Positions 1 to 64,000 of a DNA stretch of 64,000 bases are shown here, piece by piece. The position numbers and the translations under genes were made by a program. Origin of the DNA: Natronolimnohabitans sp. A-GB9. Lineage in GTDB: Archaea > Halobacteriota > Halobacteria > Halobacteriales > Natrialbaceae. The notes under the pieces were generated by a model. That model saw only the letters and a program-made list of their open reading frames with translations, was not told the DNA's origin and searched no databases. The stretch is from the NCBI RefSeq assembly GCF_030848565.1, contig NZ_JAVDDV010000006.1:124001-188000 (forward strand). Direction: 5' to 3'. The stretch's first letter is position 1; each line of letters starts with the position of its first letter.

Positions 1-461
1 GTACCGATCCGGTAGACGACGTCCCACAGCACCAGCAGCGCGAGCCAGATCGCGACCGGCGGCGGATCGGCCCCGAATAGGTCAGCCACGAGCGGCTGCT
101 CGCTCCACCCCGGATCGGCAACGAAGAGATAGGTGACCAGCGTGACGAACGCGAGCACGCCGAGGACGACGTCGATACTCGAGCCAAACAGCAGTCGCCG
201 GTAGCCTGCCGGCGTCGGGAGTTCCCGAACGGCACGGCTGAACCGGACCATCAGCCAGCTACCGATCGTCGCGACAACGACGGCGACCGTTCCGGGAAGG
301 ACGGCGCCCGGGAGATCGTAGACGATGGCGACAGCGAGGATCGCCGCTTCGAACCCCAGAAACTGGCCGACGACCGCCATTCGAGGCGACACGTCCACGC
401 CAGGTATCGTCCCGACGAGGCTCTCGTACACCCAGGTCTCGCCGTACTCCGGCGACGTCAT
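1..461 (-). CDS. Multi-pass membrane protein, 3' end beyond window
   Basis: The reading frame begins with MTSPEYGETW at 461 and runs off the left edge without a stop, so only about 153 residues are seen. Hydrophobic stretches lie near residues 28-45, 55-70, 92-112 and 136-148, which suggests at least four membrane segments. No catalytic motif is visible and I do not recognise the family. Its start overlaps the stop of the upstream NAD(P)-binding gene (ATGA at 458-461), so the two are probably translated together. Confidence 0.7.
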   Translation of the reverse strand, partial: MTSPEYGETWVYESLVGTIPGVDVSPRMAVVGQFLGFEAAILAVAIVYDLPGAVLPGTVAVVVATIGSWLMVRFSRAVRELPTPAGYRRLLFGSSIDVVLGVLAFVTLVTYLFVADPGWSEQPLVADLFGADPPPVAIWLALLVLWDVVYRIG

Positions 462-1402
462 TCGACGTTCCGCCCCGGCTGTGTCGGCGCTGCGGTTCGA
501 TCACCGCGCTTTGACTCGGTATCGAGGGCCCGCCGAACGGCGGTCTCGAACGGCGTCAACTCGAGATCGACGAGCCGTGCCAATCGGTCGTCGGTGACGA
601 CGACTGGGTTGCGAACGCCGCCGATCAACGGGTAGGCGAGTTCCTTCGGGACGTCCGTGACGAGCCCGACCCAGTACGCCGAGAGCCGCGGGCTCAACAC
701 TGGAACCGGAACGATGAGCGGGCGCCGACCGTTCGCGATTTCGGCCGTTTTCGTCAGCATTTCCCGATACGTAAGCACGTCCGGACCGCCGATCTCGTAG
801 GTTTCACCGGCCGTCTCCGGCCGCTCGAGGACGGCGAGACAGTACGCGACGACGTCGTCGATCGCGATCGGCTGACAGGGCGTGTGGATCCACTGTGGGG
901 TCACCATCACCGGGAGCCGCGTCGCGAGCTGGTGGATCAGCCGAAAGCTCGCGCTACCGTCGCCGACGATGATCGCCGCCCTGAGCACTGTCACCGCGGC
1001 GGTTCCGTCGGCGAGTATCGCCTCGACTTCCCGTCGGGAGGCGAGATGGCTCGAGAGTTCGTCCGCGTCGCTGCCGAGGCCGCTGAGGTAGACGATTCGC
1101 TCGACGCCGGCGGCGGTCGCCGCCCGCTCGAAATTCCGTGCGGCCCGTCGATCCCGCGCGGCGAAATCCCCGCTCGCGTCCATCGCGTGGATCAGATAGA
1201 AGGCGACGTCGACGTCCTCGAGACCCGTCTCGAACCGACCCGGCTCGAGGACGTCACCCTCGACGACGGTGACGTCGCCGGGCGGTTCGTACGCGTCGGC
1301 GTCTCTGACGAGGACGGTCACGTCGTGGTCGGTCGACGCGAGTACGGCGTCGACGAGCCGCTTGCCCACGAACCCGGTTGCGCCCGTCACGAGTACGTCC
1401 AT
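458..1402 (-). CDS. NAD(P)-binding NmrA/epimerase-like protein
   Basis: A 314-residue protein with an N-terminal Rossmann motif, TGATGFVG at residues 6-13, and the (YLSGLGS) segment typical of atypical short-chain dehydrogenases of the NDUFA9/NmrA type. The catalytic YxxxK motif of classical SDRs is not obvious, so it may bind NAD(P)H as a sensor or act on a quinone or lipid substrate; the substrate is unknown. A GTTAAGACC TATA-like box sits about 30 bp upstream of the ATG. The downstream gene overlaps its stop codon. Confidence 0.85.
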   Translation of the reverse strand: MDVLVTGATGFVGKRLVDAVLASTDHDVTVLVRDADAYEPPGDVTVVEGDVLEPGRFETGLEDVDVAFYLIHAMDASGDFAARDRRAARNFERAATAAGVERIVYLSGLGSDADELSSHLASRREVEAILADGTAAVTVLRAAIIVGDGSASFRLIHQLATRLPVMVTPQWIHTPCQPIAIDDVVAYCLAVLERPETAGETYEIGGPDVLTYREMLTKTAEIANGRRPLIVPVPVLSPRLSAYWVGLVTDVPKELAYPLIGGVRNPVVVTDDRLARLVDLELTPFETAVRRALDTESKRGDRTAAPTQPGRNVE

Positions 1403-1442
1403 AGTCGTCTTACGGCTGGGACGGTCTTAACGCTCGCTCGAG

Positions 1443-1598
1443 TGATACGGACTGCCGTAACTATTTGCCAGGACGGGGTCGGCGATCGGCGGGCAGTGAC
1501 GACAGGAGACCGTATGATACGGATTGCTGTAACGATTTACCGGCGCAACCGCGACCCGGGCTGCGGTTGCGCCGGTAACGACTTACAGGAGTCCGTAT
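1443..1598. repeat. Two back-to-back TGATACGG palindromic elements (family A)
   Basis: Two elements are fused. The first (1443-1515) starts TGATACGG and ends CCGTATGA. The second (1515-1598) starts TGATACGG and ends CCGTAT, and carries a core with perfect 16-bp arms: TTACCGGCGCAACCGC at 1537-1552 and its complement at 1563-1578. A 39-nt core (1537-1575) recurs identically at 55710-55748. The pair lies between the 3' end of the cysteine-cluster gene and the 5' side of the NmrA-like gene and could form a strong hairpin in RNA. Confidence 0.85.
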
Positions 1599-1608
1599 GG
1601 GGCTTCGA

Positions 1609-2559
1609 TCAGCCGTCCCAGCCCGGCGTATCGGGTGCGCCGCGGTCGTCCTCGACCGCGCTCGCGACCGCCGGCGAAGGGGCCGTCTCACCCTCGTCCC
1701 CGGCGCGTCGGTACCACTCACGGATCGCGGGCCCGACCCACGACTCCGCGCGGTCGTCGCCGGAGCTGTCGGTGTCCGTCGTCTCGAGCGCCCGCGCTTT
1801 CCCCCACTCGTAGTGGTGCTCCGAGATGGCGAGCGTGCCGGGACTCGAGCCCGCCGCGATGGCGAGACACTCCGCGCGGTCGGCAGCCGTCAACTCCCCG
1901 GTCGCGGCGCGGCCGACGATTCCCTCGAGGTCGTCGGGGCGTGGATGGGCGAACAGCTTCGCGCCAAGGGCCTGTGAGCCGAGCAACAGCCCGTCGAGAT
2001 CCTCGTCGATTTCGGCCTCGAGCAGTCGCGTGCCACCACCGGCCGATTCGACCCGTTCGCACTCCGTTTCGTGCTCGAGCGCGAGGTTGTGGGCCGGATA
2101 GGCGCCACACTCGTCCGGAAAGTGCTCGCCGCCGTGGATGCGACACTGCAGCGACTCGGGGTCGAGAAAGACACAGGACGGGAGCCACACGGACTCCTCG
2201 CGACCGAACGGCGCGACCGGCTTCGGCGGCTTCCGGAGGCCGACGAAAAACACCGGTCGGCCGGCGACGGCGGCGACGCTGTGACCGTCGACGGTGACGC
2301 TTTCGCGCTCGTCCCGGGCGTGCCAGAACCGCGGCGTCAGTGCCGCGGCCATCCCCGACTCGAGGAAACCACGCACTTCGTCACGGATCAACGGAACGAA
2401 GTTGGTGTCGTCGTCAAGCGGCGCTCGCGCGCTCTCACCGTCGAACGGAGTCCGGCGCTGGTGATCGGCATCGGCATCGACGTCGGCGTCGGTCGCGTCC
2501 TCGAGCAGCGATCGCCAGTCCATACAACAGCCCGCACAACCTTCGCAGTGCACCTCCAT
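1609..2559 (-). CDS. YkgJ-type cysteine-cluster protein
   Basis: A 316-residue protein beginning MEVHCEGCAGCCMDW. The CxxCxxCC cluster near the start and later cysteines (LPSCVFLD, QCRIH, FPDECGAYP) match the CxxCxxCC...C...C pattern of the YkgJ/UPF0153 zinc- or iron-binding family, whose function is unknown. The C-terminal third is acidic and low-complexity, with a region around EWYRRAGDEGE near the end. It reads alone, with the promoter region of the small downstream gene on the other side. The family call is firm; the function is not. Confidence 0.85.
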   Translation of the reverse strand: MEVHCEGCAGCCMDWRSLLEDATDADVDADADHQRRTPFDGESARAPLDDDTNFVPLIRDEVRGFLESGMAAALTPRFWHARDERESVTVDGHSVAAVAGRPVFFVGLRKPPKPVAPFGREESVWLPSCVFLDPESLQCRIHGGEHFPDECGAYPAHNLALEHETECERVESAGGGTRLLEAEIDEDLDGLLLGSQALGAKLFAHPRPDDLEGIVGRAATGELTAADRAECLAIAAGSSPGTLAISEHHYEWGKARALETTDTDSSGDDRAESWVGPAIREWYRRAGDEGETAPSPAVASAVEDDRGAPDTPGWDG

Positions 2560-2681
2560 GAACGACCGTATAACGCGGTGCGTTATAACCGGACGGCCGG
2601 TATCCGCCGTCGATTGCCACAGCTGTGTCGATGGGGGTCTTCGGGGGAACGACTTTCACCGTTCGGAACCCAGTTTCGCGT

Positions 2682-2924
2682 ATGGCAAACGACTCCTGTG
2701 ACGGCTGTGGACGTCCGATCTCGGTCGCTGGAGGGATCGCCAACCTCTGGACGTTCGGCGAGGACGACGGCAGCGAGGGGACCGCGATGACCTTAGCGCT
2801 CGCAGACGGGACAGACCACATGCTGTGTTACCCCTGTATCGAAGCACTGCCCGACGAGCCGACCGCTGCGGACGTCGAGCGGTTGGAACAGGTCGACGCG
2901 GAGACCTCCCGGCTGAGCGCGTAG
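2682..2924 (+). CDS. Small zinc-ribbon-like protein
   Basis: An 80-residue protein starting MANDSCDGCGRP, with a second pair of cysteines in LCYPC near residue 51. The two CxxC pairs suggest a treble-clef or zinc-ribbon fold, a common type of small haloarchaeal protein. The ATG at 2682 is chosen because the upstream in-frame extension is not protein-like. It is divergent from the cysteine-cluster gene. The function is unknown. Confidence 0.8.
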   Translation: MANDSCDGCGRPISVAGGIANLWTFGEDDGSEGTAMTLALADGTDHMLCYPCIEALPDEPTAADVERLEQVDAETSRLSA

Positions 2925-3062
2925 CCTCACAAAAAATCTCGGGCCGACGCGATCGAACGGCGGTTGCACCTGACCGTATCCGACTGCGAGCACAACCGAA
3001 CGCCGATCGTCGGGTAGCGCATGAGCGGAACCACGAGCACTGCGGTATCGACAACCGCAAGC

Positions 3063-3150
3063 GGAAGGGGTGGGATTTGAACGCCACGTGGCCGACTGGC
3101 CGCCGCGGGGCAGATGCCACCGCGGTGCTCTACCGCTGAGCGACCCTTCC
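3063..3150 (-). tRNA. tRNA-like gene, identity unresolved, non-standard arms
   Basis: Read on the minus strand, GGAAGGG at 3150-3144 pairs with CCCTTCC at 3069-3063 as an acceptor stem. A normal D arm follows (GCTC-AGCGGTA-GAGC), and the T loop TTCAAAT is clear. The T stem is perfect only if the C at 3083 is bulged. The anticodon region does not form a seven-base loop: it makes a long GC hairpin (CCGCGG...CCGCGG with inner GGC/GCC and an ATCT loop). A second small hairpin GGCC-AGTC-GGCC replaces the variable loop. It may be a diverged tRNA, one with an unusual intron, or a pseudogene. Confidence 0.5.
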
Positions 3151-3318
3151 GTACCCGAGTCCGATGGTGGATTTCGTATTTGTAATCGACCGACTACCGC
3201 CGCGTACGGCTGGGTAGCCCCTCCCTACCGGGCCGATACCCGCCGGTGGACGTCTCGAGAGGGAACGTCGTGTTGCACGACGAGCGACGGTTCGTAGCCT
3301 TTAGGGAGCGGCCGCGCC

Positions 3319-5163
3319 GTGCATCGAACGGTGAATCCCGAGCGGATCTTCGAGGAGTTTCCCGCGCCGAGTTACCGCGGGGCCCAGGAACAGGCCCTCC
3401 GTGATATTCGCGACGCGTTCGCGGCTGGCAACGACGTCGTGTTGGTCCGGGCGCCGACGGGAAGCGGGAAGTCCCTGTTAGCACGGGCCGTCGCCGGCTG
3501 TGCCCGGCGTGTCGACGATGCCGACCCGAGCGACGCCACGGGCGCATACTACACGACGCCGCAGGTGTCGCAACTGGACGACGTCGCGGCCGACGACCTG
3601 CTGGCCGATCTGAACGTCATCCGTGGGAAGTCGAACTACTCCTGTATTCTCCCCGACGAGCGTGAGACGCCGGTCAATCAAGCTCCCTGCGTGCGCAAAC
3701 GTGGCTACGACTGCTCGGTCAAACATCGATGTCCGTACTTCTCCGACCGGGCGATCGCTTCGAACCGATCGATCGCAGCGATGACGCTCGCCTACTTCAT
3801 GCAAACCGCCGGCAGCGAGGTCTTTCGCAAACGCGACGTCGTCGTCGTCGACGAGGCCCACGGCCTCGCCGAGTGGGCCGAGATGTACGCGACCATTCAG
3901 CTTGGTCCGCGGACAGTGCCGTTCTGGGACGACCTCCGCGTCCCCGAGATCGACGACCTCGACCGCGCCGTCCGCTACGCCGAGAACCTCTCCCAGCAGT
4001 GTACCCGCCGAAAGGACGAACTACTCACACAGGACTCGCTGACCCCCGCCGAGGTCCGGGAACGAGATCGGCTCCAGGAACTCATCGGCGAACTCGACTG
4101 GTTCGTCTCGGACTACCGCGATCCCCAGAGCCCGACGACGTGGCTGGTCGACCAATCCGAGCCCTCCGGGACCACTCGAGAGAACGACGACGAACCGGCC
4201 GGTGGGCCGCTGACGATCAAGCCGATGAACCCCGAGAAGTACCTCCAGCACACCGTCTGGGAGCGGGGCAACAAGTTCGCGTTGCTGTCGGCGACGATCC
4301 TCAACAAGGCGGCGTTTTGCCGACAGGTCGGGCTCGATCCTGCGGACGTCGCGCTGGTCGACGTCGAACACACGTTTCCGGTCGAGAACCGACCGCTGTA
4401 CGACGTCACGCAAGGCAAGATGACCTACGAACAGCGATCGGAGACGATGCCGAAGATCGCCCGGACGATCGTCCGGCTCATGCAACGCCACCCCGACGAG
4501 AAGGGACTGATTCACGCCCACTCCTATGACATCCAGGAGCGACTGGCCAACCGTCTCACCGATTTCGGCGTCGGCGACCGCGTTCGTACGCACGACCGCG
4601 ACGGTCGAGACGCCGCCCTCGAGGCCTGGAAAGCGACGGACGAGCCCGACGTTTTCCTCTCGGTGAAGATGGAAGAGGCGCTCGACCTGAAAGGCGATCT
4701 CTGTCGGTGGCAGGTGTTGTGCAAGGCGCCGTTTCTCAACACGGGCGACTCGCGAGTGGCCCACCGACTCGAGGAAGGCCAGTGGGCCTGGTACTACCGG
4801 ACCGCGCTCCGGACCGTCATCCAGGCCTGTGGCCGCGTCGTTCGTGCGCCCGAGGACCACGGCGCGACGTATCTGGCCGACTCGAGCCTACTGGATTGCT
4901 TCGAGCGCGCGCGCACTGACATGCCCGACTGGTTCGAAGCACAGGTCGACCGAATGCGTCGGCCCGAGCTCCCCGAGTTCGATCCACACGCAGCGCTTGG
5001 CGACGGGGCGCGTTCCCGAGGAAATCGTGGCGCCAGCAGGTCGACGGGTGGCGGGTCCAGAGCCGGCTCGAGGGCCGGACGCGATGGGAGTCGATCGCGG
5101 CGCGGTTCGGGTCGCTCGTCGGACTCGAGTCCCGTAGCGGACGTCTGGGATACCGACGGTTAG
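3319..5163 (+). CDS. XPD/Rad3-family superfamily 2 DNA helicase
   Basis: A 614-residue protein. Walker A is APTGSGKS near residue 46, Walker B is VVVDEAHGL near residue 176, and motif III-like LLSATIL is near residue 322. Four cysteines between the two Walker motifs (SCILP, APCVRK, DCSVKHRCPY) fit the iron-sulfur domain of XPD/DinG helicases. A late QACGRVVRAPED fits motif VI. After about residue 560 the tail is a Ser/Arg/Gly-rich low-complexity extension. A role in 5'-3' unwinding for repair follows from the family. The GTG at 3319 and the GTG at 3331 are both possible starts. No operon partner. Confidence 0.88.
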   Translation: MHRTVNPERIFEEFPAPSYRGAQEQALRDIRDAFAAGNDVVLVRAPTGSGKSLLARAVAGCARRVDDADPSDATGAYYTTPQVSQLDDVAADDLLADLNVIRGKSNYSCILPDERETPVNQAPCVRKRGYDCSVKHRCPYFSDRAIASNRSIAAMTLAYFMQTAGSEVFRKRDVVVVDEAHGLAEWAEMYATIQLGPRTVPFWDDLRVPEIDDLDRAVRYAENLSQQCTRRKDELLTQDSLTPAEVRERDRLQELIGELDWFVSDYRDPQSPTTWLVDQSEPSGTTRENDDEPAGGPLTIKPMNPEKYLQHTVWERGNKFALLSATILNKAAFCRQVGLDPADVALVDVEHTFPVENRPLYDVTQGKMTYEQRSETMPKIARTIVRLMQRHPDEKGLIHAHSYDIQERLANRLTDFGVGDRVRTHDRDGRDAALEAWKATDEPDVFLSVKMEEALDLKGDLCRWQVLCKAPFLNTGDSRVAHRLEEGQWAWYYRTALRTVIQACGRVVRAPEDHGATYLADSSLLDCFERARTDMPDWFEAQVDRMRRPELPEFDPHAALGDGARSRGNRGASRSTGGGSRAGSRAGRDGSRSRRGSGRSSDSSPVADVWDTDG

Positions 5164-5249
5164 AAGAGGTGCATCGCTGGCATCGCGACCATCGAGGTCG
5201 CCATGAGGATGGCAAACGTCAGCGCGATGAATTTGTTCCGGGTGTTCAT
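5160..5249 (-). CDS. Possible 29-residue hydrophobic peptide
   Basis: A short frame, MNTRNKF followed by a strongly hydrophobic run and ending MHLF, reads as a single membrane helix with a positively charged start. Its stop overlaps the helicase stop on the opposite strand. The clean Lys/Arg-then-hydrophobic pattern makes it more plausible than random, but no homology can be shown from sequence alone. Confidence 0.4.
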   Translation of the reverse strand: MNTRNKFIALTFAILMATSMVAMPAMHLF

Positions 5250-5295
5250 ACGCGCTCTTTGTACCGGCGATAGTATGAATCTCACGACCGTCGTG

Positions 5296-5409
5296 TCATA
5301 CGTCCGGACGGCACGATTCACCGGTCGGTCGCACGACGGCGGCCGTTGCCGACGGTGACGGCCGCGAATTCGCGACCGACGGCTCACTAACTGCTGTCCG
5401 GCAGTATCA
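5296..5409. repeat. Family B palindromic element
   Basis: The right end is CTGTCCGGCAGTATCA and the left end has CGTCCGGACG. The interior contains GGTCGCACGAC, GGCCGCGAATTCGCG and similar arms, shared with the copies at 15293-15406 and 16976-17084. It sits just past the 3' end of the Taw2/Trm5 gene, upstream of the small peptide frame. Confidence 0.75.
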
Positions 5410-5424
5410 GTATCGCGATCGCAC

Positions 5425-6549
5425 TCACTCGATTCGAGCGTCGACGACGACGTGGGAGACGCCTGCGCTGTGACTTTTCACTCGCCGCGTCTCGAGGACC
5501 TCGAGTGTCCGCTCGGCGTCGTCGACGGCCGACTCGAGGCGCTCGAGCGGTCGCTCCCAGAGCCGTGACTCCGGGGTCGCCTCGTGGTAGTGGACGACGC
5601 CACCAGCGGCGAGCGCGTCGAGAGCGTCCGGGAGGAACTCGTGGGCGCCGTCGGCGCGTGTCCCGTGGCCGTCCGCGTCCGTGCCGTCCGCGCTGCCGTA
5701 GTAGCCCATGACGATCCGGTCGGCTTCGAGATCACTCACGAGGTCCCGACAGTCGGTCATGTAGGCGTCGACCCGATCGCCGACGTCGTTGAGCACGGCG
5801 TTCTCGAGCAGATAGCGGAAGGCGGTCGGGTTGATCTCGGCCGCCGTTACCTGCGCGCCGGCACGAGCCATCGGGAGGGTGAAGTAGCCGATACCGGCGA
5901 ACATATCGAAGACCCGCTCGTCGGGATCGACGACCTCACCCATCCGTGCGCGTTCGGCCTGGTTCCCCGGTGAGAACATCACCTCGGCGGGATCGAGCCC
6001 GTAACGGGTGCCGTGTTCGGTGTGGATCGTCTCGGTGTCCGTCTCGCCGGCGATAAGCCGAGTTCGGGGCTCGCGGTGGGTCCCTGCGTCGCCGTCGTTT
6101 TCGATCCCCTCGTCGGCCAGCACGCTGTCGGCCTCGCCGTGTAACTCGAGCAAGGCCTCGCCGAGAGCCGCCTCGTCGGGACAGTCTTCGGGTACTGTCA
6201 CGAGGATCACCGAGCCGACCACGGCCCACGAACCCGGCGCCGACTCGAGGTCGGCTTCGCTCCAGCCCCGTTCGGCGAGCAGATCCTCGAGGCCAGGGCT
6301 CCGGGGTTCGGGATCGACCTGCCGGACGACCCCGAGGACGTCCGTCTCGCTCGGGGGCGCCGTGACGGGGAGTGCGACTCGTCCGTCGTCGTTCTCGCGG
6401 ACGCGCCGCGAGTCGTCGTAGACACCCTCGTCGCGTAGCGATTCGATGGCTGTCTCCGTGTACGGTTTCTCGACGAGAGCCGCAAGCGGCACGTCGGCGG
6501 CCGCTCGCTCGAGGACGTCCGCGGCGGTTTCGTCCGTTCCGTTAGACAT
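5425..6549 (-). CDS. taw2: Trm5/TYW2-family tRNA-modifying enzyme, probably Taw2
   Basis: A 374-residue protein with a C-terminal SAM-binding Rossmann fold: DMFAGIGYFTLPMA is motif I and TAAEINP follows it. At the substrate motif the sequence is IVMGYYGS rather than the NLP of Trm5 m1G37 methyltransferases. That points to the aminocarboxypropyl-transferring branch (Taw2/TYW2), which acts on position 37 of tRNA-Phe in wyosine synthesis. This choice is inference from one motif. Its start overlaps the end of the nmd3-like gene by 8 bp, so the two are co-transcribed. Confidence 0.75.
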   Translation of the reverse strand: MSNGTDETAADVLERAAADVPLAALVEKPYTETAIESLRDEGVYDDSRRVRENDDGRVALPVTAPPSETDVLGVVRQVDPEPRSPGLEDLLAERGWSEADLESAPGSWAVVGSVILVTVPEDCPDEAALGEALLELHGEADSVLADEGIENDGDAGTHREPRTRLIAGETDTETIHTEHGTRYGLDPAEVMFSPGNQAERARMGEVVDPDERVFDMFAGIGYFTLPMARAGAQVTAAEINPTAFRYLLENAVLNDVGDRVDAYMTDCRDLVSDLEADRIVMGYYGSADGTDADGHGTRADGAHEFLPDALDALAAGGVVHYHEATPESRLWERPLERLESAVDDAERTLEVLETRRVKSHSAGVSHVVVDARIE

Positions 6550-7750
6550 CGCTTTCGCCGCGGTCCGCGTAGGGATCGTAGTGACCGCTTTCGTCGGCCT
6601 CGTCGCCCGTATCGGGGTCTGGGTCGGGAAGGATGTGTAAGCCGGCGCGACTCTTCAGGACGGGGACCGTCTCGGCGTCGGGATCGAAGTAATCGGGCCG
6701 CGCGACGGTTTCGGCCTGGTAGGTCTCGGGATCTAACACCTGCACGGCGTTCTCGTCCTCGACGGTGACGACCGTCGTCTCGACGGCGTCCTCGAGTTCG
6801 CCGAGTTTTCGTGCGTCGGGCGCGTTCCCCTCCTCGTAGCTGGCCTCGTAACGTTCGCCGGTCGTCGCGCGGATTCCCTTCAGATTGCCGTGGGCGCTGC
6901 GGACGATGACCGGTCCCTTCTCGTCGTCCTCGAGGTCGATGACGTCACCGGGGATGTACGGCGGCAGACGAACGGCGAAGGTGACTCGATAGACCTCGTT
7001 GCCGTCTTCGTCTTCGGTGACGAGGGTCTCGGCGTCGTTGACGGACCCGCCGAACTCCTCGACGGTCTTGTTTGCGATCTTCTTGCCGATCTTGTTGGTC
7101 GAGACCTTCATGTTCAGCCCCTCGTCGACCTCGCCGATCTCGGTGATGAAGGCGTTGCGGTCGCCCGTCGCTTCCATGTCGGCGACGACGGTGTTTGCGA
7201 TCTCCTTTGCGCGGTCAATCTCCTCGGTCGTCGGCGTTCGGCCTTCCGCACGGATCTGGACGATGCTTGCGTAGTAGTCGCCGGCGATCCGTCCACAGCG
7301 CGAACAGGTCTGGCGGGCGATCTTGACGGGGACCATCACTTCCTCTTCGACGGGCGTCCCGCGGACGACCCCCGTGAAGTAACAGTGCATCCGGATCGTG
7401 TTCTCGTCGATCTGTTCGGGTTCGACCTGCCAGGCGACGTCCTCGACGTCGACATGAACGGCAAGCGCTTCGCTTACCTCCTCGATGGCGATGTCGGTGT
7501 AATCCTGTGCACCGACGTCGACCCACCGATTACCGCGATAGACGGCACCACACTGGGCACAGACGCGAACGTCGATCCGATCCGGCGCGTCGACGAAGTC
7601 GAAGTTCTCGAAGTAACACGAATCGCAGAGTTCGACCTCGGCACCGGGTCGGAGGGGATCCGCTGCCCCCTCCTCGCCGTTCGCGTCGCTCGCCGACCGC
7701 TCGGGCATCGGCTCCCCACAGCGGGGACAGAACGCACGCGATTCACTCAT
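6542..7750 (-). CDS. nmd3: NMD3-like ribosome biogenesis protein
   Basis: A 402-residue protein with the N-terminal zinc-binding CxxC series of NMD3: CPRCGEP, CDSCYF, CAQCGAVY and CSRCGRI. NMD3 is an adaptor for large ribosomal subunit export in eukaryotes. In archaea it is thought to act in ribosome assembly or surveillance (family knowledge). The start MSESRAF at 7750 is preferred over a longer upstream frame because the extension is not conserved-looking and a clear zinc-finger start follows. First gene of a two-gene operon with the taw2-like gene. Confidence 0.88.
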   Translation of the reverse strand: MSESRAFCPRCGEPMPERSASDANGEEGAADPLRPGAEVELCDSCYFENFDFVDAPDRIDVRVCAQCGAVYRGNRWVDVGAQDYTDIAIEEVSEALAVHVDVEDVAWQVEPEQIDENTIRMHCYFTGVVRGTPVEEEVMVPVKIARQTCSRCGRIAGDYYASIVQIRAEGRTPTTEEIDRAKEIANTVVADMEATGDRNAFITEIGEVDEGLNMKVSTNKIGKKIANKTVEEFGGSVNDAETLVTEDEDGNEVYRVTFAVRLPPYIPGDVIDLEDDEKGPVIVRSAHGNLKGIRATTGERYEASYEEGNAPDARKLGELEDAVETTVVTVEDENAVQVLDPETYQAETVARPDYFDPDAETVPVLKSRAGLHILPDPDPDTGDEADESGHYDPYADRGESDV

Positions 7751-8162
7751 TATTCCCACTTGGAACTTAAGCGAGTTAAGCGACGTGTTCCAGCCGCCGA
7801 CTGGACACGGCCGCTCCCGGTGTGATCCACCACGACGTGTGTCGATGTCCCAGGGGCGAACCGACTCGAGATGATTCATTCGCTCTTCCGTCCCTCCTCG
7901 AAAACGTCAGACATCCGTGCAACGGATCGTGTCAGACGTGCTCACGTCTTGGGGTCTCCATGCGAAACGAGGGGCTCGAGATCGGACTCGAGACGAATCG
8001 CTCGAGCGACGACAGATCGTGCGGAGCTGTAGCGAACGCTGTCCGTCGGTGCCGGCACATCCACAACCGGATCACGGGTATACCGGGAATTCAATACAGA
8101 GGACTGTACAGTCGATGGACGCGTCGGTGACACTTATCCCGCCTCGCCTCCTCATTCTATCT
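7751..8162. other. Divergent intergenic region
   Basis: About 410 bp between the divergent nmd3-like and htpX genes. It should hold both promoters. The ORFs here are not protein-like. Nothing else stands out. Confidence 0.5.
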
Positions 8163-9044
8163 ATGAACTGGCAGGCGGACTGGGGACTTCGATTTCGAAT
8201 GTTCCTGACGATGTTTCTGCTGTTCGCGCTGTACATCGTCTTCGCGGGCGTGATCACCGCGTACATGCAGGGCGATATCTTGCTGTTTGCCGTCCTCTTC
8301 GGCGGCATGTCGCTGGTCCAGTACTACTTCAGCGACACGTTGACCCTCAAGAGCATGGGCGCGAAGACGGTTTCGGCCGACGAGTATCCGCAACTTCATG
8401 GCTCCGTCGAGCGCCTCTCCCAGCAGGCCGACCTCCCCAAACCGAAAGTCGCGGTCATCGACTCGCAGGTACCCAACGCCTTCGCGACCGGCCGAAACCA
8501 GAAAAACGCCGCCGTCGCGGTGACGACGGAGCTCATGCGAACCCTCGATCGGGAAGAACTCGACGGCGTCATCGCCCACGAACTCGCCCACGTCAAGAAC
8601 AGGGACATGATGGTGATGACGATCGCCTCGTTCCTCTCGACGATCGCTTTCATGGTCGTCCGCTGGGGCGCGTTCTTCGGTGGCGGCCGAAGCCGCGGCG
8701 GCAAAGGCGGCGGTGGAATCATGGTCGCCATCCTCGTCTCGCTGGTCGTCTGGATCATCAGCTACATCCTGATCCGTGCGCTCTCACGGTATCGCGAGTA
8801 CTCCGCCGACCGCGGCGCGGCCGCCATCACCGGCAACCCATCGGCGCTGGCCTCCGCACTCCTGAAGATCTCCGGTCAGATGGACAAGGTACCGAAAGAG
8901 GACATGCGCGAGGAAGCCGAGATGAACGCCTTCTTCATCATCCCAATCAAGTCCGGTGTCGTCGGTCGCCTGTTCAGCACCCACCCGCCAACGGAGAAAC
9001 GCGTCGAACAACTGCGTGAACTCGAGCGGGAACTCGCCGCTTGA
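8163..9044 (+). CDS. htpX: HtpX-type M48 membrane protease
   Basis: A 293-residue protein with two N-terminal membrane helices (residues about 13-50), then [10 protein letters not shown] giving the zinc-binding HExxH, two more hydrophobic segments (about 160-205, with a Gly-rich linker between), and the downstream glutamate in YREYSADRGAA. HtpX degrades misfolded membrane proteins. The ATG at 8163 is chosen because the long upstream extension has no membrane or catalytic content. It is followed 44 bp later by a pspAB-like gene, the usual pairing in haloarchaea. Confidence 0.9.
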   Translation: MNWQADWGLRFRMFLTMFLLFALYIVFAGVITAYMQGDILLFAVLFGGMSLVQYYFSDTLTLKSMGAKTVSADEYPQLHGSVERLSQQADLPKPKVAVIDSQVPNAFATGRNQKNAAVAVTTELMRTLDREELDGVIAHELAHVKNRDMMVMTIASFLSTIAFMVVRWGAFFGGGRSRGGKGGGGIMVAILVSLVVWIISYILIRALSRYREYSADRGAAAITGNPSALASALLKISGQMDKVPKEDMREEAEMNAFFIIPIKSGVVGRLFSTHPPTEKRVEQLRELERELAA

Positions 9045-9088
9045 TACGAACCGACCCATTCTAAGGGATCGGCTTCGTTGCACAGAGT

Positions 9089-9745
9089 ATGGGACTGCTC
9101 GACGGTCTCCGCGCCGTTCTCGGCTTACGCGCCGAAACCGATGCCAGACGCGACGCCGATCCCGACGATCTCTTCGGGATGAGCACCGCCTACCTCACGA
9201 TGGAGGCCGAACTCGGCTACGAGTCGGCCGACGTCGGCGCGCTCTGTTTCTCCGGCGTCGACTCGAGCAGCTTTCGTGACGCCGTCGACGAGGTCGAGGC
9301 GATCTTAGCGGCCGGCCGCGAGGAGACCGGTACCGACTTTCGGGTCACCAGCGACGACCACGGCTATCACTGGGTCGTCCTCGAGGATACCGATCCGGAG
9401 GACCTGATCACGAGCATGCACTTTGCCGCGGACACGTTCATCGAACACGGGTACGGCTCGCGGCTGCTCGCCGCGCTCTTCGCTTACGAGGACGGCGATG
9501 GCGCCTCGCGCCATCGTGGCGGAGGCGGTGGAACCGCCGAAGCAGACGGCACTCCCGTCTACTGGATCTACTCGTTCCGTCGGGGCCGGTTCTACCCCTT
9601 CGCCCCCCGCCCCGGACGGGAACGAGACTCGAGTGCGGAGTTCAAACTCGAGGCGGCCTTAGACGGCGAACTCGAGATCGAACGCGAGAAAGAGTACTGG
9701 TATCCGCTGTGGCCGAGCTCGAGCGGGACACACCCCTGGGAGTGA
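9089..9745 (+). CDS. PspA-associated protein PspAB-like
   Basis: A 218-residue protein starting MGLLDGLRAVLGLRA. The pattern YLTMEAELGY near residue 35, HYHW-type (HGYHWVVLE) and YWIYSFRRGRFYPFAP near the end match the haloarchaeal family that sits next to htpX and is named for PspA association. The role in envelope stress is inferred from this context. No catalytic motif is seen. Confidence 0.78.
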   Translation: MGLLDGLRAVLGLRAETDARRDADPDDLFGMSTAYLTMEAELGYESADVGALCFSGVDSSSFRDAVDEVEAILAAGREETGTDFRVTSDDHGYHWVVLEDTDPEDLITSMHFAADTFIEHGYGSRLLAALFAYEDGDGASRHRGGGGGTAEADGTPVYWIYSFRRGRFYPFAPRPGRERDSSAEFKLEAALDGELEIEREKEYWYPLWPSSSGTHPWE

Positions 9746-10066
9746 CCACCAACGGCCGACGGTCGATGTCGACCGTTGTCGGCTCTACACCGGATCACCT
9801 CGATACCAAACTATGTTGGCATCACGTGTATGTGTAGGAGGCACATAGAGCGAAGCGTACGGCAGGAAGCCACCAAGCCACATCATCACCAACTGCGCCA
9901 TACACCAGTTGCCCCCCCTTTTTCCTGCCGACACTTTCAGTCACCATCCAGCCACAAGGCTGTCCGACCGACTGCAGCCGAGGCCGAAGCCGGTGCCGCG
10001 TTCGATCTCCCGTGATGCTGTCCGTTGTCGCATCCATTATATCGATCCGTTCGGTAACCTCAGCCA
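9746..10066. other. Intergenic region with a TATA box at its end
   Basis: About 320 bp with no credible gene. The ORFs here are random-looking. The last 30 bp contain TTATAT at 10037-10042, about 27 bp before the GTG start of the next gene. Confidence 0.5.
10037..10042 (+). promoter_or_regulatory. TATA box of the PQQ-like gene
   Basis: TTATAT lies about 27 bp before the GTG at 10067, the spacing expected for a leaderless haloarchaeal transcript. Confidence 0.55.
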
Positions 10067-11263
10067 GTGACTGACTGGAATCAGTTCAAAGGCGACCCAC
10101 GGCACTCTGGAGTGCGTCGTGACCTCGAGGGACCGGATCGCGTCTCGGAGCGCTGGACGGCGGATCTCGTCGGCCCGGCCGGCTCTCCGGTCCTCGATCG
10201 TGACACCGTCTTCGTCGGGACGAGCCACGGCAACTGCTATGCGTTCGATCGCGAGACCGGCCGACGGCGCTGGACGTTCGAAACGACGGTTGCGACCGAT
10301 GAGACGCCGGTCGTCACCCGCGACTCGCTATTTTTGGGGACCGAAGACGGCACCGTCTTCGCACTCGATCCCGCGACCGGCGACCTGCAGTGGGAACGAG
10401 CGCTTTCGGACGGTCGCGAGCCCGCCCTCGCGCTGGCCGACGGTCGGCTCTACGTCGGCCACACGGCGGGGGTCTCGACGCTCGAGCCCGCGACGGGCGA
10501 AACGATCTGGACTCACGAAACCGACGCGCCAGTCGTCGGCACGCCGGCAGCCGAGCACCCGCGGGACCGCAAGCGCCGCCACGATCGATCTCACAGTCCG
10601 GACGAGGACGAACTGGATCTCCTCTCACTCGAGGACGCGCGAATGGACGAGGAGGGAACGGACGACGGGACTCGGGTCTACGTCGGGACCGCCGACGAGA
10701 CGATCCACGCCCTCGCGGCCGACACCGGGGAGGAGCGCTGGACTGCACCGGTCGGCGGGGCAGTCGTCGACGGCCCGACGATCGTCGACGGGCGCGTCTA
10801 CGTCGCCGACGACGACGGAACGCTCGTCGCGTTACACGCCGACAACGGACAGTCGTGGTTCACTTACCGGAGTCAGGACGACTTTACGACGGCGCCGACC
10901 GTCCTTCCTGACGCAAGCGCGACGTTCGTCGGCGCCGCCGACGGCTACCTCCACGTCACCGACACCACCTTCGGCCGCCGCAAACTGCGGGGCTGGCTGT
11001 TCTCGAAGAAAGGCGTCGCCCTCGACGGCGAGGTCCGCTCGAGTCCGGTCGTCGTCGGCGACGTCCTCTGTGTCGGCGACTCGACGGGATCGCTGTACGG
11101 CGTCGACGTCTCCGGCGACGCCGAGGACTGCGATCTGCTCTGGCACTTCGGCCTCGAGGATGGGGTGACGGCCACGCCTGCACTCGGCGAGACCGAACTG
11201 TTCGTCGGCGGTGGTGACCGTCTCCACTGTCTCGAGTGGACGCTCGAGGAGTCGCGACTCTGA
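10067..11263 (+). CDS. PQQ-like beta-propeller repeat protein
   Basis: A 398-residue protein built of repeated blades with the PQQ signature (AFDRETGRRRW, ALDPATGDLQWE, TLEPATGETIW, ALAADTGEERW, ALHADNGQSW, YGVDVSGDAED). No signal peptide, so probably cytoplasmic. Blade proteins like this serve as binding or assembly platforms; a ligand cannot be read. An acidic insert (residues about 175-200) separates the blades. The start is GTG, supported by a TATA box at the right distance. Its stop codon is the first TGA of a family A repeat. Confidence 0.85.
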   Translation: MTDWNQFKGDPRHSGVRRDLEGPDRVSERWTADLVGPAGSPVLDRDTVFVGTSHGNCYAFDRETGRRRWTFETTVATDETPVVTRDSLFLGTEDGTVFALDPATGDLQWERALSDGREPALALADGRLYVGHTAGVSTLEPATGETIWTHETDAPVVGTPAAEHPRDRKRRHDRSHSPDEDELDLLSLEDARMDEEGTDDGTRVYVGTADETIHALAADTGEERWTAPVGGAVVDGPTIVDGRVYVADDDGTLVALHADNGQSWFTYRSQDDFTTAPTVLPDASATFVGAADGYLHVTDTTFGRRKLRGWLFSKKGVALDGEVRSSPVVVGDVLCVGDSTGSLYGVDVSGDAEDCDLLWHFGLEDGVTATPALGETELFVGGGDRLHCLEWTLEESRL

Positions 11264-11344
11264 TACGATTTCCTGTAAGTCATTGCCGGCGTAACCTCGA
11301 CCCGGGCGGCGGTTACGCCGGTACATCGGTACAGCAATCCGTAT
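11261..11344. repeat. Family A palindromic element overlapping the stop codon of the PQQ gene
   Basis: It starts TGATACGATTTCCTGTAAG at 11261, has GGCGTAACC...GGTTACGCC inverted arms around a CCCGGG-containing loop, and ends CAATCCGTAT at 11344. The TGA is the stop codon of the preceding gene. A half-site GATACGGTTTCCTGTA follows directly (11345 on). Confidence 0.8.
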
Positions 11345-11533
11345 GATACGGTTTCCTGTACTGAATTGTCGACACGCCAAAGCTGGGTCACGGTCCAGCG
11401 CTCGGCCTCGTTCGCTACTGGACTCTCGGTTTTCGGGTCGGTCGCCGAACGACTGCTGATAAACGCTCTCACCTACTGTCGGATCAACCCGACGCAGTCC
11501 TGCACTTTCACTTTCACTCCCCTGTTAACGAGG

Positions 11534-11540
11534 CTTTATG
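11534..11540 (+). promoter_or_regulatory. TATA box and RBS of radA
   Basis: CTTTATG at 11534-11540 sits about 25-30 bp before the radA ATG. An AAGGAG Shine-Dalgarno-like run is at 11554-11559. Which of the two dominates is not clear. Confidence 0.45.
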
Positions 11541-11564
11541 GGGGGTCCGGCACAAGGAGTGAAT

Positions 11565-12596
11565 ATGCCAGACGCAGACCTCGAGACCCTCCCCGGTGTC
11601 GGCCCGGCAACCGCAGACAAACTCCACGATGCAGGCTTCGACTCCTTCCAGAGTCTGGCCGTCGCTTCGCCCTCCGAACTGTCGAACACGGCCGACGTCG
11701 GCGAGTCCACCGCCGCGGACATCGTCAACGCAGCCCGTGACGCCGCCGACGTCGGCGGCTTCGAAACCGGCTCGACGGTACTAGAACGACGCAACGAGAT
11801 CGGCAAACTCTCCTGGCACATCGACGAGGTCGACGACCTCCTCGGTGGCGGGATCGAGACCCAGTCGATCACCGAAGTGTACGGCGAGTTCGGGTCGGGC
11901 AAATCGCAGGTCACCCATCAGATGGCCGTCAACGTCCAGCTCCCCAAGGAGGTCGGCGGCCTCCACGGCAGCGCGATGTTCATCGACAGCGAGGATACGT
12001 TCCGTCCGGAACGGATCGACGATATGGTCCGTGGCCTGCCGGACGAAGCGATCGACGCGGCCCTCGAGGACCGCGAGATCGAGGGTAGTGCCGACGACGA
12101 GGACGCCGTCGACGAACTCGTCGAGGACGTGCTAGACAAGATCCACGTCGCGAAGGCGTTCAACTCCAACCACCAGATGTTGCTGGCCGAGAAGGCCCAG
12201 GAACTGGCCAGCGAACACGAGGACTCGGAGTACCCGGTCCGTCTGCTCGCGGTCGACTCGCTGACCGCTCACTTCCGTGCCGAGTACGTCGGCCGTGGCG
12301 AACTCGCGGACCGACAACAGAAGCTCAACAAACACCTCCACGACCTGGACAAGGTCGGTAACCTCTACAACACCGCCGTCATCGTCACGAACCAGGTCGC
12401 ATCGAACCCCGACTCGTTCTTCGGCGACCCGACCCAGCCGATCGGTGGAAACATCCTCGGACACAAGTCTACGTTCCGGATCTATCTGCGAAAGTCCAAA
12501 GGCGACAAGCGGATCGTCCGTCTGGTCGACGCGCCGAACCTCGCCGACGGCGAGGCCGTCATGCGGGTTCAGGACGAAGGCCTGAAGCCGGAGTAG
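11565..12596 (+). CDS. radA: DNA recombinase RadA
   Basis: A 343-residue RecA/Rad51-family strand-exchange protein. The N-terminal helix-hairpin-helix domain reads [15 protein letters not shown]. Walker A is GEFGSGKSQ near residue 107 and Walker B is [11 protein letters not shown] near residue 229. The L1/L2 region includes NQVASNPD. It forms filaments on single-stranded DNA for homologous recombination. MPDADLE at 11565 is preferred over an upstream in-frame ATG because it matches the known start of the family and has a good RBS. Confidence 0.96.
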
Positions 12597-12715
12597 CGAT
12601 CGCTTTTCGTTTTCGATAGGCGGGCCAGGCAGTTCACGACGTACCCGATACGAAGCGTGACAGCGTTGTGACTCGAGTCGAGTCAGAATACGGAAAAGCG
12701 ACGTTCAGACGGGTC

Positions 12716-12790
12716 GTTGTAATCGATTACCGTCGATCGCCGGCCCCGTATCTGGCGATCGCCGGAACATAGCTACAACGATCCGTATCA
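12716..12790. repeat. Family A palindromic element overlapping the sufU stop
   Basis: It ends CCGTATCA at 12783-12790. The terminal TCA is the complement of the sufU stop TGA. Arms GTTGTAATCGATTACCG and TAGCTACAACG flank an inner pair GATCGCC/GGCGATC. Confidence 0.78.
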
Positions 12791-13207
12791 GTCTTCGGTC
12801 GTCGTCTTGTCCTTCTCGAGTTCGCCCATGTAGATCTCCGCGCCGTCCTGTGCGACCTTCTCGGCGAGGACGGCACACTTGACCCGCATCGGCGAGATGT
12901 CGACGCCGAGCATGTCGATGATGTCGTCGCGGTCCATCTCGAGCAGTTCGTCGACGGTCTTGCCCTGCAGTTCTTTCGAGAGCATACTCGCAGAGGCCTG
13001 ACTGATCGCACAGCCGTCACCGGAGAAGGCCACCTGCTCGATCGTCTCCTCGTCGTCGTCGAGGACGACGTCCATGCGAATCTCGTCGCCACACATCGGG
13101 TTCTCGCCGACGTGGGTAAACGTTGGATCCTCGAGTTTCCCGTAGTTGCGGGGATTCTTGTAGTGATCGAGGATCTGCTGTCTGTACATATCCGAGCCCA
13201 GTCCCAT
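12788..13207 (-). CDS. sufU: Iron-sulfur scaffold / sulfur-transfer protein SufU-like
   Basis: A 139-residue U-type protein. The three conserved cysteines are visible: NPMCGDE near residue 41, GDGCAISQASASM near residue 67, and VKCAVLA near residue 117. In this family they accept sulfur from a SufS desulfurase or hold a nascent cluster. SufS lies about 2.2 kb away on the same strand, separated by three unrelated genes. The start at 13207 gives MGLGSDMYRQ; the alternative MYRQQILDHY is also reasonable. The TGA stop is inside a family A repeat. Confidence 0.88.
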   Translation of the reverse strand: MGLGSDMYRQQILDHYKNPRNYGKLEDPTFTHVGENPMCGDEIRMDVVLDDDEETIEQVAFSGDGCAISQASASMLSKELQGKTVDELLEMDRDDIIDMLGVDISPMRVKCAVLAEKVAQDGAEIYMGELEKDKTTTED

Positions 13208-13411
13208 TGCTACGTACGAATAGAGAGGAGAGTTGTAAAAGGGTTCCGGGGCGCTGAACCGTCCGTTACCGAAACCGGTTACTGCGGCGAGACTCGCGCG
13301 GTTCGTGTTCGGATCCACTCGTGGTGGTCGCTAACAACCCACAGCCAGCGGAGGAAGAAACGAGCCTTCGGCGTCGGTCGTGGTCTCGAGAACGGTTGGT
13401 GGCCGGTACTG

Positions 13412-13660
13412 CTACGTCGACCCCTGGTCGATTGGGGGATTGAGGTAGCAGGCGTCGATGACCACGAGCACGCCGATAGCTGCCGCGACGAACATCGCCT
13501 GCACTACCGACACGCTCAGGACGTGTGCCACGACCAGTGCAACCGCGAATACGACCGGGATGATCCCCAACAGGAGATCGTACCGGCTGGCCTTGGCGAG
13601 AACACCGACCAGGGACTCGAACGGATCCCGTTCGGGACGGCCGATTGTCGTCTCCTGCAT
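13412..13660 (-). CDS. Small two-helix membrane protein
   Basis: An 82-residue protein, MQETTIGRPERD then two hydrophobic segments (about 26-46 and 49-70) and a short polar tail. It resembles small haloarchaeal DUF proteins of no known role. The second in-frame ATG (13660) is chosen over 13669 only because it removes an odd MRT start. Confidence 0.6.
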   Translation of the reverse strand: MQETTIGRPERDPFESLVGVLAKASRYDLLLGIIPVVFAVALVVAHVLSVSVVQAMFVAAAIGVLVVIDACYLNPPIDQGST

Positions 13661-13778
13661 GGTTCTCACCTCGGCGGTCGCTAGTAGACGTTGCCGTATA
13701 GGAAAAACCTTTGGTGAGTTTGGTGTTGTTTAGGAGCCAACGTGCGGTCCGGTAGCGTGGCCGTCGAACGGTCGACAG

Positions 13779-14414
13779 CTACCGCTCGCCGGCGAGTTCG
13801 CGGTCGAACTGCGTGAGGTATTCGCGGACGACCGTCGCACGTTCGTCAGCCAAGTCGCGGCCGACGTCGGTGTACATCCGGTTAGGGAGATCGAGGATCT
13901 TCTTGTGGAGGTGGTTGTACTGTGTCGCTCCGGCCGCGGTGTCGTCGTCGGCGACGGAGGTTCCGGGATCGTACATCGGCTGTCCCAGCGCCCCGCCGTG
14001 GGCGAAGGTCCGTGCGATCCCGACCGCGCCGAGCGCGTCGAGGTTGTCCGCGTCGCTGACGAGTTCGGCCTCGAGAGTCTCGGGTTCGATCGTGTTCGAG
14101 TACCGGTGGGCACGAACGCAGTGTTGGACGTGATCGATCGTCTCGGGACTCGCACCGACGTCCTCGAGGATGCGGCCGGCTTCCCTTGCCCCCCACGCTG
14201 CGTGGTCGTCGATCTCGCCGCGGTCTTCCTTCTCGCGGCCGATGTCGTGAAGGAAGACGGCGAGGTTTACGATGCGGTCGTCGATCCCGTCGGCCGGGTG
14301 GCGATCGACCAGCGTCTCGGCGAGCGTCGCAACCCGTTGGACGTGATGCCAGTCGTGGGCCGGTGGTGCGTCCTCGAAATAGGAGCGGGCGCGGGTTCGA
14401 ACGGTCTCGAGCAT
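13779..14414 (-). CDS. HD-domain phosphohydrolase
   Basis: A 211-residue protein with HDWHHVQRV near residue 20, FLHDIGREKED near residue 53 and HVQHCVRAHRYSN near residue 95. These are the HD metal-binding H...HD...H...D pattern of the HD hydrolase superfamily. Substrates in the family are nucleotides or phosphates; here the substrate is unknown. It stands alone with a GC-rich intergenic region on each side. Confidence 0.85.
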   Translation of the reverse strand: MLETVRTRARSYFEDAPPAHDWHHVQRVATLAETLVDRHPADGIDDRIVNLAVFLHDIGREKEDRGEIDDHAAWGAREAGRILEDVGASPETIDHVQHCVRAHRYSNTIEPETLEAELVSDADNLDALGAVGIARTFAHGGALGQPMYDPGTSVADDDTAAGATQYNHLHKKILDLPNRMYTDVGRDLADERATVVREYLTQFDRELAGER

Positions 14415-14563
14415 GGCTGCGTGTTCCGCCGAGAAGAGAATAAGCGACCCGTTCGATCGATGGTATCCTCACGATGCGACGGTATACGGTTGGCTGTCCC
14501 GACGTTTCGACACGCCGGCGACTCGTCTGTGAGTGGATCGATGCTGACGGACAGCCGTCCGTC

Positions 14564-14647
14564 TCGTACGGTCTCCTGTCGTCACTGGCCGCCGATCGCC
14601 GACCCTGCCCTGGCGATGGCGGGAACTCGGGACAGCAGTCCGTATCA
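14564..14647. repeat. Family A palindromic element overlapping the stop of the HTH gene
   Basis: It ends CAGCAGTCCGTATCA at 14647; the last TCA is the complement of the stop TGA of the 14645-15070 gene. The left end has CGTACGGTCTCCTGTCGTC, a shorter match. Inner sequence includes CGATCGCC and GGCGATGGCGGG. Confidence 0.7.
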
Positions 14648-15070
14648 ATCACTCATCGACGTGGAATCCCCGTTGTGGCCGTTTTGGTGTCGCTCGAGCG
14701 ATCGACAGCTGTGGACCAGCTGATCGGGGATATCGGCCGCGTTCGCGTACAGCGCCTCGAGGACGGCTTCGATTTCTTCGAATCGCGGCCCGCGATACGC
14801 ACGGAACGGGTCTCGTTGCCACTCGACGAACTCCGATGCCTCGAGCAGCGGAAGATGTTGATGGTGGAGTTGAACGCGTAACTCCGTGGGATCGTCCGGA
14901 AGGTGGTGATTGTCTGCGGCGTTCGGTAACGAAACGTAGCCGCCGTCCTCGACGTCCATGAGCGCGTCGACCACCTGTCGTCGTGGTTCGGCAGCGAGCG
15001 CAGTGAAGATTCGATTCCATCGATACACGACCCGTTCGGGGTCGCGGTTCCGCTCTGGAGACATATACAC
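14645..15070 (-). CDS. Winged-helix (DUF7344-like) regulator
   Basis: A 141-residue protein. Residues about 15-70 (RVVYRWNRIFTALAAEPRRQ and after) look like the winged-helix region of haloarchaeal ArsR-like regulators, with LRVQLHHQHLPLLEASEFVEW typical of the DUF7344 group, whose members are often tied to small-molecule or light-response genes. The start could be 15070 or the internal ATG at 15064. The upstream sequence is AT-rich with a TATATAATAAAC run. It stands alone. Confidence 0.72.
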   Translation of the reverse strand: MYMSPERNRDPERVVYRWNRIFTALAAEPRRQVVDALMDVEDGGYVSLPNAADNHHLPDDPTELRVQLHHQHLPLLEASEFVEWQRDPFRAYRGPRFEEIEAVLEALYANAADIPDQLVHSCRSLERHQNGHNGDSTSMSD

Positions 15071-15292
15071 GTATTATGGAGACTATATAATAAACATTGG
15101 TGTAAAATACTACTCGATCATAGTGACAGTGTGACACAGTATCGTGATTGGGGGTGATCGGTCGAGAATCGGTTTACGTCCCGTAGAACGTCGATATTTA
15201 ACATCCCCGTGGCGGCGCGAAACGGTCGCTTCGACGTTTCCCTACCAATCGTCGAACTTTGCCTGTCGTCCCTCGCCGAGACGGGCCACACC

Positions 15293-15406
15293 TCATACTG
15301 TCGGAAAGCAGTCAGTAAGACGTCGGTCGCGAACGCGCGGCCGTCACCCGTTGGGACGGCCGCAGTCGCGCGACCGATCGGTGAATCGTTCTGTCCGGCA
15401 GTATCA
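15293..15406. repeat. Family B palindromic element overlapping the sufS stop
   Basis: It starts TCATACTGTCGGAAAGCAG and ends CTGTCCGGCAGTATCA at 15406. The TCA is the complement of the sufS stop. The interior CGGTCGCGAACGCGCGGCC repeats the copy at 16976-17084 almost base for base. Confidence 0.8.
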
Positions 15407-16648
15407 GCTGAAGAGCTGCCGCGCGTCGTCTAAGGCCGCGACCAGTTTGTCGACTTCCTCGCGAGTGTTGTAGACGTAGAAAGACGCTCGAGTCGATGCG
15501 GGGACGCCCAGTTTGTCGTGCAGCGGCTGGGTACAGTGATCGCCCGCGCGAACGGCGATGGTGTGGTCGTTCAGAATCGAGGTGAGATCATGGGCGTGGA
15601 CGCCGTCGACGTTGAAGCTGACGAGACCGCCACGATCGGAACCGCCCTCGGGACCGTAGATCTCGACGTCGCCTTCGGCCGCAAGTCGCTCGTAGGCGTA
15701 GGCGGCCAACTCCTCCTCGTGAGCCTGAATGCGATCCATCCCGATTTCCTCGAGCCAGTCGATCGCGGCCGTTAAGCCGACGGCCTCGGCGATCGGTGGC
15801 GTTCCGGGTTCGAACTTCCAGGGGAGGTCGCCCCACGTCGACTCCTCGAACGTAACCTTGCGGATCATACCGCCGCCATAGAGGTACGGCTCCATCTCCT
15901 CGAGGAGTTCCTGCTTGCCGTAGAGGACACCGATTCCGGTGGGACCGGCCATCTTGTGTCCCGAGAAAGCATAGAAGTCGGCGCCGATCTCGCCGACGTC
16001 GACGGGACGGTTGGGGACCGCCTGTGCGCCGTCGATGAACGCGAGCGCGTCGTGGTCGTGGGCGAGGTCGGTCAGTTCGGAGACGGGGTTGACCGTCCCC
16101 AGGGTGTTCGAGACGTGGACCGCCGAGACGAGTGCCGCGTCGTCGTCGATGAGTTCGCGGGCGTGGTCCATGTCGAGTCGGCCGGTGTCGTCGACCCGGA
16201 TGTACTCGACGTCGGCACCAGTCTGTTTAGCGATCTGTTGCCAGGTCACGAGCGAGGCGTGGTGTTCCATCTCCGTGAGAACGACCCTGTCGCCGGGCTC
16301 GAGTTCGTTCAGCCCCCACGAGTAGGCGATCAGGTTCTCGCCTTCGGTCGTGTTCTTCGTGAAGATGACCTCCTCGCGGCCGTCCGCGCCGATAAACTCG
16401 GCGACGCGGTCGTGGGCCTCCTCGTAGGCAATCGAGGCCTCCTGACTGAGGTGGTGTATCCCGCGGTGGACGTTCGAGTTGTACCGACGGTAGTAGTCGC
16501 TCATCGCGTCGACGACCGGATCGGGGGTCTGGGTCGTCGCCGCGTTGTCGAGATAGACGACCTGCTGGCCGTCGAACTCGCGCTCGAGAATAGGGAACTC
16601 GTCGCGGATTGCCTCGACGTCGAGTGGCTCGAGGTTCTGTTGACTCAT
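15404..16648 (-). CDS. sufS: Cysteine desulfurase SufS
   Basis: A 414-residue PLP-dependent enzyme. YLDNAATTQTP opens the fold. The PLP lysine is in FYAFSGHKMAGPTG near residue 225, and the catalytic persulfide cysteine is in VRAGDHCTQPLH near residue 370. It removes sulfur from L-cysteine for Fe-S cluster assembly, with SufU as the likely acceptor. SufBCD is not in the window. The start MSQQNLEPLD is the only good one. The stop codon is part of a family B repeat. Confidence 0.95.
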   Translation of the reverse strand: MSQQNLEPLDVEAIRDEFPILEREFDGQQVVYLDNAATTQTPDPVVDAMSDYYRRYNSNVHRGIHHLSQEASIAYEEAHDRVAEFIGADGREEVIFTKNTTEGENLIAYSWGLNELEPGDRVVLTEMEHHASLVTWQQIAKQTGADVEYIRVDDTGRLDMDHARELIDDDAALVSAVHVSNTLGTVNPVSELTDLAHDHDALAFIDGAQAVPNRPVDVGEIGADFYAFSGHKMAGPTGIGVLYGKQELLEEMEPYLYGGGMIRKVTFEESTWGDLPWKFEPGTPPIAEAVGLTAAIDWLEEIGMDRIQAHEEELAAYAYERLAAEGDVEIYGPEGGSDRGGLVSFNVDGVHAHDLTSILNDHTIAVRAGDHCTQPLHDKLGVPASTRASFYVYNTREEVDKLVAALDDARQLFS

Positions 16649-16733
16649 TGTCTGTCTACAGGAACCCCAGACAAAACACTCCTTCGGTCTACGAAGTCGA
16701 TAACCGTCCGTTTCGGTGGTTCACGGCTTCGAA

Positions 16734-16813
16734 GGGGTGGGAAAGGTGGGAAGGGAGAGATCGGTTCGGTGGGTGGGTAGGTGGGTGGGTGCCTCGGCAG
16801 GGTCGGGGTGGGA
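16734..16813 (+). other. G-quadruplex-forming tract
   Basis: Two separate sets of four G-runs: GGGGTGGGAAAGGTGGGAAGGG, with runs of three or more G, starts near 16734; and GGTGGGTGGGTAGGTGGGTG starts near 16766 (two G3 runs, TAG spacer, two more). Such runs with one-base loops are strong G4 candidates. It lies 90-170 bp upstream of the sufS start codon on the non-coding strand. Confidence 0.6.
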
Positions 16814-16975
16814 TCGGTCCGTATTCCCCTGCCGGTCCAGTTTTTTCTTCCGATCGGCATATCGGTGTTCCCAAACATATTTGGTACTATTATCTCCCCT
16901 CTTTCATACTCGCCGGATTAGCAGTGAGATAGGGCGCTAAGCCCGCCTCAAGGAGCCGTTAACGGCGGCGAGTAG

Positions 16976-17084
16976 TACTGTCGGACAGCAGTCAGTGAGC
17001 CGTCGGTCGCGAACGCGCGGCCGTCACCCGCGGGACGGCCGCGGTCGCACGACCGATCGTCGAATCGTGCTGTCCAACAGTATA
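16976..17084. repeat. Family B palindromic element
   Basis: It starts TACTGTCGGACAGCAGTCAG and ends CTGTCCAACAGTAT. It shares the internal GGTCGCGAACGCGCGGCCG with the copy at 15293-15406. It sits in the sufS-ABC intergenic region. Confidence 0.78.
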
Positions 17085-17231
17085 AGACGGAGGTAGTTTG
17101 CATCGAAGATTGCTGTGGTCGGACAACGAGTCGAAACGAACCGTTTGCGTTCGGTATCGCCGGAGCCGGCACTTTCTCCGTCTGAAACGCTGACCCGTCA
17201 ATTATGTATCTATTTCGTGTTATGCCAGTAG

Positions 17232-18212
17232 ATGACTGCCATAGAGACGAGAGGGCTGACGAAGACGTACGGTGACCTCGTCGCCGTCGACGACCTCGAG
17301 TTGACCGTCGAGGAGGGCGAGGTGTTCGGCTTTCTGGGCCCCAACGGGGCCGGGAAGTCGACGACGATCAACATGTTGCTCGATTTCACCCGTCCGACAG
17401 CGGGTTCGGCGACGGTACTCGGCTACGACACACAGACCGAAGCCGACGCGATCAGTCCTCGTGTCGGTGTCCTCCCGGAAGGGTTCGACATCTATCCGCG
17501 CCTCTCGGGCCGCCGCCATATCGAGTTCGCGATCGAGACCAAAGACGCCGCCGACGATCCGGACGCGATCCTCGAGCGAATCGGGCTTTCGGCTGCAGAC
17601 GCCGCTCGGCCGGCCGGCGGCTACTCCAAGGGAATGCGCCAGCGACTGGCGACCGGGATGGCGCTGGTCGGCGATCCCGACCTGCTGATCATGGACGAAC
17701 CCTCGAGCGGTCTCGACCCCCATGGGATCCGCGAGATGCAGGATCTCGTCCGTTCGGAAGCCGAACGCGGGACGACGGTCTTCTTCTCGAGTCACATCTT
17801 GGAGCACGTCGAGGCGGTCTGTGACCGGGTCGGGGTGTTAAACGAGGGTGAACTCGTCGCCGTCGACACCATCGCAGGGCTGCGTGAATCGATCGGCGGC
17901 GGTGCGACGATGGAACTCACGATCGCCGAGGCCGCCGATGGACTGTGTCACGTCGCCGACGACGTCGACGGCGTCACCGACGTCGCCGTCTCCGGTCGCA
18001 CTCTCGAGTGTACGGTCACCGATTCGGCTGCGAAGGCCGATGTCGTGATCGCACTCGACGACGCCGGCGCGACGATCGAGGACGTCCGTATCGAGGACGT
18101 CTCGCTCGAGTCGCTGTTTACGACGCTGACCGACGGGGATACAGCGACCGATTCGGGCCAGGACGGAGACGGGACGACGCCCGCGACCGCGCGATCGGAG
18201 GTGGCCGAATGA
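17232..18212 (+). CDS. ABC transporter ATP-binding subunit
   Basis: A 326-residue ATPase: Walker A GPNGAGKST near residue 38, signature GGYSKGMRQR near residue 134, Walker B LLIMDEPSSGLDP near residue 154. The NatA/DrrA type pairs with a membrane permease and exports small molecules or ions. A C-terminal extension beyond residue 215 is acidic. Its stop overlaps the permease start (ATGA at 18209-18212). Confidence 0.92.
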   Translation: MTAIETRGLTKTYGDLVAVDDLELTVEEGEVFGFLGPNGAGKSTTINMLLDFTRPTAGSATVLGYDTQTEADAISPRVGVLPEGFDIYPRLSGRRHIEFAIETKDAADDPDAILERIGLSAADAARPAGGYSKGMRQRLATGMALVGDPDLLIMDEPSSGLDPHGIREMQDLVRSEAERGTTVFFSSHILEHVEAVCDRVGVLNEGELVAVDTIAGLRESIGGGATMELTIAEAADGLCHVADDVDGVTDVAVSGRTLECTVTDSAAKADVVIALDDAGATIEDVRIEDVSLESLFTTLTDGDTATDSGQDGDGTTPATARSEVAE

Positions 18213-19084
18213 CCGCACACATCGGCACCGTCGCGCGCAAGGAGTTCGAGGACGCCGGCCGCTCGAAACTGCTCTGGGCGCTGGTTGGCCTGCTCGTCGG
18301 GATCGTCGTCGTCGGCTACACGGCGATCTGGTACACTGGCGAAGACGCCTCCGCCTCCGAGGTGCTTGGCTTCCTGGGATTCCCGTTGCAGACGATCGTC
18401 CCGATCGCCGCGCTCATCGCCGGCTACATGGCCGTCGTCGGGGAGCGGCGTTCGGGCAGCATCAAGCTCCTGCTTGGCCTGCCGCCGAATCGCACCGACG
18501 TCGTGTTCGGGAAGCTGCTCGGTCGGCTGGCCGTCGTCGGCACCGCCATCGGTCTCGCCTTTCTCGCTGCCCTCGTGTTGGGTGCGGTCTACTTCGGCTC
18601 GGTACCGTTCGTCGACTGGCTCGAGTTCGCCGCGGTCACGCTTTTGTTCGGTCTCGCCTTCGCCGGCCTGGCCGTCGGCAGCTCCGCTGCCGTCTCGACG
18701 CGGGGGAAGTCGATGGCGCTCGTCGTTGGCGTGTACGTCATTTTCGTCGTCCTGTGGGAACTCGTCACGGCCGGTCCCTACTACCTCGTTCACGACGAAG
18801 GCCCGCCCGTCGAAGCCCAGACGTGGTATCTCGTCCTCGAGCAGTTCAATCCGATGTCCGCCTACACCACGATGGCAAGCAACGCGATCGAGGGAACCGT
18901 CTTCCCGTTTACGTTCCAGTACGGTCTCGAGGACTTCGAGGCGGCGGGGATGACGCCAGCCGAACGCTACGCCGGCGACGCGCCGTTTTACCTGCAGGAC
19001 TGGTTCGGTGTCGTCGTCTTGCTGTTCTGGCTAGTCGTCCCCGTCGCGATCGGCTACTACCGATTCAAGAAGGCGGATCTGTAG
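18209..19084 (+). CDS. ABC-2-type permease subunit
   Basis: A 291-residue membrane protein with about six hydrophobic segments (residues about 18-38, 55-72, 105-130, 140-160, 170-190 and 265-285). It starts MTAHIGTVARKEFEDAGRS, the usual start of the NatB/ABC-2 permease. The start at 18209 gives the ATGA coupling to the ATPase gene; longer upstream frames are artefacts. Substrate unknown. Confidence 0.9.
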   Translation: MTAHIGTVARKEFEDAGRSKLLWALVGLLVGIVVVGYTAIWYTGEDASASEVLGFLGFPLQTIVPIAALIAGYMAVVGERRSGSIKLLLGLPPNRTDVVFGKLLGRLAVVGTAIGLAFLAALVLGAVYFGSVPFVDWLEFAAVTLLFGLAFAGLAVGSSAAVSTRGKSMALVVGVYVIFVVLWELVTAGPYYLVHDEGPPVEAQTWYLVLEQFNPMSAYTTMASNAIEGTVFPFTFQYGLEDFEAAGMTPAERYAGDAPFYLQDWFGVVVLLFWLVVPVAIGYYRFKKADL

Positions 19085-19090
19085 TCAGAA

Positions 19091-19384
19091 CTATCCCATC
19101 CGCAGCAGTTGGGCGTGCAGCGTCGTCTCGACCTCGAGCACGTTCGCCTCGTCGATGAAGCCTTCCTCGACGGCGAGTTCGACGGCTCGCGTGCCGACGA
19201 TATTTGCGACGGTCGCTCTCGCGAGGCTGTCGACGACGGCGCTTTCCTCGACCGACTCGCCGCCGTAGAACTCCTCGGTGACGGTCAGCGAGATGTCGTC
19301 GGTCTCGAAGGTTTCGCCGAGGACGTCCTCGTCACAGACGGCGACCAGTAAGCCCTTCTGGGTTTGTCGTTCCTTGACGATCAT
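19091..19384 (-). CDS. DUF424 protein
   Basis: A 97-residue protein, MIVKERQTQKGLLVAVCDE, with EEFYGGESV and ARATVANIVGTRAVELAVEE, the usual DUF424 pattern in archaea. The function is unknown. Its ATG directly follows the stop of the TPR gene upstream, so the two are one transcript. Confidence 0.88.
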   Translation of the reverse strand: MIVKERQTQKGLLVAVCDEDVLGETFETDDISLTVTEEFYGGESVEESAVVDSLARATVANIVGTRAVELAVEEGFIDEANVLEVETTLHAQLLRMG

Positions 19385-20263
19385 CTACTCGAGTCGCCAG
19401 TCTTCCTGCTCGCGGTCGGAGGCACGGCCGGGGTCCGTGATCCCCGCGTCGGTCGGCTGGCCCTGCTGGCCACGTTGTGGGATATCCTGACCGGCAGTGC
19501 CGTGGCCTTGCATCTCTTTGCGCTCTTCCATCACGCGCTGTTCGGCGCGCTCGCGCATCTCGTTTGCTTCCTCGGCGATCTCTTCGGCCTCGTCGTACTC
19601 GCCGAGTTCCTCTAGGATCTCGGCCTTTTCCTCTAAGACCTGCGAGTTTCGCATTCCCAGCCGAATCGCGTTGTCGATACAGTGAAGCGCCTCCTCGGCC
19701 AGGCCGCGCTCGGAGAGGAAGAAAGCGCGGTTGTACCAGCCTTCGGCGAAGCGATCGTCGATCTCGACGGCGCGTTCGGCGTGTTCGAGCGCCTGGCTGG
19801 TCTCTCCGAACTCCCAGAGCGCGTAGGCGAGGTTCGTCTCCGCGGTGGCCGCGTGCTCGCTGTCCCCGTCGATGTTGATCGCCTCGCGGTGGGCGCCGAT
19901 CGCCTCGTCGTACTCCTCGAGTTCGGCGTGGGCGACGCCTTTGTTCACCCACGCCTCCTGCTCGAGGCGGTCGTCGTCGGCGAACTGAGCGACCCGCTCG
20001 AAGGCCTCGGTGGCCTGTTCGTAGCGGTTGATCTGCATGTAGTTCAGGCCGACGTCGAGCAGTTCGCTGGCGTCGACGTCTTCGGTTGGGATGTTGTGTT
20101 CGTCTAACGTGTCGGTGACGACACGCGAGTCGATGGGGTCGACCTTCGACGGATCGACGTCGAGTTCCGGCGGATCAAGATCGAACTCCGCGTAGGGATC
20201 CTCGAATCCCTCTCCCTCGGAGAAACGGTGATCGTGCTCGCGATCGCCCTCTCGGTCAGTCAT
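19385..20263 (-). CDS. TPR-repeat protein
   Basis: A 292-residue protein with an acidic N-terminal part (about 1-65) followed by TPR motifs, such as LNYMQINRYEQATEAFERVA, ELEEYDEAIGAHREAIN and AYALWEFGETSQALEHAERA. TPRs are protein-binding scaffolds. A C-terminal coiled segment (EEKAEILEELGEYDEAEE) precedes a polar tail. The start MTDREGDREH at 20263 removes a longer frame that lacks any fold. It is the first gene of a pair with the DUF424 gene. Confidence 0.82.
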   Translation of the reverse strand: MTDREGDREHDHRFSEGEGFEDPYAEFDLDPPELDVDPSKVDPIDSRVVTDTLDEHNIPTEDVDASELLDVGLNYMQINRYEQATEAFERVAQFADDDRLEQEAWVNKGVAHAELEEYDEAIGAHREAINIDGDSEHAATAETNLAYALWEFGETSQALEHAERAVEIDDRFAEGWYNRAFFLSERGLAEEALHCIDNAIRLGMRNSQVLEEKAEILEELGEYDEAEEIAEEANEMRERAEQRVMEERKEMQGHGTAGQDIPQRGQQGQPTDAGITDPGRASDREQEDWRLE

Positions 20264-20312
20264 TGGCGGAATGTGGCGACGACGACTGTTAAGGGCTGCG
20301 ACCACGCCCGGA

Positions 20313-21941
20313 TCAGCCGCTTCGCCCACGTCGCCCGACTACCGTGCGAAGCGACTGGGTCACCGCCGCGGGATGTGGGAGCCCGAGGCGGTATCGGATC
20401 CGATCCTGGCGTTTGAACGGCTCGAACACGAGCGGCTCCTCGAGGTCCCAGATCTCGGCTCTCGCCGCTCGGTAGTCGTGACGGTCGAGGATCGCGTTCG
20501 CCACACGACGGCCGGCTTCGTTCGCCGACTCCATCGACGCGAGATCGGTGTTCGTTCGCACGTAATCTCCTGCCAAGGTGAGGTTTTCGACGCTGACGTC
20601 GGCTGGGGGACGGTTCCGCAGCGAGCCGACGGTGTTGATCAACAGCGGCGAGCGGTTCGCGACACCCTCGTCGGCCGCGACGATCGCCGGGTCGAGAACC
20701 CAGTCGACGAGCATATCGTCCGTCAAACGCACTGTACTCCCGTTTAGGTGTACTTTCAGCTGCTCCCAGATCTCGGTCGCGATCTCCTCGCGCGTACACT
20801 CCCGTGCCGGCCGCTCGTAGACGATTCCCGGTGTCTCCCAGTCGGAGGCGATCACCGAGAGGACGCCTTCGACCGCGTCTGGGCCGTGACTGTCGAGGTC
20901 GTAACCGCTCCAGAACTGCCGTTGGGAGATCGACGTCAACGCCCAGGGAGACTCGGTGTAGACCTGGTGGCCCCGCGTCAGTTCGACGTCCGTCGCGAGG
21001 TAGAACTGGATCCCGTTCATCCAGGCTGTATCGAGGTGTTCGATCCGTGCGAGTTCCGGAGCGGCCCGTCTCAACTCGGGTGTGACGAACGTCGGGGCGA
21101 CGTCGACCGGGACCGAAAGGACGTACTCGTCGGCGGTGACGGTCTCCCCATCGGCGAGGACGAGCCCCGTAATACGGCGTCCGTCGAACGCGAGTTGCCG
21201 GACCGGCGCGTCCGTTCGGAGGTCGACGCCGAGGCGCTCGAGATAGCTGACCCAGGGGTCGATCCAGGCCTCGCTGGTCGGCGCGTTCAGGACGCGCTCG
21301 GTTGGCCGCGTGGGATCGAGCTGTCCGAACAGCAACTGCAGATAGATAGTGCCGATCGTCCGAGCGCTGCCGATCTGTGGTCGAAGCGCGACGAGCGCCT
21401 GGGTCGCGTACGCGAGCCGGTCGCGAAACTCCTGCGAGCGGTTCTCGGCGTCGATGAACGTCCACCACGACGTCTCCTCGAGTTCCGCCTCGCGGCGCTG
21501 TTCACACGCCGTTAGCAGATACAGCAGTCGCTCGAGCAGAAACCGGACGTCGTCAGCGGGGAGGTCGTCGGCGAACGCCGGCCGAAGCGCCTCGAGCCAG
21601 TCCCGGACCGAGTCGGGTGTTCGTGTCTCGGCGATCCGGTCGGTGCCGTCGGTCCCTGCGATCAGCGTCGCTTCGGTCTCGACGAGGTTGTCCGCGACGG
21701 TCCCGTCGCCGTCGGGGATCCGCTCCATCGTCTCGATGACGTGACGGTAGAACGCCGGAAAGAACCGAAATCCGTGTTCGCCGTGAAGCGCCTTCGGTTC
21801 GTCCGCGATCGGCACCGAGCGGGCCTTCCCACCGAAGCCGTCGGCTGCCTCGAGGACGGTCACGTCGAGTCCACGTTCAGCGAGTTCGTGGGCAACGGTG
21901 AGACCACCGATGCCACCGCCGATGACTGCGATGTCTGTCAT
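20313..21941 (-). CDS. FAD-dependent amine-oxidase/desaturase-like enzyme
   Basis: A 542-residue protein with an N-terminal FAD motif GGGIGGLTVAHELAERG and a GFGGKARS lock, as in the phytoene desaturase/hydroxysqualene dehydroxylase group. HGEHGFRFFPAFYRHVIETM is typical of that group. The C-terminal FAD-binding part includes LTLAGDYVRTNTDLASMESA. A role in carotenoid or squalene metabolism is possible but not shown. The start MTDIAVIGG is chosen at the Rossmann motif. It stands alone. Confidence 0.82.
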   Translation of the reverse strand: MTDIAVIGGGIGGLTVAHELAERGLDVTVLEAADGFGGKARSVPIADEPKALHGEHGFRFFPAFYRHVIETMERIPDGDGTVADNLVETEATLIAGTDGTDRIAETRTPDSVRDWLEALRPAFADDLPADDVRFLLERLLYLLTACEQRREAELEETSWWTFIDAENRSQEFRDRLAYATQALVALRPQIGSARTIGTIYLQLLFGQLDPTRPTERVLNAPTSEAWIDPWVSYLERLGVDLRTDAPVRQLAFDGRRITGLVLADGETVTADEYVLSVPVDVAPTFVTPELRRAAPELARIEHLDTAWMNGIQFYLATDVELTRGHQVYTESPWALTSISQRQFWSGYDLDSHGPDAVEGVLSVIASDWETPGIVYERPARECTREEIATEIWEQLKVHLNGSTVRLTDDMLVDWVLDPAIVAADEGVANRSPLLINTVGSLRNRPPADVSVENLTLAGDYVRTNTDLASMESANEAGRRVANAILDRHDYRAARAEIWDLEEPLVFEPFKRQDRIRYRLGLPHPAAVTQSLRTVVGRRGRSG

Positions 21942-22039
21942 GGGCGAGTTCGGACGGCGATCGGAATAACCGGCGTCCCTAACGGGCTCCATCTCCAGCA
22001 ACCGTCACCATTGAGTATTGGGCCATCGAGGGATCGAGT

Positions 22040-22597
22040 ATGCGACTGTTCGTCAGCGTCGACCTGTCCGACGACCTCACGGACGCGGTCGACGACCTGC
22101 AAGAGGAGTTCACCGACGCGAGTGGACTGAACTTCACCGACCCCGAACAGGCTCACGTCACCCTGAAGTTCCTCGGCGACGTCGACGAGACCCGTCTCCC
22201 CGACCTCGAGCGCGAACTCGAGGCTGCCATCGAGGACGCCGACGTCGACCCCTTCCCCGTTCGTTTCGGCGGACTGGGCGTCTTTCCGAGTCTCGACTAC
22301 ATCAGCGTCATCTGGTTTGGCACCGAGACCGGCGGCGAGAAACTCACCCGGCTCCACGAGGCCGTCGAGGAGCGAACGACGGCGATGGGGTTCGAGGAGG
22401 AATCCCACGAGTTCACGCCTCACGTGACGCTGGCTCGGATGGAACACGCCGGCGGCAAGGACCTCGTTCAGGAACTCGTCCAGGAGCGAGAGCCGACGAT
22501 CGGCGAGATGACCGTCGAGGAAGTTCAGTTGACCGAGAGCGTCCTCACCGACGCGGGACCGCTGTACTCGACGGTCGAATCGTTCTCCCTCGAGTAG
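22040..22597 (+). CDS. thpR: RNA 2',3'-cyclic phosphodiesterase
   Basis: A 185-residue 2H-family phosphoesterase. The two HxTx motifs are HVTLKFLG near residue 46 and HVTLARM near residue 130. The family opens 2',3'-cyclic phosphates and was first described as an RNA ligase. The start MRLFVSVDL is the only good one. It is followed 117 bp later by the Tat-exported protein on the same strand. Confidence 0.92.
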   Translation: MRLFVSVDLSDDLTDAVDDLQEEFTDASGLNFTDPEQAHVTLKFLGDVDETRLPDLERELEAAIEDADVDPFPVRFGGLGVFPSLDYISVIWFGTETGGEKLTRLHEAVEERTTAMGFEEESHEFTPHVTLARMEHAGGKDLVQELVQEREPTIGEMTVEEVQLTESVLTDAGPLYSTVESFSLE

Positions 22598-22646
22598 CGA
22601 GTCGGTCGAACCCTGGTGAACCCCTCCGCGAGCCGCTGTGTTCGAT

Positions 22647-22653
22647 CTTATAA
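22647..22653 (+). promoter_or_regulatory. TATA box before the Tat-exported HEXXH gene
   Basis: CTTATAAG at about 22647-22654 lies about 60 bp before the ATG at 22714, which implies a short 5' untranslated region. Confidence 0.5.
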
Positions 22654-22713
22654 GACGGGCAGAACGTGCAGGGTCGCCACCGATGCCGGTGCCCATCGTA
22701 GCGAGTGAATACG

Positions 22714-23673
22714 ATGGCGTCGATCGATCGGGACGGCGAGCCGCCGATCACGCGTCGGGAACTGCTTGCCGCCGTCGGCGGTGCAGGGTTCGTCTCGAGC
22801 GCCCGTCGAGACCAGTCCGACGGGCTCGCCGACGGCTCGCCTGTCCCCGACGCGCCGGTCCACGTCCGTGTCTATCCCGGCCCGGTTCCGTTTCGGGTTC
22901 GTCTCCGGAGCGGGACCGACGGCGTGACCGACCACTGGACGTCGGCCCACCAGGAGTCACTCGAGGCCGTCGAGAGCGCTTTCGAGGCGATCCGCGACTA
23001 CGCCAACGAACGCAACCGACTCGGGGAGTTCGCGGTAAGCGTCGACCGCGGCGATCTCGTCCGTCTCCCGCAATCGGCGGTGTCGCGACCGTCGGACGTC
23101 GTCGTCCCCCCACTCGAGACGGTACTCGAGGGGTTTCGCGATCGGCTCCGGGAACGAGGCGCGCTCACGGGAGCGACCTGTCACCTGCTGTTGTGCTGGG
23201 CGCCGCTCAACCACCGGATCGGCTATGGGGGGACGCGCTCGCCAAATGCCCTCGTCGGGGACGATAGCGGGGGGACAACCGGCGACGCGCTGACCGTCGC
23301 CAACGTCGGCGCAACGGAACGGTGGGACTCGCGTGCAGTCACGCGGAATATGGCGATTCACGAGGTCCTACACACGTTCGTTTCGAACGCCGTCGCCGAA
23401 TCGGTTGGCGGCTCGCGATGCGATCACGACCTCGGAGCCGCCGTGCGCGTCGACGACGGAACGATGCGAGTCTCGCCGCTGGCAACGGCTTACGCCGGAC
23501 CGGACGAACTCGGCGGTGGCACCCGATTCCACGGCACCGGCTGTTACGATCACGACGCGTTTTCCCGCCACGACGGCCTCGAGGGCGTCGACGGGTGGAC
23601 GTATACGACCGAGCCGAGCGAGACGACCCTCGAGGCCGCCACTCGCTATCTCGAGCGCCGCGTCGTGCCGTGA
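22714..23673 (+). CDS. Tat-exported protein with an HEXXH motif
   Basis: A 319-residue protein. Near the start is a twin-arginine signal ITRRELLAAVGGAGFVSS. The sequence MAIHEVLHTFVSN contains HEVLH, the zinc-binding HEXXH of metallopeptidases. A downstream candidate third ligand is in DHDLGAAV or HGTGCYDHDAF. I know no named family for the full chain; a secreted metalloprotease is a reasonable guess. The ATG at 22714 is preferred over the GTG at 22705. Its 3' end overlaps that of the M48 gene on the other strand by 28 bp. Confidence 0.72.
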   Translation: MASIDRDGEPPITRRELLAAVGGAGFVSSARRDQSDGLADGSPVPDAPVHVRVYPGPVPFRVRLRSGTDGVTDHWTSAHQESLEAVESAFEAIRDYANERNRLGEFAVSVDRGDLVRLPQSAVSRPSDVVVPPLETVLEGFRDRLRERGALTGATCHLLLCWAPLNHRIGYGGTRSPNALVGDDSGGTTGDALTVANVGATERWDSRAVTRNMAIHEVLHTFVSNAVAESVGGSRCDHDLGAAVRVDDGTMRVSPLATAYAGPDELGGGTRFHGTGCYDHDAFSRHDGLEGVDGWTYTTEPSETTLEAATRYLERRVVP

Positions 23674-24641
23674 TCGGCCGCACGATCGGACTCCGCCGCC
23701 GCGAGCCGTTCGATGCGCTCCTCCGTCGGCGGGTGCGTTCGAAACAACCGCGAGAGCGGCCGCCGGATCGACCACAGGAACGGCTCCGTCTCGGCCTCCT
23801 CCCAGTAGGTCAGCGGCTCGTCGCGGGACTCGAGTGGGAGGATCGACAGCGACGATACCGAGCGGACATCACGGAGGTCCTCCGACGGCGTCTCATAGAT
23901 CCGACGATCCAGCGTCCGCAGCGCGCTCGCCAGCGGCGCACCCGAGCCGAGCACTTCGGCGGCCGCCTTGTCGGCCGCGAGTTCCCGCGTTCGAGAGCAG
24001 ACGGCGACGATCGATCGGGTGACCACCGCACCGACGAGACCGACGATCGCGAGGGCAACGGCGGTCGTGAGATCACGTCGTGAGAGTTCCGGAAACCGAG
24101 CAACGAGACCGACCGCGAGCACCGTCGGCACCGAGATGACGGTCATCACCGCGGCGTCACGGTTCTTCACGTGGGCCAGCTCGTGTGCGACGACCGCCTC
24201 GAGTTCCGCGGCGTCGAGTGCCTCGAGTGTTCCCCTCGAGAGAACGAGCCGAACCGACGACGGCCGGGTCCCGACGACCATCGCTTCAGGTGCCGGACTG
24301 TCCGAGACGGCGACCGTCGGTTTCGGGACGTCGAGCATCGACGCGACGCGGTTTACCGTCGCGTGCAGTTCGGGCTCGTCTTCAGGCGACACCGGCGTCG
24401 CGTTCCCGGCGCGGTCGCTCATCGAGGTGCCGTACGACTCGAGGAACGCGACCGCCAGTACCACCCCGACGGTCGGGACGACTGCGACGGTCGTCGCGGT
24501 CGAGAGCGACATCCGAAAGAACAGGAGGAGACCGACGAAAACAGCCCAGATCGCAGCGACGAATCCAAGAAGCGCTACCGGGAGGGCCACGACTGCGATC
24601 CCCATCCGCAACGCGAGCGACCGTTCGATCGAGGTCCGCAT
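23646..24641 (-). CDS. M48 peptidase (second HtpX-like)
   Basis: A 331-residue protein with two N-terminal membrane segments (about 12-36 and 40-63), the zinc-binding [13 protein letters not shown] near residue 150, two hydrophobic stretches near 170-200, and [14 protein letters not shown] supplying the third ligand. This is a divergent HtpX paralogue beside a different set of genes. It converges on the Tat-exported HEXXH gene. Substrates are unknown. Confidence 0.86.
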
Positions 24642-24740
24642 CCGTCAGTCGTTCGTGTCTGTCATCACTTCACTGTACTGATCAGTCACGACCGGTCAAG
24701 CGACGGCGGCGGCGACGATTAGCCTTCAAGATGGACAAGA

Positions 24741-24747
24741 TTTTAAG
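24741..24747 (+). promoter_or_regulatory. TATA box of the ribosomal operon
   Basis: TTTTAAG lies about 26-32 bp before the rpl39e ATG at 24773, consistent with a strong leaderless promoter. Confidence 0.6.
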
Positions 24748-24772
24748 CCACCGCGGGCTACGTGCGGCTACT

Positions 24773-24925
24773 ATGGGTAAGAAAACGAAGGGCAAGAAGA
24801 AGCGTCTTGCCAAACTCGAGAACCAGAACAGCCGCGTTCCGGCCTGGGTCATGATGAAGACTGACATGGAAGTCCAGCGGAACCCGAAGCGACGCAACTG
24901 GCGGCGCAACGACACTGACGAGTAA
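24773..24925 (+). CDS. rpl39e: 50S ribosomal protein L39e
   Basis: A 50-residue basic protein, [18 protein letters not shown], ending [12 protein letters not shown]. The length and W-R-R pattern match L39e, an archaeal-eukaryotic large-subunit protein lining the exit tunnel. It is the first gene of a tight operon with rpl31e and eif6 (2-bp gaps). Confidence 0.96.
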
Positions 24926-24927
24926 CC

Positions 24928-25206
24928 ATGAGTGCAAGTGATTTCGAAGAACGCGTTGTAACCGTTCCGCTGCGCGACGTCAAGAAGGGGGCCAACCACG
25001 AGGCCGCGGACCTGGCGATGCGACTCGTCCGTGAACACCTCGCGAAACACTTCGCGGTCGACGAGGACGCCATCCGCCTGGATCCCTCGATCAACGAGGA
25101 GATCTGGTCGAACGGCCGATCCAACCCGCCGCGAAAGCTGCGCGTCCGTGCGGCCCGCTTCGACGAAGAAGGTGAGGCCGTCGTCGAGGCCGAGGTCGCC
25201 GACTAA
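24928..25206 (+). CDS. rpl31e: 50S ribosomal protein L31e
   Basis: A 92-residue protein, [20 protein letters not shown], with the conserved [17 protein letters not shown] core. It binds the tunnel exit area of the large subunit. It follows rpl39e by 2 bp and precedes eif6 by 2 bp. Confidence 0.96.
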
Positions 25207-25208
25207 AC

Positions 25209-25874
25209 TTGAAACGGCTCGCCTTCGCCGGGTCGGCCTACGTCGGCGTCTTCGCCCGCGCGACCGACTCGTGCGTGCTCGTTCGTCCGGACGTTGACGA
25301 CGACGTGGTCGCCGACCTGACCGACGAACTCGAGGTGCCCGCAATCTGTACGACCGTCGGCGGCTCCTCGACGGTCGGCGCGTTAGCGACGGGTAACGAG
25401 AACGGGCTACTCGTCAGCTCCCGTATCCTCGAGTACGAACGCGAGGAACTCGAAGAACAGGTCGACGTCCCCGTCGCGGAACTGCCAGGCAACATCAACG
25501 CCGCGGGCAACGTCGTCCTCGCAAACGACTACGGCGCGTACGTCCACCCGGACCTCCCGCGAGAGACGATCCAGATCGTCAAAGACACCCTCGAGGTACC
25601 CGTCGAGCGCGGTGACCTCGCCGGTGTCCGAACGGTCGGGACGGCCGCGGTCGCGACGAACTCGGGCGTGCTCTGTCACCCCAAAGCGACCGACGAGGAA
25701 CTGGATGCCCTCGAGGAGGCCTTAGACGTGCGAGCCGACGTCGGCACCGTCAACTACGGTGCGCCGCTTGTCGGGTCCGGACTGATCGCCAACGAGTCGG
25801 GATACGTCGTCGGCGAGGATACGACCGGGCCCGAACTGGGCCGGATCGAGGACGCGCTGGGCTATCTCGACTGA
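25209..25874 (+). CDS. eif6: Translation initiation factor IF-6
   Basis: A 221-residue factor, built of repeated alpha-beta units. It binds the 50S subunit and prevents early joining. The start codon is TTG at 25209, only 2 bp after the rpl31e stop. The repeats include [14 protein letters not shown] and [17 protein letters not shown]. Confidence 0.95.
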
Positions 25875-26028
25875 CGCTTTCTGTTTTCTCCGGGCTCCGC
25901 GACGAGCCGTCGATGCTGTCCGAATGTCGGAACCGATCGACGGGACGGAACGCGTCGCGGCTCGAGGCTGACCGCTGGTCAGCGGTGGCAGCCTTATAGT
26001 ACACCCACGATCTGCGGCCCGCCCGAAG

Positions 26029-26340
26029 TTAGCGCGGTTCGAACCGATGGCGGACGACCTCGCTGTCGTCGTCCCACTCGAAATCGTCGTGGGCCCGCTC
26101 GAGTAGGTCCCGATAGGCGTCGAGGTCGTCCATCCCCTCTGCCTGTGCGTCGTCGTCCGTCAGGTCGCCGAGACGTCGTTCGGTGACGTCGGTGACCTCG
26201 AACGTCGTCTCCTCGATGGTAAACGTATCTCCCTCCTCGGCGTACCGGTGGCCACGGTGGATCTGTGTGACCTCGCCCTCAAGGGCCTGCGTTCGCATTC
26301 GTTCGCTTGGCAACAGGTCGGACGGATCGCGATCGCTCAT
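26029..26340 (-). CDS. ASCH-domain-like protein
   Basis: A 103-residue acidic protein with RRLGDLTDDDAQAEGMDDLDAY and EVVRHRFEPR at the end, typical of small archaeal ASCH/PUA-like proteins. The family may bind RNA. It runs opposite to the flanking ribosomal-operon genes. The start MSDRDPSDLL at 26340 is inside a longer open frame with no coding-like extension. Confidence 0.7.
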   Translation of the reverse strand: MSDRDPSDLLPSERMRTQALEGEVTQIHRGHRYAEEGDTFTIEETTFEVTDVTERRLGDLTDDDAQAEGMDDLDAYRDLLERAHDDFEWDDDSEVVRHRFEPR

Positions 26341-26541
26341 AGACGACTGTACGCAGGCCGAAGTGAAATCGGTTCGCCTTCGTACGGATCCCCGTCCTGA
26401 CCTTCGGGCGCGACCGCAGTCCGAGTCACGGATGCGCTGACACTGACGGACAGCGGTTCGTCTCTCCGCTATCACCGTGTGGACTGTCATCATTCAAACT
26501 AATCACTAATGTTTATCATCGCGAACGCAGATGGGTCGGAT

Positions 26542-27495
26542 ATGGCCCTCCAATCGATATTCGCCCGGTTCAAGACCGGGTTTGCGATCGCAAAGGCATC
26601 GCTCGGCATCCTCCGGCGCGAGAAGTGGCTGCTCGCATTTCCGATGTTGTACGGACTCGCACTCGTCGCCGGAATGGGCGTCCTCATCGTCGGCGTCGCC
26701 GCTGTCGTACTCGGAACGACGTTCGGTCTGGCGGCTCTCGATCAGCTCGCCGCCGTCTCCGATGGAACCGGGGAGACGACGTTTACGGTACTCGGTCTTG
26801 CCGTGTCGTTTCTCGGACTGTTCGCTGCGACCGCCATTTCGACGTTTTTCAGCGCCGCACTCGTCTACTCCGTCGGTCAGCTGTTCGGCGGCGAGCAGAC
26901 GAGTCTCCGTGACGGACTCGCGGGCGCCTGGGAGTCGAAACGAACGATCCTCGCCTGGGGTGTCGTCGGCGCCGTCGTCGGAATGATCTTTCGCGCCCTC
27001 GAGAGCCAGGACGGCTGGGGTGCCCAGATCGTTCGGATGATCGCCGGTGCTGCCTGGTTCATGATGACGTTTTTCATCGTTCCCGTCATCGTTTTCCAGG
27101 ACGGCGGGGTCCGAGAGTCGCTGCGTGAGAGCGTCACCACGTTCCGTGAGACCTGGGGCGAAAGCGGTGGCGTCACGCTCGGGATCGGTCTCGTGATCGT
27201 TCCGCTGATCCTCGCGACTCTCGCCGTCGGTATCGGCGCGCCGCTGTTGCTGGCTGCAGAGCCCGGCTCGGTGCTCGTCTACACGGTCGTCCCGACACTG
27301 CTCGTCGTCGGAGCGTTGCTCGTGGTCCAAAACGCCGCCGTCGCGATCGCGAAGACGGCACTGTACAAGTACGCGACCGACGGCGACCTCCCCGAGGAGT
27401 TCGACGGGATCGACCCGAACGCGATCACGAAACCGAAAGGCTCCTCGAGCGGCATGATGGGTGGCACCTCGGGTCGACAGCCGGGGAATATCTAG
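26542..27495 (+). CDS. Multi-pass membrane protein (DUF6159-like)
   Basis: A 317-residue protein with about six hydrophobic stretches (residues about 32-62, 82-112, 145-165, 180-200, 225-250 and 258-280). LQSIFARFKTGFAIAKASLGIL opens a conserved start, and the C-terminal part AIAKTALYKYATDGDLPEEFDGI is typical of the family. The function is unknown. With the ASCH gene it separates eif6 from rpl18a. The ATG at 26542 is chosen by the conserved start. Confidence 0.75.
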   Translation: MALQSIFARFKTGFAIAKASLGILRREKWLLAFPMLYGLALVAGMGVLIVGVAAVVLGTTFGLAALDQLAAVSDGTGETTFTVLGLAVSFLGLFAATAISTFFSAALVYSVGQLFGGEQTSLRDGLAGAWESKRTILAWGVVGAVVGMIFRALESQDGWGAQIVRMIAGAAWFMMTFFIVPVIVFQDGGVRESLRESVTTFRETWGESGGVTLGIGLVIVPLILATLAVGIGAPLLLAAEPGSVLVYTVVPTLLVVGALLVVQNAAVAIAKTALYKYATDGDLPEEFDGIDPNAITKPKGSSSGMMGGTSGRQPGNI

Positions 27496-27553
27496 CGGGA
27501 CGTCGGCCGACGTTAGCTTCCCGGCGGCGATTTCTCGCCTGACCGGGGCGGCG

Positions 27554-27580
27554 AATGCTCACACTCGTTCTGTCCAGCAG
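27554..27580. repeat. Half of a family B element
   Basis: AATGCTCACACTCGTTCTG with the CCAGCAG end is the reverse complement of the left arm of the 44173-44246 element, with one mismatch. It sits upstream of the rpl18a start. Confidence 0.6.
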
Positions 27581-27621
27581 TAAAAGGAACATTCTTCCGA
27601 CTGCCTGCCGGAGTCATAGCC

Positions 27622-27795
27622 ATGAGTCAGTTTACGGTTACCGGCCGGTTTCAGGCCCGCGACGGTTACGCGGCGTTCGAAACGACGGTCGATGCCGAAA
27701 ACGAGGACGTCGCCCGTGAATACGTCCTTTCTCGACTCGGAAGTCAACACGGGCTGAAGCGTACGCAGATCGAACTAACGGAGGTTTCCCAATGA
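27622..27795 (+). CDS. rpl18a: 50S ribosomal protein L18Ae (LX)
   Basis: A 57-residue protein, MSQFTVTGRFQARDGY, ending QIELTEVSQ. The length and the small alpha-beta pattern fit archaeal L18Ae/LX. Its stop overlaps the pfdA start (ATGA at 27792-27795). Confidence 0.93.
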   Translation: MSQFTVTGRFQARDGYAAFETTVDAENEDVAREYVLSRLGSQHGLKRTQIELTEVSQ

Positions 27796-28244
27796 GCCAG
27801 CAACAACTACAGCAGCTATCCCAGGAGCTACAGGAGATTCAAGAACAGATCGAGACCCTCGAAGAGAGCGTCGAGGCCGTCCAGCAACAGAAAAGCGAGA
27901 CCGACGAGGCCATCGAAGCCATCGAAACCCTCAACACCGACGCGACGGTGCAGGTTCCGATCGGCGGCGGTGCCTATCTCCGTGCGACCGTCGAGGACAT
28001 CGACGAAGTGATCGTCGAACTCGGCGCCGACTACGCCGCCGAACTCGAGGAAGACGACGCCGTCGACGCCCTCGAGAGCAAGAAGGAGAACCTAGACGAC
28101 CGCATCGACGAGATCAACGCCGAGATCGCCGAGCTCGAGACCGAGAGCAGCGAGCTCGAGCAGCAGGCCCAGCAGCTCCAGCAGCAGGCGATGCAACAGC
28201 AGATGCAGGGAATGGGTCAGGGCCAGCCGGACGCCGACGAATAA
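27792..28244 (+). CDS. pfdA: Prefoldin alpha subunit
   Basis: A 150-residue subunit with two long coiled-coil regions (QQQLQQLSQELQEIQEQI near the start and IDEINAEIAELETESSELEQ near the end) around a small beta core (VQVPIGGGAYLRA). It holds unfolded proteins for thermosome delivery. The C-terminal tail is very Gln/Met-rich. Confidence 0.93.
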   Translation: MSQQQLQQLSQELQEIQEQIETLEESVEAVQQQKSETDEAIEAIETLNTDATVQVPIGGGAYLRATVEDIDEVIVELGADYAAELEEDDAVDALESKKENLDDRIDEINAEIAELETESSELEQQAQQLQQQAMQQQMQGMGQGQPDADE

Positions 28245-28265
28245 CGTCGGAGACCGTTTTCTACC

Positions 28266-29564
28266 ATGTTTGACAACCTGAAGAAGAAACTCGGGAGCTT
28301 CCGGAAAGACGCCGAAGAGGCTGCCGAAGAGAACGTCGAGGACGTCGATGACGAAGAGCTCGAGGACGTCGACGCAGAAACAGCCGACGTCGACGTCGAA
28401 ACCGAAAGCGACGACGTCGACACGGCATCCGAGACGGAAGTCCCAGATACTACCGGTGAGGCGGCCGAGAGCGGCGCTTCCGAGAGCGAGGGTGAAACCG
28501 AGATGGCAGCGCCAACCGAAGCGACAGCCAGCGCCGAGTCCGGCGCGTCGTCGACGGCCGAGGCGACCGAGGCCGAAGAGCCGCCTGCCGCCGAGCCGTC
28601 GCCGGAGCCCGACCAAGACCTCGAGGACGAAGCCGACGAAACGGACGAAGACACTGAGGACGACGGGAACAGCCTCGGGTTCGGTTCCAAGGCCCGTTCG
28701 CTCGTCAAAGGGAAGTTCGTCATCGAGGAAGAGGACATCGAGGAGCCGCTTCAGGAACTCGAGATGGCGTTGCTCTCGAGCGACGTCGAGATGGGCGTCG
28801 CCGAGGAAATCATCGACAACATCCGTAACGATCTGGTCGGCGAGACGCGGACCTTTACGACCTCGCCCGTCGAGGTCGTCGAGGACGCGCTCCGGGACGC
28901 CATCCGCGACGTGATCAGCGTCGGGCAGTTCGACTTCGACGAGCGCATCGCCGTCGAAGACAAGCCGGTCACGATCGTTTTCACCGGCGTCAACGGCGTC
29001 GGGAAGACGACCTCGATCGCCAAGATGAGCCGCTACTTCGAGGAGCGTGGGTACTCGACGGTGATGGCAAACGGCGACACCTACCGTGCGGGAGCCAACG
29101 AGCAGATCGAGGAACACGCCGAGGCGCTCGATACGAAGCTGATCACGCACGAACAGGGTGGAGACCCCGCTGCAGTGCTGTACGACGGTGTCGAGTACGC
29201 CGAGGCCAACGACATCGACGTCGTGTTAGGCGACACCGCCGGTCGCCTCCACACCGACGAGGGACTGATGGACCAACTCGAGAAGATCGATCGGGTCGTC
29301 GACCCCGACATGACGCTGTTCGTCGACGAGGCAGTCGCCGGCCAGGACGCCGTCAACCGGGCTCGCGAGTTCAACGAGGCCGCCGAGATCGACGGCGCGA
29401 TTCTGACGAAAGCCGACGCCGACTCTAACGGCGGCGCAGCGATCTCGATCGCCCACGTCACCGGAAAACCGATTCTCTTCCTCGGCGTCGGGCAAGGGTA
29501 CGACGATCTCGAGCGGTTCGATCCCGACGAGATGGTCGATCGACTCCTCGAAGACGAGGAGTAA
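28266..29564 (+). CDS. ftsY: Signal recognition particle receptor FtsY
   Basis: A 432-residue SRP GTPase. An acidic N-terminal segment of about 140 residues precedes the NG domain. GVNGVGKTTSIAKM is the P-loop near residue 240, DTYRAGANEQ and GDTAGRLHTD are the G2/G3 region, and TKADADSNGG is the NKXD-like element. It docks SRP-ribosome complexes at the membrane. It follows pfdA by 21 bp, the usual haloarchaeal order. Confidence 0.95.
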   Translation: MFDNLKKKLGSFRKDAEEAAEENVEDVDDEELEDVDAETADVDVETESDDVDTASETEVPDTTGEAAESGASESEGETEMAAPTEATASAESGASSTAEATEAEEPPAAEPSPEPDQDLEDEADETDEDTEDDGNSLGFGSKARSLVKGKFVIEEEDIEEPLQELEMALLSSDVEMGVAEEIIDNIRNDLVGETRTFTTSPVEVVEDALRDAIRDVISVGQFDFDERIAVEDKPVTIVFTGVNGVGKTTSIAKMSRYFEERGYSTVMANGDTYRAGANEQIEEHAEALDTKLITHEQGGDPAAVLYDGVEYAEANDIDVVLGDTAGRLHTDEGLMDQLEKIDRVVDPDMTLFVDEAVAGQDAVNRAREFNEAAEIDGAILTKADADSNGGAAISIAHVTGKPILFLGVGQGYDDLERFDPDEMVDRLLEDEE

Positions 29565-29670
29565 CGGCCGTCGCCATAGCCCCGCCCTCGCACTCTGTTG
29601 CCGTTTTACTGTCGTCGATCAGTCGAATCTGCCGTCGGTGCTATCACTCGGGTTGAATACGAAACATACA

Positions 29671-29678
29671 TATAATTC
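29671..29678 (+). promoter_or_regulatory. TATA box of the lipoprotein gene
   Basis: TATAATTC is 25 bp before the ATG at 29696. The region is AT-rich, standing out from its surroundings. Confidence 0.55.
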
Positions 29679-29695
29679 ATTACTGACATTACGGT

Positions 29696-30274
29696 ATGCG
29701 CATTTCCGGTTCCCGCCGTGCCCTTCTCGCGTCGGTGTTTCCGTCCTCCGCCGTTCTCGCGGGCTGTTTCGAGAACCGGTTCACGGGATCGGACGAAGCC
29801 CCCGACTCCGGAGCCGTGTCCACCGACGACTACGACTGCGACGACGTCGACCGCCCCGAGCCCTCCGAACAGCTTCTCGAGGAGGCCCTCGAGCCGGCCG
29901 CATATCCCGAGCCGCCGACACCGCTTTCCGAAGACGTCGGGACGTTCGTCCACGAGTTCGAGACGGCGTACCGGCGAAACGAGTTCATCGAGGAATACGG
30001 CGCACAGACGCGGTCGTTCGAGTTTCGACTCGAGGACCGCCACGCGGAAACAATCGACTCGACGTCCGAACGCGATGCCGTCCTGGCGTCGATCGTCTAC
30101 ACGCTTTCGACGGCAACGCGACACGACGAGTTTCCACCCGAGCGAGACACCCGTGTCACGTACTACGTCGACGAGAACGTCGTGCTCCGGGCCCGATACG
30201 GTGGCATCGCGAACGAGCCCGAGTTCGATCCCGATCCGCGTGACAGCGGGGACCCGGTCGCCTGTTTCGAGTGA
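29696..30274 (+). CDS. Hypothetical lipoprotein
   Basis: A 192-residue protein starting MRISGSRRALLASV, with SRR and lipobox VLAGC near residues 20-24, so probably exported and anchored. The rest is acidic (DDYDCDDVDRPEPSEQ) with no domain I recognise. Upstream TATAATTC is in place. Confidence 0.68.
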   Translation: MRISGSRRALLASVFPSSAVLAGCFENRFTGSDEAPDSGAVSTDDYDCDDVDRPEPSEQLLEEALEPAAYPEPPTPLSEDVGTFVHEFETAYRRNEFIEEYGAQTRSFEFRLEDRHAETIDSTSERDAVLASIVYTLSTATRHDEFPPERDTRVTYYVDENVVLRARYGGIANEPEFDPDPRDSGDPVACFE

Positions 30275-30305
30275 TCGACTCGAAGCGGGCCGCAATCCTC
30301 GACGA

Positions 30306-30803
30306 TCAGTTGTTGAAGAGCTGCTCGAGATCGTCCTCGTCGTAGTTGACCAGCAGTCGCGGCTCCTCCTTGAACGTCCGCAACACGATGTGTGTCGCGG
30401 AGTTCTCGACGCCGTCGGTTTCGATGATCTCCTCGATTAGCGACTGTAAGTGGTCGTGGTCGCGGACGTGAGAGATCACGTAGAAGGACATCTCGCCGAT
30501 CATCGAGTACACCTGCTGGACGCCGGACAGCTGTGCGAGTCGCTCGCCGACTTCCTTCGCTTCGGGTCCGTAAACGGTCTTGATCTCCGAGATCGCCGTC
30601 ATACTGAGTCCGAGTTCGTGTCGGTCGAGGTGGGCGACGTGACCGGTCAGGATTCCTTGGTCCCGGTACTTCTCGAGTCGGTAGTAGACGGTCGACTGGC
30701 TGATGTCGAGTTCGTCGGCGATCTCGTCGGCGTCGATGTCGCCGTTCTCGTCTAACTCTCGAAGCAGTCGAAAGTCCGTCTCGTCGAGTGTGATTTCTGC
30801 CAT
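30306..30803 (-). CDS. Lrp/AsnC-family regulator
   Basis: A 165-residue protein. The N-terminal helix-turn-helix is DADEIADELDISQSTVYYRL near residues 21-43, followed by an Lrp effector-binding (RAM) domain (HVAHLDRHELGLSMTAISEI). Such regulators respond to amino acids or other small molecules. It is downstream of, and on the same strand as, the nitrilase operon, which suggests but does not prove it regulates that operon. Confidence 0.88.
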   Translation of the reverse strand: MAEITLDETDFRLLRELDENGDIDADEIADELDISQSTVYYRLEKYRDQGILTGHVAHLDRHELGLSMTAISEIKTVYGPEAKEVGERLAQLSGVQQVYSMIGEMSFYVISHVRDHDHLQSLIEEIIETDGVENSATHIVLRTFKEEPRLLVNYDEDDLEQLFNN

Positions 30804-30877
30804 AGTCTCCGTTCGTTGCTATCGGTTGAAATATCCCTCAATTGTCGCCGGCCGTTCGGTCCAGTCGGATCGAGTCG

Positions 30878-31702
30878 TCACGTGTCCCCTGGGGAGTCGA
30901 TCGTGATTCGGGTCGTCACCGGTCGGTCGTCGCGTCGGTCACGCCGCATCGGATTTCGTTCTCGCTCCCGTTCCAGCGGCCCATCCGACAGCTGCGTGAC
31001 GAGGACGCCAGGGTCGGCGTCGAGGCGGCCGGCGATCGAGCCGTCCGGTTCGTAGGCCGTGCTGTGGCCGTACAACTCCAGATCCCCGTCGGCCCCGGCG
31101 CGGTTGCAACCGAAGACGTACGCGCCGGTCTCGATGGCGCGGGCGGGCAGGAGCCGGTTCCAGTCGCCGGCCATCGGCACTGACCACGCGGAGAGATTGA
31201 CGAGCGCATCGATCTCCGCCCGCGCGAATGCGGCCGCCTGCTGGGGGAAGTTCAGATCGTAACAGATCTGGACGCCGATGGTCCGTCCCTCACATTCGAG
31301 GACGAGCACGTCGTCACCGGAGCGGAAGACCGGCCGCTCGTCGCCCCAGAGATTCCGTTTGTCGTAGCGTGCCCGGACAGCCCCCGACCGATCGAGCCAG
31401 ACGGCGCTGTTTCGGACGCCACACTCGTCGCGGACCGCCATTCCGAGCAAGACGTGGGCCCCGGCGTCGGCGGCCGCGTCCCCGACGGCCCGCGTCGTCG
31501 GTCCCGGAACCGGTTGTGCGTACGCGTCGACTCGATCGAAGATCGAGTAGCCGGTCGTCGCGAGCTCCGGGAAGACGATCAGGTCCGGCTCCGACTCGGC
31601 GCCGACCGTCCGGATCCGATCGCACAGCCGCTCGAGCGTGCCGTCGTCGGCCGGACCGACGGTCGGATCGAACTGGACGAGCGCGACGGTATCGAGGCTC
31701 AT
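30878..31702 (-). CDS. Carbon-nitrogen hydrolase (nitrilase superfamily)
   Basis: A 274-residue protein with the Glu-Lys-Cys triad: FPELATTGY (E46), RYDKRNLWG (K115) and QICYDLNFP (C147). It hydrolyses a nonpeptide C-N bond; the substrate is unknown. Its start overlaps the stop of the enoyl-CoA hydratase gene (ATGA at 31699-31702), so it belongs to the acyl-CoA operon. Confidence 0.9.
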   Translation of the reverse strand: MSLDTVALVQFDPTVGPADDGTLERLCDRIRTVGAESEPDLIVFPELATTGYSIFDRVDAYAQPVPGPTTRAVGDAAADAGAHVLLGMAVRDECGVRNSAVWLDRSGAVRARYDKRNLWGDERPVFRSGDDVLVLECEGRTIGVQICYDLNFPQQAAAFARAEIDALVNLSAWSVPMAGDWNRLLPARAIETGAYVFGCNRAGADGDLELYGHSTAYEPDGSIAGRLDADPGVLVTQLSDGPLERERERNPMRRDRRDDRPVTTRITIDSPGDT

Positions 31703-32520
31703 TCGCCCGTAAACTCCGGCTCGCGGTCCTCGGCGAACGCCTCGACTGCCTCGGTGTGGTCATCGGTCTGAGAGCAGATCCGCTGGGCGCGCGTGGCGTG
31801 TTCGAAGGCCGTCTCGAGGTCGACGTCGGCGCTTTCGTTGACCAGTGACTTGCTCAATCCGAGTGCGACCGGCGGCTGGGCGGCGATCTCGGCAGCGAAC
31901 GATTCGGCCGCCTCGAGCAGTTCGTCGGCGGTGACACACTCGCGTGCGAGGTCCCACTCGACGATCTCCTCGCCCTCGAGGTGGCGGCCGGTGAAGATCA
32001 GTTCCTTCGCGCGGGCCTCGCCGATCAGCCGCGGCAGGAGGTAGGCGCCGCCGTCGCCGGGAACGAACCCGACGTCGATGAACGTCTCGCCGATGGTCGC
32101 GTTCTCACTGGCGATCCGGAAATCACAGGCCAGGGCGGTGTCACAGCCAGCCCCGAGCGCGTAGCCGTTGATGGCGGCGACGACCGGCGTCTCGATCGTC
32201 CGCAGCGTGCGAACGACGTTCTGGAACAGGCCGAGCCCCGCCTCGTAGTCCGAAAAGTCCATGTCGGGAGTCAGCGGCATGTTCTCGAGGTCGACGCCGC
32301 TGCAGAAGGCCCGCTCGCCGGCACCGGTCAGGACGATCGCTCGGACGTCGTCGTCCGCGTCGAGATCTTCGAGGCTGGAAACGAGTGTCCGCAAGAGCGG
32401 TTCGTCGTAGGCGTTCATCGCGTCCGGTCGGTCGAGGGTCACGCGGGCGACGTGCTCGCGGGGGTGTTCGACCCGGACCGGCGTCTCGTCCTCATCGGGA
32501 CCCACATTGCCGTCGGTCAT
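31699..32520 (-). CDS. Enoyl-CoA hydratase/isomerase
   Basis: A 273-residue crotonase-family enzyme. NGYALGAGCDTALACDF near residue 117 forms the oxyanion-hole region, and a TFIDVGFVPGDGGAYLLP segment carries the catalytic acid/base area. It hydrates enoyl-CoA or isomerises related esters. It is followed by the nitrilase and preceded by the acyl-CoA synthetase with 4-bp overlaps on both sides. Confidence 0.9.
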   Translation of the reverse strand: MTDGNVGPDEDETPVRVEHPREHVARVTLDRPDAMNAYDEPLLRTLVSSLEDLDADDDVRAIVLTGAGERAFCSGVDLENMPLTPDMDFSDYEAGLGLFQNVVRTLRTIETPVVAAINGYALGAGCDTALACDFRIASENATIGETFIDVGFVPGDGGAYLLPRLIGEARAKELIFTGRHLEGEEIVEWDLARECVTADELLEAAESFAAEIAAQPPVALGLSKSLVNESADVDLETAFEHATRAQRICSQTDDHTEAVEAFAEDREPEFTGE

Positions 32521-34730
32521 TCGTCGACACCTCCGTCACCGCCGTCGGCGACCGCGTCGGGTTCCTCGCGCCGTCGTCCATCGTCGCCACCTTCGGCTGC
32601 GGCCTCGAGGACGATGCTCGCATCCAGAATCTCGGCCCCGTCTTCGCCTGCGAGCACGGGGTTCAGGTCGACCTCCGAGACGTCGGAGTTGTCGGCGACG
32701 AGCCGTGAGACCGAACGCAGGACGTCGACGAGTGCGTCCCGATCGACCGGGGGATCGCCGCGAGCACCGTCGAGGATCGCCTGGGCGTCGATCTCGTCTA
32801 TCATCGCTCGCGCGTCGCGTTCGGAAAGCGGCGCGGCCCTGAAGGTGACGTCTTCGAGCACCTCGACGAAGACGCCTCCGAGTCCGAACATGACGACGGG
32901 GCCGAACTGCTCGTCGCGGGTCGCGCCGACGATCACCTCGACGCCGTCGGTTCGCATCGGCGAGACCAGAACGCCGTCGATCGCGGCGTCCGGAGCGTAC
33001 GCTCGCGCGTTCTCGAGAAGCGTTTCGTAGGTCGAGCCGACCGCCTCGTCGGCGACGTCTAAGGCGACGGCGTCGGCTTCGGTCTTGTGGATCAGATCAG
33101 GCGAGACGACCTTCATCGCGACGGGGCCGTCGAACTCTGCGGCCGCGCGCTCGGCCGCGTCGGCGCTCTCGACAAGGGAGTACGGCGTCACCGGTGCACC
33201 GTACTCCTTGAGGAGTTCCTTCGCGTCGTACTCCGAGAACGTCCGGCCGGACGCGTCGGCCGAGAGCGAGCGGATCCCGCCGCGTTCGTCGCCGGACGCT
33301 CGGTCCAGTTCGAACGAACTCTTCTCGTCGGCGACCTGCAGATGGGTGCCGTACTCCGACAGCGCCGACAGGCAGGCGACGGCGATGTCCAGTGACTCGT
33401 AGACCGGCACCTCGTTCTCCCGGAGGATCGCGTGGGGGTCGGGATCGGCGCTCTCGTAGGCGCTTTGGACGACCAGCGGCGTATCGGTCGCCGCCGCGGC
33501 GTCGGCGATGTCGCGGGCGGCCGTCCGCTCGATCGGCTCGAGGTCGTCGGTAAAGCGCTCACCGTAGCCGCCGAACAGTCCCGACAGCAAGACGGCGTCG
33601 ACGTTCGGGTCGTCGAACAGCGCCGCGGCACAGTCGGCGAACACCGAGGGGTCGTCGTCGGTTCCGCCGGCGACGTCGACCGGGTTCCGGACGCTCGCGG
33701 CGTCGGGGAGGACGTCCTCGAGCCGTCGCTGGGTCTCGTCGGCCAGCGGCGGCACCGAGAGCCCGCGGTCGGCAAGCGCGTCGGCGGCCAGCGTGGCGTG
33801 GCCGCCGCCGTCGGCGAGGATCGCGACGTTTTCCCCGTCGATCGGCGGCTGGGAGGCGAGGGCGTCGGCGGTCGCGAGCAGTTCGTCGGAGCGGTCGACG
33901 CTGACGACGCCCGCCTGTCTGAAGACTGCGTCCGCGACGGCCGCATCGCCCGCGAGCGAACCGGTGTGTGAACTCGCCGAACGTTTGCCGACGTCCGAGC
34001 GGCCGCTCTTGCAGACGACGATCGGCGTCTCCCTGGTCGTCTCGTGGGCCTGCTCGAGGAACGCCCGGCCGTCGGAAAAGCCTTCGACGTAACAGACGAC
34101 GGCGTCGGTCTCGTCGGTCCGTTCGAAGTAGGGCAGGTACTCGTCGAACTGGAGGTCGGCCTCGTTACCGACGCCGACGTAGTGACTGAAGCCGACACCC
34201 TCGCGGCCGGCGGCTTCGGTAAACAGCGCGATCGCGAGGTTCCCGCTCTGACAGAGCAAGCCGAGATCACCCTCGGGGACGCCGTCGGCGCCGACGAGGT
34301 TCGCCCCATCGGCGACGTTGATCAGGCCCGACGTGTTCGGGCCGACGAGCCGAACGTCGTTCTCGCGTGCGATCGAGACGATCTCCTCCTCGAGTGCCTC
34401 GCCCTCGTCGTCCGTCTCGCCGAAGCCGACGGCGACGACGACCGCTCCCCCCACGTCGACCTCGCCACACTCCTCGAGGACGGCCGGAACGACCGGACCC
34501 GGCACGACGATCAACGCGAGATCGACGGGCTCGGGAACGTCGGCGATAGAGGCGTAGACCTCGAGGCCGCGGATCTCGTCGGCGGAAGGGTTGACAGGGT
34601 AGATCGTCCCGTCGTATCCGCCGTTCTGGAGGGTTTCGATGGCTTGATGGCCGCGCTTCGAGGGGTCGGTCGAGGCGCCGACGACGGCGATCGACGACGG
34701 CTCGAGGACGCGATCGATCGGTTCCCGCAT
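32517..34730 (-). CDS. ADP-forming acyl/acetate-CoA ligase (fused alpha-beta)
   Basis: A 737-residue fusion. The first about 460 residues are the CoA-binding and catalytic alpha part (LEPSSIAVVGASTDPSKRG near the start; SSHTGSLAGD holds the phospho-histidine). The last about 240 are the ATP-grasp beta part (EYDAKELLKEYGAPVTPYS, AMKVVSPDLIHKTEA). The fused form makes acetate or acyl-CoA products reversibly while saving energy as ATP. It sits between two enoyl-CoA hydratase genes. Confidence 0.9.
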   Translation of the reverse strand: MREPIDRVLEPSSIAVVGASTDPSKRGHQAIETLQNGGYDGTIYPVNPSADEIRGLEVYASIADVPEPVDLALIVVPGPVVPAVLEECGEVDVGGAVVVAVGFGETDDEGEALEEEIVSIARENDVRLVGPNTSGLINVADGANLVGADGVPEGDLGLLCQSGNLAIALFTEAAGREGVGFSHYVGVGNEADLQFDEYLPYFERTDETDAVVCYVEGFSDGRAFLEQAHETTRETPIVVCKSGRSDVGKRSASSHTGSLAGDAAVADAVFRQAGVVSVDRSDELLATADALASQPPIDGENVAILADGGGHATLAADALADRGLSVPPLADETQRRLEDVLPDAASVRNPVDVAGGTDDDPSVFADCAAALFDDPNVDAVLLSGLFGGYGERFTDDLEPIERTAARDIADAAAATDTPLVVQSAYESADPDPHAILRENEVPVYESLDIAVACLSALSEYGTHLQVADEKSSFELDRASGDERGGIRSLSADASGRTFSEYDAKELLKEYGAPVTPYSLVESADAAERAAAEFDGPVAMKVVSPDLIHKTEADAVALDVADEAVGSTYETLLENARAYAPDAAIDGVLVSPMRTDGVEVIVGATRDEQFGPVVMFGLGGVFVEVLEDVTFRAAPLSERDARAMIDEIDAQAILDGARGDPPVDRDALVDVLRSVSRLVADNSDVSEVDLNPVLAGEDGAEILDASIVLEAAAEGGDDGRRREEPDAVADGGDGGVDE

Positions 34731-34732
34731 GG

Positions 34733-35554
34733 TTATCGCCCCTCGAAGATCGGCTCGCGGTCCTCGGCGAACGCGTCGACCCCTTCCTGCCAGTCGTCGG
34801 TCTCCATACAGGTCAACAGCGCGTCGACCTCCGCGGTCAGGGCGTGCTCGGGATCGTCCGGTCGCCGGTTCAACTGTTCTTTCGCGAACGCGACCGGGAT
34901 CGGCGCGTTGCCGGCGATCTCGCCCGCGAGGTCGTCGACGGCGGCGTCCAGGTCGGCAGCGGGGACGGTCTCGTCGACGAGGCCGATCTCCGCGGCCTCC
35001 TCGCCGCCGACGCTGGCAGCGGTGAGAAGGAGGCGTTTCGCCGTCGCGGTACCGACCCGCTCGGGGAGCCGGTAGGTCACGCCGCCGCCCACGTAGGTGC
35101 CGATTCCGGCCTCGGGGAAGCGCATCTCGGCGTCGTCGGCCATCACGATCAGGTCCGCGCTGAGCGCCATCTCGGCGCCGGCACCGATCGCGTATCCCTG
35201 TACTTTCGCGATCACCGGCCGCTCGTGGGTCTGGATCGCCCGACAGGCGTGCTGGGCGGCCCAGGCGTACTCACGCTTTTCCGCGGCGGTCCGATCGCGC
35301 TCGTCGTGGTTTTTCAGGTCAGCGCCGACGCAGAAGGCACGTCCCGCCCCTTGAAGGACGATCACGCGAGCCTCGTCCGCGCTTGCCTGCTCGAGTGCGC
35401 CCAGCAGGCCTGCGTACAGTTCCTTCGTGACGGCGTTGAGCCGGTCCGGGCGAGTCAACGTAACGGTGGCGACGTCGCCGTCGACGCGGTACTCGACGGC
35501 GTCGGTCGCTGTCGGTTCGACAGTATCCACTCCTCGGTCAGCAGTGCAGTCCAT
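34733..35554 (-). CDS. Enoyl-CoA hydratase/isomerase, second copy
   Basis: A 273-residue crotonase-family protein, with LQGAGRAFCVGADLKNH and QGYAIGAGAEMALSADLIV. It shares the fold and the closing WQEGVDAFAEDREPIF with the copy at 31699, so the two are probably an old duplication. First gene of the operon. Upstream are 150 bp of AT-rich sequence. Confidence 0.9.
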   Translation of the reverse strand: MDCTADRGVDTVEPTATDAVEYRVDGDVATVTLTRPDRLNAVTKELYAGLLGALEQASADEARVIVLQGAGRAFCVGADLKNHDERDRTAAEKREYAWAAQHACRAIQTHERPVIAKVQGYAIGAGAEMALSADLIVMADDAEMRFPEAGIGTYVGGGVTYRLPERVGTATAKRLLLTAASVGGEEAAEIGLVDETVPAADLDAAVDDLAGEIAGNAPIPVAFAKEQLNRRPDDPEHALTAEVDALLTCMETDDWQEGVDAFAEDREPIFEGR

Positions 35555-35673
35555 GGCTGTTTAGTTCTCCCTCGTCCGTAGCGAGAGACGTATAGATACC
35601 AATACTTCCTAACTCACTTAGATATTTCGGAGAGATTTTGAAATAGTCACCTCAATATTGGACTGTGCGGTAG

Positions 35674-35681
35674 AATTATAT
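35674..35681 (+). promoter_or_regulatory. TATA box of the ABC-importer operon
   Basis: AATTATAT lies about 30 bp before the ATG at 35711. Confidence 0.5.
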
Positions 35682-35710
35682 GCACCCTTATCATACAGGA
35701 TAGCAGACCC

Positions 35711-36783
35711 ATGCATGACCGTAACATGGTAACACGGCGGACGGCGCTGGCGACGATCGGCGCGGGATCACTCGCCGGTGTCGCCGGCTGTCTCGGTGGC
35801 GGCTCGGACACCCTTCGATTCCTCGGCTTCGGTGGCAACACCCAGGAGGCACAGATGGAGATCTTCGAACGCTGGGCCGAAGATTCGGAGTACAGCGTCG
35901 AAGGAACGTCGGCCGGCGGGACGACGGAGATGATCTCGATGATCCAGACCCCGGCGAGTTCGACATCGTCGCGCTCAACGACACGGGGATGGCACAGGCG
36001 GCGGCCGAAGACGAACCCATCCTCGAGCCGATCGACGTCGACGACGTTCCAAACTACTCCGACAACATCCGTGAGGGAGCCCAGGATCTGACGTTCCTCG
36101 TCGAGGACGGCGACACGATCGGGTTGATCCGTGAAAACGGCGCGACGGGCTACGCGTACAACACCGAGCTCGTCGACCGCGAGCTCACCTCGTGGGACGA
36201 TATCAAAGACGACGAGTTCGACGGCGAACTCGCCTTGCTCGATCGGGCCGTCGATCGGTTCTCGAACTGCGCGGTCGCGATCGACGCCGACATCAACGAC
36301 GCGGCCGACGACGACGACCTCTTCGAGGACGTGATCGAAGAGGCCGAAGCACAGAACGAGAACTGCTTTAGCTACTGGTCCGACGGCGCGACGTCGATCC
36401 AGTATCTCCGCCAGGAGAACGCGACGGTCTGTGAAGCGTGGGGCGGGCGCGTCCTCGCGCTTCAGGAGGAGGGGTACGATCACATCGAGTACGTCATGCC
36501 CGACGAAGGGGCGATGGCCTGGACCGACACGCTCGCGATCGTCGAGGGGACGGAGAACCGAGAGACCGTCCACGAGCTGTTGGACTTTACCTACGAACGG
36601 GAGAACCTGATCGATATGTCGGATATGATGAACTACACGGTACAGATGGAGGATCCGCCCGAAGCGATGACTGACCTCCCCGACTACGCACCCGTCGACG
36701 ATCTGGCGTTTCGCGACTGGTCGCAGATCCTGCCGCTGCAAGACGAGTGGTCCGAACGGTTCCAGGAAGTCAAACAGGGGTAA
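35711..36783 (+). pseudogene. potD: Polyamine-type substrate-binding protein, frameshifted
   Basis: The first part (35711 on) reads a twin-arginine and lipobox signal (VTRRTALATIGAGS, GVAGC) followed by DTLRFLGFGGNTQEAQ, then goes out of frame. A second part from about 35949 continues as DPGEFDIVALNDTGMAQAAA and runs to 36783 as a binding protein (RENGATGYAYN, EGAMAWTDTLAIV). Restoring one G after CAG at 35945-35947 would join the two as MIQDPGEF. The transporter genes that follow are intact. A sequencing error is possible. Confidence 0.75.
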
Positions 36784-36789
36784 CCAACG

Positions 36790-37908
36790 ATGCTCGAAGT
36801 CACCGGACTCACGAAGTACTACGGAGAGTTGCTCGCCGTCGACGACGTCAGTTTCCACATCGACGAAGGCGATTTCGTCACGCTGTTGGGACCGTCGGGC
36901 TGTGGGAAGACGACTCTGTTACACATGATCGCCGGCCTCCGAGAGCCGACCGAGGGACAGGTAAAGCTCCGCGGCGAGGACGTCACGGATCTGGCACCTG
37001 AGGACCGAAACATCGGGATGGCGTTCCAGAGTACGGCACTGTTCCCACACATGACCGTTCGGGAAAACATCGCCTACGGCCTCCGAATGCACGGCTACGA
37101 TGCAGAGGAACGCGACACGCAGGTCCAGGAGTTCCTCGAACTCGTCGACCTCCCCGACCACGGCGACCACCATCCCGACGAACTCTCCGGCGGCCAACAA
37201 CAGCGGGTCTCGCTCGCTCGAGCGCTCGCGTACGAACCCGACATCCTCCTGCTCGACGAGCCACTGACCGGTCTCGACCGGGTTCTTCGCGAGGAGATGC
37301 GGGAGTGGCTGATGACGCTCCAGCGCGAACTCGGCGTTACGTCGCTGTACGTCACCCACGACCAGGAGGACGCCCTCTCGATGTCGGACAAGGTGATCGT
37401 CCTCGACGACGGGCAGAAACAGCAGGCCGCGTCACCGGAGCGGATCTACGAACAGCCGGCAAACGAGTTCGTCGCCACGTTCGTCGGCAAATCGACCCGG
37501 TTCGACGGCACTCTCCGAAGCGTCGACGACCGTCCGATCGTCGAAACCGACGAGACACGGATCGTCGTCGGGACCAACGACCGCGCCACCAACCACGACG
37601 ACGGCGAGGCGGTCAGCCTGTTCGTCCGACCCGAAGACGTCGACGTCGAACCCGCCACGGCGACCGCCGATGGCGGAACGACGACCACTGCGGGTGCGGC
37701 CTCGGCAGCACCAACCGCGGCGGCGACCGTCGAAAACGCGTTCCCCGGTACCGTCGAGAAGATCGCGAACCTGGGCAACCGAACCGAGGTGACTGTCGCG
37801 CTCGAGAGCGGGGAGACGGCGCTTGCAAACACCGCTCGGTTCCCCAACATCGCGGTCGGTGACGAAGTGACCGTCACGTTCGATTCGGAGTCGGTGGTCG
37901 TGGTATGA
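36790..37908 (+). CDS. potA: ABC transporter ATP-binding protein (PotA-like)
   Basis: A 372-residue ATPase: Walker A GPSGCGKTT near residue 37, signature LSGGQQQRVSLARAL near residue 133, Walker B ILLLDEPLTGLDR near residue 153, H-loop TSLYVTHDQEDALS. The C-terminal about 130 residues form a TOBE-type regulatory domain. It powers an importer of the spermidine/putrescine/iron type. It follows the binding-protein gene by 7 bp and its stop overlaps the permease start. Confidence 0.92.
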   Translation: MLEVTGLTKYYGELLAVDDVSFHIDEGDFVTLLGPSGCGKTTLLHMIAGLREPTEGQVKLRGEDVTDLAPEDRNIGMAFQSTALFPHMTVRENIAYGLRMHGYDAEERDTQVQEFLELVDLPDHGDHHPDELSGGQQQRVSLARALAYEPDILLLDEPLTGLDRVLREEMREWLMTLQRELGVTSLYVTHDQEDALSMSDKVIVLDDGQKQQAASPERIYEQPANEFVATFVGKSTRFDGTLRSVDDRPIVETDETRIVVGTNDRATNHDDGEAVSLFVRPEDVDVEPATATADGGTTTTAGAASAAPTAAATVENAFPGTVEKIANLGNRTEVTVALESGETALANTARFPNIAVGDEVTVTFDSESVVVV

Positions 37909-38750
37909 GCGTCGTCGTCGAGCGAAGCCCCGTTCCTCGCTGGCTCACGGAGCGCATCAGCAACCGCCACCTCGTCGCGATCGGCGTCGGCTGGGTCACG
38001 TTTTTCTTCGTATTTCCGATCCTCTTTCTGGTCGTCGAGAGTCTCAACTTCGGTAGCGGCGGGCTCTTCGACGCCTATCGGCGTGCGACCGGCGGCGTCT
38101 ACCTCAACGCGTTCGCCCGGTCGTTCGTCTACGGGTTCGTGACTACAGTCGTAACCCTCGCGTTCGCCTACGTGCTCGCGTACTACCTCGTGTTCGCAAG
38201 CGACCGCGTTCGACTCCTGCTTACCCTGGTCGTCGTTCCGCTGTGGATCGCATACATCATCCGCTACTTCGGCCTCCTGTTGTTCTTCTCGCCGACGGGC
38301 CCGCTCGGCCAGGTCGGTCTCGAGATCGACATCCTGTTTACCTCGACGGCGGTCGTGGTCGGACTGGCAAACGCGTACCTGCCCTTTGCCGTCTTGCCGA
38401 TCTACAACTCGCTGAACGCGATCCACCACGAGACGATCGACGCGTCCCGGGCGCTTGGCGCCGGCCAACTCCGGACGATCTACGAGGTCGTCGTCCCGCT
38501 GTCGACGCCGGGAATCGTCGCCGCGGGCGTCATCGTGTTCATCCTCGCGACCGGTTCGTTCCTCGGCCCGGCCGTCCTCGGCGGTCCTGAACAGTCGATG
38601 ATCGCAAACGAGATCGCACGGACGTTCCTCGAGGCGTACAACATCCAGCTGGCGTCGGCGCTGGCGGTGATCTACACCGTCTTGCTCGTCGCGTTTATCG
38701 CGGCGTTCAACGCCGTCTTCGACCTCCAGGAGGCGCTTGGTAACCTATGA
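37905..38750 (+). CDS. potB: ABC transporter permease (PotB-like)
   Basis: A 281-residue membrane protein with about six hydrophobic segments, and the conserved cytoplasmic loop DASRALGAGQLRTIYEVVVP near residues 182-200 that contacts the ATPase. It starts 4 bp before the end of potA (ATGA). Confidence 0.92.
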   Translation: MSVVVERSPVPRWLTERISNRHLVAIGVGWVTFFFVFPILFLVVESLNFGSGGLFDAYRRATGGVYLNAFARSFVYGFVTTVVTLAFAYVLAYYLVFASDRVRLLLTLVVVPLWIAYIIRYFGLLLFFSPTGPLGQVGLEIDILFTSTAVVVGLANAYLPFAVLPIYNSLNAIHHETIDASRALGAGQLRTIYEVVVPLSTPGIVAAGVIVFILATGSFLGPAVLGGPEQSMIANEIARTFLEAYNIQLASALAVIYTVLLVAFIAAFNAVFDLQEALGNL

Positions 38751-39544
38751 GCGTGACATCGTCTATCCGCCGAGCGAGCCTGGTCCGCCAGGGGACGCTG
38801 CTGTGTATCCTGGTGTGTATCTACGCGTTCCTGCTCGTTCCGGTCGCGATCGTCATCCTTACCTCGTTTACCGGACAGAGCTTCCCGGCGGTTCCCTACG
38901 ACGGAATCAGCTTCCAGTGGTACACCGAGTTGATAACCGACAGCCAGCTACTGGGCGCGCTGGTGACGAGTTTCGTCGTCGCGACCGCGTCGTCGCTGCT
39001 GGCCGTCGCCTTCGGGACGGCCGCGGCCGTCGGCTTCGTTCGTGCCGAGTTCCCGTACAAACAGCAGCTCTCGACGATCATGCTGTTGCCGATGATCATC
39101 TCGCCGGTCATCACCGGGATCGCGCTGATCCGCTATTTCGGCATGGTCGACGTCTCGAGTGGCTACCCGGCGCTGATCGTCGGCCACTCGATCCTGACGG
39201 TACCATACGTCTTCCTGCTCGTTCGGTCACAGCTGGTGACGTTCGACGAGGACTTAGAGAAGGCCTCGCGCGTGCTCGGTGCCGACTCGACAGTGACGTT
39301 TCTGAACGTCACGGCGCCGATCATCTCGCCTGCGCTGCTTGCTGCCTTCTTCGTCGCCTTCGTCGTCTCCTTCGGCGAGTTCACCGCGACGCAGTTTCTG
39401 ATCTCGCCGGGCTCGAGCACCGTCCCCGTCGAGATCTACACGATGTTGCGGACCGGATTGACGCCGACGATCAACGCGCTCTCGACCGTGCTCGTCGTAG
39501 TCATGGTCGTGGCCGCGTTGCTCAGTCGCTACTTCGAGAACTAA
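38747..39544 (+). CDS. potC: ABC transporter permease (PotC-like)
   Basis: A 265-residue membrane protein with the loop EKASRVLGADSTVTFLNVTAP near residues 170-190. It overlaps the end of potB by 4 bp. It closes the importer operon; a degenerate family A element follows (39545-39620). Confidence 0.92.
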   Translation: MSVTSSIRRASLVRQGTLLCILVCIYAFLLVPVAIVILTSFTGQSFPAVPYDGISFQWYTELITDSQLLGALVTSFVVATASSLLAVAFGTAAAVGFVRAEFPYKQQLSTIMLLPMIISPVITGIALIRYFGMVDVSSGYPALIVGHSILTVPYVFLLVRSQLVTFDEDLEKASRVLGADSTVTFLNVTAPIISPALLAAFFVAFVVSFGEFTATQFLISPGSSTVPVEIYTMLRTGLTPTINALSTVLVVVMVVAALLSRYFEN

Positions 39545-39620
39545 GACGGATTGCTGGCCCGCTGTCTCGCCGATCACTGGCCCCGCTCCGATGAGCGGCG
39601 GTCAGTGACGACAGGAGATC
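39545..39620. repeat. Degenerate family A element
   Basis: The left end GACGGATTGCTGGCCCG and right end GTCAGTGACGACAGGAGATCG resemble those of the copies at 1443-1515 and 50233-50317. The terminal TGATACGG and CCGTATCA are not intact here. It sits just past the end of potC. Confidence 0.5.
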
Positions 39621-39648
39621 GACTCGAGTGCCGCGATTCCGTCTCCCG

Positions 39649-40110
39649 CTATGTACCACCAGACCCGTCTCCTGCTATCGTGTACCTCGTGATCTCGTCG
39701 GATTCGTCGACCGTAACGTCGACGGACTGCCCCTCGGGCCGGAAGATATCCCGCACCGCCGCTTCCGGCCGCGGTGCGGTCTCGGTTGGAAAGATCAGTT
39801 CGACCGTTCCGTCGACGTCGTCCCCGCGTCGCTCGGCGGTTGCCTGTACGACCGATTTCTCCTCGAGGTGGACTGTTATCGCGACCGGCGGCCGCTCGGT
39901 CGTGGCTGGCTCCGACTCTGCCTCGAACGAGACGGCCCGAACGCCGTCGTCCCGTTCGAACGCACGAACGGTGTCGGTCGGCACCGTCTCGCCGTACTCC
40001 GCTTCGAGATACGCCTCGAGTCGAGTGACGTACTCGCTTTCGAGCGCGATGTCCGCGAGCGCGTCCGCTTTCTCGTCGTCTATCTCCGTCAGTCGGGGGT
40101 GGTCGTCCAT
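39649..40110 (-). CDS. Hypothetical protein beside the origin
   Basis: A 153-residue acidic protein, MDDHPRLTEIDDEKADALAD, ending ITRYTIAGDGSGGT. No recognised domain. The start at 40110 is chosen because upstream frames run through the origin boxes. It is transcribed away from the origin, the reverse of the orc1 gene. Confidence 0.65.
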   Translation of the reverse strand: MDDHPRLTEIDDEKADALADIALESEYVTRLEAYLEAEYGETVPTDTVRAFERDDGVRAVSFEAESEPATTERPPVAITVHLEEKSVVQATAERRGDDVDGTVELIFPTETAPRPEAAVRDIFRPEGQSVDVTVDESDEITRYTIAGDGSGGT

Positions 40111-40210
40111 GCCGGTCGCCAGACCGACTGACGTGAAAAGCGTTGGTCTCGGTTGCACTCGCTGTAAGCGGTGTGGCGATACCCACACTCGTCGGCGGGT
40201 AGCGGACCGA

Positions 40211-40509
40211 CACACCCCGTACCGAGTGAAACACCGCGTTCGCGACCGACAACGACGGCGCCCTCGAGGCCGGGAGTGGAAACGACTCCGGAAAGCGACT
40301 CTCCAGTCCGAAAGCGAATGTTCAACACACCACGTACCGAGTGAAGGAGCGAACGGAAGTGAGAGGGTACCACCCACACCCCGTACCGAGTGAATCCGCC
40401 AGCGAGTGTGGAGACTCGAGGAGGTACGAGACGTCGGCTTCCTCACACCTCGTGCCGAGTGAACGGGTTGGATCCAATGGATGGCCCCACACACCTCGTA
40501 CCGAGTGAA
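40211..40509. repeat. Left ORB cluster, five boxes
   Basis: Five boxes, each ending CCGAGTGAA, with variation only at a few positions (CACACCCC, CACACCAC, CACACCTC). The spacing is uneven (about 115, 49, 69 and 46 bp), so this is not a tandem array. The last box is followed about 43 bp on by TATATAA (40552). Confidence 0.85.
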
Positions 40510-40614
40510 TGGGATAAAAGGGACCCCTGGGGGAAGTGCTGTTTTGCGAGTGGTATATAAAAGAGTGTGAGATACGGTGAATCTCGAGCGTCAACCCTCC
40601 ACCGTCCCCCGATA

Positions 40615-40775
40615 CGTAATAGTAATATAGAAAGATACTATCTATCTAGATAGTACAACAGTATCTATTCTAGTTGTCTATCCTAGTTTCTTTTTTCTAC
40701 CCTGATCCCATCCTAATTTCCCATCCTAATTTCCCATCCTAATTTCCCATCCTAATTTCCCATCCTAATTTCCAC
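40615..40775 (+). other. AT-rich unwinding region with 13-bp tandem repeats
   Basis: The AT-rich stretch begins near 40615 (TAGTAATATAG, ATCTATCTAGATAG). Five perfect tandem copies of CCCATCCTAATTT occupy 40707-40771. It is by far the most AT-rich DNA in the window and sits at the centre of the inverted boxes, as expected of a DNA unwinding element. Confidence 0.8.
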
Positions 40776-40865
40776 TCGAGTACCGTTCCAGTTCTGCGAG
40801 TACCGATCCAACGAACTCTGTCGTATGGACCGGTTCGCCCCAGCAGTCGACGGGTGGAACGCCAA

Positions 40866-40957
40866 TATAGTATAGTTGTCACTGAAAGCCAACATACACC
40901 TGACCACCGGACGGCGTTGCGATTGATGAATAGTTCTGTCCGTCGGTATCAGTAGCT
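40866..40957. repeat. Family C element within the origin
   Basis: It shares CGGACGGCGTTG (reverse complement CAACGCCGTCCGG) and CAGTAGCTACTG with the element at 57611-57691. The ends are imperfect here. It lies between the unwinding region and the right box cluster. Confidence 0.5.
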
Positions 40958-41033
40958 ACTGTAGCCATCTCCCAGTCTGCAGCAGACCGTACGATCATCC
41001 CGAGACGTCTCGTCGACTGTTCTCGGTCCCGAT

Positions 41034-41521
41034 TTCACTCGGTACGAGGTGTGTCTCTCTGTTCCAGATATATAAGCAGTCCCTGTTTCCAAGCAAGACG
41101 GTTCGAACGACCGGTTCATGTGGGATCACTCGGTACGAGGTGTGTCCCGCCACTGGAAACTAAACCCGCTTCCGAAGGCTTTTCACTCGGTACGAGGTGT
41201 GACTCTCCCCCGCATCGGATTATATAAACGACAACGAACCAACCGATAGACGCGCTCTAATCCCGATTCGTGTGGGATCACTCGGTACGAGGTGTCTGTT
41301 GCACGAGACCGTTTCTCGAGGGACCATCCGGGATCGAAGGAGTTACTCGGGATCGAAGGAGTTACCCGGGAGCGACCTGCTTCCATCGTGGGGGTACTTC
41401 CAGGTGACCGTTCACTCGGTACGAGGTGTGTCTCCCCTACCGCTCTAGTATATAAAGAAGGAGAAAAACGCCTACAGAGGGGCTGAAGCGCAGTTTTGTG
41501 ACTGATCACTCGGTGCGAGGT
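41034..41521. repeat. Right ORB cluster, six boxes
   Basis: Six boxes in the opposite orientation to the left cluster. Three are followed within about 15-20 bp by TATATAA (about 41069, 41220 and 41449). Between boxes four and five is a 19-bp direct duplication, CGGGATCGAAGGAGTTACT, at 41329-41347 and 41348-41366. Also present is CCACTGGAAACTAAA near 41150, which looks like the other haloarchaeal origin box type (CACTGGAAAC). Confidence 0.85.
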
Positions 41522-41529
41522 CAGGAAGA

Positions 41530-41536
41530 TTTATAA
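41530..41536 (+). promoter_or_regulatory. TATA box of orc1/cdc6
   Basis: TTTATAA is 24-30 bp before the ATG at 41560. The last origin box (41505-41521) is directly upstream, so Orc1 binding could repress its own gene. Confidence 0.6.
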
Positions 41537-41559
41537 TTCACATCGCACATCCTGTTTCT

Positions 41560-42792
41560 ATGGCCGATCAGAGCTCGTTTGACGATTCTGAAGATATCTT
41601 TCAGGTGGGTGGGATCTTCTCTAATCGGGAACTCGTTCGCGTCGGACACGTTCCGGAGTTAGACCGTGTCGTCGGGCGCGACGAGGAGGTCCGGGAGGTG
41701 GGTGCTGCACTCGGGCCCGCTATCCAGGGCGATCCACCCGAGACGACCATCATCTACGGCAAGACCGGGACGGGAAAGTCCCTCGTATCGCGGTGTGTCA
41801 CGAGAGAGGCACGCCGACGGGCCGAGACGAACGACGTCGACTTACAACACGCCTACGTCGACTGTTCCGACTACCAGACGGAGGCGAAAGCCAGCCGTGA
41901 GATGGCTCGTCAGTTGTACGACAACATCGTCGACGAGCTCGACGAAGAGGTGAAAAACGACACGAAAATCCCTCGTGTTGGCATCGGAGCCGCGGATTAC
42001 CGGGACATCACGTGGGAACTCCTCGAGGAGAAAGGCGTCGACTCCTTCGTAGTGATCTTAGACGAGATCGATAAGCTCTCCGGAGACGCACTCCTACGGA
42101 GTCTCTCCCGCGCACGCGAGAGTGGCAAAATCGATACGCACATCGGCATCATCTGTATCAGCAACAAGATCGAGTATCGGAAGCGACTCAACGAACGTGT
42201 CGACTCGAGTCTGCAGGACAACGAACTCGTCTTCGATCCCTACGACGCCGAGCAACTCCGTGCGATACTGGAAAACCGGCGGGACGCCTTCGTCGAAGGC
42301 GTCCTCGACGAAAGCGTGATCCCGCGAGCCGCTGCGCTGGCCGCTCGCGAACACGGCGACGCCCGGAAGGCCGTCGATACGTTCTACGAGGCCGGACGGC
42401 TCGCCGAGAAGGAGAACTCGGACAAGGTGACGGAACGACACGTCGACAAGGCGATTCGACGGGCGGAGGTAAACCGATTCGAGAAGCTGGTAAGCGGCCA
42501 GACACCCCACGTGAAACTCCTCTTGCGGTCGATCGCGTTGCTCACACAGTCCGAAGACGGGGAGTGGTTCCGCACGGCGAAGATTTACGATCTGTACAAA
42601 CGCCTCGCGGAGAAGGAAGCGAGTGATCCGCTTTCCTACGACCGCGTCTCTCGACTGCTGAAAGAACAGTCGTTTTTGGGGATCACCGAGAGCGAACACA
42701 CGGGTGGTGGCAAAGGCGAGGGGAGCTACCTCGAGCATCGATTGCTCCGGGAGCCCGAGATCGTCCTGAGTGCCCTCGACGAAGCGGAGTGA
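41560..42792 (+). CDS. orc1: Origin-binding protein Orc1/Cdc6
   Basis: A 410-residue AAA+ initiator. Walker A is GKTGTGKS at residues 67-74, Walker B is VVILDEIDKL near residue 168, sensor region is IGIICISNKIEYRKR near residue 195. A C-terminal winged-helix DNA-binding domain follows (KIYDLYKRLAEKEASDPLSYD, about 345-365). It binds the adjacent boxes and loads the MCM helicase. It is transcribed away from the origin. It may match any of several orc1 paralogues. Confidence 0.95.
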   Translation: MADQSSFDDSEDIFQVGGIFSNRELVRVGHVPELDRVVGRDEEVREVGAALGPAIQGDPPETTIIYGKTGTGKSLVSRCVTREARRRAETNDVDLQHAYVDCSDYQTEAKASREMARQLYDNIVDELDEEVKNDTKIPRVGIGAADYRDITWELLEEKGVDSFVVILDEIDKLSGDALLRSLSRARESGKIDTHIGIICISNKIEYRKRLNERVDSSLQDNELVFDPYDAEQLRAILENRRDAFVEGVLDESVIPRAAALAAREHGDARKAVDTFYEAGRLAEKENSDKVTERHVDKAIRRAEVNRFEKLVSGQTPHVKLLLRSIALLTQSEDGEWFRTAKIYDLYKRLAEKEASDPLSYDRVSRLLKEQSFLGITESEHTGGGKGEGSYLEHRLLREPEIVLSALDEAE

Positions 42793-43102
42793 GACGGACG
42801 ATACGCGTGACGCGTGTATCGTTTCCCACCGCTTCTCACCGGGTTCTCGAACCGGCCGGTTTTCCCTCCCCGAACGCCCACACTCCGTTTAAGTATCTCT
42901 CGTCACAAGCTGGTGCTATGACGGGAAGTCGTTCGTTCTCACGTTCTCTAGGTCGGTAGCGACGCATCGATCGTCGCATCTCTTCGTCGTCTCTCTACGG
43001 ATCACTGTCTTTCGTTCTGACGATTCCCGTATCGTCGCCATCGTCGGGCTGTTTGAATATCGAGGCGATATCGATTAGTGACTGGTTGTGGTAGATAGCC
43101 GT
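42793..43102 (+). other. Intergenic region with a possible 13-residue leader frame
   Basis: About 310 bp. TTTAAGTA near 42888 precedes by about 27 bp a short frame at 42918-42959 (MTGSRSFSRSLGR). This arrangement is neat but may be chance. Otherwise nothing is seen. Confidence 0.4.
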
Positions 43103-44155
43103 ATGTCGAGAGGAATCGGCGAGTTCGCGCCGATACAGGACCTGATTCCCGACTGGGCCGCGGTTCTGGTCGGACTCGTCACCCAGCTCGGTGACGTCTG
43201 GTTTCTCGCTTTGCTCGTCGGCGTCGTCTACTGGTTTCATGCGCGCCGCCGTGACGACGCGGCCGTCACCGTCGGACTCTCGCTGACCGGCCTCGCGCTG
43301 ATCACGATCCTGAAACACGTCTTCGAGCTGCCACGGCCGGGGCAGCCACTCGTCGCCCTCGAGGCGCTGCCCGGATTGGTACAGCCGCTGTACGAAGCGA
43401 CGGCGATGGCAAGCGGCTACGGCTTCCCGAGCGGGCACGCGCTCATGACGACGATCGTCTACGTCAGTCTCGCAAAGCGACTCTCCATCGGCACCGCCCG
43501 CCAGCGATTGCTCGCTGCAGCGGCCGTCGTCGCGGTCGTGAGTCTCTCGCGGATTGCCCTCGGCGTTCACTACCTCGTCGACATCGTCGCCGGCATCGCC
43601 ATCGGGCTGGCGTTCCTGTTCGTCGCGGAACGACTGCTTGCACGTACCTCGACCGATGGGGCGACGGTGGCGCTTGCGATGGCGGTCGTCGCAAGCGTGA
43701 TCGCCCTCCTCGTGAGTTCCGTCGACCCGGACGCCGTGCTGTTGGTCGGCGCCTCGCTTGGGTCGTTCGCCGGCTGGCAACTCGTCTGTCTCGGACGGGC
43801 CGTGGCCGCGGCCGACCGTCCGTCGCATGCGGTTCGGCCGCTTGTGAGTCGGGGCACGCTTGCGGCCGGCGCGATCGTCCCGCTGATCGCCGTTCTCGAC
43901 TCCGCTCAGCTTCTTTCCGTCCCCGCCGCCAGTGCTGCCCTCGGACTCGCGATGGCGGCGTTCGTCGCAGCGCCGGTGTTGTACGGGTCCGAACGCACCG
44001 GACGCGTTTGGACGGCACTCACGTTCTGGGCCACGATGACCGCCCTCGGACTCCGCTCTCTGCGCCGGTCGTCGACCTGGCGACGCGGCTTCGCCGTCGG
44101 TCGGCGCTGTGCCGGACACGCTCGACGTTGGCTCCGAGCGCAGTCGCTGGACTGA
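43103..44155 (+). CDS. PAP2-family membrane phosphatase
   Basis: A 350-residue protein with about eight hydrophobic segments. The three catalytic motifs are in order: KHVFELPRP (about 72), YGFPSGHALM (about 112), SRIALGVHYLVDI (about 150), with the two active-site histidines. It removes phosphate from lipids or isoprenoid diphosphates. The ATG at 43103 is preferred over GTG at 43088. It stands alone. Confidence 0.88.
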   Translation: MSRGIGEFAPIQDLIPDWAAVLVGLVTQLGDVWFLALLVGVVYWFHARRRDDAAVTVGLSLTGLALITILKHVFELPRPGQPLVALEALPGLVQPLYEATAMASGYGFPSGHALMTTIVYVSLAKRLSIGTARQRLLAAAAVVAVVSLSRIALGVHYLVDIVAGIAIGLAFLFVAERLLARTSTDGATVALAMAVVASVIALLVSSVDPDAVLLVGASLGSFAGWQLVCLGRAVAAADRPSHAVRPLVSRGTLAAGAIVPLIAVLDSAQLLSVPAASAALGLAMAAFVAAPVLYGSERTGRVWTALTFWATMTALGLRSLRRSSTWRRGFAVGRRCAGHARRWLRAQSLD

Positions 44156-44172
44156 CGTTCCGTATTCTTATC

Positions 44173-44246
44173 CTGCCGGACAGAACGAGTGTGAGCATTC
44201 GCTGCTCCCGTCTGGCGAATACTCTTCATTGACTTCTGTCCGGCAG
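44173..44246. repeat. Family B variant with 13-bp perfect inverted ends
   Basis: CTGCCGGACAGAA at 44173-44185 and TTCTGTCCGGCAG at 44234-44246 are exact complements. Its left arm recurs at 27554-27580. It lies in the short region between the PAP2 and GNAT genes. Confidence 0.78.
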
Positions 44247-44276
44247 TGTTACCTCCTTCTACCGGAATCCTCGCGT

Positions 44277-44888
44277 ATGGAGAGGGAGTCCGACGTTCGG
44301 ATTCGTCTCGCTCGAGCCGAAGACGCAGCCGCGATACGCGACATCTACGCGCCTTTCTGTGAATCGACGGCGGTGACCTTCGAGGAACAGCCGCCGACGG
44401 AGGCAGAACTGGCCGATCGCATCGAATCGACGCTCGAGACCTACCCGTGGCTCGTCTGTACGATCGACGGGCGTGTCGTCGGCTACACCTACGCAAGCCG
44501 ACTGCGCAAACGGCGGGCCTACCAGTGGACGGTCGAGCTTTCGGTGTACGTCGCTGCCGACGCTCGTAGCTCTGGCGTCGGTCGCGGGCTCTACGAATCG
44601 CTGTTTGCCGTCCTCGAGCGTCAGGGCGTTCGCGACGCCTACGCCGTGACGACGATGCCAAACCCCGAGTCCGAGCGGTTCCACGAGCGCATGGGGTTCG
44701 AACGGCTCGCCGACTTCCCCGCGATGGGACATACGGACGGTGACTGGCACGACGTCGCGTGGTGGCGTCGGCCGATCGCGCCGAAGACGGCCGATCCGAA
44801 GCCGATCACGCCGCTACTGGACGTCATCGAGGATCCCGATTGGGACTCGCTCGTTCGAACCGGCGAGACCCACCTCGAGATCGAATAG
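44277..44888 (+). CDS. GNAT N-acetyltransferase
   Basis: A 203-residue protein, with VRIRLARAEDAAAIRDIYAP and the acetyl-CoA motif SSGVGRGLYESLF near residue 102. NPESERFHERMGFERLADFP is typical of the phosphinothricin-acetyltransferase-like subgroup. The substrate is unknown. The 3' end is 3 bp from the end of the HAD gene on the other strand. Confidence 0.88.
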   Translation: MERESDVRIRLARAEDAAAIRDIYAPFCESTAVTFEEQPPTEAELADRIESTLETYPWLVCTIDGRVVGYTYASRLRKRRAYQWTVELSVYVAADARSSGVGRGLYESLFAVLERQGVRDAYAVTTMPNPESERFHERMGFERLADFPAMGHTDGDWHDVAWWRRPIAPKTADPKPITPLLDVIEDPDWDSLVRTGETHLEIE

Positions 44889-44891
44889 CGA

Positions 44892-45581
44892 TCAACAGCC
44901 GAGTCGGTCAGCCAGTTCTGCGAGTCCCTCACAGACGAGATCGGGGTCCGGACCGAACGGTTCCTGTGGGTCGTTTTTCCGGTCGAGCCAGACGCCTTGC
45001 ATCCCGGCGTTGATCGCCCCCTGGACGTCGAACCACAGCGCGGAGACGTGGGCGATCTCCGAGAGCGGCGTTCCTGTCCGGCCCGCCGCGTGGCGGTACA
45101 GCTCCGGATCGGGTTTGAACGTCTCGAGTTCGTCGGCGCTGATGGTACCGACCAGGAGATCGCCGATATCGGCACCGTCGACCATCAACTCGAGCATCGC
45201 AGGGTTGCCGTTCGAAAGTACGTACGCGTCGTAGCCACCGGCCTGCAGGCGTTCGATGCTCTCCCGGACATCGTCGAACACACGGAGATCGTGGTACGCC
45301 GAGAGGATGTCCTCGCGTTCGTCGGCCGTGCTCTCGACGCCGTGGGCCGCGAGTGCATACTCGAGGGCGTCCCGATTCACGCCGTAGAACGGCTTGTAGG
45401 TCCCGATGTGGTTTCCGACGAGGGTGTACTGCATCGAGCGGCTGCGCCAGGTCTTCGAGATCGGCTCGGGATCGTCGACGTCGTGGTGGTCTGCAAGTGC
45501 GGTCTCGACGGCGTCGACGTCGACGAGCGTGCTGTAGGAATCGAACGTCACGGTCGTTACGCGGTCGGGATCGAACGTCAT
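44892..45581 (-). CDS. HAD-family haloacid dehalogenase-like hydrolase
   Basis: A 229-residue protein: VTFDSYSTLVD is motif I (nucleophile Asp), VLSNGNPAM is motif II, and KPDPELYRHA and SALWFDVQGA give motifs III and IV. The motif I DSYSTL form is that of type II haloacid dehalogenases. An ATTAATAG TATA-like box is 25-30 bp upstream (minus strand, about 45605-45612). Its promoter lies hard against the broken thiE copy. Confidence 0.88.
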   Translation of the reverse strand: MTFDPDRVTTVTFDSYSTLVDVDAVETALADHHDVDDPEPISKTWRSRSMQYTLVGNHIGTYKPFYGVNRDALEYALAAHGVESTADEREDILSAYHDLRVFDDVRESIERLQAGGYDAYVLSNGNPAMLELMVDGADIGDLLVGTISADELETFKPDPELYRHAAGRTGTPLSEIAHVSALWFDVQGAINAGMQGVWLDRKNDPQEPFGPDPDLVCEGLAELADRLGC

Positions 45582-45611
45582 ATATGCCCCACGGTAACAC
45601 ACGTCTATTAA

Positions 45612-46142
45612 TCCCCTCATCGAGTCAGTCGGCTCGAGCTCCGCGAGCTGACCGCCGAGGCAGACGTCGATCTCATCGTCAACGATCGTGTCGACATCGC
45701 ACGAGCGACCGACGCCGATGGCGTCCACATCGGCCAGTCGGACCTCTCTGTCGACGTCGTCCGCGACCTGCTCGGACCCGAGGCGATCGTCGGCTGCTCG
45801 ACGGCGACGCTCGAGGAAGCCAGCCAGGCCGAAGCCGCCGGCGCGGACTATCTCGGCGTCGGCACCGTCTACGGAACGACTTCGAAGGACGTCGCCGAGT
45901 ACAAGGACGGCGTCGGCCCCGAGCGAATCGCCGAGATCGTCGACGCCGTCTCGATCCCGGTCGTCGGCATCGGCGGTATCACGGCCGACAGCGCCGGTCC
46001 CGTCGTCGAGGCTGGCGCGGCGGGTGTCGCCGTCATCTCCGAGATCACTGCCGCCGAGGATCCACGAGCCGCGACCGAGGCACTCGCCGAAACCGTCGAA
46101 ACTGCGAAGGGGATCGCGGACGGACCGGAACGCAATGTGTAG
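45612..46142 (+). pseudogene. thiE: Thiamine-phosphate synthase remnant, 5' truncated
   Basis: The frame opens at a stop at 45609, contains no ATG/GTG/TTG before the conserved part, and reads LRELTAEADVDLIVNDRVD, GVHIGQSDLSVDVV, LGVGTVYGTTSKD and VVGIGGITAD, the C-terminal three-quarters of ThiE. About 45 N-terminal residues, including the first beta-alpha unit and its HMP-PP-binding residues, are missing. It ends at TAG 46140-46142, overlapping the thiM start, so the original thiE-thiM coupling is still visible. Enzyme loss is likely unless another thiE exists. Confidence 0.8.
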
Positions 46143-46974
46143 TTCAGTGCCCACTGCTACCACCGGTTCCGATCTGGCCGACTCCCTCGAGGCGATCGCC
46201 GACGCGTCGCCACTCGTCCACCATCTCACGAACGAAGTGACGATGAACGACGTGGCAAACCTGACGCTCCACTGGGATGCACTCCCGGTGATGGCCGACT
46301 CGCCGGGTGATGCTGGCGAGATGGCAAACGGTGCGTCTGCCATCCTGTTCAATACGGGTCAGGTACCCGATGGAAAGGTCGAGGCCATGCATGAGGCCGC
46401 CGAGACGGCAGCCGAACGGGAGATTCCCGTCGTCCTCGACCCTGTCGGTGTCGGTGCGACCCCGACGCGGGAGGCCGTCGCCGAAGCCTTACTCGAGGAC
46501 GTCGACTTCTCGGTCATCAAGGGGAACTACGGCGAGATCAGTGCGCTCGCGGGCGTCGAAGCCGAGGTGAAAGGCGTCGAGGCCGTCGGCGAGTACGAGG
46601 AGATCGAAACTGCGGCACAGTCACTCGCCGAGTCCTCGGGAGCGACGGTCGTCGCCAGCGGTATCGAAGACGTCGTCGCGACGGGCGACGGCGCCGTCCG
46701 GATCACGGCCGGCCACGAGATGCTCAGTGACGTCGTCGGTACAGGCTGTATGCTCGGCGGGACCATCGCCGCGTTCTGTGGCGCCCTCGAGGATGCGACG
46801 ACGGCCGCCGTCCACGGAACGCTCGCCTTCGGTCTTGCCGGCGAACGCGCAGCGGAACTCGCGTACAATGGGCCGGCGAGCTACCGGACGAACTTCCACG
46901 ACGCGGTCGCTGGCTTCGGGCCGGACGAGGCGGCGACCCTCGAGCTTTCCGACCGGATCGAACGCATCGAGTAA
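46135..46974 (+). CDS. thiM: Hydroxyethylthiazole kinase
   Basis: A 279-residue kinase of the ribokinase-like fold: PLVHHLTNEVTMNDVANLT near the start, VVLDPVGVGATPTR near residue 101, and the catalytic VVGTGCMLGGTIAAF near residue 202. It phosphorylates the thiazole salvage precursor of thiamine. With thiE broken, its product would need another ThiE. The ATG at 46135 is inside the thiE end. Confidence 0.92.
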   Translation: MCSSVPTATTGSDLADSLEAIADASPLVHHLTNEVTMNDVANLTLHWDALPVMADSPGDAGEMANGASAILFNTGQVPDGKVEAMHEAAETAAEREIPVVLDPVGVGATPTREAVAEALLEDVDFSVIKGNYGEISALAGVEAEVKGVEAVGEYEEIETAAQSLAESSGATVVASGIEDVVATGDGAVRITAGHEMLSDVVGTGCMLGGTIAAFCGALEDATTAAVHGTLAFGLAGERAAELAYNGPASYRTNFHDAVAGFGPDEAATLELSDRIERIE

Positions 46975-47016
46975 CGTAGTAAAAACGTTTTGTCGGGTAC
47001 CGGTGAACGACACTGT

Positions 47017-47289
47017 ATGGTGCGAGAGAACCTCGACGACGCCGCTGCGACGCTTCGGGACGCAGCCGACGCCGCGTCGGACGACGAGACGCGAGAACGC
47101 CTCGAGAACCAGGCCGAACAGTTCGCGGATCACGCCGAGGCAGACCGTGGACCGGACCACGGGACCCTCGCGCGTCACGAACACATCCTCACCGAAATTG
47201 CCGACGAGGAAGGTGGCGACGTCGCCGCCGACGTCGAAGACGCCCTCGAGTCGATTCGGGCGTTCAGGGAGACTGTCGAAGGCGTATAG
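47017..47289 (+). CDS. DUF7553-like small acidic protein
   Basis: A 90-residue protein, MVRENLDDAAATLRDAADAA, with the all-helix pattern and GPDHGTLARHEHILTEIADE typical of a small haloarchaeal DUF family. The function is unknown. It converges on the rubrerythrin gene. Confidence 0.72.
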   Translation: MVRENLDDAAATLRDAADAASDDETRERLENQAEQFADHAEADRGPDHGTLARHEHILTEIADEEGGDVAADVEDALESIRAFRETVEGV

Positions 47290-47300
47290 GGTACAAACGG

Positions 47301-47936
47301 TTAGCAGACGGGCTTGGGATTTGCTCCCATCGCCTCCATGTTCTCGACGTACTCTTCGTAAGCGGCCTCGATCGCCCCGGTTGCGGCCTCGAGTGCTAGT
47401 TCACGGTCGTCGTCGTCCGTACAGACGTCCTCGAGGAGCTGCTGTGCTCGCTCGAGTTGGTCGTCCAAGTCCTCGCCGAACTCCCGGAAGACGCTTGCCG
47501 TCTGGGGATCGGCGTCGCCGACGAAGTAGCCGACGACCTGTTCTTTCGAGCGTTTGCTCGCGAGGAGCCGGCCGATGAACCCACCGACGCGTTCGACCGT
47601 TGACTCGAGATCGCGCAGGTACTCGTGGAGCGCGGGGACCGCTTCCGGATCGTACCCGTCGTCATCGAGTTGCTCGAGGACCGTTTCGTAGTGGCTCTTT
47701 TCTTCGTCGGCGGTCGTTTCGAACGCCTCGCGGGCCGCCTCGTGGCTCTCGCTGTCGGCCCACTCGCGGAAGGTCTCCTTGGCCGCGTGTTCGGCGTCGG
47801 CGGTCGCACGGAGCACGGGTTCGGTGTCGATATCGCCACCGGTGTCGGCGTACAGCGACTTCGAGGAGCCGAGTCGGGAGAGTGCGGTCTGGTTGTCCTC
47901 GCGAACGGTCTCGACGAACGACTCGGAGTCTGTCAT
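47301..47936 (-). CDS. Rubrerythrin/ferritin-like protein
   Basis: A 211-residue helical protein with DAEHAAKETFREWAD, ETTADEEKSHYETVL and ATGAIEAAYEEYVENM. Several Glu/His pairs in four-helix-bundle positions suggest the rubrerythrin fold. No CxxC rubredoxin tail is seen. A role in peroxide or iron handling is likely from the family but not shown. Confidence 0.78.
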   Translation of the reverse strand: MTDSESFVETVREDNQTALSRLGSSKSLYADTGGDIDTEPVLRATADAEHAAKETFREWADSESHEAAREAFETTADEEKSHYETVLEQLDDDGYDPEAVPALHEYLRDLESTVERVGGFIGRLLASKRSKEQVVGYFVGDADPQTASVFREFGEDLDDQLERAQQLLEDVCTDDDDRELALEAATGAIEAAYEEYVENMEAMGANPKPVC

Positions 47937-48273
47937 GGTGGGTCGTTCGCCCGGCCTCGAGTTATGTCTATCGTGTTGGTTACCTGTCAGGTGTTGCCGT
48001 TCGAACCCCTCGTGAACCGGATCGACCGACGCGAAAAGTGATGTGGCACGAGAGCGCCCGAAGGCGTCTCCGAAGCGGCGGTTGTCGTACGTTACGATGT
48101 TGGCGATGACTTCCAGGAGACCGTATCAGTTACTCGGCCTCGCCCTGCTCTACGGGTCGGCTTCGCCTCCCCGGTTCGCTACGAGGCTTCGTTCACGCTG
48201 TTCACTCAGCCTCGCCCTGTTCCACGGCTCACTTCGTTCGCCGTTCCGCAACGAGGCGAACGCCCTCTTTACC
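47937..48273. other. Intergenic region with imperfect direct repeats
   Basis: About 340 bp between the start of the rubrerythrin-like gene and the end of the rhodanese gene. CCTCGCCCTG followed by a TACGG/CACGG block and a CTACGAGGC/CAACGAGGC end recur at about 48138-48187 and 48210-48256, giving two imperfect copies of about 48 bp. A partial family A end (GAGACCGTATCAG) is near 48118-48130. Confidence 0.5.
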
Positions 48274-49140
48274 TCAGTCGTTCGCCTCACCTTTCTCGAT
48301 CGGCGCATTGACCAGGTTCCCCCACTCGGTCCAGGAGCCGTCGTAGTTGACGGTGTCCTCGTAGCCGAGCAGTTCGTGCAGGGCGAACCAGGCGACCGAG
48401 GAGCGCTCGCCGATGCGGCAGTATGCGATGGTCGTCTCCTCGCCGTCGATCCCTTCCTCGGCGTAGAGGTCCTCGAGTTCCTCACGGGATTTGAACGTGC
48501 CGTCGTCGTCGGTCACGGCAGCCCACGAGATGTTCTTCGCGCCGGGGATGTGGCCGCCGCGCTGGGCGGTCTCCTGGAGTCCCGGCGGGGCGAGTACTTC
48601 ACCGCGGAACTCCTCGGGCGAGCGAACGTCGACCAGCGGCACGCCACGCTCGAGGGCCTTCTCGACGTCCTCGCGGTAGGCGCGGATCCCCTCCCGCGGA
48701 CCGGCGGCCTCGTAATCGACGTCCGAGAAGTCGGGTTCTTCCTCGGTCGTCGGGTAGTCGTTTTCGAGCCAGTACTCGCGACCGCCGTCCAAGAGATAGA
48801 CGTCCTCGTGACCGTAATACTTGAACTGCCAGTAGGTGTAGGCGGCGAACCAGTTGGCGTTGTCGCCATAGAGGACGACTGTCGAGTCCTCGCTAATACC
48901 GTGGTTGCCCAGTAGCTCCTCGAAGTCCTCCTTCGAGAGGATGTCGCGCGTGGTCTGGTCCTGGAGCTGGGTTTCCCAGTTGAAACCGATCGCGCCGGGA
49001 GCGTGTTCCTCCTCGTAGGCTTCGGTGTCGACGTCGACCTCGACCAACCGACGGTCGGGATCGTCGTCCTGGAATTCATCGAGTCGCTCCTCGACCCAGT
49101 CGGCGTCGACGAGTACGTCGTTGGCGTAGTCAGTTGCCAT
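48274..49140 (-). CDS. Thiosulfate sulfurtransferase (two-domain rhodanese)
   Basis: A 288-residue protein with two rhodanese domains (about 10-140 and 160-285). The active-site cysteine is in TIAYCRIGERSS near residue 241, the second domain. It transfers sulfane sulfur to cyanide or thiols. It starts at MATDYANDVLVD (49140), divergent from a second rhodanese gene. Confidence 0.9.
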   Translation of the reverse strand: MATDYANDVLVDADWVEERLDEFQDDDPDRRLVEVDVDTEAYEEEHAPGAIGFNWETQLQDQTTRDILSKEDFEELLGNHGISEDSTVVLYGDNANWFAAYTYWQFKYYGHEDVYLLDGGREYWLENDYPTTEEEPDFSDVDYEAAGPREGIRAYREDVEKALERGVPLVDVRSPEEFRGEVLAPPGLQETAQRGGHIPGAKNISWAAVTDDDGTFKSREELEDLYAEEGIDGEETTIAYCRIGERSSVAWFALHELLGYEDTVNYDGSWTEWGNLVNAPIEKGEAND

Positions 49141-49422
49141 ACTCGAGACGTGGGCTGGGAGGCCCATAGTGGCTCTCGAAGCGGACAATTCGGTCGCCGG
49201 TCGACCGTGGCGGTCACTGTTGCCGCTACCTCGAACGGCCGATTTCGCAGGGAAAGCCACAGGCATCTACTCAGAGCAAATTATAGTGGGGGCCGTCATA
49301 CGACGGTGTTCAGCGAACTAACAGATCTGCAGTGTCAGGAAAAAATTGCCGCTATCTCGGTACACAGGGAAGCGATGCCGGGACCAGTGTGTTCTCGAGG
49401 CCGAATCGACAACCGTCGATCA

Positions 49423-50235
49423 ATGGACGAATCCGTCGTCGTCGCCCCCGACTGGCTCGCTACGCGTCTCGAGGACCCGCAGATACACGTCGTCGACGTC
49501 AGAGACGCCTGGGAGTACGACGGTATCGGACACGTCCCCGGTGCCGTCAACATCCCATTCGACAGCTATCGCGACGAGAGCGACGTCGATCGCGGCACCC
49601 TGCCAGGAGCCGACGCCTTCGCGGACTTGCTCTCGGAGGTCGGTATCTCCCCCGACGATACGATCGTCGCCTACGACGACACTCACGGGGTGTTCGCCGC
49701 TCGGTTCGTACTCACCGCCCTCGAGTACGGCCACGACGACGTTCGGCTCCTCGACGGCGACTACAGCGCCTGGAATCGGGAGTACGAGACCTCGAGCGAG
49801 ACTCCCGACATCGAGCCGACCGACTACGAACCCGATCCGCTCACACCCGAAGAGAGCCCATTGGTCGGACTCGAGGCCGTCGAGGACGCCCTCGAACGGG
49901 ACGCACTGTTCGTCGACACGCGCGAGAACCACGAGTTCGAGGAGGCCCGACTCCCCGGCGCGATTCGGTTCGACTGGCGCGAAACCGTCGACGACGAGAC
50001 GCGGCGGCTGAAACCCGAATCCGAACTCGAGGCCCTGCTCGCCGACTACGGGATCACTCGCGACCGCGAGATCGTGCTCTACTGTAACACGGCACGGCGG
50101 ATCAGTCACACCTATGTCGTTCTGCGAGCGCTTGGCTACGAGGACGTGGCCTTCTACGAGGGGAGTCTCACGGAGTGGCTGGCAAACGACGGCGAGATCG
50201 AGACCGGCCCGGCGGCCGACCTCGAGGAGAACTGA
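49423..50235 (+). CDS. Second thiosulfate sulfurtransferase (two-domain rhodanese)
   Basis: A 270-residue protein, with VVDVRDAWEYDGIGHVPGA in the first domain and DTRENHEFEEARLPGAIRFD in the second. The cysteine is in IVLYCNTARRISH near residue 225. It is the neighbour of, and divergent from, the rhodanese at 48274. The ATG at 49423 removes a longer frame without fold content. The TGA stop is the first triplet of a family A element. Confidence 0.88.
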   Translation: MDESVVVAPDWLATRLEDPQIHVVDVRDAWEYDGIGHVPGAVNIPFDSYRDESDVDRGTLPGADAFADLLSEVGISPDDTIVAYDDTHGVFAARFVLTALEYGHDDVRLLDGDYSAWNREYETSSETPDIEPTDYEPDPLTPEESPLVGLEAVEDALERDALFVDTRENHEFEEARLPGAIRFDWRETVDDETRRLKPESELEALLADYGITRDREIVLYCNTARRISHTYVVLRALGYEDVAFYEGSLTEWLANDGEIETGPAADLEEN

Positions 50236-50317
50236 TACGGACTGCTGTACCGAGTTCCCGCCGATCGCCAGCATGGGATCGGCGACCGGCGGGAATTGAC
50301 GACGGGAGACCGTATGA
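50233..50317. repeat. Family A palindromic element overlapping a rhodanese stop
   Basis: It starts TGATACGGACTGCTGTACCG (the TGA is the gene's stop) and ends AGACCGTATGA at 50317. The inner arms are CCGCCGATCGCC and GGCGACCGGCGG. Confidence 0.8.
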
Positions 50318-50332
50318 CGCTCGCGTTCGCCG

Positions 50333-51532
50333 TCACTCGTCGCCGACGTCCGTCCAGTCCGGTGCCGTCGAGAACTCGTTTCCGGACAACTCGTCGAACG
50401 CCGCGTAGACGACCTCCGAGAGCGCCGGATGGACGTGGACCGACTTGGCGACGTCCTCGACGGTCGCCGACGCCCGATCCATCGCGACGACGACCGCCTG
50501 GACCAGCGTCGCGGCCTGGGGCCCGGCGATGTGACAGCCCAGGATCTCGCCGTCGGGCGCCGCCAACACCTTTACGAATCCGTCGTCGGCACCGACGATC
50601 AGCCCCAGCGGCGCGGCATCGAAGGGGACCGTGGCAGACTCGTACTCGACGCCTGCGTCCTCGAGTTCGCCTTCCGTCCGCCCGACGCTTGCGACCTGTG
50701 GCTCGGTGAAGATCGCGTGGGGCATCGCGTCGTAGTCGACTTCTTGCTCGGCATCGCTTAGAACGTTTGCCGAGACGACGCTGGCCTCGGAGTCCGCGGC
50801 GTGTTTGTACGGCTCCGCGCCGACGACGTCGCCAAGCGCCCAGACGTCCTCGACGGTCGTCTCGAGCGTCTCGTCGACGACGATGTGCTCACTATCGTCG
50901 ATCTCGATATCCGTCGCCTCGAGAGTCAACGTGTCCGTGTTCGGCCGTCGACCGGCCGCAAGCAGGAGGTCGTCGGCCTCGAGTTCGAGCTCGTCACCGC
51001 TGCCCTCGTCGTCGCTCGGCATTGCGGTCACGACGACGCCCGAGTCGCTTTCTTCGACGCTTGTGGCCTCGTAACCGGTGTAGACATCGGCATATCGATC
51101 GAGCGACCGTGTCACGACCTCGCTGACCGCGTCGTCTTCCCGCGGGACGAGCGTCTCGCTGCGCCCGACCATCGTGACGTCGGTCCCCATCGCACCGAAG
51201 AAGTAGCCCAGCTCGGCTCCGATGTAGCCACCGCCGACGACCACCAGCGAATCGGGACGTTCGTCCAGGAACAGTGCGTCGTCGCTGGTGAGATAATCGA
51301 CGGCCTCGAGGTCGAGCGTGGCCGGGATGCCGAACTCGCCGGCCCGTCGAATCTCCTCGGCGACGTCCGCGCGATGAATCAGCGCCTTCGAGGGGACACA
51401 GCCCCGCGTGATACAGGCGCCTCCGAGGGGACCGCGTTCGATGACGGCCGCCTCGAGGCCACGTTCGGCCGCCGCGGTCGCGACCTGACTCCCCGAACCG
51501 CCCCCGACGACGATGATATTGTACTCGTCCAT
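50333..51532 (-). CDS. Pyridine nucleotide-disulfide oxidoreductase, apparently shortened
   Basis: A 399-residue protein like dihydrolipoyl dehydrogenase or mercuric reductase. It has the FAD motif VVGGGSGSQVAT (residues 8-19), the redox pair GGACITRGCVPSKA (residues 37-50) and the NAD motif VVVGGGYIGAELG beginning at residue 97. In the family the second motif falls near residue 170-180, so about 75-80 residues of the first FAD domain seem to be missing, with the reading frame kept. The C-terminal dimer region HVHPALSEVVYAAFDEL is intact. It is probably inactive or changed. Confidence 0.8.
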   Translation of the reverse strand: MDEYNIIVVGGGSGSQVATAAAERGLEAAVIERGPLGGACITRGCVPSKALIHRADVAEEIRRAGEFGIPATLDLEAVDYLTSDDALFLDERPDSLVVVGGGYIGAELGYFFGAMGTDVTMVGRSETLVPREDDAVSEVVTRSLDRYADVYTGYEATSVEESDSGVVVTAMPSDDEGSGDELELEADDLLLAAGRRPNTDTLTLEATDIEIDDSEHIVVDETLETTVEDVWALGDVVGAEPYKHAADSEASVVSANVLSDAEQEVDYDAMPHAIFTEPQVASVGRTEGELEDAGVEYESATVPFDAAPLGLIVGADDGFVKVLAAPDGEILGCHIAGPQAATLVQAVVVAMDRASATVEDVAKSVHVHPALSEVVYAAFDELSGNEFSTAPDWTDVGDE

Positions 51533-51613
51533 AGGAGCTTCCACCACGGACGGAGCCGTAAAACGAGGCCGTGCGGTGGCCGGTTTCGATTCGTAGCTGT
51601 CGAGTCGCCGTCG

Positions 51614-51844
51614 CTACAGCCAGTCGTCGCCCGTCTCGTCGTCAGTCGCCTCTCGGTAGGACCGGACCGCCTCGGCGAGATTTCGGAGGGCGTCTTCGGG
51701 CGTCGGCCCCTGACTCGAGACGCCCGTCACCTCGTCGTCGGCGATATGGAGGCCGTGTTCGTTCTCGTAGAGCGTAACGTCCGCGTCTTCGAGGGCCTCG
51801 TACTCGGTAGGGTCGACGTCTGCGTCGGGATCGTCGGAACTCAT
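51614..51844 (-). CDS. HicB-like (UPF0150) small protein
   Basis: A 76-residue protein ending SQGPTPEDALRNLAEAVRSYREA, with the VTGVSSQG turn and fold of HicB/UPF0150 proteins. No HicA-type toxin gene is next to it, so a toxin-antitoxin role is not supported here. It is divergent from the srp54 gene. Confidence 0.75.
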   Translation of the reverse strand: MSSDDPDADVDPTEYEALEDADVTLYENEHGLHIADDEVTGVSSQGPTPEDALRNLAEAVRSYREATDDETGDDWL

Positions 51845-52054
51845 ACGCGAGCGTTGTTCGGGTCGGGTGAAATACGCATCGACGACGATCGATGGGGACT
51901 GGTAGCCGACTCGAGGGCCGGCGAGAACTGCGTACCGTCGACGTGTCGCCGCGTTCGCGTCCCGCGGCCGGAGCACGTTCCGACTCCGTCGCTCGACGTC
52001 CCATGGTGTACAGTAGAAAAAGCCTTTAACGCCGTCGTCCCGTAGACGGCACAA

Positions 52055-53455
52055 ATGGTACTCGACGATCTCGGGAGTTCTCTGCGGGGTACGTTGGACA
52101 AGCTCCGCGGGAAGTCACGCATCAGCGAGGAGGACATCGGGGAGATCGTCAAGGAGATCCAGCGCTCCTTGCTCTCGGCCGACGTCGATGTCTCGCTCGT
52201 GATGGAGCTCTCGGACAACATCGAAGAACGCGCACTCGAGGAAGAGCCGCCCGCGGGAACTCCCGCGCGGGATTTCGTCCTCCGTATCGTCTACGAGGAG
52301 CTGGTCGATCTCATCGGAGACTCCACCGAGCTTCCACTCGAGGAACAGACGATCCTGCTCGCGGGGCTGCAGGGGTCCGGTAAGACGACCTCCGCCGCGA
52401 AGATGGCCTGGTGGTTCTCGACGAAGGGGCTGCGCCCGGCGGTCATCCAGACCGACACGTTCCGACCCGGCGCCTACGAGCAGGCAAAGGAGATGACCCA
52501 GCGTGCGGAGGTCGACTTCTATGGGAACCCGGACAACGACGATCCCGTCGAAATCGCCCGGAAGGGCCTCGAGGAGACCAGCGAGGCCGACGTCCACATC
52601 GTGGACACGGCCGGTCGACACGCCCTCGAGGACGAACTGATCGACGAGATCGAGGATATCGAAGACGCCGTCGACCCCGACACGTCCCTGCTCGTGTTAG
52701 ACGCCGCGATCGGTCAGGGTGCAAAGGAGCAAGCCCAACAGTTCGACGAGTCGATCGGTATCGACGGCGTCGTCATCTCGAAGATCGACGGGACGGCGAA
52801 AGGTGGCGGTGCCCTCACTGCAGTCGACCAGACCGACTCTTCGATCGCCTTCCTCGGGACTGGCGAAGAGGTCCAGGACATCGAGCGCTTCGAGCCCGAC
52901 GGCTTCATCTCCCGACTGCTGGGGATGGGCGACCTCGGCCAACTTGCCGAGCGCGTCGAGCGCGCGATGGAGCAGACCCAGGCCGACGAAGAGGACGACT
53001 GGGATCCCGAGGACATGCTTCAGGGCTCGTTTACCCTCCACGACATGCAAAAGCAGATGGAGGCGATGAACAACATGGGCCCGCTCGACCAGGTGATGGA
53101 CATGATCCCCGGCTTTGGCGGTGGGATCAAAGACCAGCTCCCCGACGACGCGATGGACGTCACCCAGGAGCGGATGCGCCGCTTTAGCGTCATCATGGAC
53201 TCGATGACCGAGGCCGAAAAGGAGTATCCGAAGGCCATCGGCGCTAGCCAGATCGAACGCATCGCCCGCGGCTCCGGAACGAGCGAGGACGACGTCCGGG
53301 AACTGCTCGAGCAGTACAAGATGATGGAAAAGACCATCAAGCAGTTCCAGGGCATGGGCTCGGAGAAGGAGATGCAGCGCATGATGCAACAGATGCAACA
53401 GCAAGGTGGCGGTGGCGGTGGCGGCGGCATGGGCGGTATGGGTCCGTTCGGCTGA
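52055..53455 (+). CDS. srp54: Signal recognition particle SRP54
   Basis: A 466-residue SRP GTPase. The NG domain has [14 protein letters not shown] (P-loop, near residue 105) and [10 protein letters not shown] (G3). The M domain (about 300-440) is Met-rich ([31 protein letters not shown]) and binds signal peptides and 7S RNA. The tail is a Gly-rich run. ftsY, its receptor, is in the same window, about 22.5 kb away. Confidence 0.96.
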
Positions 53456-53530
53456 TCTGTCACTCCGCGTTCTGTTTCACTCGCGTTCGTCGCCACGTTC
53501 ATGTCCTTCTAGACGAATCCTCGGCTATCG

Positions 53531-54496
53531 ATGAACCGTCGGCAGTATCTCATCCGAACCGGCGCCGGTGTAGCCACGGCGACAGCGCTTGCCGGCTGTC
53601 TCAGCGATCTCACCGGCAGCGACTCGAATGTCACTGTGACCGACCGAACCGGCGACCGCGCACTCGCCCGTGCCGTCGGCGCCTTGAACGAGGCCGCGCT
53701 CACACTCGTCGTCACGGACGACGTCGACGAACCGTCCGACCTCGAGTTCGACCCGGCCGAACCAACTACTCGCATCGAGGACGGACGAGCCCACCTCGAG
53801 ACCGCGGCGACCGAACTTGACGACGACCGCGAGGCCGACGTCGACGTCCTTCGAACCTACGCCGACGTCCTCGAGCGGTTGGTCGCGGTAACTGACACGG
53901 TCGCCGACGAGACCCTCGCGGACGACGCCGAGGACGCCTTCGAGGCGGTCGACGGCGACGGCGACCTCGAGGACGCCTCCACGACCGTCACGGAGCGAAC
54001 GGCCGCCCTCGAGCGCGCCCAGTCCCGACACGATGGGGCGCGCGAGGACGTCGACGACTTCGACGACCGGTTCGAGGAGCTCGTCCGGATCGATCGAACG
54101 CGACTCGAGGACGCCGTCGCGGAGTTAGGCGACGTTCTGTCTCCCCTCGTCGCGCTCGGTGACGCACTCGAGACGTTACTCGATGGGTACGAATCCCTCG
54201 AGAACGGTCAGGAACTCCTCGAGGAGGAGAAATACGACGCGGCACGGGACGAGTTCGACGCGGCCGAGTCGTCTTTCGAGGCAGCGACCGCGACGCTCGA
54301 CGCCATCGAGGACCCGCCGTCCGACCTCGTCGACACGATCCAGGCGACACGCTGTCGCAGTACACATCTGGCGACGGCCGCGTCGGCCTTCGACGACGCA
54401 GCGGCTGCGGGAGCGGACGGCGATACGTTGTCCGTGTCGGAGTCCCGTCAGGAGGCCAACCGCGCACTCGAGGACGCGCGCAACTGTTCGCAGTAG
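53531..54496 (+). CDS. Hypothetical lipoprotein, helical
   Basis: A 321-residue acidic protein starting MNRRQYLIRTGAGVATATA with lipobox LAGC. The remainder is largely alpha-helical by sequence (ESLENGQELLEEEKYDAARD, EFDAAESSFEAATATLDAIE), with repeated Asp/Glu. No domain recognised. Probably on the cell surface. Confidence 0.7.
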   Translation: MNRRQYLIRTGAGVATATALAGCLSDLTGSDSNVTVTDRTGDRALARAVGALNEAALTLVVTDDVDEPSDLEFDPAEPTTRIEDGRAHLETAATELDDDREADVDVLRTYADVLERLVAVTDTVADETLADDAEDAFEAVDGDGDLEDASTTVTERTAALERAQSRHDGAREDVDDFDDRFEELVRIDRTRLEDAVAELGDVLSPLVALGDALETLLDGYESLENGQELLEEEKYDAARDEFDAAESSFEAATATLDAIEDPPSDLVDTIQATRCRSTHLATAASAFDDAAAAGADGDTLSVSESRQEANRALEDARNCSQ

Positions 54497-54531
54497 CGAA
54501 TCATAGCTCTGTTACCGCCCGTTCCGCTTCG

Positions 54532-55488
54532 TTAGTCGACAGCGACCGATTCGCCGTCGGTCGCCTCCGGCGGCAACTCATCGATGAGGACGACCGCGTC
54601 ACCCTCGAGGACCGTCGTCCCATCGCCGTCGGTGACGATCGTTTCGATCCGGTATTTCTCCCCGCCGAGGTCGTCGACGATCTCACAGACGGCCGTCGCT
54701 CGGTCGCCGATCGACAGCGGTGCGAGGAAGCTACTCTCCTGTGAGAGATAGATCGTCAGTCCAGGGAGACGGGCGAGTGCGGCGCTGACGAGGCCGTTGG
54801 CGAGGACGCCGTGAGCGATCGGCTCGCCAAATCGTGTCCCGGCGGCATAACCCTCGTCTAAGTGGAGTCGGTTCGTATCGCCGGAGACTTCGGCGAACGT
54901 CTCGACGTCGTTGGCCGTGATGGATTTCGTAAATCGAGCGACGTCGCCGACCGACACCGTCGACTCGTCCTCGCCGCGGTACTCGAACTCCCAGTCGTCG
55001 TGTTCGTACTGGGTGTCCGTCCTGACCTGCTGTCGTGGGGGCTTTTCCTCGAGGCCACCGCTTCGATGTGCGAGATGTGGGACGTAGTAGGTCAGTTCCG
55101 TCGTCGTGAGGATCCCGACGAGTTCACCGTTCGCTTCGGCCTTCGTGTCGGTTTGCGTTCCGTCGTCTTCGACGACCGGGAGGTGTTCGATCGAATCGTC
55201 ACGCAGCGCGTCGACGGCGTCGACGATCGAGGTATCCGGCGCGATCGTCTCGAGGGGCGACGACATCACGTCGGCCAACGCAACGTCGCCGAGGTCGGCG
55301 CGCGTACAGAGCCGTGTCGCAAAGTCGCCTTCGGTCACGATTCCGACGGGCACGTCGTCGTCTGCGACGACGACCGAACTGACGCCTTCGTCGCGCAGCA
55401 GGGTCGCGGCCTGGGTCGCGTTCGCGTTCGGCGGGGCGGTGACGACGTCGGTGACCATGATCTCGGAGACGGGGATCGTTCTGTGCAT
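54532..55488 (-). CDS. CBS-pair and MaoC-like dehydratase fusion
   Basis: A 318-residue protein (328 if the ATG at 55518 is used). The N-terminal half has two CBS motifs (EIMVTDVVTAPPNANATQ, DVMSSPLETIAPDTSIVDAV). The C-terminal half has a MaoC/hotdog hydratase motif (AEVSGDTNRLHLDEGYAAGT, GEPIAHGVLANGLVSAALA), with the catalytic Asp-His. The fusion suggests an enzyme whose hydratase activity on acyl-CoA or a related ligand is regulated by a nucleotide bound to the CBS pair. This is inference. Confidence 0.85.
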   Translation of the reverse strand: MHRTIPVSEIMVTDVVTAPPNANATQAATLLRDEGVSSVVVADDDVPVGIVTEGDFATRLCTRADLGDVALADVMSSPLETIAPDTSIVDAVDALRDDSIEHLPVVEDDGTQTDTKAEANGELVGILTTTELTYYVPHLAHRSGGLEEKPPRQQVRTDTQYEHDDWEFEYRGEDESTVSVGDVARFTKSITANDVETFAEVSGDTNRLHLDEGYAAGTRFGEPIAHGVLANGLVSAALARLPGLTIYLSQESSFLAPLSIGDRATAVCEIVDDLGGEKYRIETIVTDGDGTTVLEGDAVVLIDELPPEATDGESVAVD

Positions 55489-55687
55489 GCCACGGTCTAC
55501 GTGTTGGTGGCCTTTCATAATGGTGGGTCAACGACCCCTCCCTACTTCGCTCACCCTGACTGGTTCGCTCGTTGAGGGTGGGGCTTATCCGTGGACTCGG
55601 CCTCTGGCTCGTCAGAGTACGGGGACTCCACTCGACAAAGTTGAATCTGCTCTCCGATGCGACCGGACACCGGTACACAAGTCCGTC

Positions 55688-55773
55688 TCATACGGACTAC
55701 TGTACGTCGTTACCGGCGCAACCGCGACCCGGGCTGCGGTTGCGCCGGGAAATCGGTACAGCAATCCGTATCA
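55688..55773. repeat. Family A palindromic element overlapping a stop codon
   Basis: It ends AATCCGTATCA at 55773; the TCA is the complement of the UPF0201 stop. Its 39-nt core at 55710-55748 is identical to that at 1537-1575. Confidence 0.85.
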
Positions 55774-56184
55774 GCCCTCGACCGGCTGGCCGTCTTCGGT
55801 CGGCGGCGCGATGTGGTCGATATACTCCTCGACGGCGGGCTCCTCGACGCGGACGCGGACGCTGATCTCGCCGAGTTCGTCCGGTTCGCCGACCGAGAAG
55901 TTTATGCGGTCCTCGAAGGCCGCCTGCTTCTTGAGTGCAAAGGAGAACGTATCGCCCTCGCGGTTGGCGAAGAACTCGCCGCGGGCCGTATCGAGAATCT
56001 CCTGGCGGTGAAGCAACTCCGAGAAGTGATCCATCGAGTGGGTTTCGCCCCTGATCTCGCCGAACGACTCCTCGAGGTCGGCGTTGGGGAAGATGTTCGC
56101 GACGGCGTCGGCGACGCGGCTGGTGACCTCGGTGTCGTAGACCGGGGCCGTGATCTCGACGTCGACGCGGTAGATATCGGTCAT
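55771..56184 (-). CDS. UPF0201-family protein
   Basis: A 137-residue protein, DIYRVDVEITAPVYDTEVTS, with HRQEILDTARGEFFANREGD, the pattern of archaeal UPF0201, which has an RNA-binding fold of unknown role. It is downstream of the UPF0200 gene with a 4-bp gap. The stop lies in a family A element. Confidence 0.85.
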   Translation of the reverse strand: MTDIYRVDVEITAPVYDTEVTSRVADAVANIFPNADLEESFGEIRGETHSMDHFSELLHRQEILDTARGEFFANREGDTFSFALKKQAAFEDRINFSVGEPDELGEISVRVRVEEPAVEEYIDHIAPPTEDGQPVEG

Positions 56185-56188
56185 CGTG

Positions 56189-56797
56189 TTAGTTGGTGTT
56201 CGATCCGGACTGCGGTTTACGTTCCGATTCGACGTCGGTCGCTGTGACCTCCGTGCCCTGCCGGATGATCGCCTCGATGCGCTCGTGAAACGCCTCGAGC
56301 GTGTCGGTGTTCTCGACGACGACGTCGGCACGGGCCATCGCGTCGTCCATCCCGAAACCACGTTCGCGGGCGTCGCGGGCGGCGAGTCCTTCGCCACCCT
56401 CGTCCTTGCCGGCGTCGCGGCCGCGGTCGTCGATCCGCTCGGCTCTGACCTCGAATGGGGCTTCGATACTGACGAGCGTGAACGCCTCGCCGAATCGCTC
56501 TTCGAAGACGTCGACCTCGACGTCCGAGCGGATCCCGTCGACGAGTACCGTGTCGTGGTTCTCGAGACGGTCCTCGATCATCGGGAGCGAACGCTCCGCG
56601 ATGGCGGTTGGTCCGTTCTCGTCGCGCAACGCCTGGGCAACCTTGCCGTGATCTTTCGTCGGATCGAGTCCGCGGTCGGCCGTTTCCTGGCGGACGACGT
56701 CGCCCATCGTCACTACCGGGATTCCGTTCTCGCGTGCGACGGTCGCGGCCTCGCCCTTGCCGCTGCCGGGAAGTCCCACCGTTCCGATGACGTGCAT
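56189..56797 (-). CDS. UPF0200 nucleotide kinase-like protein
   Basis: A 202-residue P-loop protein: GTVGLPGSGKGEAATVA near residue 5 is Walker A and TVLVDGIRSDVEVDVFEE has the Walker B-like Asp. It resembles adenylate/dephospho-CoA kinases but the substrate is not known. UPF0200 and UPF0201 genes are neighbours in many archaea (family knowledge), so a joint role is likely. Confidence 0.85.
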   Translation of the reverse strand: MHVIGTVGLPGSGKGEAATVARENGIPVVTMGDVVRQETADRGLDPTKDHGKVAQALRDENGPTAIAERSLPMIEDRLENHDTVLVDGIRSDVEVDVFEERFGEAFTLVSIEAPFEVRAERIDDRGRDAGKDEGGEGLAARDARERGFGMDDAMARADVVVENTDTLEAFHERIEAIIRQGTEVTATDVESERKPQSGSNTN

Positions 56798-57160
56798 CGA
56801 AGGGACGTACCGGCGAGACGTGTATAAGCGCTGTGTTCGGCGCCGCGACGACCGGTATCGTTCGCCGATCGAAACGGTCCGGTTGCGGACAGTGAAACGT
56901 CTGTAGGATGGCTGTGTGTCCTCCAGCGGATCTGTCGATCGCCATCTGGGGCGTTTGTCGGCAGTGAAACCGAGCCGTGACGGGGTTAGCGGTCGTGTAG
57001 TCCTCGAGTCCGATCGATTGTGCGGATCACAACGGCGGGCGAGGTTGCAACTGTGTGCTCACCTCGAGTTAACCGCGACTAATCCATTCGAATCCGAACT
57101 AATCGTCAGAACGGACTGTCTCCATTATTTGTCGTTCCGTCCTCGCCTCGAGTGCACACT
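56798..57160. other. Intergenic region
   Basis: About 360 bp between the divergent UPF0200 gene and the acidic lipoprotein gene. The segment is less GC-rich near 57060-57130 and should include both promoters. Nothing else seen. Confidence 0.4.
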
Positions 57161-57574
57161 ATGACAGCACGAAAACTCGATCGGCGTCGATTCACGAAGG
57201 TCCTCGGTGTCGGTGCCGTTGCGGCAGTTGCCGGCTGTATGGACGACGACGAAGAGGACAACGGACTCGAAGACGACGAGGAGAACGGACTCGAAGACGA
57301 TGACGATGGAATGGATGACGAAGAGAACGGACTCGAGGACGATAACGACGAGATGGATGACGAAGAGAACGGACTCGAGGACGATAACGACGAGATGGAT
57401 GACGAAGAGAACGGACTCGAGGACGATGAGGAGAACGGTCTCGAAGACGATGGCGACGATGGTCTCGAGGACGATAACGACGACCTAGGCGACGATGACG
57501 ACGATGATCTCGAGGACGACGAGATGGAAGACGATGACGATGACGAAGACGACGATCTGATGGACGACCTCTAG
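57161..57574 (+). CDS. Acidic repeat lipoprotein
   Basis: A 137-residue protein with a Tat signal (LDRRRFTKVLGVGAV) and lipobox VAGC, followed only by Asp/Glu-rich repeats of the MDDEENGLEDDNDE type. The DNA has two perfect 42-bp copies (57311-57352, 57353-57394) and a 33-bp third. It is predicted to be anchored on the cell surface as a highly acidic tail. It may be a surface-charge or cation-binding protein; no family recognised. Confidence 0.68.
   Translation: MTARKLDRRRFTKVLGVGAVAAVAGCMDDDEEDNGLEDDEENGLEDDDDGMDDEENGLEDDNDEMDDEENGLEDDNDEMDDEENGLEDDEENGLEDDGDDGLEDDNDDLGDDDDDDLEDDEMEDDDDDEDDDLMDDL
57311..57427 (+). repeat. 42-bp coding tandem repeat
   Basis: Unit ATGGATGACGAAGAGAACGG and onward to GACGAG, in two perfect copies and a 33-bp partial third. 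Because 42 is a multiple of three, copy changes keep the frame. Confidence 0.85.
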
Positions 57575-57610
57575 GCGGTCGACATCGACGACGAATACCG
57601 ACCACCACCG

Positions 57611-57691
57611 ATAGTAGCTACTGCAACGAGTTACACACCGATCCAACGCCGTCCGGCGATCTGGTGTGCAGTGACGGTCAGTAGCTACTAT
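57611..57691. repeat. Family C palindrome
   Basis: Ends ATAGTAGCTACTG (57611-57623) and CAGTAGCTACTAT (57679-57691) are exact complements. Inside, CACACCGATC and GATCTGGTGTG make a second pair, around CAACGCCGTCCGGC. Related sequence is found in the origin (40866-40957). Confidence 0.75.
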
Positions 57692-57950
57692 ACCGTCAGG
57701 CCTCTCGTTTGCACGTTTCGTCGGACAGCTGAACAGTGATCGATCTCAAATCGGACTCCGTTCATCGTTTTCGTTCTCCATGTTTTGTTTCCTTCGCCTT
57801 GCTTGTCCTCGCTGTGTTGGCTGTGGCGATACTCGTACTCTCGATTTGGCTTCGATCACCTGCCGTTTGCGATATCGTGGTACCAATACCACGGGTTGCT
57901 GAAACGAAATCCACACCGCTTATACTGATCCATGGTGGATTCGTACTCGA

Positions 57951-58054
57951 GGGCACGTAGCTCAGTCTGGATTAGAGCGTCGGACTTCTATCCCCGTCGC
58001 GATTGCGGTGGGGGAAGACATCCGACGGTCGTGGGTTCAAATCCCATCGTGCCC
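57951..58054 (+). tRNA. tRNA-Arg(UCU) with an intron
   Basis: Acceptor GGGCACG pairs with CGTGCCC at 58048-58054. The D arm is GCTC...GAGC, the T loop TTCAAAT. The anticodon stem TCGGA/TCCGA surrounds CTTCTA then an insert. The insert is a canonical splice site: helix CTTC/GAAG, with 3-nt bulges TAT (57989-57991) and ACA (58018-58020), followed by CCCC/GGGG. Cutting in the usual places removes 57991-58019 (29 nt) and leaves loop CTTCTAA with anticodon UCU at 57987-57989. The 3' 20 or so bases are repeated downstream. Confidence 0.9.
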
Positions 58055-58162
58055 GTTGTCTGCGGACAACGTGAGCAGTAACGGCACCGCGGATTTGAAT
58101 TAGACCGAGGTTCTGCGCGAAGCGAAGGTCCTCGGGCGTAGTTCAAATCCCATCGTGCCCGT
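58035..58162 (+). other. Duplicated tRNA-Arg 3' end, att-like
   Basis: GTTCAAATCCCATCGTGCCC with GT after it is found at 58035-58056 (the end of the tRNA gene) and again at 58141-58162. The 84 bp between differ. A repeated tRNA 3' end is the mark left by a tyrosine-recombinase element that used the tRNA gene as its site. The rest of such an element is not present in this segment, so it would be a remnant. Confidence 0.65.
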
Positions 58163-58217
58163 GATTTTGCGACGAGCGGATGCGAGGAGCAAATCACGAA
58201 TAGAGATGGGTGTGAAC

Positions 58218-58266
58218 CCTGCCAGTCGCGCGACCGAGCATCGAATCGTGTTAGCCGGCAGTATCA
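58218..58266. repeat. Partial family B element
   Basis: GTTAGCCGGCAGTATCA and an upstream CGCGACCGAGCATCGAATC match the right end of the 15293 and 16976 copies. The left end is missing. Confidence 0.55.
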
Positions 58267-58270
58267 GTGA

Positions 58271-59359
58271 TCACGCCGTCGACGACCGAGCGCGACGCCG
58301 TTCGAGGTCGGCCTCGAGTTTCGTCGCGGCCTCGAGTCGCAGCCGTTTTGCTTCCCGCTTGGAGAGCCGCGCGTCGGGGAGCCGGTCTGCAAGCGGTTCG
58401 TACGCCGACGGCGTGAAGCCGAGTTCCTCGAGGTAGTCCTGCACGTGTGGGTCCCCGATTCCGTCATAGATCGCGGTGTCCGTAACCGTCTCGACGGTGT
58501 CGAAGTCCGGGAGGGACACGGTCCCGTCGTCACCGGGCGACCCGTCGTCCGCGATAGTAGTTCCGCGGGCGTCGGCGTGGGTGACGATCGAGCGAACCTC
58601 CGCGGCGAGTGTGAGGACCTGACTCGGGAGGGCGGCGTCTGGCGAGCGCCACTCGACGGTCGGCATCGCCTCGCGCAGTCGGACGGGCGTCCAGACCGCC
58701 TCGGCGGGAGTGAATTCGTCGTCGAAGGTGTCCGGATCGACGCCGCGCTGGAGTGCACGCTCCCGGAAGCCGTCATAGGCCGACTCGAGTCGCTGTTCCC
58801 ACTCGTCGACAGTGTCGACGTACGGCCAGAGCTGACCTTGTTCGGGGCAGGTCTCGTAACACGACCGTCGGTAGAGAAACGGCCGCGCACACTCGAGGAT
58901 GCGCTCGCCGCGGTAGTGGGCAGAACTGTTGACAAGCGAGAACGCAGGGTCGAGCGCAGTGAGGGTGTTCAGCTGGTCGACGACGTTCGACTGTTCGAAG
59001 TGGATGTGTGTTCCTGCACAGGCGCGGGCGTCGTCGAACGTCGGGCCGACGATCCGTCGCTGGAGGTCCGTGCTCCGCTTGTTCCGGTAGGGGAGCGCTG
59101 CGGGTGGGGCCGACAGCGGCGTCGCCAGCGGGACGAGTCGCTTGTCCCGCTCGCGGGCCGCGTCGACGGCCTGGTCGACGAGCGCGAGAAACTCCTCGCG
59201 AAGTTCGGCCATCGACGAACACGGGGTCGTTTTGAGTTCGAGCATCGGTTCGACGAACTCCGGATCGAACTGGTCGGAGACGTCGAGCAGTGTATCGGGG
59301 GAGACCAGGTCGCCGTCCGAATCGACGACCCAGTACTCCACTTCGAGGCTGGTTTTCAT
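58271..59359 (-). CDS. gshA: Glutamate-cysteine ligase-like protein
   Basis: A 362-residue protein, MKTSLEVEYWVVDSDGDLV, with EPMLELKTTPCSS, ACAGTHIHFEQSN and SSAHYRGERILECARPFLYR, the pattern of the haloarchaeal and YbdK-type glutamate-cysteine ligase family. In halophiles the family makes gamma-glutamylcysteine, the main thiol. The start at 59359 gives the usual N-terminal GxEVE-like motif. Its role as the thiol-synthesis enzyme is from the family. Confidence 0.85.
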   Translation of the reverse strand: MKTSLEVEYWVVDSDGDLVSPDTLLDVSDQFDPEFVEPMLELKTTPCSSMAELREEFLALVDQAVDAARERDKRLVPLATPLSAPPAALPYRNKRSTDLQRRIVGPTFDDARACAGTHIHFEQSNVVDQLNTLTALDPAFSLVNSSAHYRGERILECARPFLYRRSCYETCPEQGQLWPYVDTVDEWEQRLESAYDGFRERALQRGVDPDTFDDEFTPAEAVWTPVRLREAMPTVEWRSPDAALPSQVLTLAAEVRSIVTHADARGTTIADDGSPGDDGTVSLPDFDTVETVTDTAIYDGIGDPHVQDYLEELGFTPSAYEPLADRLPDARLSKREAKRLRLEAATKLEADLERRRARSSTA

Positions 59360-59757
59360 GGATGTCTCTCCGTTGAATCGAGCGGTGCGATCAGGAGCCC
59401 TCGAGAAAACTGTCACCGGGCTCCGAGTGCGATCGATTCGTGAGGGAACTGCCGGCGGCCGCGTCACGCTGGAAGGTGAACGTGCCGACGGTAGCCGGTC
59501 GCTCTCGTCCGTATTTCGGGTAGGAAGGTCCCACGTGAAGCCGTTGAGCCTGCGTACGCCGGGGACGGGTTTCTTGATAACGCGTCTGTGTCAGTTCGAC
59601 GTGGCATGTATCACGTGTTCGGCGGTCGGCTCGAGGCTGGTGTCGTCGGGAGAACGAGACGGCCTCTCGAGCGTCGACGACCGGTGACACGTGTGTTACG
59701 TGGTTGTACTGGGGTTGCTACCGTATTCATACGTCTGCGGTAACATTGTATAACTAC

Positions 59758-60381
59758 ATGAGTGACGAGACGACTGCAGACGGAGACGAGCGAAACGCAT
59801 CGGTCATCGTCGTCGGCGGCGGTCCCGCCGGCCTGAGCGCAGCGCTGTTTACCGCGAAAAACGGCCTCGAGACGACGGTGTTCGATACCGACAAGACCTG
59901 GATGCACAAGGCCCACCTGTTCAACTACCTCGGCATCGGTTCGGTCGGCGGCAGCGAGTTCATGGCGACGGCCCGCCAGCAGGTCGACGACTTCGGTGTC
60001 GACCGCCGACAGGGCGAACGAGTGACCGCCGTTTCCGTCGATGACGGGGACAGCGTCACCGTCGAGACCGAAGCCGATGCCTACGCGGCCGACTACGTCA
60101 TCCTCGCGACGGGTGCTAACCGCGATCTCGCCGACGAACTCGGCTGTGCGTTTACCGACGAGGACGTCGTCGACGTCGACGTCGACATGGAGACGAGCGT
60201 CGACGGCGTCTACGCGACGGGCGCGATGGTTCGTCCCGAGGAGTGGCAGGCCGCCATTGCGGTCGGCGACGGTGCCGCCGCAGCACTGAACATCATCTCG
60301 AACGAACAGGGCGAGTACTTCCACGACTTCGACGTGCCTGCCGACGCAGAGCGCGTTTTCGGCGAACTGGTCGCGGAGTAA
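59758..60381 (+). CDS. Short FAD oxidoreductase (thioredoxin-reductase-like)
   Basis: A 207-residue protein: IVVGGGPAGLSAALFTAKN near residue 16 is the FAD motif, YVILATGANRDLAD the ATG motif, and TSVDGVYATGAMVRP the final FAD-binding part. There is no CxxC redox pair and no second NADPH domain, so it is not a normal thioredoxin reductase. First gene of an operon with the VOC and esterase genes. The ATG at 59758 lies after a TATA-like GTATAACTA (about 59748). Confidence 0.78.
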   Translation: MSDETTADGDERNASVIVVGGGPAGLSAALFTAKNGLETTVFDTDKTWMHKAHLFNYLGIGSVGGSEFMATARQQVDDFGVDRRQGERVTAVSVDDGDSVTVETEADAYAADYVILATGANRDLADELGCAFTDEDVVDVDVDMETSVDGVYATGAMVRPEEWQAAIAVGDGAAAALNIISNEQGEYFHDFDVPADAERVFGELVAE

Positions 60382-60396
60382 CACAGGGTATCCACT

Positions 60397-61017
60397 ATGG
60401 CCGACGAACCACCGTCTCCCGTTACGTCCGAACTGCCCGACAGTCCCGTCCATACGACCGGCACCGACCACATCACGATCTGGGGGAGCAACGCAGAGGA
60501 CACCATCGAGTTCTATCGCGACCTCCTCGGGATGCCACTGGTGCTCCGCCAGCCGAATCTCGACGATCCCTCACAGACACATCTGTTCTTCGATACCGGT
60601 GACGGCCGTATCTTGACGTTCTTCGTCAGCGACGACCGGCCCTCCGCCCGCGGTCAACGCGCCGGCGTCGGCGCCGTCCACCATCTCTGTTTCAGCGTCG
60701 CTCCCGACGAGTACGAAGCGACGATGGAGGCCCTCGAGGAGGCGGGACATCGTTACAACGTCTTCGATCGTGGGATCTTCCACTCGATCTACACCCGAGA
60801 CAACAACGGCCTCGTGATCGAACTCTCGACGGACAAATACGAGATCCCCGACGACCGCCGCGGCGAGGTGCTGGCGACGGCCCAGGAACTGCGCGAAGCC
60901 GACGGCGCCGACTACGCCAAGGACGAACACCTCCGGGAGGCGATCGAGGCGGTGGGTCTCGAGGTCGTCGAACACGACCTCCCCGACGCCAGCGCCGGTG
61001 TCGGAGGCATCGAATGA
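60397..61017 (+). CDS. VOC/glyoxalase-family protein
   Basis: A 206-residue protein with TDHITIWGSNAEDTIEFYRD near residue 24 and a second half GVGAVHHLCFSVAPDEYEAT near residue 88. The metal ligands are His in each half and Glu in VIELS near 148. Similar to the MhqO-type ring-cleaving or quinone-related group. The start is 15 bp after the stop of the flavoprotein; the stop overlaps the esterase start (ATGA at 61014-61017). Confidence 0.85.
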   Translation: MADEPPSPVTSELPDSPVHTTGTDHITIWGSNAEDTIEFYRDLLGMPLVLRQPNLDDPSQTHLFFDTGDGRILTFFVSDDRPSARGQRAGVGAVHHLCFSVAPDEYEATMEALEEAGHRYNVFDRGIFHSIYTRDNNGLVIELSTDKYEIPDDRRGEVLATAQELREADGADYAKDEHLREAIEAVGLEVVEHDLPDASAGVGGIE

Positions 61018-61685
61018 CCGTCGCACCCGACGTCGATATCGACGGTCCCCACCAGGACCAGCCACTGGAGACCGGTGGGACCGACCTCGAGAGTGCGACC
61101 GCCGCGGTCGTGCTTACCCACGGGCGCGGCGCGAGCGCCCGGGGAATGCTCCAGTTGGCGGATGCCGTCCACTGCGAGGGTGTCGCCTTCCTCGCGCCGC
61201 AGGCGGCCAGCCGAACCTGGTACCCGAACTCCTTTCTCGCTCCGGTCGATCGAAATGAGCCCGGTCGCACCTCCGGCTTGCAGGCTATCGCGGACGCCAT
61301 CGAGCGAGCTAGCGACGCCGGTATACCCACCGAGCGTGTCATGCTGGTCGGCTTCTCGCAGGGTGCCTGCCTCGCCAGCGAGTTCGTCGGCCACAACCCG
61401 CGACGCTACGGTGGTCTCGCGGCCCTGAGTGGCGGACTCATCGGCGAGGAGATCGACCGCGACGAGTACACTGACGTCGAGGGCGATCTCGCGGAAACGC
61501 CCGTCTTCCTCGGCTGTAGCGACGTCGACCCCCACATTCCCGAGAAACGGGTCCACGAGACGGCTGCCGTTCTCGAGGCGCTGGGTGCCGACGTCACGAA
61601 ACGGCTCTACGAGGGGATGGGCCATGGCATCACCGAGGACGAACTCGAGGTCGTCGCTGCGATGGTCGCCGACCTCGTCGACTGA
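61014..61685 (+). CDS. Alpha/beta-hydrolase, phospholipase/carboxylesterase type
   Basis: A 223-residue protein: VVLTHGRGASARGMLQLAD is the oxyanion region, GFSQGACLAS near residue 107 holds the nucleophile serine, and GCSDVDPHIP and GMGHGITED give the Asp and His. Like the MhqD esterases. The stop TGA is the first triplet of a family A element. Confidence 0.88.
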   Translation: MTVAPDVDIDGPHQDQPLETGGTDLESATAAVVLTHGRGASARGMLQLADAVHCEGVAFLAPQAASRTWYPNSFLAPVDRNEPGRTSGLQAIADAIERASDAGIPTERVMLVGFSQGACLASEFVGHNPRRYGGLAALSGGLIGEEIDRDEYTDVEGDLAETPVFLGCSDVDPHIPEKRVHETAAVLEALGADVTKRLYEGMGHGITEDELEVVAAMVADLVD

Positions 61686-61722
61686 TACGGTTTACTGTAA
61701 GTCGTTACAGCAATCCGTATGA
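61683..61722. repeat. Short family A element without core
   Basis: TGATACGGTTTACTGTAAG, four bases, then TTACAGCAATCCGTATGA. Only the ends are kept, forming a plain 40-bp hairpin. The TGA is the esterase stop. Confidence 0.82.
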
Positions 61723-61813
61723 CTGGGCGATTCGGACTCGAACGTTTCACGACCGCTGACCAGTACGCTCGCGTGAACGACGACTTATGCCGTCCGCTCG
61801 CGTACCATCACCG

Positions 61814-62311
61814 ATGGCTTCCCACGACATCGACCGGCGGACGGTTCTCGCAGGCGTCGGTTCCACGCTGTCGGCCGTCGCCGTCGCCGGCTGTCTGGGC
61901 GGCGACGACGAGGATGGGGACGAACCCGTCGTCGACGCCGCCGAGAGCCTCGAGGGCGAGACCGATCCCGACGCCTGGCGCGACGTCGACGAGATCCGAT
62001 TCGACGGCCACGTCGGCGGCTGGGTCGGCGTCTATCCGCCCGCGATCGACCGCGTCGAGAATCCGACGCTCGTACTCGTCGACGGCCGGGAGTACGAACT
62101 GACCTGGGAGAACATGGATGGCGTCCACCACAACGTCGCGTTCTGGGACGACGACCGCGAGGTCGTCGACGAGTACTCGACCGATGGCAACGAGATCGTC
62201 GGCGAGACCGAGACGCTCGTGTTCGAGGCGACGCCCGAGATGGAGACCTACCGCTGTGAGTACCAACAGGAGAGACAGCGCGGCGACGTCATCGTTATCG
62301 ACGAATCGTGA
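61814..62311 (+). CDS. Cupredoxin-like Tat lipoprotein, incomplete copper site
   Basis: A 165-residue protein with a Tat/lipobox signal (DRRTVLAGVGS, VAGC). The cupredoxin pattern includes DGREYELTWENMDGVHHNVAFWD with a histidine, and YRCEYQQERQRGDVIVID with the usual cysteine. But the His and Met that normally follow the cysteine (C..H...M) are absent, so a normal type-1 copper centre is unlikely. It may be an electron-transfer relic or a structural variant. Exported and anchored. Confidence 0.8.
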   Translation: MASHDIDRRTVLAGVGSTLSAVAVAGCLGGDDEDGDEPVVDAAESLEGETDPDAWRDVDEIRFDGHVGGWVGVYPPAIDRVENPTLVLVDGREYELTWENMDGVHHNVAFWDDDREVVDEYSTDGNEIVGETETLVFEATPEMETYRCEYQQERQRGDVIVIDES

Positions 62312-62403
62312 GTGTAATCACACCGACAACCGGACGGATCAGTACCGAACGCTCTGCTGTCGGTCCGTTTGCGACTCGCTCGAGGCGGGACCCGTCGAAC
62401 CGC

Positions 62404-62820
62404 TTATCGGACGACGGTGACCGAGACGGGTGCCCGTCGGACGATCTGCTCGGCGACGCTGCCCAGCAGGACCCGCGAGACGCCCTTTCGACCGTGACTG
62501 CCGACGATGATGTGATCGATGTCGTGCTCCTGGGCGTAGGAGACGACCTCGCGTGCGGGGTTCCCGGCGGCAACCTCCATCCGGAAGTCGACGTCGGTCG
62601 TGTCGACGAGCTCCGAGAGGTCCTCGCGTAGTTCTGCCGCGGCCGTCTCCCGCCGTTCGCCGAGCAGGTCCTGGATGGCCTTGATGCTCGCACCCGTATA
62701 CCCATCCGCGAACTCGACGACGCGCAACAGTACGATTTCCTCGTCGCTGTACTCGTCGAACGCGCGTTTCACTGCCTTCTGTGCCGGTTCCGAACCGTCG
62801 TACGCGACGAGGACTGTCAT
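62404..62820 (-). CDS. Universal stress protein UspA-family
   Basis: A 138-residue protein, MTVLVAYDGSEPAQKAVKRA, with IIVGSHGRKGVSRVLLGSVA giving the ATP-binding GxxGxxxxxxxxxG(S/T). It binds ATP and helps stress survival. The start at 62820 gives the standard MTVLVAYDGS opening. No operon partner. Confidence 0.92.
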   Translation of the reverse strand: MTVLVAYDGSEPAQKAVKRAFDEYSDEEIVLLRVVEFADGYTGASIKAIQDLLGERRETAAAELREDLSELVDTTDVDFRMEVAAGNPAREVVSYAQEHDIDHIIVGSHGRKGVSRVLLGSVAEQIVRRAPVSVTVVR

Positions 62821-62904
62821 AGTCGTTACTACCGCGTCCCGTGACATAAACCCGACCGCTCCTCCCGGCGGTCGGGAGTTTGCCGCCCGTCGTCCGCCGG
62901 CAGG

Positions 62905-63999
62905 CTACTCGTCGAAGTCGTCCTCGAACCGGAACGTTCCGTCCCGCTGGACGACTTCGCCGTCGATTTCGATGACCGAGTCCTCGCTCATGTCGACGAT
63001 CATGTCGACGTGGACCGCGGAGTCGTTACCTTCGTTGTCCTCGCCGACGGTGTCGTCGTAGGCGCGGCCGACGGCCATGTGGACGGTGTCGCCCATCTTC
63101 TCGTCGAACAGCATATTGTAGGTAAACTGGTCGATGTCACGGTTCATCCCGATGCCGAGTTCACCCAGCCGACGGGCGCCCTCGTCCGTGTTCAGGACTT
63201 CGGTGAGGACGTCCTCGTTTTTCGCCGCCGCGTGGTCGACGACTTCGCCGTCCTCGAACTCGAGGTAGACGTCCGTGATCTCCCGGCCCTGATGGTACAG
63301 CGGCATGTCGAACAGCACCTCGCCCTCGACGCTGTCGGGCTGGGGTGCGGTGAAGACCTCGCCGCCGGGGAGGTTGTGTTCGCCGTGGTCGTTGAGCGTC
63401 GGATTGCCGTCGATCGACATCGTCACGTCGGTCGTGTCGCCGCTTTTGATGCGGATCTCCTCGGCGGGATCCATCAGTTCGACCATGTGCTGTTGGTGTT
63501 CGCGCTGGGCCTCCCAGTCTTTGTTGACGGCGTCCCAGACGAAGTTCTCGTAGCCTTCCGTGCTCATCTCGGCCAGCTGGGCGTTGGCCGGCGCGGGATA
63601 CTGTGTGAGACACCACCGCGTCGAGAGCCGTTCCTCGAGGATCGGCTGGTGGGCCTGCTGGTAGGCCGCTTGCGTCTCGGGATCGACGTCGCTGGTCTGG
63701 GTGACGTTGTCCGACGCACGGATCGCAATGTAGACGTCGGTGTGCTCGATCAGCGCGAGTTCGTGCTCGGGCGTCTCGTAGTCGTCGTCTCCCGCCCGGA
63801 GGAAGGCCCGCTGCTGGCGTTTGCCCGTCCGCTGGGAGACCGTGATCGGGTTCGCGCCACGCTCGCCGATCACTTCGTGGAGGGCCACAACCAGATCCTC
63901 GGCGACGGGGTGGGCGTCGACGACGACGTTGTCGCCCGCCTCGAGGTCGACCGAGTGGTTCGCGATGATCTCGGCGTGTTCGCGGATACGTGGATCCAT
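62905..63999 (-). CDS. M29 aminopeptidase (thermophilic type)
   Basis: A 364-residue enzyme, MDPRIREHAEIIANHSVDLE to RFEDDFDE. Features of the AmpS/M29 family include the metal-ligand regions LPGGEVFTAPQPDSVEGEV and YLEFEDGEVVDHAA and the final VHVDMIVDMSEDSVIEIDG. It releases N-terminal amino acids using two metals. Complete, with its ATG at 63999 at the edge of the window. Confidence 0.9.
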   Translation of the reverse strand: MDPRIREHAEIIANHSVDLEAGDNVVVDAHPVAEDLVVALHEVIGERGANPITVSQRTGKRQQRAFLRAGDDDYETPEHELALIEHTDVYIAIRASDNVTQTSDVDPETQAAYQQAHQPILEERLSTRWCLTQYPAPANAQLAEMSTEGYENFVWDAVNKDWEAQREHQQHMVELMDPAEEIRIKSGDTTDVTMSIDGNPTLNDHGEHNLPGGEVFTAPQPDSVEGEVLFDMPLYHQGREITDVYLEFEDGEVVDHAAAKNEDVLTEVLNTDEGARRLGELGIGMNRDIDQFTYNMLFDEKMGDTVHMAVGRAYDDTVGEDNEGNDSAVHVDMIVDMSEDSVIEIDGEVVQRDGTFRFEDDFDE

Positions 64000-64000
64000 A

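Follow-up and report, generated by a model that had tools for sequence, protein, structure and literature searches.

A candidate self-contained Orc1/Cdc6-dependent replication origin with unusual boxes, probably acquired as a cassette, in Natronolimnohabitans sp. A-GB9

The 64-kb stretch of DNA analysed here (the window, positions 124001-188000 of contig C56 in a 4.3-Mb draft genome of 72 contigs) very probably carries a self-contained, Orc1/Cdc6-dependent chromosomal replication origin which was acquired as a cassette, and whose predicted activity may be either expressed or dormant. Since the contig has at least 11 tRNA genes, it was taken as chromosomal. In a previous sequence-only reading a complete origin had been proposed beside orc1; its layout and its gene stand on the sequence, while its activity is a prediction. 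The locus is a variant of the known orc-adjacent haloarchaeal origin. What is new is that its boxes lack the extended halophile G-string, and that a pair of boxes 93-95 bp apart around an AT element, abutting the orc promoter, is a module that has been conserved between genera, three copies of it being found here. A haloarchaeal cell has at least a dozen Orc-box pairs, and the locus bears on how each Orc picks its origin; the unusual recognition sequence and the repeated layout make this start-site code testable.

Results

Eleven 19-nt boxes of the TCACTCGGTACGAGGTGTG type are spread over positions 40211-41524. The left arm consists of five boxes on the minus strand, at 40211-40229, 40326-40344, 40375-40393 and 40444-40462 (1 mismatch each) and at 40490-40508 (exact), and the right arm of six boxes on the plus strand, at 41035-41053, 41126-41144, 41183-41201, 41278-41296, 41412-41430 and 41506-41524. 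Ten of the eleven have 0-1 mismatches to TCACTCGGTACGAGGTGTG and the last one (41506-41524) has 3. In shuffles of the window the mean number of box matches was 0.02, and 11 matches were reached in 0 of 100. The GTGTG end of every box faces outward from the core, a polarity shared by most other orc loci of the genome. The five boxes in one direction and six inverted ones that had been described earlier were thereby all recovered in their places. That reading had also set a genome search for the box as a check, and the outcome was in its favour: in the whole 4.3-Mb genome the sites with at most 1 mismatch to TCACTCGGTRCGAGGTG are the 11 boxes only, a single further site has two mismatches, and the three-mismatch sites are scattered, so the boxes are confined to the orc locus and are not evenly distributed. 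The exact box strings were not found in open-access papers.

The arms enclose the predicted duplex-unwinding element (40617-40766), which in the nearest-neighbour stability profile is the least stable 150 bp within the window. Five tandem copies of the 13-mer CCCATCCTAATTT are located at 40707-40771 on the plus strand, the stretch being 76% pyrimidine on that strand; they had been reported as perfect, and all five are indeed error-free. The 13-mers were considered as a conserved feature of the family, and this was rejected, as they are absent from the cores of the relatives. Since T-rich single strands are preferred by the Orc1 of A. pernix (PMC8287685), the 13-mer tract may be held by the Orc once it is melted.

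The initiator gene orc1/cdc6 (41560-42792, plus strand) encodes 410 aa. Its product matches TIGR02928 with 372 bits against a cut-off of 181 bits, and its best solved relatives are crenarchaeal Orc structures (A. pernix ORC, 2v1u, E 7e-49). Comparison with the copy on plasmid pHTUR04 of Haloterrigena turkmenica gave a dN of 0.09 and a dS of about 2.5, thus the protein is under purifying selection; with dS near saturation the dN/dS value of about 0.04 is rough. The family of this Orc is patchy: with E below 1e-145 required, it is present in 39 of the class's 391 genomes. It is found side by side with the box family in Haloterrigena, Halobellus, Halorubrum, Halocatena, Haloferax, Halomarina, Halostella and others. 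When the window was compared with pHTUR04 by BLASTN, only box-sized stretches (92-100% identity) aligned upstream of box B (41506).

The genome has 19 orc-like matches, this gene included. Twelve further orc genes have boxes of their own, all different and mostly with a run of at least 4 G. A linkage of the Orc family to the box was described as a rule by Wu et al. 2012 (PMC3528665), and the origins of H. hispanica depend on the co-located cdc6 (PMC3936714). The earlier proposal that the adjacent Orc1 recognises this box type is supported by the TIGR02928 match, the boxes unique to the locus, the co-occurrence of the two families and the differing boxes of the 12 other orc genes. Because of the gene family, the locus-unique boxes, the pairing across genera and the other boxes of the other orc genes, the locus is best interpreted as an orc-adjacent origin that its own Orc recognises. 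Across the loci L001-L015 of the same genome at least 13 orc genes with distinct box types were seen, mostly with outward-facing arms, and at one of them (L004) the box, TTTCACCGGAAACGTGGTGTG, is also without a G-string.

The boxes of the window end in GAGGTGTG. A four-G run is present in only two of the eleven (40211 and 40375) and an extended G stretch in none of them, whereas at least GGGG is seen in most other boxes of the genome. A terminal G-string is described for haloarchaeal boxes and has been used in surveys to select them (PMC3528665, PMC4595724). The extended G-string is essential for the oriC1 of H. hispanica (PMC3936714), and its lack in the boxes here counts against the origin model. 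Since the published surveys required it, similar origins may be missed by such ORB surveys. In the clade of this Orc the usual box end is GGTG, with GGGG in a nested group; two changes are required on the tree, in which some long branches are unsurely placed. The switching between GGGG and GGTG inside one Orc clade offers a natural experiment by which the G-string-reading contact could be mapped.

The haloarchaeal oriC1 has two inverted ORB arms beside cdc6, with the box ends outward. The window locus is like it in the paired inverted arms, the adjoining cdc6 and the outward box ends, but its Orc belongs to another family, and the oriC1-like boxes of the genome end in GAAGGGGTGGGGGGG and not in GAGGTGTG. 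The TTCCAGTGGAAAC-like core with a long G-string, by which an oriC1 is recognised, is absent from the window locus. A hint of the better-known box near 41150 had been noted earlier; this turned out to be a chance match, a lone CACTGGAAAC at 41151 with no G-rich tail, which occurs once in 260 kb compared with about 0.6 expected by base composition. The real CACTGGAAAC-type (oriC1-like) boxes of the genome are on contig C34.

The right arm can be divided into three modules on the plus strand, each with a box A, an AT element and a box B: module 1 (41035-41144) with box A at 41035-41053, ATATATAA and box B at 41126-41144, 91 bp start to start; module 2 (41183-41296) with box A at 41183-41201, TTATATAAA and box B at 41278-41296, 95 bp; and module 3 (41412-41524), in the ancestral position, with box A at 41412-41430 (-148), TATATAAA and box B at 41506-41524 (-54), 94 bp. 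An A-B spacing of 93-95 bp, near -148 and -54 from the orc start, was found in 21 of 28 non-redundant loci, where an AT octamer usually lies about 36 bp past the start of box A. Further box pairs stand 93-94 bp apart in pHTUR04, and Halocatena has two at 95 bp. The spacers of the module copies in the window are more alike than shuffles, and for this reason the copies look like old duplicates in which the spacing was kept. A tandem 19-nt repeat, CCGGGATCGAAGGAGTTAC (2.5 copies, 41328-41375), lies between modules 2 and 3. A 94-bp promoter-proximal pair was also looked for in the other orc families of the genome and was rejected, as the box positions there do not show one.

Box B of module 3 ends at -36 and is directly followed, at -30, by the TATA-like element TTTATAAT (41530-41537, plus strand), which from its sequence would belong to a presumed leaderless orc promoter. 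The G end of this box is degenerate in the window and in most of the relatives, as if its bases were shared with the promoter. This contact with the promoter, together with the TATA-like elements which come after each A box and the precedent of Orc1-2 of Sulfolobus as a non-initiator (PMC9738581), would fit an Orc acting as a transcription regulator with the boxes as its operator array. We consider this very improbable, as there is no box elsewhere in the genome to make a regulon, so that the sites over regulon promoters expected of an Orc1-2-type protein are missing, and the inverted arms, which have the outward polarity of most other orc loci, enclose the DNA that melts most easily in the window.

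In relatives outside the clade of the window the box also appears within the gene. The codons that follow the Walker A lysine resemble TCACTCGTTACGAGGTGTG, the family box, in most of 20 non-redundant genes, and in 14 of these 20 the P value was 0.007 or less when the P-loop stretch was shuffled by codon usage. The codons chosen there depart far from the usage of each gene. Among 131 fully conserved residues, codon agreement was strongest at the Ser of the P-loop stretch (z 10) and second strongest at the next Leu (z 5.7), the shared ancestry of the relatives being controlled for by the remaining conserved columns of these genes. Thus in these relatives, and not in the window, the P-loop codons of Orc spell the box, as read from the sequences, with the strongest synonymous constraint of the gene, which is likewise a new observation. 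P-loop codons SLV[T/A]RCV spelling TCACTCGTTACGAGGTGTG were seen in the orc of L149, L153, L154, L158, L160, L166 and others. In the orc of the window itself such a box is unsupported (score 15/19, null mean 13.1, P 0.15), and the in-gene box is not part of the system of the window as it stands.

The inserted cassette as a whole (40147-43059) comprises the origin, orc and about 270 bp downstream of it, and was delimited by a break in homology, the flanking genes being neighbours in a relative. Homology to two relatives, G107 and the congener G098, ends at 40110-40146 and picks up again at 43060; the flanking genes are separated by 2999 bp here, as opposed to 162 bp in G107. The site is empty in G107, and both genomes are without this Orc (best matches 48-49%); for these reasons the cassette was presumably gained in the lineage of the window, or else lost repeatedly, gain being the simpler explanation. 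In G098 (L116, contig C47) a different gene, by its looks a chemotaxis-type transducer, occupies the site, which may therefore be an insertion hotspot.

Since the nearest relative sits on plasmid pHTUR04 and the neighbours are without the cassette, one might think of the decayed remains of a plasmid or virus replicon that had integrated. This is hardly to be expected, however, with strong purifying selection on orc and near-perfect boxes; no integrase, transposase or other plasmid gene was recognised among the ORFs of the 2.9-kb insert. The GC skew along the 260-kb contig gave no signal (p 0.67 versus block shuffles), which may be expected with many origins.

Discussion

Wu et al. 2012 (PMC3528665) selected origins by an adjacent full-length Orc1/Cdc6 of more than 300 aa, inverted repeated intergenic boxes, an AT-rich unwinding element between the arms and a G-string ending each box. 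The locus has an Orc of 410 aa, 5 minus and 6 plus boxes and the AT-rich element at 40617-40766, and the G-string is absent. The latter may have been loosely applied, because pHTUR04, which has the same box type, is listed there with 3 orc genes and all 3 of its origins predicted. The window locus is consequently better regarded as a variant than as a strict member of the orc-adjacent origins.

The closest known system is that of pHTUR04 (NC_013747), whose Orc (WP_012946114) is 86% identical. It carries the same box, position 1 of which is A or T, and shares the inverted arms around an AT-rich core as well as the boxes placed at -148 and -54. It differs in being a plasmid, in lacking the 13-mer repeats, in having upstream DNA that is not alignable outside the boxes, and in its box count, which is seven upstream and four downstream, as opposed to eleven upstream and none downstream in the window. 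By its description, oriC2-cdc6E of Haloarcula hispanica is also similar: it is a chromosomal origin that was acquired, has a cdc6 of its own and contains many boxes (PMC3936714). Its negative control is exerted by oriC2D, a cluster of 11 ORBs on the downstream side, whereas in the window no box lies downstream of orc. Four to five boxes of the same direction, like oriC2D, were seen downstream of orc in Haloferax massiliensis (L053) and in pHTUR04 (L110).

The origin may well be intact but dormant, competent on a plasmid and silent in the wild-type chromosome as long as the primary origins are retained; this is a special case of the origin model and does not compete with it, and we rate it as a serious possibility somewhat short of an even chance. 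The precedent is oriC4-cdc6H of Haloferax mediterranei, by description likewise an orc-origin pair recently acquired in a chromosome, which is dormant in the wild type (PMC4595724). Haloarchaeal origins can be dormant after having been newly gained, and the predicted origin of the window could accordingly be active or dormant in the wild type. The recent acquisition, indicated by the two genomes without the Orc and the empty site, speaks for dormancy, while the very well preserved box arrays and orc, and a number of boxes larger than in most relatives, speak against it.

The predicted steps, from binding and unwinding through helicase loading to autoregulation and activity, can be put together as follows. 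The Orc of the locus would bind only its own boxes, leaving the other origins of the cell unbound. Once occupied, the inverted arms would bring MCM helicases onto the core (40617-40771), within which the pyrimidine-rich 13-mer tract would melt. Since box B of the module nearest to orc lies right against the TATA element of that gene, a rising level of Orc would be expected to shut off its own promoter, a proposal drawn solely from the position of that box. The two extra right-arm modules and the five left boxes would raise the local Orc binding, and more binding could mean stronger initiation, tighter titration, or both. With its different box the origin could coexist with oriC1 and some dozen other Orc-box pairs without cross-talk.

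A more far-reaching interpretation can also be offered, tentatively and as one that we hold to be rather less probable than its opposite. The Orc-box family would have lost the halophile G-string and would work through the fixed A/AT element/B module (93-95 bp, about nine helical turns), which would serve all at once as promoter of orc, as switch for its autoregulation and as unit for helicase loading, and which is triplicate in the window; in sister lineages the initiator would also bind inside its own gene, at the P-loop codons which spell the box. If this were true, a single piece of DNA would in those lineages be both ATPase motif and origin recognition site. The fixed module and the in-gene box of the relatives allow specific and cheap tests of initiator self-dosing in archaea.

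Two further observations were made elsewhere in the window. A tRNA gene at 57951-58055 was matched by Rfam and missed by ARAGORN, and it probably contains an intron, since it is about 105 nt long. The ORF at 57152-57574 starts like a lipoprotein and contains long tandem repeats of acidic character (42 nt unit, EENGLEDD).
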